In this document: piece after piece, positions 1 through 39,951 of the stretch
Position numbering within the stretch: the stretch's first letter is position 1
Layout of the letters: every line of letters begins with the position of its first letter
NCBI GenBank assembly: GCA_002729235.1
Contig: PBTY01000025.1
Location: 29,133-69,083, forward strand
DNA: 39,951 nucleotides
Source: Rickettsiales bacterium
GTDB taxonomy: Bacteria; Bacteroidota; Bacteroidia; Cytophagales; Cyclobacteriaceae
Reading direction: 5' to 3'
Made by a program: the position numbers and the translations under genes
The notes under the pieces: generated by a model
Database searches by the model: none
Told to the model about the DNA's origin: nothing
What the model saw: only the letters and a program-made list of their open reading frames with translations

Positions 1-786
1 AATCTCAATAGCACCACGATCAAAACGAGCCATCGCACCACGAGAGTTCAACCAAACCGGTTTTAAAATATCATCTGTATCAAATGGCTTAATTGCAGCT
101 GCAATCTTGTCATAGACATTCTTCTGATAACTATGCTTCGTAAATAAACGCTCCGGCACCACTTTACCTGTCAAGATTGGAAGCTTTGACTGATTCTTCT
201 CATAATAGTACAAGCGCTTATCAAAGTAACCTGTAAACTTCCCATCCAGCACCGGGCTTGAAGCCGTCAATGCAGGAATCATTGGCATCATGAACCGGAT
301 AGCTGTATGCAGCTTAGAGAATTCCTCATCGTCGTAAAATGGCAAGTTGATGTGTGTGCTCTGTAGATTACTCCAGCCATGACCTTTGCATCCGAAAATA
401 CGATCATAGGCATGATAGATCTCCTGACTCTCATGTTCCCACAGCTTCGTTTCCTTAGATGGGTTCATCCATGGGTGCGCAGCAGTTGATAGCAACATCG
501 CATTTTCTTTTGCCAAAATAGCATTGACAGCAGTAATATCTTGCTGCAGCTTACTTCTCAAAGCCACCAAATCAGCTGTTGGACCATTGGATTTCATTTC
601 CAGTACGTGACTCACCAACTCATTGCTCCAGGCAGTCATGCCATGCTCCATCTCGCCTTCTATTTCACCATCAGCATTGGTCAAAGGAACCTCTGCTATT
701 GGGCGAATGTCCATAGTATCTTTATCTACAATCATGTACTCGAGCTCTACTCCGTAGGCTTCGAATAAGTGTAAGCGCTTGCTCAT
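1..786 (-). CDS. GCS2-family carboxylate-amine ligase (glutamate-cysteine ligase-like), 3' end outside window
   Basis: The 262 visible residues are the N-terminal part of a protein related to the plant-type/YbdK glutamate-cysteine ligase family (GCS2), which joins an amino acid to a carboxylate side chain using ATP. The sequence opens with a GVELEYMIVD segment, the ExE metal/ATP motif of the family, followed by the conserved WSNLQSTHIN strand and the MPMIPALTASSPVLDGK core. The C-terminal part lies beyond position 1. Its ATG overlaps the TGA of the upstream ATP-grasp gene (ATGA), so the two are almost certainly co-translated. The substrate cannot be told from sequence. The presence of an ATP-grasp ligase and a peptidase in the same operon argues for a dedicated peptide-like product rather than plain glutathione synthesis (inference). 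Confidence 0.85.
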   Translation of the reverse strand, partial: MSKRLHLFEAYGVELEYMIVDKDTMDIRPIAEVPLTNADGEIEGEMEHGMTAWSNELVSHVLEMKSNGPTADLVALRSKLQQDITAVNAILAKENAMLLSTAAHPWMNPSKETKLWEHESQEIYHAYDRIFGCKGHGWSNLQSTHINLPFYDDEEFSKLHTAIRFMMPMIPALTASSPVLDGKFTGYFDKRLYYYEKNQSKLPILTGKVVPERLFTKHSYQKNVYDKIAAAIKPFDTDDILKPVWLNSRGAMARFDRGAIEI

Positions 787-2234
787 CACAAAAGGCGATT
801 CATAAATTCCTGCATGATAGAGGTGTAAAGGTTTTGTTTGATCAACTGATCTTCCACACCTTCATCCAGGTTGGGGTTATCGTTAATTTCAATAATGTAA
901 AATTTCTTACCTCGCTGCTTGATGTCCACACCATACAGACCGTTTCCGATCAATGAAGTGGCTTTCACAGCCAGGTTCAACAAAGCTTTTGGTGCTTCCT
1001 CCACAGCCATCGTGTCTGCTTCTCCTTCTTCTGGAGAACCAGCTCCTTTCCAGTTGACAATCTGCCAGTGATCCTTCGCCATGTAATATCTACACACATA
1101 GAGTGGCTTCTTGTTGAGTACACCTACACGCCAGTCAAAGTCTGTAGGAATAAACTCCTGAGCAATCACCAATTCTGAAGTCTGGAAAAAGTCTTTCAAC
1201 ACCTTCATCAGTTCCTCCTCATTCTTAGCTTTTTTCACTCCTTTGGAGAATGAACCATCTGGCTGCTTCAAAATGATCGGATACTCAAAACCTTTCGTAT
1301 TCAACTGTGAAAGTTTGTCCTTCTTGATGATGTAATACTTTGGCGTAGGAATCTTATGAGCACTCAATAGCTCACTCAAATACACCTTGTTGGTACATCT
1401 CAAAATCGACTCTGGATCATCCATCACAACTAACCCTTCTGAAGCGGCTTTCTTCGCAAACTTGAAGGTATGATGGTTCACATTGGTCGTTTCACGAATG
1501 AACAACGCATCGTATTGGATCAACTTCGCAAAGTCGTTTTTGGTAATCACATCCACGTTGAATCCAACTTTCTCGCCTGCTTTCACAAAGTTCTGAATGG
1601 CCTTCTTGTTGGATGGAGGAGTTTGTTCTTCTGGATTCACCAAAATCGCCAGGTCAAACCTCTTGCGGCTATAGCTCTTATTGAGTCGGTTTTTGCCTTG
1701 CAGGTATTCTTCCAAAGACTGTTTCATCAGTCCTTGAAGTCCTTCTGGAAGCTCCTTTAAGTTCAAAGGCTTAAGCTGCGTCAACTGCCACTTGTCTTTC
1801 TTCTGAAAAACCGCCTTGAGAATAGGCACTTGATACAGGTTAAACAATAAAGAACCTACTCTTGATAATTTTGGATCTTCCACGTTGCCCAAACAAACGA
1901 TCAATTCCAGCTTGTCGTCGCCTTGCTTTTTCAAAGCCTGCTGAATCACATCTTCAAAATCCTCCGCATCTTCTTTGACCAAAGTTGGGAATTTGAAGTC
2001 TTGCAATGTGGTAATCTGAGGCATTACTTTATGTCCTCTGGCTTCTGCCAACAAAGATACATAGTAGCCGATACTCTGATAAGAATAACTTTTACAGAGG
2101 TTGACCAATTTATATTTTCTGGATTTCTGATAGGTTTCATCAGAAAAATAGACTGAAGGTGAGATCACCTCAACATCCGAAGGCAGATCAGCTTTCTGGC
2201 TACCTCCTTCGAGTACAATAAGTTTATTTGCCAT
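786..2234 (-). CDS. RimK-family ATP-grasp ligase with N-terminal RLAN-like domain
   Basis: A 482-residue ATP-grasp ligase. The C-terminal half (about 250-480) is the ATP-grasp fold: a YPIILKQPDGSFSKGV nucleotide-binding strand, an AQEFIPTDFDWRVGVL segment, and the metal-binding end YGVDIKQ followed by IIEINDNPNLDEG. The N-terminal half (about 1-200) matches the general form of the RimK-like ATP-grasp N-terminal (RLAN) region. Family members form amide bonds, for example by adding glutamate to a peptide or protein C terminus. The gene sits between a C39-like peptidase (11-bp overlap upstream) and a GCS2 ligase (ATGA overlap downstream). The acceptor is unknown; ribosomal protein S6, the E. coli RimK target, should not be assumed. 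Confidence 0.85.
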   Translation of the reverse strand: MANKLIVLEGGSQKADLPSDVEVISPSVYFSDETYQKSRKYKLVNLCKSYSYQSIGYYVSLLAEARGHKVMPQITTLQDFKFPTLVKEDAEDFEDVIQQALKKQGDDKLELIVCLGNVEDPKLSRVGSLLFNLYQVPILKAVFQKKDKWQLTQLKPLNLKELPEGLQGLMKQSLEEYLQGKNRLNKSYSRKRFDLAILVNPEEQTPPSNKKAIQNFVKAGEKVGFNVDVITKNDFAKLIQYDALFIRETTNVNHHTFKFAKKAASEGLVVMDDPESILRCTNKVYLSELLSAHKIPTPKYYIIKKDKLSQLNTKGFEYPIILKQPDGSFSKGVKKAKNEEELMKVLKDFFQTSELVIAQEFIPTDFDWRVGVLNKKPLYVCRYYMAKDHWQIVNWKGAGSPEEGEADTMAVEEAPKALLNLAVKATSLIGNGLYGVDIKQRGKKFYIIEINDNPNLDEGVEDQLIKQNLYTSIMQEFMNRLL

Positions 2235-2955
2235 GATTTTTGGGTGTCAACACTAATAGGTTAGCGTCATAGGTTACAATACCCAATAGTATAGAGTTAA
2301 TTAATCGTTGTAATGACACTCGGTAATGCTGCTTATCGCTAATTGGGTTTTTCTCCAATGGATCGGCGATATGTGCCACTTTGTTGGTGACGTCATATCC
2401 GTGCACGACCACAAAATGTCCTGTAGGTTCTCCCTGAATGTCGTGATAGGTATTCGTTTCACCAATTTCCCTTGCACAATTGTACAAATAGGTAGCACTC
2501 AGACCTGTCAATATCGGTTTGTGCTCATTGAGCAGCATCCGAATCAACTTGGTATTGAGCTCCTGGAATTTGATTTGCCCGCCTAATGACAAGAATTTTA
2601 AGTAAGAATCCGCAGCTACCTGAAACTTGCGAGCAGTTTTATATTTTAGTTGCTCTGTCAGCTTTGCAGACAAATCTACCTCTCCCTGAAACCAGGTTGG
2701 GTCGAACATGTGAAGGTTGTAGGTGTAGATGGTGGCGTCATATCCCCTGGCCAAAGCATGGTTGCCCAGCATCACGGCCAAAGTACCGCCACCCTTCAAA
2801 GTTTTTACTTCTGAAATGACCTGATCCAACGACATGTTGTCGTCGTAATATTGGTAAACTGCCTGAAGGCAGGTAGGCCCACATGTCTCGTCGTTGGGCT
2901 GTGCGTGGATGTCCAGACTTAACGTTTTCGCATCCAAATCGTGGTTTTTAATCAA
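2224..2955 (-). CDS. C39-like cysteine peptidase
   Basis: A 243-residue papain-fold peptidase-like protein. Cys25 lies in DETCGPTCLQAVYQYY, the His in GHFVVVHGYD, and the Asp in ADPLEKNP, which gives the Cys-His-Asp order of the C39-like family (the bacteriocin-leader peptidase superfamily). There is no membrane or ABC-transporter part and no signal peptide, so it probably acts in the cytoplasm. It is the first gene of the operon with the ATP-grasp and GCS2 genes. No ATG lies in frame upstream of the catalytic Cys: an in-frame TAA directly precedes the TTG at 2955, so a TTG start there, or at the TTG six codons on, is the only choice. It could trim the ATP-grasp product or act on a carrier peptide (inference). 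Confidence 0.8.
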   Translation of the reverse strand: MIKNHDLDAKTLSLDIHAQPNDETCGPTCLQAVYQYYDDNMSLDQVISEVKTLKGGGTLAVMLGNHALARGYDATIYTYNLHMFDPTWFQGEVDLSAKLTEQLKYKTARKFQVAADSYLKFLSLGGQIKFQELNTKLIRMLLNEHKPILTGLSATYLYNCAREIGETNTYHDIQGEPTGHFVVVHGYDVTNKVAHIADPLEKNPISDKQHYRVSLQRLINSILLGIVTYDANLLVLTPKNHGK

Positions 2956-2980
2956 TTACAAAACCGTGCATTAAATCGTG

Positions 2981-3044
2981 AACAAGTTTACGTATTCGTT
3001 GGAAATTGGATACTATATTTTCGATGGTTGGTGAAAATATTTTT
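2981..3044. repeat. R1 repeat, copy 1 (64 bp)
   Basis: This 64-bp stretch recurs at 4454-4517 in the same orientation with one mismatch (A at 3012, G at 4485). It begins AACAAGTTTACGTATTCG and ends GGTGAAAATATTTTT. Copy 1 lies between the divergent peptidase gene and the 152-residue membrane protein gene; copy 2 lies upstream of the 216-residue secreted protein gene. It may therefore carry a promoter or an insertion junction. No clear -33/-7 pair was found in it. Confidence 0.9.
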
Positions 3045-3149
3045 AGATTGATGGCGTGAAAGTTGAGCCTCTATGATTTGGTTCGGGAAGAGATGAACAT
3101 TCGCTGAAACAATGGCATCATGCATTAGAATTAATGAAAAACATTAAGA

Positions 3150-3608
3150 ATGACTAGTGAGAGTTTTGAAGTACTGTACAACATCGAGAATGAGACATTC
3201 CTTGAATTTCAGTTTGTCTTTGGTTATTTGTTCTTGTTGGTAATAATAAATATGATGGTTGCTCGCAGGTATATAAGTAAACAATTAGGAAGGATAGTTT
3301 TAATAGTCATATTTATATTTTCCATTGGTATTACTGCTAGACTTTGGTTTGTTTTCAACCAATATAAAGCACTTGAAGGTAGTAACAGCTGTAGTCAGAT
3401 AGAAGGTGCGGTTCAAGATTTAATATTGGGAGTGAAAGGTTCAAGCTCTTTTACTATTAATGGGGTATTGTTTCAGTTGCCAGGGGAAGGAACGGTGTCT
3501 TATGGATATCGAATTAGTGATTCTGAGATTAATAATGGTGATTGGTTACGCTTATGTTATGCAGGTAGAATAGTATTAAGAGTGGAGAGAGAAGTGTTAG
3601 TAGAATAA
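3150..3608 (+). CDS. Hypothetical membrane protein (152 aa)
   Basis: Not recognised. It has two predicted transmembrane helices, about residues 21-39 (VFGYLFLLVIINMMVA) and 50-68 (IVLIVIFIFSIGITARLW). A short soluble C-terminal half follows, with an IEGAVQDLILGVKGSSSFTINGVLF stretch (residues 90-115) that looks like a small beta domain. The start is the ATG at 3150. The gene lies between an R1 repeat and the first hairpin element, so it is one unit of the repeat-bounded accessory island. Codon use looks more AT-rich than in the flanking housekeeping genes, consistent with transfer, but this was judged by eye. Confidence 0.6.
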   Translation: MTSESFEVLYNIENETFLEFQFVFGYLFLLVIINMMVARRYISKQLGRIVLIVIFIFSIGITARLWFVFNQYKALEGSNSCSQIEGAVQDLILGVKGSSSFTINGVLFQLPGEGTVSYGYRISDSEINNGDWLRLCYAGRIVLRVEREVLVE

Positions 3609-3664
3609 GATCCTAATCTCGCGCAAGCGGTACAGATAGTCACTTTCTATCCAATGAATATCAT

Positions 3665-3712
3665 ATTCAAAATGCACGGTAATGGTTCTTGGGGACACGA
3701 ACCTGGGCTGAA
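3665..3712 (+). repeat. Hairpin element, copy A
   Basis: First of three directly repeated 48-bp elements. Each has an ATTCAAAATGCA-like left box, 7-8 variable bases, the hairpin, and the tail CTGGGCTGAA. In this copy one arm carries a mismatch (GGTTCTTG against CACGAACC, loop GGGA, 3684-3703). Sister copies are at 4407-4454 and 5313-5360. The element lies between the 152-residue membrane protein gene and the first TA pair. There is no T-tract after the stem, so it is not an ordinary terminator. Confidence 0.85.
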
Positions 3713-3809
3713 GTCCAACTAATTAATCTTTTCAACTTTGGATCAAAAACACACGAATATTCGTTATTTTGCTAGTAAAGCATTTAATCATGGATATACA
3801 AGCCGAAAA
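3685..3809 (+). repeat. R2 extended repeat, copy 1 (hairpin through antitoxin start)
   Basis: The 125 bp from the hairpin to the seventh antitoxin codon align without gaps to 5333-5457 at a constant offset of 1648. The last 86 bp (3724-3809) differ at one base only (T3731 against A5379). The repeat spans the complete upstream region, the ATG and codons for MDIQAEK, and ends abruptly there, while the rest of the two TA pairs has diverged. It probably holds the shared promoter/operator of both TA loci. No fully matching TAnnTTTG box was seen; TATTTTG at 3764 is the nearest. Confidence 0.9.
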
Positions 3810-4032
3810 GTACACCTTGATAGAAGAATTGATGAAGGTAACGGACGTTGAGCTCGTTAAAGAGATAAAATCAATTCTTCAAGGGATTAATCCAGAGGTT
3901 GGACAAAGAGCTGATGGAACTCCTGTGACTAAAGTACAACTACAGTCCGAAATTATTGCTTCAAAGAGGCAAATTGCAGATGGAGAATACACTACGCAAG
4001 AAGATTTGGAAAAGGAGTCTGAAAACTGGTAA
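3790..4032 (+). CDS. RelB-type antitoxin of TA pair 1
   Basis: An 80-residue protein starting MDIQAEKYTLIEELMKV, the N-terminal helix typical of small Bacteroidota antitoxins paired with RelE/ParE toxins. The acidic, lysine-rich C-terminal half would be the toxin-binding tail. The ATG at 3790 was chosen over an upstream TTG at 3769 because the paralogue at 5438 starts at the same place. The TAA overlaps the toxin ATG (TAATG), giving translational coupling. Antitoxins of this kind neutralise the toxin and usually repress their own promoter; that would act on the R2 region. No DNA-binding fold can be assigned from sequence alone. Confidence 0.75.
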   Translation: MDIQAEKYTLIEELMKVTDVELVKEIKSILQGINPEVGQRADGTPVTKVQLQSEIIASKRQIADGEYTTQEDLEKESENW

Positions 4033-4334
4033 TGGAGCAACCAGAGAATGTTTATGTAGTCAAATGGAGCAATGATGCAAAACATGAATTAAAATCCATA
4101 TTCAATTATATCAAGCAGGATTCACTGCAAAATGCAAAATTGGTCAAAAACCGGATTCTTGAAACCTCAAGAAGCCTCAGAACCATGCCCGAACGATACG
4201 AGGTTTATGAACCAATGCGCAATATCCCGGGCAATTATCGTGTAAAGGAAATTTCTTCTTATTTGCTCATCTATGACATTACCGCTTCAGAAGTGCATAT
4301 TGTAAAGATTATGCATGTCAGGGAACAGAAATAG
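4032..4334 (+). CDS. RelE/ParE-family toxin of TA pair 1
   Basis: A 100-residue protein with the RelE/ParE layout: an opening VVKWSNDAKHELKSIFNYI strand-helix, a helix with the RTMPERYEVYEP turn, then the NYRVKEISSYLLIYDI and VHIVKIMHVR strands. RelE members cleave mRNA on the ribosome and ParE members poison gyrase. Sequence does not decide between them here, though the conserved RxxPERYxxY form with a terminal HVR is common in plasmid-stabilisation ParE/RelE annotations. It is coupled to the antitoxin by a one-base stop/start overlap. Confidence 0.8.
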   Translation: MEQPENVYVVKWSNDAKHELKSIFNYIKQDSLQNAKLVKNRILETSRSLRTMPERYEVYEPMRNIPGNYRVKEISSYLLIYDITASEVHIVKIMHVREQK

Positions 4335-4406
4335 GATTACTTACTCTAGATTCACTTTGCAACCACTGGATCGCATAGTCACCATATTATCTAATTGAAT
4401 TTTGTC

Positions 4407-4454
4407 ATTCAAAATGCAGTTTCACGGTTCGTGGGGACACGAACCTGGGCTGAA
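4407..4454 (+). repeat. Hairpin element, copy B
   Basis: Contains the perfect 8-bp-stem hairpin GGTTCGTGGGGACACGAACC (4426-4445, loop GGGA), preceded by ATTCAAAATGCA (4407-4418) and followed by TGGGCTGAA. The left box sits at exactly the same distance from the stem as in copies A and C. Copy B directly abuts R1 copy 2 at 4454, which suggests a junction between joined units. Confidence 0.9.
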
Positions 4455-4517
4455 ACAAGTTTACGTATTCGTTGGAAATTGGATGCTATATTTTCGATGG
4501 TTGGTGAAAATATTTTT
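4454..4517. repeat. R1 repeat, copy 2 (64 bp)
   Basis: 63 of 64 bases are identical to 2981-3044. It lies immediately after the tail of hairpin copy B and 74 bp before the ATG of the 216-residue protein gene. Copy 1 has no hairpin in front of it, so the hairpin and R1 are separate repeats that happen to be joined here. Confidence 0.9.
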
Positions 4518-4591
4518 GTAATTAAAGTATGTCAATAAAATTCAAGATCTTAATGACTAGAAACTAACTATTCTATTGATTAATATCCCTT

Positions 4592-5242
4592 ATGATTCGC
4601 GCCATATCCGCATTATTTTTCTTAGTCACACTCTCACTAAATGTCTCTTGCCAGATCAATAAGCATTTGTTTACTAAAGCATTCTCCTTGGATTCAACAC
4701 TTTATGGATCTGGTAACGCATTTAATGTAATTGTTAGGATTAACGCCAGAAAATCAACCTATGATGCTATTGTCAATTTTGGACAATTAAGATATGCGCT
4801 GAGTAAAAAATTAAATATTCCAATATATTCTCATGAAATGAATAACCATCTCATAAACAATTATGAGTCCGGCTATAATTTAAACAGCAAACACTTTGGT
4901 ATTCATCTGGTCTCTTCCTATAAAAAAATGGATTCTCTTCAAAATACTGATGCCTTTAAAAGCATTACTAAACGATATATTGATGACAAATCTTCTTTAC
5001 AGAGAATTGAAAAATACATGCATATCAAAGACTCGGCTGCCATCTTTTTGGAAGATGATTACATGATGGATTCGCTGCCTTATTTTGACCTAAGCTCATT
5101 TGATTTTCATGACTTTATTCAAATCATGTGGGCAAATGGGTTCCTATTAATTGAAGGCCACAATAAAGTTTTGAATGTTGCAGATTTCAATAGGTTTTGT
5201 TCAAAATTTAGAGGTGGTCCCTTGCCCTTGTTGGTCTTGTGA
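4592..5242 (+). CDS. Hypothetical exported protein (216 aa)
   Basis: Not recognised. It has a clear N-terminal signal sequence (ALFFLVTLSLNVSC); the Cys at about residue 20 could be a lipobox cysteine, although the residues before it fit only loosely. The mature part is mostly helical and polar, with no known motif seen. It lies between R1 copy 2 and hairpin copy C, in the position that the unrelated 152-residue membrane protein holds in the first unit. It might be envelope-located cargo of the island. The product ends in the hydrophobic residues GPLPLLVL. Confidence 0.6.
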   Translation: MIRAISALFFLVTLSLNVSCQINKHLFTKAFSLDSTLYGSGNAFNVIVRINARKSTYDAIVNFGQLRYALSKKLNIPIYSHEMNNHLINNYESGYNLNSKHFGIHLVSSYKKMDSLQNTDAFKSITKRYIDDKSSLQRIEKYMHIKDSAAIFLEDDYMMDSLPYFDLSSFDFHDFIQIMWANGFLLIEGHNKVLNVADFNRFCSKFRGGPLPLLVL

Positions 5243-5312
5243 CCAATAAGAGCCATAGCATATTCTTTGTAAGTGTTGTTTGCATGTACCTCTCCATCAA
5301 ATTGAAAATCTT

Positions 5313-5360
5313 ATACAAATAGCAAATTTAAAGTTCGTGGGGACACGAACCTGGGCTGAA
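5313..5360 (+). repeat. Hairpin element, copy C
   Basis: Third copy. The stem GTTCGTG-GGGA-CACGAAC (5333-5350) is followed by CTGGGCTGAA, with a degenerate left box ATACAAATAGCA (5313-5324) at the same spacing as in A and B. It lies between the 216-residue protein gene and TA pair 2. The R2 extended repeat continues from it to 5457. Confidence 0.88.
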
Positions 5361-5457
5361 ATCGAAATAACTAATCTTATCAACTTTGGATCAAAAACAC
5401 ACGAATATTCGTTATTTTGCTAGTAAAGCATTTAATCATGGATATACAAGCCGAAAA
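5333..5457 (+). repeat. R2 extended repeat, copy 2
   Basis: Gapless counterpart of 3685-3809. It carries the upstream region, the ATG and the first seven codons of the second antitoxin. The central 5361-5371 segment has most of the differences, while 5372-5457 has one. Confidence 0.9.
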
Positions 5458-5677
5458 ACTCAGTTTGATAGAATGGATAGCCAAAGTGGATGATGATCGA
5501 ATCATCAAACAGTTCAAGGCTCTTCAGCAAACCAGTGAAGCAAGTTTATCCTCTCTTACAGAAAGAGAAAAAGCGGCTATTGATCAGGGCTTAAAGTCAA
5601 TCGAAGAAGGCAAGGTCCATGAACATGATGCCGTGATGCAATCCACAAAAGAAAAGTATCCGCATCTATTTAAATAG
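5438..5677 (+). CDS. RelB-type antitoxin of TA pair 2
   Basis: A 79-residue antitoxin starting with the same MDIQAEK as the gene at 3790, then diverging (LSLIEWIAKVDDDRII). Its C-terminal part, with TEREKAAIDQGLKSIEEGKVHEHDAV, is the form seen in many Bacteroidota addiction-module antitoxins. The ATG at 5438 corresponds exactly to 3790. The stop is five bases before the toxin ATG. Regulation is probably by autorepression through the R2 upstream region shared with pair 1 (inference). Confidence 0.8.
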   Translation: MDIQAEKLSLIEWIAKVDDDRIIKQFKALQQTSEASLSSLTEREKAAIDQGLKSIEEGKVHEHDAVMQSTKEKYPHLFK

Positions 5678-5682
5678 GCTTC

Positions 5683-5970
5683 ATGCAAATCATCTGGACG
5701 CAAGAAGCCAAGCAAGATTATCTCGAAAACATCGAATACCTACTCGAAAAGTGGACCGAAAAATCAGCTAGAAATTTCATCAATGAAGTAGATGATGTTT
5801 TAGAATTACTCCAAATCAATCCAAAACTATTTCCATTAAGCGACTATAAATCGATAAGAAGGGCAGTCATCCGTAAACAAATCACACTCTTTTACCAGCT
5901 CAAAGATTCTAATATCTATCTGATTCGATTCTGGAATTCATATCAAGATCCAGACTCTCTAGAGGTTTAA
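5683..5970 (+). CDS. RelE/ParE-family toxin of TA pair 2
   Basis: A 95-residue toxin with the ParE/RelE pattern: MQIIWTQEAKQDYLENIEYL, a central helix NFINEVDDVLELLQINPKLFP, then the strands IRRAVIRKQITLFYQL and IYLIRFWNSYQDP. The C-terminal IRFWNSRQDP-like end is typical of Bacteroidota RelE/ParE toxins. Similarity to the pair-1 toxin is at fold level only. The N-terminal tail is short and there is no signal peptide, so it acts in the cytoplasm. It is the last gene of the repeat island; no fourth hairpin follows it. Confidence 0.82.
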   Translation: MQIIWTQEAKQDYLENIEYLLEKWTEKSARNFINEVDDVLELLQINPKLFPLSDYKSIRRAVIRKQITLFYQLKDSNIYLIRFWNSYQDPDSLEV

Positions 5971-6021
5971 AACGACCATCTTTGTTGGAACTATGATTAC
6001 AGAAGATGAGTCCTTATAAAA

Positions 6022-6051
6022 CAAAAAAAAGGGAGACTTCCGCCTCCCTTT
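6022..6051 (-). terminator. Rho-independent terminator of the giant surface protein gene
   Basis: Stem AAAGGGAG (6028-6035) pairs with CTCCCTTT (6044-6051), and the A-run at 6023-6030 gives a T-tract on the minus strand. It lies 29 bp after the stop of the gene at 6080-13915. Confidence 0.8.
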
Positions 6052-6079
6052 GTCTCCGAATAATTCAGAGCCGCCCTAG

Positions 6080-9000
6080 TTAATTGCTCTTCAATATTTT
6101 CTGTACTGTGATTTGATCTCCTTCGCGAACCACCAGCAAATACATTCCTTTTGGAAGTTCTTGAAGGTCAAACGTCAGTTCCTTTCCTTTTTGTGAATTC
6201 AACACTTCCTGACCAGACAAATCATGAAGACTAACTGTCAGTACTTTCTCACTAATGATGTTTACAAACTGGTTGGTAGGGTTCGGGTAAATGGATACTT
6301 CTAAAGCTTCTTCAAATCCGAGAATTGCCTCTTTGGTCACAGTCACTAACCACTCTTCAGAGGTAATACCATCCTCTGCTGTGATGGTGTATATCACTGG
6401 ATTTGTAAAATCAACCACCTCACCACTTGCAGGATTACTTGTAGCTCCTTCTGCCAATTCAACCAATGGAGCAAGTTGGGTTATATCTGTTTCTGCTGAT
6501 ACTTCTATAAAGATCTCTTTTTCAACCGGATCCATTGTTATTTGCAAACGTCTTCCTGGAAGTGCAAACGAAAGAAAATCTGTAGATGAACTTAGCTCTT
6601 CTACGGTAACGGTAACAATCCAATTTCTATTGATCTCACCATCTTCAGCAGTAATGGCATACGTAACAGGATCTGTGAAATCAACCGTTGCACCATTTTC
6701 AGGATTACTCGAAGCACCCACAGAAAGCGTCAAAGTAGGCACCAAAGAAGACACATCTGTTCCAAAAGCTACTTCGATCGATACGGTTTGGGATGATTCA
6801 TCGATTATGGCAACACCTGTCTGTTCAGGCAACTCGAATGCAAGGATATCCGCTTCAGAATTCAATTCTGAAGATTCCTCCGTTACGGTTACTAACCATA
6901 CCTGTTGTGTTTCCTGATCTTCAGCAGTTACTGTGTATGCGACAGGACTATCTGCTGATGAACTAAAGTCTACCTCCTCTCCACTTGCTGGATTGCTTGT
7001 AGCTCCTTCAGACAAGGTAATACTCGGAGCAATGGCTGTAAGATCAGTTCCTTCGGAAACTACCACAGTAATAGTATGATTTTCAGTATTGATGCTTGCG
7101 GATTCAACTTGCTCAGCGATAACAAAGCCAAGGATATCAGTTGAAGAATCGGGCACCGCCGCCTCTTCTTCAACTGTGACCACCCACGTTTGAGTAGTAC
7201 CATCCTCAGCTGTGACCAGATAAGTCACCGTATTATTATCTGATATCGTAAAATCAACTATCTCTCCACTTGTAGGGTCACTCGATGCTCCTTCTGACAG
7301 AATAATACTTGGGACTAGAGAGGATAGATCAGTTCCCTCTGCCACAATTACAGAAACAGTATGGTTTTCAGTATTGATGGTTGCCGATTCAACTTGCTCA
7401 GCGATAATAAAGCTGAGGATGTCTGTTGAAGAATTTAACTCCGCAGCATCTTCTTCAACAGTCACTAGCCACGCCTGCGTAGTGCCATCCTCAGCTGTGA
7501 CCAGATAAGTCACCGTCATATTTTCTAATAAAGTGAAATCAATCACCTCTCCACTCTCTGGATCACTTGTAGCCCCTTCTGACAAGGTGAAAACCGGAGC
7601 CAGATTAGTAAAATCTGATCCTTCAGTCATCACAACCCCGATTGCATGAGAGACCGTGTCAATTACAGCATCCGAAACCTGATTTGCCAATTCAAAAGTG
7701 ATGATATCATTCTCCGAACTTAGAATGACTTCATTTTCAACGGTCACCAACCACACCTGCTGAGATGTACCGCTGGCCGCGGTAATAGTGTAGGTAACCG
7801 GATCTGTAAAATCTACTGCAACTCCACTTTCTGGATTACTTGTAGCATCCTCAGACAAAGTGAATACTGGAACTAATGCAAATAGGGACGTTTCCTCTGA
7901 TACAATAACTGAAACGGTATGATTTTCGGAATCAATAATTGCCGGTTCAATTTGTTCAGATAAATCAAAGGTTAAAATATCATTCTCAGAGTTAGGAGCT
8001 ACCGTCACAGTCACAGTCCAAGATTGAGTGCTCGACTCATCCTGTGCCGTAACTGTTAGGATAGCTGGCTCAGCAAAACTCATTGTTGTACCTGATGCCG
8101 GACTACTGGTTGCTCCTTCTGACAAGGAAAAAGAAGGAGTTAATACAGAAAGATCGGTCCCAAAAGCTACCTCAATTTCCACTTCATGATTTTCTTCATC
8201 TATAATAGCCTCTCCAGTTTGCTCGCTCAATTCGAAGGTTATAATATCTGTAGCAGTATTAGGTGCTACGTTTACTGTTACTAACCAATCCTGTGTTGTC
8301 GTACCATCCTGTCCAGTAACAGTGTAAGTAACTGGATTGCTAAAATCAACAGAAGAGCCACTCTCAGGTGAAAAGGTAACATCTTCCAAAACGGTAATCT
8401 CAGGAATCAATGAAGTCACATCAGTGCCAAAAACCACTTCTATTGTGACAGTATGTACCTCTGAATCAATGATAGCTGAACCAGTCTGAGAGTCTAGTAC
8501 AAAACTCTGAAGATCGGTATTTAGAGACGCTACAGTAACTGAAACAACCCAATCCTGAGTAGAACCATCCTGAGCAGTCACAGTATAGGTGACTGGATTC
8601 GTAAAATCTGAAATCACTCCACTTTCTGGGGAGCTTGTAGCATCTTCCGATAGAGTAAATACTGGAGTCAATTCTGTCAGATCGGTTCCAAATGGCATCG
8701 TAACATTGACCTCATTCGTTTCACTTAGTATCTCTATCGATTGTTGATTTGGAATCTCAAAAGTCAGAATATCTGTGCCTGTTTTCGGGTCAGCAGCGAC
8801 AACCGTCACCAACCATTCCTCAATGGACTCTCCGTCCTCAGCTGTAATGGTATAAGTAATATTAGAAGAGAAATCAATCGATTCTCCAATAGCCGGACTC
8901 ACCGTAGCCTCTTCTGAAATGGTTAGGTTTGGAGTCAATCCTGTCAGATCGGTTCCAAATGGCATGATGATGTCAATGGTTTGGTTGGTGTCATTTCGAT

Positions 9001-12000
9001 TGATCCTCTCTTGATTAGGAATAGCAAATGTTAGCAAAGAAGCTTCATCAGAACATAATTGCCCCTCATCGCTGATATTCCACCCATAAGTACCCATCAA
9101 TAGTGCTCTGGCCTCTGCTCCCTGGCAATAGTTGATACCAGATGCACCAAGTGAAACATTACTTTTTAATCCACCCTGACTAGCCCATCCAATTAGTGTA
9201 AGGTCATAGTTATCATCGCTCAGACCAGAATCATCAAACATTCTACCCATATCAGTCACCTTACTAACGTCCCAGGAACTTAGATTCTGGTTGAAGGAGG
9301 AAGCTCCACGAAACATATCATCCATATCTTGAGCGCTACTCACATTCCAGCTACTTAAATCTGAATTGAAGGAAGTAGCCCCTTCAAACATGTCATAGAA
9401 ATAGACTACTGCACTAACATCCCATTGACTGATGTCTCCAGCAAATGATGTAGCATTCGAAAACATTTCATTCATATTATTCACAGAAGAAAGGTTCCAG
9501 GTACTAATGTCACCATTGAAGGACGTAGCATCTGCGAACATATCATAAATCCGGACTACATTTTCTGTATTCCAGGAGTTGAGATCCTGATTAAATGCTC
9601 TAGCATAACTGAACATGTAATCCATTTCTGTGACAGAACTAACATCCCAGGTATTGAGTGGTTGATTAAATGCAAAAGCCGATGTAAACATGCTGCTGAT
9701 ATCTTGTACAGCACTGACATCCCAAGCATCCAATGGCTGATTGAATGAAGTATCATAAGCAAACATATACTCCATTTCTAGTACTGAACTCACATCCCAG
9801 CCATTGATCTCTCCATTAAATAAATAGGCGGAATAGAACATATAACTCATATCAGTAACACTGGAAGTCTCCCAGGAGCTAAGGTCCTGATTAAAAGATC
9901 TCGCACCCTGAAACATCGAATACATAATAACGACGCTACTTACATCCCATTCATTGAGTGGTTGATTAAATAAGCTTGCATATTGAAACATATAACTCAT
10001 GTACTCGACATTGCTCACATCCCAGTTTGATAGATCTGAATTGAAGGAAGCAGCGTTATAGAACATTTGACTCATGTTCGTCACTTCTGATAAATCTGGT
10101 GCATCGGTAGCACTAAATCCTGTTCCATCCCAGTCTTTAAAACTGCTTTCCATGGACTGCCACTTAACATCTCCCCACTGCAATACATCTTCTATGAAAA
10201 AGGATTTAAAGATGTGAGGAAATTCACCAGCGATTGACACCTGATAGGTACCCGGTTCCGGCACCTCAATTGACAATGCCCCAGATTGATGTTGACCATT
10301 TCCTGCTATTGCTTCATCATCCACTTTTTGCCATGAATAGGCAAAATCATAAGAAAATGCTGGATTCAATGGTATGCCAAAACTACTATTGGCTCCAACT
10401 TCGGTCAGCACAACAAAGGCATCTATAACCTCTAAGCTTAAAGACCATTCTTGCTGTGTGACACCATCTTCTGCTGTAACTGTATAAATAATTGGAGCGG
10501 AATCAGATCCTGTAAAATCAACTGCTTCTCCACTTGCCGGACTACAAGTAGCACCATGAGACAATTTAAATGTGGGAACCAATGCAGTGACATCCAAATC
10601 ACCTGTGTTATAGCCTGATATTTTTACGGTGTGATTTGTGGTATCTATTTCAGCTTCTCCAATTTGATTTCCTATAGTAAATGTTCTGAAGTCTGTTTTG
10701 GTATTAGCAGCTCCATCATTCGCTATCACTGTCACAGTCCACTCTTGCGTTATGGAAGTATCCGCTGCTGTCACAGTATAAATCACTGGACTTGTAAAAT
10801 CTATCGCTTCTTGGCTTTCTGGCGTGATCGCAGCTCCCTTGGACACCGTAATGGTTGGACTTAAACTAGTCAGATCTGTTCCAAACGCCACTTCCAACTC
10901 AATAGTATGTGCTGTTGAGTCAATAAATGCCGGTTCCGTTTCTTCTGCTAACTCGAATGAAAAAATATCTGTCCCCTGAGCACAGTCCGCAACATCGCCT
11001 TCAAATACCCATCCATAATCTGACTTTAAGGTGTCTCTAGCGGCCGCACCTACACAAAATGTAAGACCCGCTGCACCTAATCGAACATTACTATTCAAAC
11101 TATCTAAAGCTAGCCAACCGATCAATATCTTGTCATAGTTCTCCTGACTTAATCCAGAGTAATTGAACATTCTGTGACCACCATTAAATGTTCCAGCAAG
11201 TAATGAAGTAACATTCCAGTTGCTGAGATCCTGATTAAAGGACACAGCTTGATGAAACATATCATTCATATCGATTACGTTGCTCACGTCCCAGTCAGAT
11301 ATATTGTTGTTAAAGGAATAGGCATTGTAAAACATGTCATCCATTTCCGTTACACTACTTACGTCCCAACCACTCAGATCACCATTGAACACTTCATTAA
11401 AAGCAAACATGGATCTCATATTAGCCACATTACTTACATCCCAGTTACTGATATCTCCATTGAACGAAGAGCCATAAAACATATAACTCATAGTGATAGC
11501 GCTACTAACATCCCAGCTACTCATGGAATTTCCGGTGTAAACCTGGTTGTAATAAAACATTCCATTGAAATTGATCACGTTACTCACATTCCAGCCACTG
11601 ATGTCATGATTATAAGATGCAAAAGCGAGCATATAACTCATATCTGTGACATTACTAAAATCCCAAACGCTTAGATCACTAATGAAAGATTGTGCGTAGT
11701 AGAGGAATCCAGCAAAACTGGTTACACTACTAATATCCCAGCCAGTGATATCTCCAGAAAACTGTGAACTTGAGAACATGTAGCTCATATCTGTCACGTT
11801 ACTTACATCCCAACTACTGATATCGCCATTAAATATTGTTCCTGAAAACATACTACTCATGTCTGTAGCACTACTTACATCCCAGCCACTTAGATCCTGA
11901 TTGAATGCAACATTATATGAAAACATCCCTGAAAAATCAGTTACATTGCTGACGTTCCAGGAACTGATATCTCTATCAAAATACATATCATCTTCATCTC

Positions 12001-13915
12001 CACTAAACATGTAGCTCATGTTGGTTACACTACTGACATCCCAGGAACTCAAGTCTCCATTGAAGGATTCAGCTCCTTCAAACATCTCCGACATATCTGT
12101 TACATTGCTCACATCCCAATCACTGAGATCCCCATTAAATTCGTAGGCATAACTAAACATTTCCGCCATGCTTGCTACCTCAGACAGGTCTGGCAAATCT
12201 GTAGCACTAAAGGTCTCTCCATCATAATATTCGAAAGACTCTTCCATACTTTTCCATTCAATATCTCCCCACTGAGAGACATCAGTTAGATCATCCATGG
12301 AACTGCTTGGAATCAAAAAATGCGGAAACTCACCTACTATTGAAAGTGTGTTCTCTCCTGCCGGCAAACTAGTGACGAAATCTCCATCATCAGTTGTATG
12401 CCATCCACTAGTCACAGGCTCCCCATTATTAGTCCATAAGTAGCCAAAATTATAATCAAAGTCCCCGTCCAAATTAAGCCTAATATTACTTTCCTCACTT
12501 AACTGCCAGACAGTGACAAATGGGTTAATGGGCTCAGATCGATAAACCTTCCAAGTCTGCTGGGTAATGGCATCTTCTGCTGTGACAGTGAATAAGACAG
12601 TATCAGAAGCAACAAAACTGATGCTAGCCCCACTAGCAGGTGAAACTGATGCTCCCCTAGAGGTGGATATTATTGGGGTTAAAACAACTTTATCTTCGAA
12701 TTGAACAATCTCTATTAAATGATTGACAGTGTCAATATTTCCTACACTTTGATCAGCGCCAACATCAAAAGTCAAGATATCGGCTTCAGTACTTGCCTCA
12801 ATGGCATTTTCCACCGAAACAATCCATTCTTGCTCTAACCCATCCTGTGCAGTAACGGTGTAGATCACATTATTGGTAAAATCTAATTCAACACCATTTT
12901 CCGGAGAAATACTCGCTTTATTAGAAATACTTATGGATGGCTTAAACGCTGTTAGATCAGCACTTTTAATCATTGTTATAGAAACCGTATGATTGTCAGA
13001 ATCTATCTGGTTATCTATCTGATCCAAAATATCAAAAGACAAAATATCATTAGCTGCAGAACATGCTGATCCTCCATCGCTAAACGTCCATCCATATTGA
13101 CTCTTTAATGAGTCTCTGCCTGCTTTAGCTTCGTAGGAGCAAAATTTTCGTCCATTAGCCGTGAATTGAACATTTCTTTCTTGAATTGATAGCTTAGACC
13201 AGCTGATCAACATACTATCATAATTCGCAATAGTAATACTTGTATTATCAAAGGACATGTTGAATGACCTGGACTTGCTGATATCCCAATTACGAAGCCC
13301 TTTCCCTTCAAAATCAGTGGCATTTCTAAATATTCTGGCGAAGAAATCGATTTTACTTACATCCCAGGAGCTGAGGTCCTGATTGAACTTTTTGGCATCC
13401 TCAAAGGCCATAGCAATCGATGTGATGTTACTTACATCCCAACTGCTGATATCTCCATTAAAATTGGATGCCCCTCTAAATATTTCTCCAAAGTTCTTCA
13501 CATTTTGAAGATTAGGAACATCAGAAGTACTGAAGCCTGCACCTTTCCAATCTTTAAATGCTCCAGAAAAGTTCTTCCACTCAATATCCCCCCACTGCAA
13601 TACATCGGTAAGTTTTCCTTTTGGATATCCAGTAAAATGCGGAAATGCTCCAGTGATTTCAAGTGTATAGGTTCCGGCAGTAGCAAACCCTGTTTTAAAA
13701 ACCCCATCTGATGAGGTGTGCGTTCCTGAACTAATAGTGGTCCCATCGCTATTTTTCCATTCATAGGAAAAATCATAGGAATGGTTGGTGTTTGGAATTA
13801 TTTCAATAGTATCCTGATCTGAGGTCAGCGTCCAGGAAGTAATAAAAGGACTGGTCTGTGCAACAATAGTGTATGCACCAAACAGACACATTACTGATAA
13901 TAAGAAGTTTTTCAT
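6080..13915 (-). CDS. Giant secreted BspA-like/DUF5018-like repeat protein with T9SS sorting domain
   Basis: A 2611-residue exported protein. The ATG at 13915 was chosen because it gives a signal peptide (MKNFLLSVMCLFGAYTIVAQ); the 29 codons upstream do not look like protein. The layout is PKD-like segment, BspA (DUF285) block 1 (about 128-242), two DUF5018-like domains; PKD-like, BspA block 2 (572-935), two DUF5018-like domains; PKD-like, BspA block 3 (1272-1580), ten DUF5018-like domains (1623-2530), and a T9SS type A sorting domain (2539-2611) with SIYPNPTNQFVNI and GMYLLVV. The PKD-BspA-DUF5018 super-module thus occurs three times. Such proteins are secreted through the outer membrane and kept at the cell surface; BspA-type repeats mediate adhesion in other bacteria. 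The role here is inferred to be adhesion or gliding-related. Confidence 0.9.
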   Translation of the reverse strand: MKNFLLSVMCLFGAYTIVAQTSPFITSWTLTSDQDTIEIIPNTNHSYDFSYEWKNSDGTTISSGTHTSSDGVFKTGFATAGTYTLEITGAFPHFTGYPKGKLTDVLQWGDIEWKNFSGAFKDWKGAGFSTSDVPNLQNVKNFGEIFRGASNFNGDISSWDVSNITSIAMAFEDAKKFNQDLSSWDVSKIDFFARIFRNATDFEGKGLRNWDISKSRSFNMSFDNTSITIANYDSMLISWSKLSIQERNVQFTANGRKFCSYEAKAGRDSLKSQYGWTFSDGGSACSAANDILSFDILDQIDNQIDSDNHTVSITMIKSADLTAFKPSISISNKASISPENGVELDFTNNVIYTVTAQDGLEQEWIVSVENAIEASTEADILTFDVGADQSVGNIDTVNHLIEIVQFEDKVVLTPIISTSRGASVSPASGASISFVASDTVLFTVTAEDAITQQTWKVYRSEPINPFVTVWQLSEESNIRLNLDGDFDYNFGYLWTNNGEPVTSGWHTTDDGDFVTSLPAGENTLSIVGEFPHFLIPSSSMDDLTDVSQWGDIEWKSMEESFEYYDGETFSATDLPDLSEVASMAEMFSYAYEFNGDLSDWDVSNVTDMSEMFEGAESFNGDLSSWDVSSVTNMSYMFSGDEDDMYFDRDISSWNVSNVTDFSGMFSYNVAFNQDLSGWDVSSATDMSSMFSGTIFNGDISSWDVSNVTDMSYMFSSSQFSGDITGWDISSVTSFAGFLYYAQSFISDLSVWDFSNVTDMSYMLAFASYNHDISGWNVSNVINFNGMFYYNQVYTGNSMSSWDVSSAITMSYMFYGSSFNGDISNWDVSNVANMRSMFAFNEVFNGDLSGWDVSSVTEMDDMFYNAYSFNNNISDWDVSNVIDMNDMFHQAVSFNQDLSNWNVTSLLAGTFNGGHRMFNYSGLSQENYDKILIGWLALDSLNSNVRLGAAGLTFCVGAAARDTLKSDYGWVFEGDVADCAQGTDIFSFELAEETEPAFIDSTAHTIELEVAFGTDLTSLSPTITVSKGAAITPESQEAIDFTSPVIYTVTAADTSITQEWTVTVIANDGAANTKTDFRTFTIGNQIGEAEIDTTNHTVKISGYNTGDLDVTALVPTFKLSHGATCSPASGEAVDFTGSDSAPIIYTVTAEDGVTQQEWSLSLEVIDAFVVLTEVGANSSFGIPLNPAFSYDFAYSWQKVDDEAIAGNGQHQSGALSIEVPEPGTYQVSIAGEFPHIFKSFFIEDVLQWGDVKWQSMESSFKDWDGTGFSATDAPDLSEVTNMSQMFYNAASFNSDLSNWDVSNVEYMSYMFQYASLFNQPLNEWDVSSVVIMYSMFQGARSFNQDLSSWETSSVTDMSYMFYSAYLFNGEINGWDVSSVLEMEYMFAYDTSFNQPLDAWDVSAVQDISSMFTSAFAFNQPLNTWDVSSVTEMDYMFSYARAFNQDLNSWNTENVVRIYDMFADATSFNGDISTWNLSSVNNMNEMFSNATSFAGDISQWDVSAVVYFYDMFEGATSFNSDLSSWNVSSAQDMDDMFRGASSFNQNLSSWDVSKVTDMGRMFDDSGLSDDNYDLTLIGWASQGGLKSNVSLGASGINYCQGAEARALLMGTYGWNISDEGQLCSDEASLLTFAIPNQERINRNDTNQTIDIIMPFGTDLTGLTPNLTISEEATVSPAIGESIDFSSNITYTITAEDGESIEEWLVTVVAADPKTGTDILTFEIPNQQSIEILSETNEVNVTMPFGTDLTELTPVFTLSEDATSSPESGVISDFTNPVTYTVTAQDGSTQDWVVSVTVASLNTDLQSFVLDSQTGSAIIDSEVHTVTIEVVFGTDVTSLIPEITVLEDVTFSPESGSSVDFSNPVTYTVTGQDGTTTQDWLVTVNVAPNTATDIITFELSEQTGEAIIDEENHEVEIEVAFGTDLSVLTPSFSLSEGATSSPASGTTMSFAEPAILTVTAQDESSTQSWTVTVTVAPNSENDILTFDLSEQIEPAIIDSENHTVSVIVSEETSLFALVPVFTLSEDATSNPESGVAVDFTDPVTYTITAASGTSQQVWLVTVENEVILSSENDIITFELANQVSDAVIDTVSHAIGVVMTEGSDFTNLAPVFTLSEGATSDPESGEVIDFTLLENMTVTYLVTAEDGTTQAWLVTVEEDAAELNSSTDILSFIIAEQVESATINTENHTVSVIVAEGTDLSSLVPSIILSEGASSDPTSGEIVDFTISDNNTVTYLVTAEDGTTQTWVVTVEEEAAVPDSSTDILGFVIAEQVESASINTENHTITVVVSEGTDLTAIAPSITLSEGATSNPASGEEVDFSSSADSPVAYTVTAEDQETQQVWLVTVTEESSELNSEADILAFELPEQTGVAIIDESSQTVSIEVAFGTDVSSLVPTLTLSVGASSNPENGATVDFTDPVTYAITAEDGEINRNWIVTVTVEELSSSTDFLSFALPGRRLQITMDPVEKEIFIEVSAETDITQLAPLVELAEGATSNPASGEVVDFTNPVIYTITAEDGITSEEWLVTVTKEAILGFEEALEVSIYPNPTNQFVNIISEKVLTVSLHDLSGQEVLNSQKGKELTFDLQELPKGMYLLVVREGDQITVQKILKSN
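6083..6305 (-). other. T9SS type A C-terminal sorting domain
   Basis: The last ~73 residues carry the Por-secretion signature: YPNPTNQFVNI, then VSLHDLSGQEV, then LPKGMYLLVV and a basic end (ILKSN). This directs export through the type IX system, which is found only in Bacteroidota, and attachment at the cell surface. Confidence 0.9.
6325..9045 (-). repeat. Ten tandem DUF5018-like beta domains
   Basis: Ten units of about 90 residues. Each has the pattern D-I-L-x-F near its start, a TV.IEV..GTDL..L.P strand pair, LSEGATS.P.SG..VDF, YTVTAEDG and W.VTV. Units 10-12 (counting all 14 in the protein; roughly 6850-7720) are the most alike, also at nucleotide level, which suggests recent duplication. 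Four more units lie at about 12530-13050 and 10425-10970. Confidence 0.85.
9175..10100 (-). repeat. BspA-like (DUF285) repeat block 3
   Basis: Eleven 25-residue repeats of the form W-D-V-S-x-V-x-x-M-x-x-M-F-x-x-A-x-x-F-N-x-x-L/I. The block is preceded by a PKD-like region and GEFPHI, and followed by a cysteine-bearing closing segment (NYCQGAEARALL...YGW). Confidence 0.9.
11110..12200 (-). repeat. BspA-like (DUF285) repeat block 2
   Basis: The longest block, with thirteen 25-residue WDVSNVTDMSYMF-type repeats. One unit (near 11980-12010) carries a 4-5 residue acidic insertion (GDEDDMYFD). It has the same flanking PKD-like and closing Cys segments as the other blocks. Confidence 0.9.
13190..13530 (-). 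repeat. BspA-like (DUF285) repeat block 1
   Basis: A short block of three recognisable repeats (ISSWDV, LSSWDV, LRNWDI), with the same flanking segments as blocks 2 and 3. It probably shows the module before repeat expansion, or after loss. Confidence 0.85.
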
Positions 13916-14161
13916 AGTGTTACTGGCATTAGCGTGAATAGAAATGACAATCCTGAAAACACCACTGATTTCCCTTTTCTCAGTTGGCGACATGTGTATC
14001 AAGCAGTCATTTCTGCTAGCCTCCGAGTAGATTTTACAACGAAACCTAACATAGAGCCTATTCTAGGCTTCGAAGCTCTAAGAAATGATCAATACTATTT
14101 ATAGAGTTATTGGTTTGACGTGGTTGCATGAGAGTTTGGTAGCAACGCTTGAGAGAAGGGG

Positions 14162-14896
14162 TTAACCCAACTGCATCAATTTGGCAAAGGTTTCACGTTT
14201 GTTCCTCGCCAGAGGAATGGTGCTTCCATCTACCATTTTAATACTTCCGCCTTCTTTTTTATCAAAAGAGCGGATCATTTTTAAATTAATCAGGTAAGAA
14301 CGATGTGTCCTAAAAAAGCCCAGAGGTCTGAGTAAAGACTCATAGCCTTTCAGTGTTTTGGAAATGGTAATATGACTTCCATCTTTCAAGAAGAATGTGG
14401 TGTAGTTATTATCAGATTGACAATAGATGATCTCCTGAACTTCCACAAAATAGACCGAGTGGATATCTCGTAGAACGATTTTCGGAATTTCATCAGAAGC
14501 CATATCTGAAGTTAATTTGTCCAAGAGCTGAGTACTCATTGGAATCGCCTCTTTTGCTTTCTCCAATGCTTCTTCAAATTCTCTAGGCTCAATCGGCTTA
14601 AGAATATAGTCCACAGCATTGAAACGAAAGGCTTTTAAAGCATAATCGTTGTGCCCGGAGATAAAGATGATTCTAAATGGTATTTTCTCAAAATGAGCCA
14701 GGAAATCAAAACTAGTACCCTGACTGAGATGGATATCTAAAAATGCGAGATCGATTGGATGTTCCTCTGCAATGGTAAGTGCCTGATCAATGGTTTCTGC
14801 TTCCCAAAACGAATAATCTGAATCTAAAAACCGGTTAAGGTAAGATTTAACAGAAATACGCGCATGGGATTCATCATCCAGAATCAGAATGTTCAT
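14162..14896 (-). CDS. LytTR-family response regulator
   Basis: A 244-residue regulator. Residues 1-120 are a receiver domain: acidic pair Asp7-Asp8, phospho-acceptor Asp54 in LAFLDIHLS, Lys in YILKPIEP. Residues about 145-240 are a LytTR DNA-binding domain, with IIYCQSDNNYTTFFLKDG and FFRTHRSYLINL. It lies 54 bp downstream of the histidine kinase gene on the same strand and is its probable partner. It ends 246 bp before the giant surface protein gene, which is a candidate target, but no LytTR direct-repeat site was found there by eye. Confidence 0.93.
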   Translation of the reverse strand: MNILILDDESHARISVKSYLNRFLDSDYSFWEAETIDQALTIAEEHPIDLAFLDIHLSQGTSFDFLAHFEKIPFRIIFISGHNDYALKAFRFNAVDYILKPIEPREFEEALEKAKEAIPMSTQLLDKLTSDMASDEIPKIVLRDIHSVYFVEVQEIIYCQSDNNYTTFFLKDGSHITISKTLKGYESLLRPLGFFRTHRSYLINLKMIRSFDKKEGGSIKMVDGSTIPLARNKRETFAKLMQLG

Positions 14897-14950
14897 ATGG
14901 CACTCGCTTAAAGAGCTAATTTACAATCAAACTAACTTCCAATTAGCTAT

Positions 14951-17044
14951 TTAGGCTACAAACTTGGTAGGCAAGCTCAATGTCACTCGGTAGCCTTCAA
15001 CTTCGCCAGTCTCGTTCATAAGGTTTTCACTAGACATATTAAGATCAGCCTTATACGTCACTCGCATCTTTTCTAGTCTTTCATTGGTGATAGTGGTAGC
15101 CAAAGATTGATGATCACTGGTTTTGATCAATTGCTCAATCATTCCAGTGCCACTGTCAGTGATTTCCAAACTAATTAGCTTATCCGAAACCTTAGTGAAT
15201 TTGATTTTGATTTCATTGTGTGCTTTTTTGAACAAACCATGTTCCAACGCATTCTCAATAAACGGTTGAGCAAACATCGGCGGAATACCATCATATTCAG
15301 GGTCCAAGTCTTCATCTAACTCTATAGAATAGTCAAAGGCATTCTGAAAACGTAGTTTTTGTACTTCCATGTAGTTCTCAAGCATGCTCACTTCCTCTTC
15401 CAGAGTAATAAATTCCTCTCGAGAATTTTCTAGTATCTGTCGCATCAATCGACTAAACATACTCATGTAATCGCTTGCCTTCTCAGGACTTTCTGTTAGC
15501 AGATATTGTTGAATAGCACCAATGGAGTTGAAGATAAAATGGGGATTGAGCTGAGAACGCAAAAAACGTTGCTCCAATTCCAAAGAAGCTTTGTCTCGTT
15601 TGATTTTATACTGACGGTAATAAAAATATCCTCCACCACTTAAAAGAAGCAACAATAACACGCCTCCTATGAGATACATCTTTGTGCGTAATCCTTGAAT
15701 CTCCGCTTCCTGCTCAAGACTAGCAATTTCTTGTTCTTTCTTCTCAGATTCATACTTTTCCTGGATATCCGCTACTATTTTATTGTTGTCTTCATCAAAC
15801 TTCTTCTTTAGTGACTCATTCAACTTTTCCAGATAGTACAAAGCTCTATCAGTATTTCCTACCTGCTTATTCACTTGATACAAATCCGTGAGCATTACTC
15901 TCAGGTACGAAGGAGATTCCACTTTATTAAGATCAAACGTCTCTTCGAAATAATTAAGATAATGCTTGGCTTCAGCCAAGTTTCCGACATAGAAGGAATT
16001 GGTAGCTACATCAACGATATCAGTCCCTAAGTCGCCATAAGAATTGGATTCGTGACCAGATTGTGAGAATGCTAAACATTCTTTAGCAATAGTTAGCGCA
16101 CTATCGTAATACTCAAGCTTACCGTACTTTTCACTCAACCGTCTTTTAGCTTCGTAAGCCAACCATTCATTATGTGTTTTTGAATAATACTTCAAGGCTT
16201 CCTTCTGGAATCGTAAAGAACCTTTAAGATCATCTTGTACCTCAGATAAATCAGCCAAGACCTGATACGTAGCACCAGCTGTATGATTGTCATTGATTTC
16301 AAGGGCTTTATGGAGAGCTCTATTTGCGTATTCCATTCCTCGTGCTGGATCAGTAAACCGAAAAATATTAGCAATGTAACTCTGTATAGAAATCTGAAGA
16401 CTAATATTAAAATTTGCTTCGTTCAGCAAGTCGTATCCTTTATTTAGATACTCAAGAGCTAATTCGTTTTGCTCCCTTTGTCCATAATAAAATCCTATAT
16501 ATGAAATGATCGAACCATAGATTTGGGTTTCTTTTGGTTCCTTTTCCTCTAGTAATTCTTTGCCTTTTTGCAAATAATTTAAAGACGAGTCATTTCCCGC
16601 CAATAAATACACAAATCCTAAATTGTACAGATATTTAGCTTCGAGGAGCGTGGTTAGATCTCCAGACTTCTCATAATAAAGAAGTGCCCTTTGATAATTC
16701 GTAACGGCTGAATCAATCTGAAATTTCTTATGGTAATAATTACCTTTTAAACCATAGTATGCAGCCAACCTCCTATCACTATTGACACTATTCTCTCTCT
16801 TGAGTTCAGATTGTAGTAGACTGATATAATAATCAGAAGAATCAATATTGACATTCAAATAATTCTTAGCTAGTCCAGCAATCGAATAAAAACGAAGGGA
16901 ATCATTTCCTGAGTTAAGATTTCGCTTGTATTCAGGAGTTTTGGATAAATCCTGAATAATATCTTGGGAATATGTGAATGGACCAAAAGCGATTATCAAA
17001 AGGAGCATCAAAAAGGATTGATGCATCATTGAAGTCTTTTTCAT
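14951..17044 (-). CDS. TPR-containing LytS-type sensor histidine kinase
   Basis: A 697-residue kinase. A signal peptide (MLLLIIAFGPFTYSQ) leads to about seven TPR-like helical repeats (residues 70-420) that should lie in the periplasm. A coiled-coil follows (about 420-455), then one transmembrane helix (about 455-475, GGVLLLLLLSGGGYFYY). The cytoplasmic part is a His_kinase domain of the LytS/YehU type, with the phospho-acceptor His at about 501 in SQLNPHFIFN, and an ATPase domain with FIENALEHG and DSGTGM. It is the first gene of the two-component operon. The signal is unknown; TPR sensors of this form are numerous in Bacteroidota. Confidence 0.93.
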   Translation of the reverse strand: MKKTSMMHQSFLMLLLIIAFGPFTYSQDIIQDLSKTPEYKRNLNSGNDSLRFYSIAGLAKNYLNVNIDSSDYYISLLQSELKRENSVNSDRRLAAYYGLKGNYYHKKFQIDSAVTNYQRALLYYEKSGDLTTLLEAKYLYNLGFVYLLAGNDSSLNYLQKGKELLEEKEPKETQIYGSIISYIGFYYGQREQNELALEYLNKGYDLLNEANFNISLQISIQSYIANIFRFTDPARGMEYANRALHKALEINDNHTAGATYQVLADLSEVQDDLKGSLRFQKEALKYYSKTHNEWLAYEAKRRLSEKYGKLEYYDSALTIAKECLAFSQSGHESNSYGDLGTDIVDVATNSFYVGNLAEAKHYLNYFEETFDLNKVESPSYLRVMLTDLYQVNKQVGNTDRALYYLEKLNESLKKKFDEDNNKIVADIQEKYESEKKEQEIASLEQEAEIQGLRTKMYLIGGVLLLLLLSGGGYFYYRQYKIKRDKASLELEQRFLRSQLNPHFIFNSIGAIQQYLLTESPEKASDYMSMFSRLMRQILENSREEFITLEEEVSMLENYMEVQKLRFQNAFDYSIELDEDLDPEYDGIPPMFAQPFIENALEHGLFKKAHNEIKIKFTKVSDKLISLEITDSGTGMIEQLIKTSDHQSLATTITNERLEKMRVTYKADLNMSSENLMNETGEVEGYRVTLSLPTKFVA

Positions 17045-17136
17045 ATAAGCTGGTTGATGTGACTTAACATGCCTCTAAATCATCTATAAAATTAAATAGA
17101 CTAAGTTCAATAACCCCGTTGTAAATCCAAAATATC

Positions 17137-17172
17137 AAAAAAAAGCCTCCAGAACATGCATTCTAAAGGCTT
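17137..17172 (-). terminator. Rho-independent terminator after the NDH-2 gene
   Basis: AAGCCT (17143-17148) pairs with AGGCTT (17167-17172), and inner AGAA/TTCT extends the stem. The A-run at 17137-17144 supplies a minus-strand T-tract. It lies 27 bp after the NDH-2 stop. Confidence 0.7.
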
Positions 17173-17198
17173 CCAAATCATTTCTAACGTTTCAATTC

Positions 17199-18542
17199 TT
17201 ACAAATCATCCAAATCCTTATTGATGATCAATCTATTACCTCGGTTGTAAGTGAAGTAGTTCCAAACCCAGTTGGAGAATACCAATACCTTTCTACGGAT
17301 ACCGATGATGGAAAACAAGTGTACAAACATCCACACAAACCAGCCAAAGAATCCACCAAACGAAATTTTCATTGGAGCATCCACTACTGCACGGTTTCTA
17401 CCTACAGTAGCCATACTTCCTTTGTCCACATATTTGAAAGGCTTCAACTCTTTGTCCTTTTGTAATCGGATAATGTTTTCACCCAAATTTTCTGCCTGCT
17501 GGATAGCCACTGGAGCCAATTGAGGAAGCCCTTTAGGATGTTCATCACTTATTTGCAAAGACACATCCCCAATAGCGTATACATATTCATGATTTTTCAC
17601 ACGGTTGAATTCATCAACCAAAATACGCCCCCTATCTTCAGCTCCATCTCTTAATCCTTTGATCACGTTGCCTTTTACTCCGGCTGCCCATATCAAACAC
17701 TTCGTTTTAATTTGAGTACCATCATTTAAGTAGGCGATATCATCTTCGTATCTCTCCACCAATTTTCCCAACGAAACTTCTACCCCAAAGTGCTCCAGGT
17801 ATTTAGCTGCCTTCCGGCCCGACTTATCAGACATTGGAGGCAATACACGATCAGCACCTTCTATAAGGTGAATATTCATTTTAGAAAAATCCAACTCAGG
17901 GTAATCCTTGGGTAGCACATGACTTCTTAGCTCTCCAATAGCTCCTGCCAATTCTACCCCTGTTGGACCAGCTCCCACGATTACAACGTTCATGTGCTTT
18001 TCGATCTCATCTTGTTCCTCGTCATAGTATTGGAGAGCTTCTTCAAAATTCTCTATGAGTCGGGTTCTGAGTTCAAGTGCATCACTCATCACGCGGAGCT
18101 TCATTGCTTTCTTTTCAAGTTCTTTATTCCCAAAGAAATTTGTAGATGCACCAGTAGCAATCACCAGCATATCATATTTCAAAAATCCAAGGTTCGTTTC
18201 CACTTCCTTCTCATCAGCATGTATCTGAATAACTCGCGCCATTCGGAAATGGAAGTTTTTATTGTCTTGTAAAAATTCTCTAAGTGGACTGGAAATATCT
18301 CCAGGACTCAGACCAGCCGTAGCTACCTGATAAAGTAACGGAATAAACGTGTGGTGATTGCGCCGGTCGATCATGACGATCTGTACCTCCTCTTTGCTGA
18401 GTTGCTTCACCAGTTCTATTCCTGCAAAACCACCGCCAATGATCACTATTCGGGGCATATCCGTCTCTGGGATACGTTCTGTGATCTTGTCGCCTTTCTT
18501 TTTGGGTAAAGTTGCTACGGGTAGTTCTTCTAGTGCTTCCAC
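17199..18542 (-). CDS. ndh: Type II NADH:quinone oxidoreductase (NDH-2)
   Basis: A 447-residue flavoprotein that passes electrons from NADH to quinone without pumping protons. It has an N-terminal FAD-binding IVIIGGGFAGIELVKQL, the NDH-2 quinone-site region HHTFIPLLYQVATAGLSPGDIS, the NADH-binding NVVIVGAGPTGVELAGAIGEL, the YAIGDVS motif near the C terminus of the flavin fold, and a C-terminal hydrophobic stretch (FGGFFGWFVWMFVHLFSIIG) that anchors it to the membrane. The start used is a GTG at 18542. An ATG at 18458 (residue 29, MPRIVII) is possible, but family members usually carry the short IPET-like leader before the first strand. It is divergent from the MFS gene. Confidence 0.9.
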   Translation of the reverse strand: MEALEELPVATLPKKKGDKITERIPETDMPRIVIIGGGFAGIELVKQLSKEEVQIVMIDRRNHHTFIPLLYQVATAGLSPGDISSPLREFLQDNKNFHFRMARVIQIHADEKEVETNLGFLKYDMLVIATGASTNFFGNKELEKKAMKLRVMSDALELRTRLIENFEEALQYYDEEQDEIEKHMNVVIVGAGPTGVELAGAIGELRSHVLPKDYPELDFSKMNIHLIEGADRVLPPMSDKSGRKAAKYLEHFGVEVSLGKLVERYEDDIAYLNDGTQIKTKCLIWAAGVKGNVIKGLRDGAEDRGRILVDEFNRVKNHEYVYAIGDVSLQISDEHPKGLPQLAPVAIQQAENLGENIIRLQKDKELKPFKYVDKGSMATVGRNRAVVDAPMKISFGGFFGWFVWMFVHLFSIIGIRRKVLVFSNWVWNYFTYNRGNRLIINKDLDDL

Positions 18543-18684
18543 GATATACTTTTTTATATGTCTATATAATCAACAGATAAACTCAAAACTTGTTAATCTT
18601 GTCGTTCTAAGCTTTAAGGTAAAACGACTTTGAGCGAGAAATGGATCGTGAGGATCGAGGTTTTTTCAAATTATTTTTCAACTA

Positions 18685-19995
18685 ATGGAAGCCAACAAAA
18701 AAGTAATCAATTCATGGTGCATGTATGACTGGGCCAACTCAGTGTACAACCTGGTGATCAACACCTCCATTTTCCCGATTTATTATACAGCTGTTACCGC
18801 CAATGAAGCCAACGATGATAAAGTAGTTTTCTTTGGATATGAAGTGATCAACTCTGTGCTCTATAGCTACGCGATTTCCATTTCCTATTTGCTCTCTGCC
18901 ATGATGCTTCCTCTGCTATCAGGAATCGCTGATTACACAGGAAAGAAAAAGAAGTACCTAAAAATATTTACCACGCTGGGTTCTATTGCGTGCATGAGTA
19001 TGTTCTTCTTTACTTCAGACACACTCGAGTGGGGAATCATCTGCGTAGTATTGGCCAGCTTAGGCTATAGCTCTGGCCTTGTATTTTACGATGCTTACCT
19101 TCCAGAAATAGCTCCTGCTCACATGACTGATCGAATTAGTGGACGAGGTTATTCATTCGGATATGCAGGAAGTGCCATTCTATTGATCATTAGTTTGATG
19201 CTAATTATGAAATTCGAATGGTTCGGCTTCCCTGATAGTGGCACCGCAACTAGAACAGTTTTCCTATTAGTAGGTGTTTGGTGGATTGGCTTTGCACAAA
19301 TACCATTTAAGAATCTCCCATCCAATGTCTTCAATAGAAAACCAACTGGTCGTGTACTAGTCAATGGTTACTTAGAACTCAAAAAAGTATTCTTTGAACT
19401 CAAAGAACAGCCAAACATCAAAAAATATTTGATCTCGTTCTTCTTTTTCAACATGGGCGTTCAAACGATCATGTTGTTAGCAACTCTATTTGGTACCAAA
19501 GAATTAAACCTGGGCTCTGCCCAATTGATTCCTGTGATTCTCATCATCCAATTTGTCGCGATAGGTGGAGCGATTCTCTTTGCCAGAATCTCTGAAAGAA
19601 AGGGAAATGTATTCTCTCTTGGCGTAATGATCAGCATATGGATTGGCATCTGCTTTTTCGCCTACACCGTGACCACCGTCAATGAATTCTATATTGTTGC
19701 TGTACTCGTAGGATTAGTGATGGGAGGTATTCAAGCTTTATCCAGAGCTACATTCTCCAAACTAATTCCACAAGACTCCATCGATCATGCATCATATTTT
19801 TCCTTCTTCGATGTACTGTTCCACCTATCTGTGGTAATTGGGACGTTTAGCTACGGCTTCATCGAGCAACTGACAGGAAGTATGAGAAATAGTACGCTTG
19901 CTTTGGCTTCTTATTTTGTGATTGGATTTGTCTTGTTGATCTTTGTAAAAATGCCAAAGGCAACCAATGGAGCAACTAAATCTTCCGACGTGTGA
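18685..19995 (+). CDS. UMF1/Atg22-type major facilitator transporter
   Basis: A 436-residue protein with about 12 hydrophobic helices. It opens WCMYDWANSVYNLVINTSIFPIYY, the hallmark of the UMF1 (unidentified major facilitator) family related to yeast vacuolar Atg22. A DYTGKKKKYL loop follows helix 2, and GGIQALSRATFSKLIP is a characteristic second-half motif. In yeast Atg22 exports amino acids from the vacuole; the bacterial substrate is unknown. It is separated from the divergent NDH-2 gene by 142 bp. The end overlaps the next gene by 29 bp. Confidence 0.88.
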   Translation: MEANKKVINSWCMYDWANSVYNLVINTSIFPIYYTAVTANEANDDKVVFFGYEVINSVLYSYAISISYLLSAMMLPLLSGIADYTGKKKKYLKIFTTLGSIACMSMFFFTSDTLEWGIICVVLASLGYSSGLVFYDAYLPEIAPAHMTDRISGRGYSFGYAGSAILLIISLMLIMKFEWFGFPDSGTATRTVFLLVGVWWIGFAQIPFKNLPSNVFNRKPTGRVLVNGYLELKKVFFELKEQPNIKKYLISFFFFNMGVQTIMLLATLFGTKELNLGSAQLIPVILIIQFVAIGGAILFARISERKGNVFSLGVMISIWIGICFFAYTVTTVNEFYIVAVLVGLVMGGIQALSRATFSKLIPQDSIDHASYFSFFDVLFHLSVVIGTFSYGFIEQLTGSMRNSTLALASYFVIGFVLLIFVKMPKATNGATKSSDV

Positions 19996-20410
19996 TTTGA
20001 AAATTAAAAATGAAGAAGGCAACCAATTTGTCTTTGACATTATCCGGAAGAAGTATGTGGTTTTAACTCCTGAGGAATGGGTACGACAACATTTCATTCA
20101 TTTGATGATCACCCATCTCAAGTATCCAAAATCACTTTTGAAGATCGAGTCAGGACTCTCCTACTTTAAGTCTTCTAAACGAAGCGACATCAATTTGATG
20201 AACTCAGATGGTTCGTTATTTCTGGTAGCAGAATGTAAAGCTCCAGATGTGAAGATCAATCAAAAAGCCTTGAATCAAATCAGCGTATACAACAAAGAAC
20301 TTCAAGCACAGTATGTTGCTCTAACCAATGGTATGCAACACTTTATTTGGTTATATGACAAAAAAAATGAGAACTACGAACAGCTAGCTAAATTCCCAGT
20401 CTTCAAATGA
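19967..20410 (+). CDS. HsdR N-terminal-like (PD-(D/E)xK) nuclease-domain protein
   Basis: A 147-residue stand-alone protein resembling the HSDR_N_2 domain at the N terminus of type I restriction subunits. Visible parts are IRKKYVVLTPEEWVRQHF, then SDINLMNSDGSLFLVAECKAP, which gives the D...ExK catalytic pattern of the PD-(D/E)xK fold, followed by the QISVYNKELQAQYVALTNG helix-strand. The helicase, methylase and specificity genes of a type I system are absent. The ATG lies inside the end of the transporter gene (29-bp overlap), so the two are co-transcribed. The biochemical role is not known. A terminator follows. Confidence 0.75.
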   Translation: MEQLNLPTCDLKIKNEEGNQFVFDIIRKKYVVLTPEEWVRQHFIHLMITHLKYPKSLLKIESGLSYFKSSKRSDINLMNSDGSLFLVAECKAPDVKINQKALNQISVYNKELQAQYVALTNGMQHFIWLYDKKNENYEQLAKFPVFK

Positions 20411-20441
20411 AAAAAAGCATCCACCAACAGGCAGATGCTTT
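20404..20441. terminator. Convergent terminator between the HsdR-N-like gene and ald
   Basis: Stem AAAGCATC (20414-20421) with GATGCTTT (20434-20441). The preceding A-run gives a good T-tract on the minus strand (for ald). On the plus strand the tail TTTCTAAAT is weaker, so plus-strand use is less sure. Confidence 0.75.
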
Positions 20442-20464
20442 CTAAATATCTATTAAATAATCTC

Positions 20465-21580
20465 TTAAGCTAAAAACTTCTCAGCCGGTGAGAACGGAAG
20501 ACCGAACGCTGTAGCCACTCCTTCGTAAACGATTTCTCCATCGATCACATTCAAGCCTAGCAGCAACTCTCTATTTTCATTACATGCCTTCTTCCATCCT
20601 TTGTTTGCCAACTGCAATGCATATGGCAAAGTAGCATTAGTCAAAGCCAAAGTAGAAGTGTAAGGCACAGCACCTGGCATGTTTGCTACACAGTAGTGAA
20701 GTACTCCATCAACTACGTAAGTAGGATCCTGGTGAGTTGTAGGCTTACAAGTCTCGATACATCCACCTTGATCTACAGCAACATCTACAACCACTGTACC
20801 TGGTTGCATTTCTTTCAACATGTCTTTTGTAATCAAATGTGGCGCTTTTGCTCCAGGAATCAATACTCCACCGATGATTAGATCATGCGTAGGAAGTAAT
20901 TCTCTTATGTTATACTCATTAGACATGAACGTATTCACATTTGCAGGCATTACATCATCCAAATATCTCAATCTTGGAAGGTTCACATCCATGATGGTAA
21001 CGTCAGCGCCAAGACCTGCAGCCATTTTAGCTGCATTGGTACCAACTACTCCACCACCAAGAATTAATACTTTCGCTGGTCTAACACCCGGAACACCTCC
21101 AAGAAGAATACCTCTTCCACCCATTGGCTTCTCTAGATATTTTGCACCTTCCTGAATAGCCATTCTACCAGCTACTTCAGACATAGGAACCAACAATGGC
21201 AATGAACGATCAGCTTTTTCTACTGTCTCATATGCCAAACAAATAGCTCCACTCTCCATCATCGCCTTGGTAAGGGGCTCATAAGAGGCAAAGTGAAAAT
21301 AGGTAAACAACAATTGCCCTTTCTTTACCAGTTTATATTCTGGTTCTATTGGCTCTTTCACCTTGATGATCATCTCAGCGATCTCATAGGTCTCTTCAAT
21401 TGTTGGAAGAATTTTGGCACCAGCTTCTGCATACTGCTCATCGCTAAATCCACTACCAACTCCAGCAGTAGACTGCACATAAACCTGATGTCCGTTCTTG
21501 GTGAATTCTTGTACACCAGCAGGGGTGACAGCCACCCTGTTTTCGTTGTTTTTAATTTCCTTAGGAACCCCAATAATCAT
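20465..21580 (-). CDS. ald: Alanine dehydrogenase
   Basis: A 371-residue NAD-dependent enzyme that interconverts L-alanine and pyruvate plus ammonia. It is full-length for the family and begins MIIGVPKEIKNNENRVAVTP. Conserved points are Arg15 and Lys in IIKVKEP (pyruvate binding), a catalytic His in FTYFHFA, the NAD fold VLILGGGVVGTNAAKMAAGLGA, and Asp in VVDVAVDQGGC. The ATG at 21580 is preceded by a good -7 box. It is monocistronic, bounded by its terminator. Confidence 0.96.
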   Translation of the reverse strand: MIIGVPKEIKNNENRVAVTPAGVQEFTKNGHQVYVQSTAGVGSGFSDEQYAEAGAKILPTIEETYEIAEMIIKVKEPIEPEYKLVKKGQLLFTYFHFASYEPLTKAMMESGAICLAYETVEKADRSLPLLVPMSEVAGRMAIQEGAKYLEKPMGGRGILLGGVPGVRPAKVLILGGGVVGTNAAKMAAGLGADVTIMDVNLPRLRYLDDVMPANVNTFMSNEYNIRELLPTHDLIIGGVLIPGAKAPHLITKDMLKEMQPGTVVVDVAVDQGGCIETCKPTTHQDPTYVVDGVLHYCVANMPGAVPYTSTLALTNATLPYALQLANKGWKKACNENRELLLGLNVIDGEIVYEGVATAFGLPFSPAEKFLA

Positions 21581-21613
21581 AGTTGTATAATCTATTTTGG
21601 ATCAATTCTCGTA

Positions 21614-21621
21614 CAAAGATA
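21614..21621 (-). promoter_or_regulatory. Candidate -7 box for ald
   Basis: TATCTTTG on the minus strand matches TAnnTTTG, the Bacteroidota sigma-A -7 element, and would give a ~27-nt leader. No TTTG was found at the usual -33 distance. Confidence 0.5.
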
Positions 21622-21809
21622 TAGGGCGGTTTTCACAATTATTTAAGGGTCAGAAAATTCGATATAAGCAACACCTCTTGTTTATGTTTTATAATATTTT
21701 ATTTCGAATTATTGCCTAACTCGAAATATTATTCTTACTGAAAACGTTTGATATACAGCAAACAACTATTTTCTATGGGTTTTTTAAAACAAAAGTCGAT
21801 GGATTTTAT

Positions 21810-21817
21810 TAAATTTG
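21810..21817 (+). promoter_or_regulatory. Candidate -7 box for the fused E1 gene
   Basis: TAAATTTG is a perfect TAnnTTTG match, 41 bp before the ATG at 21859. The -33 region has only a T-run (from 21778). The rest of the 278-bp gap between ald and this gene is AT-rich and holds nothing else recognised. Confidence 0.5.
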
Positions 21818-21858
21818 AAGGTGACAACATTCAGCATTAACCCCCTAAACGATTATTT

Positions 21859-24264
21859 ATGAGCGCTACAAAAACCAAGAAAAAAACCTCTCTGAACACA
21901 AGTGAGATCTTGCATGATTACGCACTTGCTGTAGAGAGTCGCGAAAACAGTCTCATAGGACGAAAAGAAGTCTTTATGGGAAAAGCAAAGTTTGGAATAT
22001 TCGGTGACGGTAAAGAGGTAGCGCAAATTGCCAAAGCCAAGTTTTTCCAAAACGGAGATTGGAGATCTGGATATTACAGAGATCAAACATTCATGATGGC
22101 TCTAGGCCAATTAACTTCCCAACAATTCTTTGCTCAGCTTTATGCGCATACAGATGTGGATGCCGAGCCAGCTTCCGCAGGACGTATGATGAACGGACAC
22201 TTTGGAACTCGTTCGTTGAACAGCAAAGGAGAATGGAGAACGTTGACAGACATGAAAAACAGTTCTTCAGACATCTCATGTACTGCCGGTCAAATGCCAC
22301 GACTAATCGGCCTTGGCTGGGCTTCTAAACTTTACAGGGAGAACCCCGCTCTGCAAGAGTTTAAAGACTTTTCAATAAATGGTAATGAAGTAGCATTCGG
22401 AACTATAGGTAACGCTTCTACATCTGAAGGACATTTCCTTGAAGCAATGAATGCAGCAGGTGTTCTGCAAATCCCAATGGTTATGTCAGTCTGGGATGAT
22501 TTTTATGGGATTTCCGTACCACAGCAATACCATACTACCAAAGAATCCATTTCAGAAGCCTTATCTGGAATGCAGAGATCAGCTGATAAAAAAGGTTTTG
22601 AGATTTTCAAAGTAAATGGATGGGACTATGCTGCCCTATTGAATACTTATGAAAAAGCAGTAAAACTTGCCCGTGAAGAGCATGTACCATGCCTGGTTCA
22701 TGTGGAAGAAGTTACACAACCCCAAGGCCATTCTACTTCTGGTTCTCATGAACGATATAAGTCAAAAGAAAGACTTGACTGGGAAAAAGAACATGACTGC
22801 ATACTCAAAATGCGTCAGTGGATCACAACTGAGGGAATTGCGTCAGCTGAGGAACTTGACAAACTGGAGAAAGAAGCCAAAAGCAAGAGCAAAAAAGCAA
22901 GAGACAATGCCTGGAAAGCCTATAACAGTGAAATCAAAGATGATCTGGAGCAGGCATTGGAATTGATTAGCAAAGCTGCACTTACCTCTGACAACAACAA
23001 AGCTGTACAGCAAATCAAAAACGATTTAAAAAGCACGCTTAATCCATTCAAAGCGGATATCATTAAAGCTGTCAGAAAAAGCTTTAGACATCTCACCACT
23101 ACTGAATCTGCTGAAAAAGCAAGACTCATTGAATGGTATCAAGAGAAACTTGGCAAATACCAAGATGAGTATAGCTCTCACCTATACAGTGAATCTGATG
23201 AGTCAGCACTAAAAGTAGAAGAGGTAAAAGCAGAATACAATACCGAATCAAAACTCGTAGATGGCAGGGAGATTGTACAAGCTTGTTTTGATGCTTTATT
23301 TGAAAGAGACCCAAGAGTCATTGCATTCGGAGAAGATGTTGGTAAGATTGGTGATGTAAATCAAGGATTTGCCGGTCTGCAAGACAAGTATGGTGAAGTA
23401 CGAATTACTGATACAGGAATTCGTGAAACTACCATCATTGGACAAGGTATCGGAGCAGCTTTAAGAGGCTTGCGACCAATAGCAGAGATTCAATACCTTG
23501 ATTACTTACTGTATGCTATTCAAACGCTATCTGATGATCTTGCTTCTCTGCAATATCGAATGAAAGGTGGGCAAAAAGCACCATTAATCGTAAGATCCAG
23601 AGGTCACAGACTAGAGGGTGTATGGCACAGTGGATCTCCAATGGGCATGATTATTAACTCTATTAGAGGAATGCATGTTCTAGTCCCTAGAAACATGACC
23701 CAAGCAGCTGGCTTCTATAACACATTGATGGCTTCTGACGATCCTGCTATCGTAATTGAATCTCTTAATGGATACAGATTGAAAGAAAAGCTCCCAGAAA
23801 ATATCGGAGAATTCAAAGTACCATTAGGAGTACCTGAAGTTCTACGCGAAGGAACAGACATTACTCTGGTGACTTATGGCTCAATGTGTAGAATTGTTAT
23901 GGAGGCTGCTCAGCAGCTAAGTGAAATTGGAATCAACTGCGAAGTAATAGACGTTCAAACATTACTTCCTTTTGACAGAAAACAAGTGATTCTCGATTCG
24001 ATAAAGAAAACAAATCGAGTAGCATTCCTTGATGAGGACGTTCCTGGTGGAGCATCAGCATTCATGATGCAAAATGTACTGGAAAGGGACAATGGATACT
24101 TCTACCTGGACTCAAAACCAATCACTGTAACTGCTCAGGAGCACCGTCCAGCTTACGGTACAGATGGAGATTATTTCTCCAAACCAAGTGTAGAAGATGT
24201 CTATGAAAAGGTGTACCAGGTAATGCATGAAGCAAAACCCGATATATTCAAGAAACTGTTTTAA
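21859..24264 (+). CDS. Fused alpha/beta E1 of a branched-chain 2-oxoacid dehydrogenase complex
   Basis: An 801-residue thiamine-diphosphate enzyme that decarboxylates branched-chain 2-oxo acids and loads the acyl group onto lipoyl-E2. Residues about 40-330 are the alpha subunit: GHFGTRS, the ThDP motif beginning GTIGNASTSEG and ending SVWDDFYGIS. A charged linker (about 330-460) leads to the beta subunit (465-801) with VIAFGEDVGKIGDVNQGF, RITDTGIRETTIIGQGIGAA and FLDEDVPGGASAFM. Alpha/beta fusion is common in Bacteroidota. One oddity is Asn185 in the ThDP/Mg motif, where classical enzymes have GDG or GEG. No E2 or E3 gene is next to it. The ATG at 21859 follows a candidate promoter. The gene overlaps the convergent lipoprotein gene by 4 bp. 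Confidence 0.92.
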   Translation: MSATKTKKKTSLNTSEILHDYALAVESRENSLIGRKEVFMGKAKFGIFGDGKEVAQIAKAKFFQNGDWRSGYYRDQTFMMALGQLTSQQFFAQLYAHTDVDAEPASAGRMMNGHFGTRSLNSKGEWRTLTDMKNSSSDISCTAGQMPRLIGLGWASKLYRENPALQEFKDFSINGNEVAFGTIGNASTSEGHFLEAMNAAGVLQIPMVMSVWDDFYGISVPQQYHTTKESISEALSGMQRSADKKGFEIFKVNGWDYAALLNTYEKAVKLAREEHVPCLVHVEEVTQPQGHSTSGSHERYKSKERLDWEKEHDCILKMRQWITTEGIASAEELDKLEKEAKSKSKKARDNAWKAYNSEIKDDLEQALELISKAALTSDNNKAVQQIKNDLKSTLNPFKADIIKAVRKSFRHLTTTESAEKARLIEWYQEKLGKYQDEYSSHLYSESDESALKVEEVKAEYNTESKLVDGREIVQACFDALFERDPRVIAFGEDVGKIGDVNQGFAGLQDKYGEVRITDTGIRETTIIGQGIGAALRGLRPIAEIQYLDYLLYAIQTLSDDLASLQYRMKGGQKAPLIVRSRGHRLEGVWHSGSPMGMIINSIRGMHVLVPRNMTQAAGFYNTLMASDDPAIVIESLNGYRLKEKLPENIGEFKVPLGVPEVLREGTDITLVTYGSMCRIVMEAAQQLSEIGINCEVIDVQTLLPFDRKQVILDSIKKTNRVAFLDEDVPGGASAFMMQNVLERDNGYFYLDSKPITVTAQEHRPAYGTDGDYFSKPSVEDVYEKVYQVMHEAKPDIFKKLF

Positions 24265-25058
24265 TCGACCAAAATTTCCTGGAGCGTTAAATCTGGAGAC
24301 TCCACTACGTTACTCTGATTTAACGCTCTATCAAATACATAAAACCGGATCTTAAATGTATCTCGGTTTAGTACGTACACATGCCCAGTAGAGGGTATTG
24401 AATAAGAAATTTCACCTTTCAATGTTCTTCCAAGATTATCATCATCGAAGATAGGTATACGTCCACTTAGGCTATATAAATCACAATTAATAGAATTGGT
24501 ATATTCTGCGTAATCCACACTTGTGTAATTCCCATTTTGCTTTCTCAGAATATCTACTATTAGATTTTTCCCATAAATATTTTGCTCAATAAAGACTGCA
24601 CTATCTTGATTGGTATTTCCTGTTAATTCTTCATCAAGTATGAAATATTTGCAATCATAAGAAGTTGGCCTATTATCAACATCGCTAAAAAAAAGGCTAT
24701 CTCTAAAACCCTGTTGTTCATTTACTTTATAAAATGGCAATTGATAATCTCCACCAAACCTGACCTTTTCACCTCTGGAGTCAATAATTGTATTGTAAGG
24801 ATGGTAAGGGTATAAATTATCTACATCATTTGATCTCAACCCAATATCTCCATCTCCATCCTCAAGGGTAAACGTGATCAAGATTGAATCTCTTGGATTA
24901 TCTGTTTCATCTTTCGGAACATAATCATCAGGCACTCTGTAAAAATGGGAGGAAACATATCCGATCCTGGGAACTTCAGATAATTCATCAGGTGAGAAAC
25001 ACCCAACCACTACGAGTGTTAGTAAAATTATGGATATTTGACCTATACTTAATTTCAT
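24261..25058 (-). CDS. Hypothetical lipoprotein
   Basis: A protein of about 265 residues with a signal peptide ending in a lipobox (LVVVGC), then SPDELSEVPRIGYVS. Residues 50-110 contain a SILITFTLEDGDGDIGLR segment that is common in Bacteroidota lipoproteins of unknown function, with Ca-binding-like DGDGDIG. The remainder is predicted as beta strands. The ATG at 25058 (MKLSIG) fits the signal peptide better than the two Met codons just upstream (25067, 25064). It is probably anchored in the outer or inner membrane. It diverges from the LuxE-like gene (53-bp gap) and its stop overlaps that of the E1 gene tail to tail. Confidence 0.75.
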   Translation of the reverse strand: MKLSIGQISIILLTLVVVGCFSPDELSEVPRIGYVSSHFYRVPDDYVPKDETDNPRDSILITFTLEDGDGDIGLRSNDVDNLYPYHPYNTIIDSRGEKVRFGGDYQLPFYKVNEQQGFRDSLFFSDVDNRPTSYDCKYFILDEELTGNTNQDSAVFIEQNIYGKNLIVDILRKQNGNYTSVDYAEYTNSINCDLYSLSGRIPIFDDDNLGRTLKGEISYSIPSTGHVYVLNRDTFKIRFYVFDRALNQSNVVESPDLTLQEILVD

Positions 25059-25111
25059 ATTCATCAATTAGACAAATCTACCTTTTCTTACCCTTACAGT
25101 GGTAATAACCA

Positions 25112-26089
25112 ATGATCAATCCTGAAAATTTCAAATCGGAGATATTTTCTTTACAATCTAGTCAATTCAACGATTACGCTCTTCTTATATACAACTATCA
25201 ATTCGAAAATAATATTGTCTACAAGCATTATTGCCAACAATTAAATCGAACACCAAAAGAAGTAAAGACTGTAAATCAAATACCATTCTTACCCATAGAG
25301 TTCTTTAAAACACAAAAGGTTGTAACAGGAGATTATAACGCAGAAAAAATATTTAAAAGTAGTGGTACCACACAACAGCAAAGAAGCCATCACTTTGTGA
25401 GAGATTTAGCATTCTATCACCACATAGCTCAACATACTTTCGAAGGGTTCTATAGATCATTATCTGGTTATGAAATTCTAGCATTATTACCTTCTTATCA
25501 GGAACAAGGCGACTCCTCCTTAATAAGTATGGTGGATTTCTTCATGTCCAAGGCTGCCCCCACTAGCAAATACTTTTTGAACAAACCTCAAGAACTTGTT
25601 GATCAATTAAATCAGCCAAAATCAACTAAAAGGTTGATCATTGGAGTCTCCTATGCTCTATTAGACTTAGTAGAGCATTATCAAATGCATCATCCTGAAC
25701 TGATCGTGATGGAAACTGGTGGGATGAAGGGAAGAAGAAAAGAAATGATCAGAGAGGAATTACACGCCATTTTAAAAAAGGGATTTGGAGTAGCTAGCAT
25801 TCATTCCGAATATGGAATGTCTGAATTAACCTCCCAGGCATACAGCATAGATGGCACTTTCAAACTCCCTGATTGGGCCAGAATCGTCATCCGTGACACA
25901 AATGATCCGCTAGCACTTCTTGGTGAAGGTAAAACCGGTGGAATAAATATTATTGATCTGGCAAATATTCACTCCTGTTCTTTTATTGAAACCAAAGATC
26001 TTGGCAAAATCAATCCAAATGGAACTTTTGAGGTTTTAGGGAGGTTTGATAATTCAGATATTAGAGGTTGCAACCTTCTTGTATCTTAA
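25112..26089 (+). CDS. LuxE/PaaK-like acyl-protein synthetase
   Basis: A 325-residue member of the LuxE family of adenylate-forming enzymes, which activate a fatty or aryl acid as acyl-AMP and hold the acyl group on a Cys. Visible features are QIPFLPIEFFKTQKV, the KSSGTTQQQRS phosphate-binding loop, an HSEYGMSELTSQAYS strand like the adenylation-enzyme A5 motif, and ETKDLGKI...GRFDNSDIRG at the end. No luxC reductase or luciferase gene is nearby, so it does not belong to a bioluminescence operon; stand-alone copies are common in Bacteroidota. The substrate is unknown. Confidence 0.85.
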   Translation: MINPENFKSEIFSLQSSQFNDYALLIYNYQFENNIVYKHYCQQLNRTPKEVKTVNQIPFLPIEFFKTQKVVTGDYNAEKIFKSSGTTQQQRSHHFVRDLAFYHHIAQHTFEGFYRSLSGYEILALLPSYQEQGDSSLISMVDFFMSKAAPTSKYFLNKPQELVDQLNQPKSTKRLIIGVSYALLDLVEHYQMHHPELIVMETGGMKGRRKEMIREELHAILKKGFGVASIHSEYGMSELTSQAYSIDGTFKLPDWARIVIRDTNDPLALLGEGKTGGINIIDLANIHSCSFIETKDLGKINPNGTFEVLGRFDNSDIRGCNLLVS

Positions 26090-26105
26090 CATTATTTAAA
26101 TATTT

Positions 26106-26137
26106 TTTGCTTGGGAAGAAAGTAAATGATATTTTTG
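26106..26137 (+). promoter_or_regulatory. Bacteroidota-type promoter of the small lipoprotein gene
   Basis: TTTG (26106-26109) as -33, a 20-bp spacer, and TATTTTTG (26130-26137) as -7 match the known TTTG-N19/21-TAnnTTTG pattern. The transcript would start near 26143, leaving a leader of about 37 nt before the ATG at 26180. Confidence 0.65.
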
Positions 26138-26179
26138 ATGTAAGGTAGTTATGAATGTAATATTGCAAACAAGCCGCTC

Positions 26180-26308
26180 ATGAAAGTAAAAATATTCGCC
26201 ATCGCATTAGTAATCTTAGGTCTTTCTGCATGTACTCAAAAGACATGCCCAACATACGCAAAAGGCGATGTGGACAAGACTCCTACAGAGGAAAAAGCTA
26301 ACGTATAG
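26180..26308 (+). CDS. Very small lipoprotein (42 aa)
   Basis: A short gene with a convincing lipoprotein signal: MKVKIFAIALVILGLSAC, with lipobox LSAC and Cys18. It is followed by a 24-residue polar tail that has a second Cys (CPTYAKGD) and an acidic/lysine end. The in-frame ATG, the signal peptide and a strong upstream promoter make it a probable real gene. The stop lies one base from the stop of the convergent NtrC-like regulator gene. The function is unknown; the mature part is too short for an enzyme. Confidence 0.7.
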   Translation: MKVKIFAIALVILGLSACTQKTCPTYAKGDVDKTPTEEKANV

Positions 26309-26309
26309 A

Positions 26310-27467
26310 TTAGATCTCTACATATTTCTTTACATCCGCTTCTGTTATTTCATCATTTGACATGATGATTAGACGTTCAACTATATTTCTTAGTTCACGG
26401 ATATTTCCTGTCCAGGCATATTCTTTTAACTGATCAATTGCGCTATCAGAAATTGCTTTAGGAGCTGTTCCGTACTCATTAGAGATTTGATTCATAAAGT
26501 GATCTACTAATAACGGAATATCGTCTTTACGATCTCTTAATGCGGGCACTTGTATGATCATCACACTCAATCTGTGATACAGATCTTCCCTAAAGTTTCC
26601 ATCTTCTATTTCTTTCTTAAGATCCTTATTGGTAGCTGCCAGAACTCTTACATCCACTTTAATCTTCTTATCTCCACCTACCCTTGTGATCTGGCTTTCC
26701 TGCAAGGCTCTTAAAACCTTTGCCTGAGCTGACAAGCTCATATCTCCAATTTCATCTAAAAACAGAGTTCCTCCATTTGCCTGTTCAAATTTACCAGAGC
26801 GTTGCTTGTGTGCGGATGTAAATGATCCTTTTTCATGCCCAAACAATTCACTCTCAATCAACTCAGATGGAATAGCAGCACAATTGACTTCTACTAAAGG
26901 CCCACCAGCTCTTCCACTCTTATCATGGAGCCATTTAGCCACTAACTCCTTTCCCGTACCATTCTCCCCGGTAATGAGAACTCTAGCATCCGTTGGAGCA
27001 ACTTTTTCAATGGTCTGTTTAATTTCTGTTATGGCACCGGAGTTACCAACAATATCAAAAGCCTTATTAATCTTCTTTTTCAATCGTTTGGTCTCTGTCT
27101 GCAGAGTTGATTTATCCAGTGCGTTACGAACGGTTAACAAAAGACGATTCAAGTCTGGTGGCTTCTGGATAAAATCATAAGCACCCTTTTTGGTTGCATC
27201 CACAGCTGTCTCAATTGTTCCATGCGCCGAAATCATAATAAAAGGCACATCAATCCCGGCTTCAACTACCTTATCCAGCAATTCAATACCGTCCATTTTT
27301 GGCATCTTAATATCACAAAGAACTGCATCAAACTGAGTTCCTTCAATCAAACCCCAGGCTTCTTCTCCATCAGAGGCTTGTGAAACTTCATAAGATTCGT
27401 CTTCCAGTATTTCAGTCAATGCCTGGCGGATGGTTTTTTCATCATCCACCACTAAAATGTGTGCCAT
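26310..27467 (-). CDS. NtrC-like response regulator, REC-AAA+, without DNA-binding domain
   Basis: A 385-residue protein. Residues 1-120 are a receiver (Asp8-Asp9, phospho-acceptor Asp52 in AVLCDIKMP, Lys in FIQKPPD). Residues about 140-370 are a sigma-54-activator AAA+ domain: Walker A GENGTGKE, Walker B GGTLFLDEIGD, and the arginine-finger region REDLYHRLSV. The loop that contacts sigma-54, normally GAFTGA, reads GSFTSA (about 213-218). The protein stops at DVKKYVEI, with no Fis-type helix-turn-helix. It may therefore not act as a usual sigma-54 activator, or may activate without binding DNA. No kinase gene is adjacent. Confidence 0.88.
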   Translation of the reverse strand: MAHILVVDDEKTIRQALTEILEDESYEVSQASDGEEAWGLIEGTQFDAVLCDIKMPKMDGIELLDKVVEAGIDVPFIMISAHGTIETAVDATKKGAYDFIQKPPDLNRLLLTVRNALDKSTLQTETKRLKKKINKAFDIVGNSGAITEIKQTIEKVAPTDARVLITGENGTGKELVAKWLHDKSGRAGGPLVEVNCAAIPSELIESELFGHEKGSFTSAHKQRSGKFEQANGGTLFLDEIGDMSLSAQAKVLRALQESQITRVGGDKKIKVDVRVLAATNKDLKKEIEDGNFREDLYHRLSVMIIQVPALRDRKDDIPLLVDHFMNQISNEYGTAPKAISDSAIDQLKEYAWTGNIRELRNIVERLIIMSNDEITEADVKKYVEI

Positions 27468-27490
27468 AAGAGCAAGTTTGATTCAAAAAA

Positions 27491-27866
27491 AAGCAAGTCT
27501 ATAAGCCGGGTTCTGTCTACTCATGCAACCACGAGTAGGTTCATCATTTATCTAGCCCAGACGTCACCGTCTGGATCTATCAGCCTACCCATCCCGTATA
27601 CGAGCGAGCCACTCTAAACCGGGACCTATTTGACCTTTCAGCCCGCAAGGTTTACCATGCGTCATGACTCACGCCATAGACCGGTGAGCTCTTACCTCAC
27701 CTTTTCACCTTTTCCCTGACGTTACCATCAAGGTAGTTTGTTTTCTGTTGCACTTTCTGTCCAGAATCAATTGACCCTGTCCTTCCCGTTAGGAAGTGCG
27801 GTGCTCTGTGCTGCCCGGACTTTCCTTATCCGCCTATTGGCGGACACGATGAACCGACTTGCACAG
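27491..27866 (-). ncRNA. rnpB: RNase P RNA (bacterial type A-like)
   Basis: The catalytic RNA that matures the 5' ends of tRNAs. On the minus strand it has the P1 helix pairing GCAAGTC (5', at 27856-27862) with GACTTGC (3', at 27493-27499), the conserved GAGGAAAGTCCGGGC-like segment in CRI (here AAGGAAAGTCCGGGC), the CACAG...AAACC-type core, and a closing CCGGCTTATAGACTTGC 3' end. A run of eight T follows immediately, giving a terminator. The exact ends are approximate. Confidence 0.95.
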
Positions 27867-27874
27867 CAAAAATA
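27867..27874 (-). promoter_or_regulatory. Candidate -7 box of rnpB
   Basis: TATTTTTG on the minus strand directly precedes the expected 5' end of RNase P RNA at 27860-27866. A -33 TTTG was not found at normal spacing; the region overlaps the end of the neighbouring gene. Confidence 0.5.
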
Positions 27875-27886
27875 ACAATTAACCAA

Positions 27887-28285
27887 TCAGTAAATGTCTT
27901 TACCAGTGATTTTAAGTTCCCACTCATCAGCCAGGGTCGCTAGCTCAACAATTGTATCACCAATCAACTCCTCGTTGGCTGAATTAAGTAAAATGGAAGC
28001 GTCTACTTTTAAGAAACCATCTTCAACAATAAAGTTTGACAATGCAAAGTCTGCACTAGCCTCAAGAACTGTTGGATAATCTATCTTCTCAGAAGTTTCA
28101 CAAACCTTAGAAGTGATATGCACCACGTCATAGTTGTATTTTTCCAGCTTCACCACACGGGCTATTACTGTCTGAAATCGGTCATTCTTAATAGGAATGA
28201 TAAAAATAGAATGGTGGTCATCATAATCATTGTATTTACCACCAATTTTGTCAGAAAAATTTTGACTGAAGGCTTTAAAATCCAT
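27887..28285 (-). CDS. Conserved-looking hypothetical protein (132 aa)
   Basis: Not firmly recognised. It is a soluble alpha/beta protein without signal peptide. The pattern of a KAFSQNFSDKIGG helix, the strands HSIFIIPIKNDRFQTVIARVV and YDVVHITSKVCE, a helix, the strands VDGFLKVDASILLNS-like, then ELIGDTIVELATLADEWEL resembles the YbjN/type III secretion chaperone-like fold, but this is only a shape match. The start is ATG 28285. It lies 38 bp after the photolyase gene, so the two may share a transcript, and its stop is 21 bp before the 5' end of RNase P RNA. Confidence 0.6.
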   Translation of the reverse strand: MDFKAFSQNFSDKIGGKYNDYDDHHSIFIIPIKNDRFQTVIARVVKLEKYNYDVVHITSKVCETSEKIDYPTVLEASADFALSNFIVEDGFLKVDASILLNSANEELIGDTIVELATLADEWELKITGKDIY

Positions 28286-28323
28286 GTCTAAATAGGTTTA
28301 GTAGAAAGTTACTAAAAATATGG

Positions 28324-29622
28324 TTACGACAAAGCCTCTTTGTATGTGTCAATTGCTCTTTGTCTTGCTTCTTTATGTGGAACAATCGGATCGGGGTACT
28401 TGGCAGTGCCAAATTCTGGCACCCATTTTTTTATATATTTAAAATCCTTGTCGAATTTTTCCTGTTGGCTGTATGGATTGAATACCCGAAAATAAGGTTG
28501 TGCATCTGTACCCGTACCAGCTGCCCACTGCCACCCTCCATTATTACTGGCCAACTCAAAATCCAGGAGTTTTTGAGCAAAATATCGCTCTCCCCATCTC
28601 CAGTCTATTAAAAGGTGCTTGGTTAAAAAACTAGCTACAACCATTCGGACACGATTATGCATATATCCAGTCGTGTTTAGTTCACGCATTCCTGCATCTA
28701 CTATTGGATATCCAGTCATGCCTTCACACCATTTCTGAAAATGTTCCTCATTATTCATCCATGGAATTTGATCATACTGTGACTTAAAGGCCTTATCCAC
28801 TACATCTGGGTAATGAGCTAAAATCATCATGTAAAACTCTCTCCAGATCAACTCGCTTAGCCAAACATCACTTTTGGCATCTCCCCTGCGGACCTGCTCG
28901 CGTATACTAATCGTCCCAAAGCGCAGATGAACCCCAAGTCGGGAAGTTCCATTTACAGAAGGTATATCACGCTTTTCACCATAGTCTTCAAGTGTTTGGT
29001 CAGAGACATCAGTAGATGGGATTTCAATATCACTCGGCTCAAAACCCAATGACTTTAAAGACATCATTGGTTCCACGGAGCCTTTCCATAAAGCCTGGAG
29101 CTTTTTGTCAGAATTGTAGTTGTCTATGTCAAGCTTTTTAAACTTCTCCAACCACTTATTCTTGTATGGTGTATAAACCTTATAAGGTTGTCCCTGATCA
29201 GTTAAAATCTCTCCTTCTTCAAAAATGACCTGATCTTTGAATGAATAAAACTTTACTCCTTTTGATTGTAGGTATTGTTCTACTTTTTGATCACGATGCT
29301 TGGCATACGGCTCATAATCTCTATTGGTATAAACTGCTGCAACATCATATGTAGAAACAATCTCCTTGTAGATTTCAAGCGGGTCCCCATGATAGATTCG
29401 CAAACCACTTCCATTATTTCGGTATACCTGATCAATTTCTTTCAGTTGATCGTAGATAAAAGACACTCTGGCATCTTTCTTATCCTCCAGATTATCTAAA
29501 ATATTTGAATCGAAAATAAAAATGGGAAGTACTGACTGCTCTGAATCCAGCGCATAATACAACCCGACATTGTCCTGATATCTTAAATCTCTTCTATGCC
29601 AAAAAATACTTACTTGCTCCAT
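28324..29622 (-). CDS. phrB: Deoxyribodipyrimidine photolyase
   Basis: A 432-residue class I photolyase that repairs cyclobutane pyrimidine dimers with blue light. The N-terminal antenna domain starts MEQVSIFWHRRDLRYQDN. The FAD domain carries TSRLGVHLRFGTIS, WREFYMMI, GYPIVDAGMREL, MHNRVRMVVASFL and NNGGWQWAAGTGTDAQPYFR; Trp residues for electron transfer are present. The last motif matches CPD photolyases rather than cryptochrome-DASH. It follows tamB by 33 bp on the same strand and is probably co-transcribed. Confidence 0.95.
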   Translation of the reverse strand: MEQVSIFWHRRDLRYQDNVGLYYALDSEQSVLPIFIFDSNILDNLEDKKDARVSFIYDQLKEIDQVYRNNGSGLRIYHGDPLEIYKEIVSTYDVAAVYTNRDYEPYAKHRDQKVEQYLQSKGVKFYSFKDQVIFEEGEILTDQGQPYKVYTPYKNKWLEKFKKLDIDNYNSDKKLQALWKGSVEPMMSLKSLGFEPSDIEIPSTDVSDQTLEDYGEKRDIPSVNGTSRLGVHLRFGTISIREQVRRGDAKSDVWLSELIWREFYMMILAHYPDVVDKAFKSQYDQIPWMNNEEHFQKWCEGMTGYPIVDAGMRELNTTGYMHNRVRMVVASFLTKHLLIDWRWGERYFAQKLLDFELASNNGGWQWAAGTGTDAQPYFRVFNPYSQQEKFDKDFKYIKKWVPEFGTAKYPDPIVPHKEARQRAIDTYKEALS

Positions 29623-29655
29623 GCATCAATGAACACAAATAGATCGCAGATGTTT

Positions 29656-32600
29656 TTAATTGTCTGGTGGTTTTTGACTTCTATTTGCTTCGATCTCCTT
29701 GGATACATCTTTTGGTTTAGTAGCTATAGAGGCTTCTCTACTCTTGGTCACTAAATCCCTAAAGTCATTGAAAGACTTCAAATATTGAAAACTAACACCC
29801 GTTTCCCTAATAAATGCACTGGCTAACTGCTCAGTTTGGCTAAATGCCTTTACACGCAGGTGACCATCTGCTGTTAATAAATACCGAATAGACCAGTCAC
29901 CAATATAGCTTGAGGTACTAGCGTCCTCTCCTTCCTGGGGTAGTCCTCCACCACCAGAAACCCGCAATCTTCCATCTAAAAATGTATAAGACAGCCTAAG
30001 TTGAAAAGTATTAAATGCATTCTGGTCAAGTGAAGACAGATCCACATCTACTTCCAAATTTTCATCAACCTGACTTATGAAGTAAGAGAACTGATTAGAA
30101 AAGAATTCACTCAAACTGCCTTGAACAGCACCAGCGCCTAAGTCAAAACCTGTCTGAGGTGAAATCTTTCGAAGAATAAGCAAACTAAATACTTGCCGCT
30201 TCAATTCTTGTTCGTTGCTATTGATTTCTGAGACAGCTTTTTCTACATCTGCTGTTGGAGAGGACTGAGAATCTTCCAGTTGAATTTTAAAATCAATGTT
30301 TGGAGAAAGCATATCCCCAGTCAAATTAACTACTACCAGGACAGGGTACTTCTGTTTTACCGTTTGATCTTCTTCTCCTGCAGACTGAAAATAGTCTAAT
30401 GGGGAGGCTAATTGACGGTATGACGCACTCAAATTCAGGATACCAGCGTATGGATCACCGTACCAACTGATGGTACTACCTGGCACAATGGTAAATTCTT
30501 TGTTGATAAAGTTTGGAATAGTGAAGTTATATGCCCCCTCAGAGATGGTTAGATCCCCAAAAAGCTCAAATTCACCATTTGTATCCAAAGCTAAATTCAG
30601 ATTACCATTACCTCTTCCCCTGATAATGTCACCAGTTCTAATATCAAAAATCAGCTCTACGTATGCATCCGGTGTTACATCCACCTCAAAATCCAAACTG
30701 ACTCCAGAAATACTGTTTCTAACAATTTCCTCAACATCAATCTGCTGCGTGGTATCACTAAAATCAACAAAGGAGATGTATTCCTTCTGCGTGACCTCTT
30801 CTGACGCTCCCGATAGTGGGATATACAATTTAGTACCCTTATTAGTTGTCGCTTTAGCCCTGATTAATAAATCATCTACAGGCCCAACAATGTCAATATC
30901 ACCAGTTGCATTGGCCGTACCGTAATACAATGAATTCTCCTCAGCAGATGTATTTAGCAATTGAAAATTGCTTACAGCCAAACTTAGATCCGTACGGAAT
31001 TCTTTAAAAAACTGATGCTGTATTACTCCTGAAAAGGATGCCCGATTCTGATCTCTATCTACCAATCTAACACCATTAAATTTGATGGATTTGTTATCTA
31101 AAGCAATATTCCCATTAAACCCATAAGTTGTTCCCAGATAATCAAACTTAAATGTTCCATCATCAACATCCGTACTACCAATCACAATCGGCTGAGTTAA
31201 TGAACCCGAAATATCCACTTCCCCACTTGCATAACCTCCAATATTGGAAAAAAGACTTGCCAAAAAAGGATTGGCAAGTTGTAAGCTAGCTTGATTAAAT
31301 TTTGCATTGATATCCAACTGATCTGATTCCTCGGGACTGTAAAATCCATCAATATCGATAGTGTTGACCCCCTCTCTTCTCACATTATAATCGATAGCCA
31401 GTCGCTTTTTTTCTTGATCCCATTGTGACTTCCCTTTTACAGTCCCGATTAAAAAATCATTCATCGTGAAATCATCCAACTTAAGTTCACTATCCAAGAC
31501 AAATGGCTCTCCTACTACACTTCTTCTAAGATCAACCGTACTATTCAATACACCCTCCAAGTCATATGAAATCAGTGGACCAATGTTGTGTAGATTGAAG
31601 TCTTTAATATTCAGAGAAAGATCCGTATTGGCACTATCTGAATAGGTTCCAGACAATAGAATAGACTCTGCATTTTGATATAACTCCAATCGGTCTATAT
31701 AGAGATGATTATTTTCTCTGAGCGTGATCTTATTAAATGGATTAAAAAACCACTGATCTCCAAAAATGATCATTTTGGACGGTGTAAAATTAAAAACCAA
31801 TTGATCTTTCTGGATTTTCAGCTCGCCATTGATATTGGCCGAACTATTATTTTCGGGCTGCTCAATGGATGAATTCAAATTAATTTTATTGTTGAACCAA
31901 ACTGCCTCCAAAGAGAAATTTCTAGTCTGGGGGATTTTCCTCCAGGTCTGCTTTGCTGAGTTAATAAAGGCTGAAGCTATGATTCCTGCAGAATCAAGAT
32001 CTTTCGAGAAATTAATATCTACTGTATTATTCCGATAGCCAACACCTTCATAATTAATCGAATCTATTTCTGTAAATAAAGAGAGAGTCGCATTCCTTCG
32101 CTGATAATAAGTCCCTTCTATGATTCCCTTCGGAGAAAAATAAGCATCAAGATTGAAGAGGTTAGTATAACGCGTTACATCATCATAGGATATCTCAAAA
32201 TCCACCGAATACTTGTTAATCTCCTCTTCTACCCGGTATATATCATCTGCACTGGAGTAATTAGGATCAAAATAATTACTCACTTCCCGACTAAGCAACC
32301 TAACATCACTTACAAGCTGTGAAAAATAGAAATTACCATTGATATCGACCTCAATATCCGGTAGTTCCACTTGAATTCTTCTATCTAGCCCCCTCTTATA
32401 CGATGAGATGTAAACAGAGTCCAGGTCAATAGAATCTTTTTTCCAATAAGCATTCAGGTCAATAATTTTCAAATCTCCTTGTAGGCTATCAAAATTTAAA
32501 CCAGTAATATCTGCTTCGATTATCCCTGACAAACTCAAAACATCGTCGAAAAATCCTAACTTTTGAAAATCAACATGTTGAATTCTGGTTAGTGCGTTGA

Positions 32601-34182
32601 TTTGCTCTGGCTTTTCGGATAGATCTACCTGACCTGACGTGCTGATTTTACAGTTGGGATCACGGACATTCAATTGCCCATTAAAGAACTCAGAAGCTAG
32701 TTCTCCCTTAGCACTAATCGAATCATATTCATATCCCAAAATTTCTGAGTTTGTAAACGCCGCATCTAGATAGAGTTTGGCGGTCTTTGGATTCACACCA
32801 GATCCCCTGAGAGATCCGACCATGTTTAGCTTTCCAGCATACTTTGAAATATTTAATAACTCTCCTATATCAAACTCCTTTAACCTTAAATCACCAGAGT
32901 AATTCGCTGTTCTCCAACCTTCAGAAAACTTCAAGTTGACATCTGAACTCAATTCACCCAGGTCGGTTTTGAAATTCCCATTGGCTACAAAGTCTCGTAT
33001 AAACCCTAAAAAGTGTCCATTGAACCGTATGTCATCTAAATTCTCAAGTTTCGCAAGGCTTTGAACATCCAAAAAAACTTCAAAATCAGGCACATATAAC
33101 TCAGCATCACTAATACTCGCATTAATAAATGTCTCATAGATATTTGGAAGCCCCATAAAGTCTACACTCCCTTTGAGCATTGTTTTTTTACCAAATCTCA
33201 AAGACAGATCCCGAATGGACAAATTCGGAACCTTACCCTGTATACTTGCATCAGTATAGACATCTATGACTTCTCCAGGTATCTGAGCGAAGTATTGAAT
33301 ATCCCTGGTAGAAATTCTAGATTCTACTAAATTGACATCAAGGCTGATGCTATCAGTAAAATAGCTTAAGTCATCATATCCATTATATTTCAAATGAACT
33401 TTATCGGTGATATAAGAATTGGCAGTGGTCAACTCTAGCTTATCCATCTCCAATCCCATACTACTGATCCGGAATTGAGTACTCATTTCCACAACCTCTA
33501 GTCCAGTTGGCTGATCAAATGCCTGAAACGATTGAATAGTAGCCTCAATAGTATCGCTAACGACACGAAAATCCGCTATATCAGCAATAGGTATATCCAA
33601 TAAAAAATGAGCATAATCAAATAAACCTTCAGGAAGACTATCATTAAAATGATTATCGTATGAAAATTTAAAAGCATCCAGATGAATATCACCGATAGTC
33701 AGCTCCATGGGCTTTGTCGGAGCCAAAGAATCCTTTTTAGGCTTCAAATTATTGAGATCGTAAATAAATTCGACCAGATTCAACCCTAGAGAGTCTTGAT
33801 ATTTGATCATATGAAGCTCTGCATCCTCGAGCTCAATTCTATCAAAACTAATTTTAGTTCCTGTGATAAGCTGGGATAATTGATAATCAACCTTCACACT
33901 CGATGCACCTACCATCAGGTTTTCTTGATAATCGTATAGCTCCAGGTCTTTTATTTCCACAAAATCGAACCATTTGATCCGAATGTTTTTAAACTTTGCG
34001 GTTTGACGGGTGTTGGTATTGACAAAGGTTAATACCTTCTCCCCTATAAAATTTTGAAAGGCGGGTGTCTGAAGTAGAATTATCAGCACGAACAAGAAGA
34101 GAATAACAACCGTAATGGACCAAAAAATGATTTTTTTGATCCAGCCAAAAATGTTCTTAAACACGTTCTGCTGTCCCTTCAA
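29656..34182 (-). CDS. tamB: TamB-family translocation and assembly protein
   Basis: A 1508-residue bridging protein of the AsmA/TamB family, which spans from the inner to the outer membrane and moves lipids or assists outer-membrane protein assembly. It has one N-terminal membrane helix (WSITVVILFLFVLIILLQT) and a very long beta-rich middle. The C-terminal DUF490/TamB region includes IDFKIQLEDSQSSPTADVEKAV, QVFSLLILRKISP, VDVDLSS and FQLRLSYTFLDGRLRVSGG. No ATG precedes the membrane helix in frame; a TTG at 34182 or a GTG at 34164 must be the start. It diverges from tsaD with only 21 bp between. Confidence 0.9.
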   Translation of the reverse strand: MKGQQNVFKNIFGWIKKIIFWSITVVILFLFVLIILLQTPAFQNFIGEKVLTFVNTNTRQTAKFKNIRIKWFDFVEIKDLELYDYQENLMVGASSVKVDYQLSQLITGTKISFDRIELEDAELHMIKYQDSLGLNLVEFIYDLNNLKPKKDSLAPTKPMELTIGDIHLDAFKFSYDNHFNDSLPEGLFDYAHFLLDIPIADIADFRVVSDTIEATIQSFQAFDQPTGLEVVEMSTQFRISSMGLEMDKLELTTANSYITDKVHLKYNGYDDLSYFTDSISLDVNLVESRISTRDIQYFAQIPGEVIDVYTDASIQGKVPNLSIRDLSLRFGKKTMLKGSVDFMGLPNIYETFINASISDAELYVPDFEVFLDVQSLAKLENLDDIRFNGHFLGFIRDFVANGNFKTDLGELSSDVNLKFSEGWRTANYSGDLRLKEFDIGELLNISKYAGKLNMVGSLRGSGVNPKTAKLYLDAAFTNSEILGYEYDSISAKGELASEFFNGQLNVRDPNCKISTSGQVDLSEKPEQINALTRIQHVDFQKLGFFDDVLSLSGIIEADITGLNFDSLQGDLKIIDLNAYWKKDSIDLDSVYISSYKRGLDRRIQVELPDIEVDINGNFYFSQLVSDVRLLSREVSNYFDPNYSSADDIYRVEEEINKYSVDFEISYDDVTRYTNLFNLDAYFSPKGIIEGTYYQRRNATLSLFTEIDSINYEGVGYRNNTVDINFSKDLDSAGIIASAFINSAKQTWRKIPQTRNFSLEAVWFNNKINLNSSIEQPENNSSANINGELKIQKDQLVFNFTPSKMIIFGDQWFFNPFNKITLRENNHLYIDRLELYQNAESILLSGTYSDSANTDLSLNIKDFNLHNIGPLISYDLEGVLNSTVDLRRSVVGEPFVLDSELKLDDFTMNDFLIGTVKGKSQWDQEKKRLAIDYNVRREGVNTIDIDGFYSPEESDQLDINAKFNQASLQLANPFLASLFSNIGGYASGEVDISGSLTQPIVIGSTDVDDGTFKFDYLGTTYGFNGNIALDNKSIKFNGVRLVDRDQNRASFSGVIQHQFFKEFRTDLSLAVSNFQLLNTSAEENSLYYGTANATGDIDIVGPVDDLLIRAKATTNKGTKLYIPLSGASEEVTQKEYISFVDFSDTTQQIDVEEIVRNSISGVSLDFEVDVTPDAYVELIFDIRTGDIIRGRGNGNLNLALDTNGEFELFGDLTISEGAYNFTIPNFINKEFTIVPGSTISWYGDPYAGILNLSASYRQLASPLDYFQSAGEEDQTVKQKYPVLVVVNLTGDMLSPNIDFKIQLEDSQSSPTADVEKAVSEINSNEQELKRQVFSLLILRKISPQTGFDLGAGAVQGSLSEFFSNQFSYFISQVDENLEVDVDLSSLDQNAFNTFQLRLSYTFLDGRLRVSGGGGLPQEGEDASTSSYIGDWSIRYLLTADGHLRVKAFSQTEQLASAFIRETGVSFQYLKSFNDFRDLVTKSREASIATKPKDVSKEIEANRSQKPPDN

Positions 34183-34203
34183 TTCCCAAAATATTTTTAT
34201 CCA

Positions 34204-35214
34204 ATGAGCACAATCATCTTAGGTATTGAGTCATCGTGTGATGAAACTGCCGCTGCAGTTTGCAAAGATGGACAAATAATCAATAATATTATTGCAACTC
34301 AATCCATACATGAAAGTTATGGAGGGGTGGTCCCAGAACTTGCTTCACGTGCTCATCAAAAGAATATCATCCCAGTTATTAACGAAGCATTAGAGATGGC
34401 CGATATATCTATGAGCCAAATAAATGCCATTGCCTATACCCAGGGCCCTGGACTACTGGGTGCACTTTTGGTAGGTAGTTCTTTTGCTAAGGCAGCAGCG
34501 CTTGCGTTAGGAGTACCATTGATACCGGTCAACCATATGCAAGCACACGTTTTAGCTCATTTTATAGAAGACCCTAAACCGGAGTTTCCATTTCTGTGTC
34601 TCACCGTGAGCGGAGGTCATACTCAAATCGTAAAAGTATCCAGCTATCTCGATATGGAAATAATTGGACAAACAAAAGACGATGCAGTTGGAGAAGCTTT
34701 TGACAAATGCGCCAAGTTACTGGGTGTTGGATACCCAGGAGGCCCTAAAATTGATAAGTTAGCCCAGAGTGGAAATCCAGAAAAATTCACTTTCCCGCAG
34801 AGTGACATTCCAGATTTGGACTATTCTTTCTCTGGAATTAAGACGGCATTCATGTATTTCCTTAGGGATGAGCAAAAGAAAAATGAGAATTTCATAGATG
34901 AAAACATCAACGATCTGGCTGCCAGTTTGCAGTTCACCCTTATAGATATGCTCTTTAAGAAGTTAAAAAAAGCAGCTAAAAGAGAGAAAATTAAAAACAT
35001 AGCCATAGCAGGAGGTGTTTCAGCAAACAGTGGGTTAAGAAATCATTTACAGAGCGAGGCAAAGAAATATGGATGGAACGTTTTTATTCCCAAATTTGAA
35101 TACTGCACAGACAATGCGGCAATGATTGCCACTACTGGTTACTTGCAATATCTGGAAGGAAAAGAAGGGTCATTAAGAGACAGTCCCCTCCCAAGAATGT
35201 CATTTTCCTCTTAA
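34204..35214 (+). CDS. tsaD: tRNA N6-adenosine threonylcarbamoyltransferase
   Basis: A 336-residue Kae1/YgjD enzyme that places the threonylcarbamoyl group on A37 of ANN-decoding tRNAs, acting with TsaB and TsaE. It begins STIILGIESSCDETAAAV. The metal ligands lie in VNHMQAHVLAH, and the substrate/nucleotide sites in FLCLTVSGGHTQIV, GEAFDKCAKLLGVGYPGGP, and YCTDNAAMIA near the C terminus. The length is normal for the family. The 21-bp gap to tamB means its promoter must lie inside the tamB gene or be very short. Confidence 0.97.
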   Translation: MSTIILGIESSCDETAAAVCKDGQIINNIIATQSIHESYGGVVPELASRAHQKNIIPVINEALEMADISMSQINAIAYTQGPGLLGALLVGSSFAKAAALALGVPLIPVNHMQAHVLAHFIEDPKPEFPFLCLTVSGGHTQIVKVSSYLDMEIIGQTKDDAVGEAFDKCAKLLGVGYPGGPKIDKLAQSGNPEKFTFPQSDIPDLDYSFSGIKTAFMYFLRDEQKKNENFIDENINDLAASLQFTLIDMLFKKLKKAAKREKIKNIAIAGGVSANSGLRNHLQSEAKKYGWNVFIPKFEYCTDNAAMIATTGYLQYLEGKEGSLRDSPLPRMSFSS

Positions 35215-35266
35215 AACTTCGATTCTACATCCATCTTCATTATTTTTAAATTGATCTATTTATAGA

Positions 35267-35734
35267 ATGGCTAAAGAGCAATCAAGATTTTCCAACAATA
35301 TATCGATCAGAAACCGAAAGGCGAGTTATGAATATGAGTTCATAGATACCTATGAGGCAGGTATTGTATTGAAAGGAACTGAAATCAAATCACTAAGAGA
35401 AGGTAAAGCATCTGTCTCTGAAGCTTACTGCTTCATTGACAAAGGTGAGCTATTCATAAAAGGAATGAATATTTCGCCATACACTAACAGCTCTTTTGAA
35501 AGCCATCAGATCGATCGTCAACGCAAACTTCTCGTCAAAAAGAAGGAGTTAGAAAAAATTCAAAGCAAAATTGAAGAGAAAGGCCTAACAATTGTCCCGA
35601 CAAAAATCTATATCAACAAAAGGGGTTTTGCTAAGCTTGAGATTGCCGTAGCTCGTGGAAAAAAATTATTTGACAAACGAGATAGTATTAAAAAGAAAGA
35701 TCAGGATAGAGAATTGAAACGAATGAGCATCTAA
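35267..35734 (+). CDS. smpB: SsrA-binding protein SmpB
   Basis: A 155-residue partner of tmRNA in rescuing stalled ribosomes. It has NRKASYEYEFIDTYEAGIVLKGTEIKSLREGKASV, the core OB fold, and the basic C-terminal tail GKKLFDKRDSIKKKDQDRELKR. It follows tsaD by 52 bp and ends one base before the HNH gene start. Confidence 0.96.
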   Translation: MAKEQSRFSNNISIRNRKASYEYEFIDTYEAGIVLKGTEIKSLREGKASVSEAYCFIDKGELFIKGMNISPYTNSSFESHQIDRQRKLLVKKKELEKIQSKIEEKGLTIVPTKIYINKRGFAKLEIAVARGKKLFDKRDSIKKKDQDRELKRMSI

Positions 35735-35735
35735 T

Positions 35736-36236
35736 ATGTCAGTACTGGTACTAAATGCAGACTACACTCCACTTTCAGTATGTACCACTGAACGAGCCTT
35801 TCTGCTGATGTACCTTGACAAAGCCGATATCATCAGTGCAGCTCAAGACAGAATGCTTAGAACTGTACAAAAATCCTTCCCTTTTCCTAGTGTCATAAAA
35901 ATCAAGCAATACATCCAGGTCCCTTATAAGGGTGTAGTTCTAACACGTCATAATATTTTCAAACGAGACAATCACTCATGCCAGTATTGTGGAAGCAGTA
36001 AGGATCTAACCCTGGATCATCTTATTCCTAAATCTAAAGGAGGCAAATCATCCTGGACCAACCTTGTGACAGCATGTAAACGCTGCAATTCCTACAAAGG
36101 AGACTTTGCCCCAGAAGATGTGGGCCTAACATTGAAAAACAAACCAATACGGCCCTCATATGTTATGTTCTTAAGAATATCCAAATCTCTTAACGAAGAT
36201 TGGAGACCTTATTTAGAACATAAAGCAAGTGCATAG
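35736..36236 (+). CDS. HNH endonuclease family protein
   Basis: A 166-residue protein. The N-terminal part, MSVLVLNADYTPLSVCTTERAFLLMYLDKADI, is typical of the cellular HNH family found in many bacteria. The catalytic region has two zinc CxxC pairs and the HNH core (CQYCG...LTLDHLIPKSKGG...WTNLVTACKRCN). It starts one base after the smpB stop and its TAG overlaps the GTG of the next gene (TAGTG). The biological substrate is unknown; a DNA-repair or defence role is possible. Chromosomal members next to housekeeping genes are common. Confidence 0.88.
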   Translation: MSVLVLNADYTPLSVCTTERAFLLMYLDKADIISAAQDRMLRTVQKSFPFPSVIKIKQYIQVPYKGVVLTRHNIFKRDNHSCQYCGSSKDLTLDHLIPKSKGGKSSWTNLVTACKRCNSYKGDFAPEDVGLTLKNKPIRPSYVMFLRISKSLNEDWRPYLEHKASA

Positions 36237-37606
36237 TGGCAGATTTTCAAACGATTAATCCAGCAACAGGTAAACCCATTCAGAAATACAGTTATCAATC
36301 CGTTCCAGAACTAGAAAAATCAATTGATAACACGCAAAAAGCCTGGATAAATTGGAAAAATTCCGATTTCGCAGAAAGAGCCAAACTCCTAAAAGATCTG
36401 GCTCAAATTCTTAGAGAACAAAAGGAAACTTTGGGCAAACTAATCACCACTGAAATGGGGAAACCTCTTTCACAGGCAGTTGCAGAAGTAGAGAAATGTG
36501 CCTGGGTATGTGAATACTATGCAGAAAATGGAGCGGATTTTCTTAAAAACGACCCTATTGAAACAGATGCCACCAAATCATTTATCACCTACCAACCCCT
36601 GGGAATTGTACTAGCCATTATGCCCTGGAATTTCCCTTTTTGGCAAGTATTTAGATTTGCAGCCCCTGGATTAATGGCTGGGAATGCTGCTTTACTGAAG
36701 CACTCTCCGAATACAACAGAATGTGCCCTAAAGATTCAAGAGCTGTTTGAACAAGCTGGATTTCCGCAGCATTTATTCAGCACAATCCTGGCAGATGTGA
36801 CGGATATGGAGAGCATCATTGCCAATGATTATGTAAAAGCTGTTACCCTGACAGGCTCTACCAAAGCCGGCAAGTCTGTAGCAAGTCTCGCAGGTAAATA
36901 CTTAAAGAAAACAGTCTTAGAACTAGGTGGAAGTGACCCCTATATCATTTTGGATGATGCTGATCTAGATCTTGCAGCTAATAAATGTGTAGATGGACGA
37001 CTACTCAATACTGGACAGAGCTGTATCGCTGCCAAACGCTTTATTGTGACACAAAAGAACGCTGAAGCATTCACAGAAAAGGTTCTCTCTTTGATGACTC
37101 AAAAGGATTTTGGAGACCCGATGAGTGATGATTATTCACTAGGCACTATGGCAAGAAGTGACTTAAGAGACCAATTACATCAACAAGTCACAGAAAGCAT
37201 ATCAAAAGGAGCCAATTGCCTAATAGGAGGAATTTTACCAGACACTGATGGATTCTATTACCCAGCCACATTACTATCCAATGTAAAACAGGGAATGCCT
37301 GCCTATAACGAAGAGCTGTTTGGACCTGTAGCGAGTATTCTTATAGCCAAAGACGAAGAAGAAGCTCTCAAAATTGCCAACGATACTTCATATGGTCTCG
37401 GTGGAGCTATATTTACACGTGATTTAGACAAAGCAGAACATTTGGCCAGCACATATCTAGACGCCGGATGCGTATTTGTAAATGACTTTGTCAAATCAGA
37501 TCCTCGTCTTCCCTTTGGAGGCATCAAACAGAGCGGATACGGCCGAGAATTATCACCTTTAGGAATCAAGGAGTTTGTCAATAGTAAAACAGTGTATCTC
37601 GCTTAA
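36236..37606 (+). CDS. Succinate-semialdehyde-type aldehyde dehydrogenase
   Basis: A 456-residue NAD(P)-dependent dehydrogenase of the SSADH/Sad type. It has MPWNFPFWQVFRFAAPGLMAGNA, the Rossmann GSTKAGKSV, catalytic Glu in LELGGSDP and catalytic Cys in NTGQSCIAAKR. The length is a little short of the usual ~480 and matches the Sad/YneI subgroup, which oxidises succinate semialdehyde to succinate. The GTG start overlaps the upstream stop (TAGTG), so it may be translated with the HNH gene. No gabT or other pathway gene is seen in the window. Confidence 0.9.
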   Translation: MADFQTINPATGKPIQKYSYQSVPELEKSIDNTQKAWINWKNSDFAERAKLLKDLAQILREQKETLGKLITTEMGKPLSQAVAEVEKCAWVCEYYAENGADFLKNDPIETDATKSFITYQPLGIVLAIMPWNFPFWQVFRFAAPGLMAGNAALLKHSPNTTECALKIQELFEQAGFPQHLFSTILADVTDMESIIANDYVKAVTLTGSTKAGKSVASLAGKYLKKTVLELGGSDPYIILDDADLDLAANKCVDGRLLNTGQSCIAAKRFIVTQKNAEAFTEKVLSLMTQKDFGDPMSDDYSLGTMARSDLRDQLHQQVTESISKGANCLIGGILPDTDGFYYPATLLSNVKQGMPAYNEELFGPVASILIAKDEEEALKIANDTSYGLGGAIFTRDLDKAEHLASTYLDAGCVFVNDFVKSDPRLPFGGIKQSGYGRELSPLGIKEFVNSKTVYLA

Positions 37607-37662
37607 AATAAAACAATATAGCCTCGTATCTATTGATTATGTAGAACCAAACATTAATAGTT

Positions 37663-38031
37663 ATGCAAATCAATAAAGGAGAATACCTTTTTATATACAA
37701 CAGTAATATGATCCAAGATAAGACTGCCAAAGGTTATATCTTATCAATTGATCATGTAAAAATAAACGAAAGGGATGTTCACAAAGATCACCTTACTCCG
37801 AAACAAGTAGTCGAAATAGCTCAATATCTTAATATTCCCATAAAAGAACTTTTCAAGAAATCTGCCGTTTCTGCTTATGAGCAGTATGCTGATGACGATC
37901 TCATACAAATACTTTCTTTTGATCCTTCTAAAATGAAGACTCCAATCATTCTTTCATCGGAGCATTCATTTATTGTAGGGTCATCCTATGAATTAATAAA
38001 AGAAGAACTGAGCATTCATGAAACGACTTAA
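37663..38031 (+). CDS. ArsC/Spx-family-like protein lacking cysteines
   Basis: A 122-residue thioredoxin-fold protein similar in layout to the arsenate-reductase-like (ArsC/Spx) family: an opening YLFIYNSNMIQDKTAKGY strand-helix, the LTPKQVVEIAQYLNIPIKELFKKS helices, then DDDLIQILSFDPSKMKTPIILS. The opening loop has Asn-Met where the CxxC or CxxS would be, and the whole protein has no cysteine, so arsenate reduction is ruled out. Cys-less relatives are known in Bacteroidota, without a defined function. The stop overlaps the next gene by 14 bp. Confidence 0.6.
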   Translation: MQINKGEYLFIYNSNMIQDKTAKGYILSIDHVKINERDVHKDHLTPKQVVEIAQYLNIPIKELFKKSAVSAYEQYADDDLIQILSFDPSKMKTPIILSSEHSFIVGSSYELIKEELSIHETT

Positions 38032-38389
38032 TTTTTTTCTTCTAATTGTATCCATTATGGTATTCACTCAATGTAGTTCCGAATCTAAATCGGAAGATCT
38101 GGCAGAAAAACTCGAAGAGAAACAGGAAATACTTGAGAAAAAAATTGAAAAATTAAAGGAGCAATCATCTGACCTCAGCGGAGACGCTAAGCGTCAGGTG
38201 AAAGAAGCAATTACTGAAATTGATAAAGAAAGAGACAAAATTAAAAGACTTATCAGGAAGGTAAGAAAGTCCTCCGAAAAAGAGTTGGAGGGGTTAAAGG
38301 AGGAAATAGAAGAAGGTTTCACTGATTCTTCAAAAGCAATTGAAAAATGGCTTGATAAGGCCTCCAAAGAATTAAAAGAGATGAAATAA
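38018..38389 (+). CDS. Small coiled-coil lipoprotein
   Basis: A 123-residue exported protein. MKRLNFFLLIVSIMVFTQCSSES has a lipobox-like FTQC, and the rest is an almost continuous charged coiled coil (about 28-120) rich in Glu and Lys. It starts 14 bp inside the ArsC-like gene and is followed by a strong terminator. The function is unknown; the form suits a periplasmic spacer or a stress-related lipoprotein. Confidence 0.75.
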   Translation: MKRLNFFLLIVSIMVFTQCSSESKSEDLAEKLEEKQEILEKKIEKLKEQSSDLSGDAKRQVKEAITEIDKERDKIKRLIRKVRKSSEKELEGLKEEIEEGFTDSSKAIEKWLDKASKELKEMK

Positions 38390-38420
38390 AAAAGGCTTGT
38401 CAAATGACAAGCCTTTTCTT
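38388..38420. terminator. Strong bidirectional terminator
   Basis: A perfect stem of AAAAGGCTTGTCA (38390-38402) with TGACAAGCCTTTT (38405-38417), and T-tracts on both strands. It separates the convergent coiled-coil lipoprotein gene and exbD2. Confidence 0.92.
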
Positions 38421-38439
38421 TATATCGATTATGATCGCA

Positions 38440-38901
38440 TTATTCATCTCCTCTCTTAATGGAGCTGTATAGTACTTTCAATGCATTCGCTTCTCTTAGC
38501 TCCTGCTGTACGTCAGATACAATACCCATCTTCACTCCTACATCCACTTTCATAGACATAGTGATCTTATCTCTCTCAGCCTCAGACAACTTATCCTTCT
38601 CCTGGTTCACGAACAATATCACATCATCGATATCTACGAAGTTGTCATTTGTTTGAACCTTTGGTTCATCACCAAATAGAGAAACGTTTTTAGGCTCTCC
38701 GATGTATATATAACTTACCAAAGACTTTCTTTCAATTTTAGTTAACTGAGTAGCTCTTGGAAGCTGCTGCTTTACCAGGATATCAGTTTCTCTCATTACT
38801 GTTGTCACCATAAAGAAGAACAACAACATGAAAATAATATCTGGCAATGCTGCAGTAGGTATATCCTGTTGTGTATTAGAACTCTTTTTAAATTTCGACA
38901 T
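38440..38901 (-). CDS. exbD: ExbD/TolR-family protein 2
   Basis: A 153-residue component of the proton-driven energy-transducing complex for TonB-dependent outer-membrane transport. It has one N-terminal membrane helix carrying the protonated Asp (LPDIIFMLLFFFMVTTVM) and a periplasmic domain with a KVDVGVKMGIVSDVQQELR strand-helix end. It follows exbD1 by 11 bp. Tandem ExbD genes are usual in Bacteroidota. Confidence 0.92.
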   Translation of the reverse strand: MSKFKKSSNTQQDIPTAALPDIIFMLLFFFMVTTVMRETDILVKQQLPRATQLTKIERKSLVSYIYIGEPKNVSLFGDEPKVQTNDNFVDIDDVILFVNQEKDKLSEAERDKITMSMKVDVGVKMGIVSDVQQELREANALKVLYSSIKRGDE

Positions 38902-38912
38902 AATGTTATGTT

Positions 38913-39545
38913 TTAATCTGGTTCTGCAATTGAAATAGCTCTCGGTATACCCTGACGTGCTTTTTCATACATGTCATTCTGGATATCGTCTTCCCTATCC
39001 AGGGCAAGCCATTCCTCCACACTAATTCCTACTCTCTCAGCATACACTTCATTGTAAGCTGCATTAATTGCATCAAGAACTTGAATAAACAATTCGTAAC
39101 TCGTACCTCGTGCAGCTTTAAATGAAACCACACATTCGGTAGGGTCATCGGAAGAGTCCTTTCGCTTCCCGAATTGATTAATCTTGGCTTTCATGGTAGA
39201 AGGTAAACTATTATATATCTGAATACCTTCATCTCCAGGAGACCCAAAGTTCAAGATGAATTCTTTAACGTCATCTTTTAATTGATCCATTCCTGCTCTG
39301 TACGGCTCATCCTCTATAAGCAACTGATCTCCAGAGTTAGCAAGAATTTTAAAGATATTCTTATCATTCTTGTTTACTTCTGGTGGTGGCTCATTTGGAT
39401 CCGGTTTAGGAGGAAGTCGCATTGCGATCCCTTTGTCATTTGCTATCGTTGTTGTAACCAAGAAGAAAATAAGCAAAAGGAACGCAATGTCCGCCATTGA
39501 TCCTGAGCTTACCTCAGGTGGCTGTCTGTTCTTATTTCTTGGCAT
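38913..39545 (-). CDS. exbD: ExbD/TolR-family protein 1
   Basis: A 210-residue ExbD with the membrane helix MADIAFLLLIFFLVTTTI and a proline-rich stretch (RLPPKPDPNEPPPEV) just after it. It is longer than ExbD2 because of an insertion in the periplasmic domain (about 100-150) and a charged C-terminal extension. Its ATG overlaps the stop of the 103-residue gene (TTAATG-type, one-base overlap). Confidence 0.92.
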   Translation of the reverse strand: MPRNKNRQPPEVSSGSMADIAFLLLIFFLVTTTIANDKGIAMRLPPKPDPNEPPPEVNKNDKNIFKILANSGDQLLIEDEPYRAGMDQLKDDVKEFILNFGSPGDEGIQIYNSLPSTMKAKINQFGKRKDSSDDPTECVVSFKAARGTSYELFIQVLDAINAAYNEVYAERVGISVEEWLALDREDDIQNDMYEKARQGIPRAISIAEPD

Positions 39546-39856
39546 TATTTAATCAGTTTAGCAATTTCTGTATATACGATTCCGATCAAAGCGATGAAGA
39601 AGAAAATGTACATCGCTATAAGTCCTGCTCCAGAAAGCTTAGCTGTACCTTCAGTAACGTCGATTGCATTGGTTGAAGAATCAGCTATACCATAGCTTAC
39701 TAAAAACACAACTAGAATAACACCTAAACCAATTCCTGACTTCACCAAGGATTGTGGGTCACCAAATGATTGTGCCAACGGAATAACAATAGCTGCAATC
39801 GCACAAAGAACGATTAACAAATAGCTAGCATATAATCCTACGTCTATAATATCCAT
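39545..39856 (-). CDS. Small membrane protein of the ExbB/ExbD operon
   Basis: A 103-residue protein with three predicted membrane helices (about 8-28, 42-60 and 77-97). It starts MDIIDVGLYASYLLIVLCAIAAIVIPLAQ. Not recognised beyond its position between exbB and exbD, which recurs in Bacteroidota. It may be a structural accessory of the ExbB-ExbD channel (inference from linkage only). Confidence 0.8.
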   Translation of the reverse strand: MDIIDVGLYASYLLIVLCAIAAIVIPLAQSFGDPQSLVKSGIGLGVILVVFLVSYGIADSSTNAIDVTEGTAKLSGAGLIAMYIFFFIALIGIVYTEIAKLIK

Positions 39857-39878
39857 ATGTCAGTTAGTTTAAGGTAAA

Positions 39879-39951
39879 TTATTTAGAAAGGTTGTGCTTA
39901 ACTAGCATATCAACAAGAGAGATAGAAGCATCTTCCATGCTGTTTACTAGT
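39879..39951 (-). CDS. exbB: MotA/TolQ/ExbB-family proton channel, C-terminal end only
   Basis: Only the last 23 residues are in the window (LVNSMEDASISLVDMLVKHNLSK then TAA). They are too few for proof of family. The operon position, directly before the ExbD genes, makes ExbB/TolQ the likely identity. The 22-bp gap to the next ATG fits an operon. Confidence 0.65.
   Translation of the reverse strand, partial: LVNSMEDASISLVDMLVKHNLSK

What the first reader, a model, noticed from the sequence alone, without database searches (positions are those of the whole stretch)
2981..5970. Repeat-bounded accessory island with alternating R1-hypothetical and hairpin-R2-TA units
The order R1, hypothetical gene, hairpin A, R2, TA pair 1, hairpin B, R1', hypothetical gene, hairpin C, R2', TA pair 2 is seen directly. 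The hypothetical genes are unrelated to each other, while the flanking repeats are nearly identical. This suggests that genes were exchanged between fixed repeats, as in a cassette array, or that one unit was duplicated and its cargo replaced. No integrase, transposase or canonical attC is present.
Basis: partly seen in the sequence, partly recalled or inferred. Interest (0 to 1): 0.75.

Follow-up and report, generated by a model that had tools for sequence, protein, structure and literature searches.

The report
REP-tagged accessory-gene hotspot in Marinoscillum
This is a chromosomal spot in a marine bacterium where unrelated accessory genes and toxin-antitoxin pairs sit between short conserved repeats; a sister species carries a different gene at the same spot, and the hairpin between units belongs to a known kind of repeat tied to a single-strand DNA transposase.

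Summary
The described layout is real: R1/R1' match at 63 of 64 bases, R2/R2' at 85 of 86, the hairpins at 27-28 of 29. Each hairpin ends a 3' module that starts at a stop codon. The hairpin is a REP element: near-identical palindromes flank a REP-associated tyrosine transposase (RAYT) gene elsewhere in this genome and in M. pacificum, and the pattern occurs in 48 of 295 family genomes. R1 is the native leader of the neighbouring peptidase gene. At the same site M. pacificum has R1, an unrelated 252-aa ORF and a related 3' module. In two other species of the genus the flanking genes adjoin; in two more, other genes lie there. So cargo varies between fixed flanks. Most likely two alleles of a hotspot became joined in tandem, and cargo was swapped by recombination at short conserved blocks; the exchange itself was not observed. 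No integron integrase passes its cut-off in the genus. Whether a RAYT moves REP-bounded cargo is untested; direct REPs around non-RAYT genes (8 of 10 pairs, hand-picked sample) keep that open.

The parts
2224..2955 (-). C39-like peptidase gene; left anchor of the hotspot
   Evidence: Pfam PF13529 41.1 bits, cut-off 24; found in 6 of 6 genus genomes
2981..3044 (.). R1, part of the native leader upstream of the peptidase gene
   Evidence: 63/64 to R1', 62/64 to M. pacificum; diverged homologue in G772
3150..3608 (+). gene 1, 152-aa protein, no family found
   Evidence: ORF; no Pfam, NCBIfam, PHROGs or PADLOC match
3606..3683 (+). 3' module A, from the stop codon to the hairpin
   Evidence: similar to B and M (0 of 2000 shuffles) and to C (4 of 2000)
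3684..3712 (+). hairpin A: REP palindrome plus TGGGCTGAA tail
3724..3809 (+). R2: antitoxin upstream region, with a perfect palindrome ACGAATATTCGT at 3753-3764, and the first 20 bases of the antitoxin gene
   Evidence: 85/86 to R2'
3790..4032 (+). antitoxin 1, 80 aa
   Evidence: ORF overlapping the toxin by one base; matches in 6 of 6 genus genomes, own included, at E up to 0.01
4032..4334 (+). toxin 1, ParE family, 100 aa
   Evidence: PF05016 54.2 bits, cut-off 23
4332..4425 (+). 3' module B
   Evidence: strongest match to the M. pacificum module, score 36.5 against a shuffle maximum of 20.5
4426..4454 (+). hairpin B: REP plus tail
4454..4517 (.). R1', copy of the peptidase leader joined directly to hairpin B
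   Evidence: 63/64 to R1 and 63/64 to the M. pacificum R1
4592..5242 (+). gene 2, 216-aa protein with a likely signal sequence (by eye); its 3' end overlaps a second REP type
   Evidence: ORF; no family match; one sub-cut-off NCBIfam match, E 0.014
5219..5250 (+). decayed copy of a second REP type (GTTGGTC TTGT GACCAA)
   Evidence: 94% match over 32 bases to a palindrome beside a RAYT gene in G770
5240..5331 (+). 3' module C
   Evidence: similar to M (0 of 2000) and A (4 of 2000), not to B (346 of 2000)
5332..5360 (+). hairpin C: REP plus tail
5372..5457 (+). R2', upstream region and first 20 bases of antitoxin 2
   Evidence: 85/86 to R2
5438..5677 (+). antitoxin 2, 79 aa
   Evidence: ORF; residues 1-31 match antitoxin 1
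5683..5970 (+). toxin 2, ParE family, 95 aa
   Evidence: PF05016 38.7 bits, cut-off 23
6022..6080 (.). right flank shared with M. pacificum (terminator-like AAAAAAAGGGAG...CTCCCTTTG, then the 3' end of the large minus-strand gene)
   Evidence: sequences

Best explanation
The island is an accessory-gene hotspot between a C39-peptidase gene and, in relatives, an NADH-dehydrogenase-like gene of Marinoscillum. An allele of the hotspot has the form: native leader (R1), variable gene, 3' module ending in a RAYT-type REP hairpin, then (in this strain) a toxin-antitoxin upstream block (R2) with a variable ParE-type pair. This strain carries two such alleles joined head to tail at hairpin B/R1'. Shown: the layout, the REP identity of the hairpin, R1 as native leader, and different cargo at the same site in sister species. 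Inferred: cargo is replaced by homologous recombination of incoming DNA between short near-identical blocks (R1, REP plus R2), and the tandem arose by unequal or microhomology-assisted joining. The TA pairs probably stabilise the locus. The REPs mark the unit ends and may help recombination, but need not be acted on by a RAYT.
For: M. pacificum, same site: R1 62/64, an unrelated 252-aa ORF, a 3' module plus REP, and the same right-flank sequence. The peptidase and dehydrogenase genes adjoin in G770 and G250 (sequence), while other ORFs lie between them in G772 (one HigA-like, name recalled) and G773. R2 identity of 85/86 stops abruptly 20 bases into the antitoxin gene, while upstream DNA at 5 other antitoxin sites of the genus looks unrelated by eye beyond a short string; this favours recombination over selection on the whole block. 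The hairpin matches the REPs flanking RAYT genes of G000 and M. pacificum; the G000 RAYT matches NF047646 at E 1.3e-17.
Against: No second strain of this species was available, so exchange is seen only between species. The donor of allele 2 was not found. No recombination event was dated or mapped. The 3' modules differ far more (58% for A-B even with the REP included) than R1 or R2 do, so a single duplication does not explain all the parts. The M. pacificum contig ends about 200 bp into the right flank, and about 240 bp of other repeats lie between its REP and that flank. The NF047646 score (64 bits) is below its cut-off of 80.
Confidence: 0.6

Rival explanations
1. REP-bounded gene cassettes moved in trans by a RAYT: direct-repeat REPs act as the left and right ends of a single-stranded segment (as in IS200/IS605), so that each excised unit is one gene or TA pair plus one REP.
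For: The hairpins are all in one orientation. In 28 hand-picked REP loci, REP pairs around a RAYT gene were inverted in 9 of 9. Pairs around other ORFs were direct in 8 of 10, or 7 of 9 if L195, a RAYT fragment, is dropped. The genome keeps a RAYT of the matching kind. E. coli TnpAREP cleaves and recombines single-stranded REPs in vitro (PMC8266576, passages).
Against: R1' is a copy of the native leader, and no REP lies at its left end in the native context, so unit 3 is not cleanly REP-to-REP. Unit 4 has no closing REP. The REP is low-copy (9 hits in G000). The exact TGGGCTGAA-tailed form occurs in the own genome only in the island (3 places at up to 3 mismatches). The literature listings seen name no RAYT-driven movement of genes (top rows). 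The sample of REP pairs was not random.
Confidence: 0.13
2. A single tandem duplication of one unit, followed by ordinary divergence without cargo exchange.
For: R1/R1' and R2/R2' have about the same identity, 63/64 and 85/86.
Against: Gene 1 and gene 2 are unrelated and the TA bodies are far diverged, while nearby non-coding DNA is 98% identical. M. pacificum holds a third unrelated gene.
Confidence: 0.1
3. The REPs are only transcription ends or mRNA stabilisers that spread after genes, and the array is a chance pile-up in a tolerant intergenic region.
For: Each REP lies 75-91 bp after a stop codon. REPs have been hypothesised to act in transcription termination and mRNA stabilisation (PMC3733652, start of abstract in the listing).
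Against: It does not explain R1' or R2', nor the related 75-91 bp before each REP that starts at the stop codon, which other REPs tested do not have.
Confidence: 0.12
4. An integron-like cassette array with 3' modules as attC sites.
For: Module length and position after the stop codon resemble attC (recalled); TA genes are common cassette cargo (recalled).
Against: TIGR02249 passes its cut-off in 0 of 6 genus genomes; the best partial matches skip about model positions 180-238. Stretches of 7-10.5 kb around three own-genome recombinases, cut by contig ends, hold no direct repeats of 30 bp or more. The hairpin is explained as a REP.
Confidence: 0.03

Closest known systems
REP elements and RAYT/TnpAREP transposases, subclass 2.6-like (Bacteroidetes)
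   Same: Short palindrome flanking a ~180-aa RAYT gene in inverted orientation, with copies elsewhere; RAYT motifs NHIH and WQ; 'atypical' structures without GTAG, as PMC6006769 describes for subclass 2.6 (sections 13 and 25 and passages read).
   Different: Here solo REPs end a 3' module behind cargo genes, in direct orientation. A GGC tag two bases after the hairpin (75 of 97 copies in 28 loci) stands in place of GTAG. The G000 RAYT reads YIHRNP where the paper gives YIH[QN]NP; some relatives read YIHNNP.
Chromosomal integron cassette arrays
   Same: Similar layout: one gene or operon plus one 3' palindromic element per unit, with variable cargo behind a fixed leader (integron features recalled).
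   Different: No integron integrase over cut-off; the leader is duplicated inside the array; the element is a REP.
Type II ParDE/RelE-like TA modules
   Same: ParE-family toxins with small upstream antitoxins and a palindromic operator-like site.
   Different: Two diverged pairs share one near-identical upstream block and antitoxin start.
E. coli REPtron locus replaced by a TA operon (cited in PMC6006769, passage)
   Same: REP/RAYT context and TA genes alternate at a locus.
   Different: There the RAYT locus itself is replaced; here no RAYT was found at the hotspot.

Membership tests
REP element of a RAYT | Same palindrome flanks a RAYT gene in inverted orientation | tested here: met
   G000 C39 and M. 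pacificum RAYT loci, near-identical palindromes; 9 of 9 RAYT-spanning pairs inverted in the 28 loci; RAYT match beside the palindrome in 7 of 30 single-hit loci, one of them weaker (E 1.8e-15), with a one-sequence profile
REP element of a RAYT | 5' GTAG/GTGG tag beside the hairpin | tested here: not met
   Tag is GGC two bases 3' of the hairpin (GCC on the other strand) in 75 of 97 copies; subclass 2.6 is reported not to carry GT[AG]G
REP element of a RAYT | High copy number, dispersed | tested here: not met
   9 copies in G000 at up to 1 mismatch, 3 of them in the island
REP element of a RAYT | Cleaved by the cognate RAYT | not testable with these tools
   needs a cleavage assay
RAYT (gene at L034:8363-8908), subclass 2.6 | NCBIfam REP_Tyr_transpos model and motifs NH[LIV]H, WQ, YIH[QN]NP | tested here: inconclusive
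   E 1.3e-17 but 64 bits against a cut-off of 80; NHIH and WQ present, YIHRNP in place of YIH[QN]NP
Integron | IntI integrase | tested here: not met
   0 of 6 genus genomes over the TIGR02249 cut-off
Integron | attC core sites (RYYYAAC/GTTRRRY, recalled) and folded bottom strand | not tested
   looked for by eye only; no attC model was run
Type II TA, ParE toxin | ParE domain over the gathering score | tested here: met
   54.2 and 38.7 bits, cut-off 23
Type II TA, ParE toxin | Toxicity neutralised by the upstream antitoxin | not testable with these tools
   needs expression tests

The most novel reading that the evidence does not exclude
RAYT transposases, so far seen as movers of bare REPs, act in trans on direct-repeat REPs to excise and insert gene-sized single-stranded cassettes. 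That would make REP-bounded arrays in Bacteroidota an integrase-free counterpart of integrons.
Probability: 0.1. Interest if true: 0.85.

Novelty: new variant of a known kind. Interest (0 to 1): 0.42.

Why it matters
It ties a Bacteroidota REP family to the ends of swapped accessory genes. It also offers a concrete test of whether RAYTs, kept in genomes for unclear reasons, move genes or only REPs. The orientation contrast (inverted around RAYTs, mostly direct around other genes) can be counted genome-wide.

Tried and rejected
Integron: TIGR02249 rings in 6 of 6 genus genomes and 14 of 14 control genomes as sub-cut-off tyrosine recombinases, over the cut-off in none. Stretches of 7-10.5 kb around three own-genome matches (C60, C33, C8), cut by contig ends, hold no direct repeats of 30 bp or more.

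Origin of the 3' module from a decayed RAYT 3' end: the M. pacificum module resembled the DNA at its RAYT 3' end (2 of 2000 shuffles reached the score) and C did so weakly (26 of 2000), but A and B did not. A RAYT C-terminus profile scored the four modules no better than shuffles (A 187 of 294, B 286 of 300, C 260 of 294, M 277 of 298 scored shuffles at or above the observed score). Rejected.

Module as a common element: in 295 family genomes the sequence model gave a match in 30; full-length matches lie only at this locus (3 in G000, 1 in G771). The other hits have E 7e-6 to 0.01 and cover part of the model, often the REP part (stricter filters were used, so weak full modules could be missed). 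I checked 6 of these loci (L208, L209, L211, L213, L215, L217). L215 gave no REP by pattern. The DNA before the 10 REPs of the other 5 is no more like the modules than shuffles are.

Mobile-element origin: no match of the island in plasmids or phages, none of the REP pattern in viral contigs, no gene 2 relative there (gene 1 was not searched there). No Rfam match, no PADLOC match.

DNA folding of the modules: strong only for B (z -4.0), weaker for A (z -1.95); C (-0.47) and M (-0.86) are no better than shuffles. The module outside the REP is not a conserved structure on this evidence.

Results against the reading: B-C module similarity (score 11.5) is not above chance and lies within the range of 72 control scores (maximum 14.5); A-C (15.5) is only just above it. 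The 390-genome order scan with a longer pattern found only G091 besides the own genome, and there the REPs lie in a tandem array without clear genes. In the phylum scan 8 of 395 genomes matched, own included, and one reversed-pattern control hit occurred (G478).
Full report
What is there. R1 (2981-3044) and R1' (4454-4517) differ at one base of 64. R2 (3724-3809) and R2' (5372-5457) differ at one of 86, after which identity falls to 61 of 150. The boundary lies 20 bases inside the antitoxin gene. The three 29-bp hairpin-plus-tail sequences differ from each other at one or two bases and have no further copy in the window at up to 3 mismatches; 100 shuffles gave none. Gene 1 and gene 2 are unrelated, and the toxins do not match each other by BLASTP, although both are ParE by Pfam.

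The repeat unit is longer than 48 bp. From the stop codon of each gene to the hairpin there are 75, 91 and 89 bp. These stretches are related. In pairwise alignment A-B, A-M, B-M and C-M exceed all of 2000 shuffles, A-C is reached by 4, and B-C is not significant (346); M is the module of M. pacificum. The 72 control scores, against the DNA after 18 other stop codons in the window, reach at most 14.5. The six module scores run from 11.5 (B-C, within the control range) to 36.5. The DNA before 10 REPs at five loci of other genera is not like the modules.

What the hairpin is. Pattern searches of the own genome found further copies on contig C39. There they flank a 181-aa gene (L034:8363-8908) that matches the NCBIfam model for REP-associated tyrosine transposases at E 1.3e-17, below its curated cut-off, and Pfam Y1_Tnp weakly (E 0.0083, below cut-off). 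The M. pacificum RAYT at G771:C2 is flanked in the same way, by inverted near-identical copies. The palindrome pattern was found in 8 of 395 phylum genomes and 48 of 295 family genomes, where the reversed-pattern control columns shown were zero. A RAYT match lay beside it in 7 of 30 single-hit loci of up to 1.5 kb either side. All 6 genus genomes have RAYT matches; the own genome has 13, fragments included. So the hairpins are REPs of a RAYT close to subclass 2.6 of PMC6006769 (sections 13 and 25 and passages read). The GTAG tag is absent; a GGC tag two bases after the hairpin takes its place in 75 of 97 copies in 28 loci.

What R1 and R2 are. R1 lies directly upstream of the C39-peptidase gene. 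It is kept in M. pacificum (62/64) and recognisable in G772, so it is native leader DNA. R1' is a copy of that leader placed right behind hairpin B. R2 holds a perfect 12-bp palindrome (3753-3764) and the antitoxin start. One search found 11 antitoxin matches in the genus, 2 of them the island's own. One search printed upstream DNA for 5 of the other 9 (those with the searched start motif). By eye it is unrelated to R2 apart from a short TCGTTA-like string at most of them. Hence R2 as a whole is not simply conserved by selection in this family, though a short part of it may be.

The site varies between species. In M. pacificum the same site holds R1, a 252-aa ORF unrelated to gene 1 or gene 2, a 3' module with a REP, about 240 bp of other repeats, and then the same right-flank sequence, after which the contig ends. 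In G770 and G250 the peptidase gene directly adjoins the NADH-dehydrogenase-like gene. In G772 and G773 other ORFs lie between them, in G772 including one that looks HigA-like (name recalled from its sequence, not scanned). The window was placed in Marinoscillum because the peptidase is 95% identical to that of M. pacificum MRN461; contig length and place show G771 to be that genome, and the tool lists it as same genus.

How it probably works. The two halves of the island have one architecture and share R1 and REP-R2 blocks, but carry different genes. The simplest account is two alleles of one hotspot joined in tandem, with cargo replaced by homologous recombination in the short near-identical blocks. 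The exchange itself was not observed. A bolder account is RAYT-driven movement of REP-bounded units. In 28 loci hand-picked for several copies or kinship, REP pairs around RAYT genes were inverted in 9 of 9. Pairs around other ORFs were direct in 8 of 10, one of the 8 being a RAYT fragment (L195). TnpAREP of E. coli cleaves and recombines single-stranded REPs in vitro (PMC8266576, passages). Against this account, R1' has no REP at its left end in native context, the last unit lacks a closing REP, and copies are few.

Literature. Searches with RAYT or REP terms together with Bacteroidetes, toxin-antitoxin, gene cassette and cargo showed nothing on REP-bounded gene cassettes in the rows listed, which are the top rows of longer lists. 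Only listings, and passages or sections of three papers (PMC6006769, PMC3733652, PMC8266576), were seen. The library is open-access only.

Verdict. A real, well-formed variable locus. The parts are known kinds (REP, RAYT, ParE-type TA); their cassette-like arrangement is a new variant.

Noticed in passing
window 5219-5250: A second REP type overlaps the 3' end of gene 2; the same palindrome occurs in several places in G250 and beside a RAYT gene in G770.
   Followed up: partly
L034:9010-9375: A truncated duplicate of the RAYT gene (61 codons, 9071-9256) lies between two direct-repeat REPs behind the intact gene.
   Followed up: no
L182:2288-3085: In G784 a two-gene unit that looks like a HEPN/MNT toxin-antitoxin pair (names recalled, not scanned) is bounded by direct-repeat REP-like hairpins, the second one 14 bases after the stop codon.
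   Followed up: no
L011:8500-9600: In G091 the same palindrome recurs three times inside a larger tandem repeat without clear genes.
   Followed up: no
window 6080-14002: A 2640-aa minus-strand protein with repeated ~95-aa units and a C-terminal sorting-like tail (by eye) lies next to the hotspot; G770 and G250 do not have it at this place.
   Followed up: no
L089 (G772), reverse complement about 2030-2780: A partial second copy of the dehydrogenase gene's 3' end and a HigA-like ORF lie in the same gap.
   Followed up: no
G000:C60:47388-48185, C33:80559-81362, C8:6795-7604: Tyrosine recombinases with the highest own-genome scores to the integron-integrase model, but without a match at about model positions 180-238.
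   Followed up: partly
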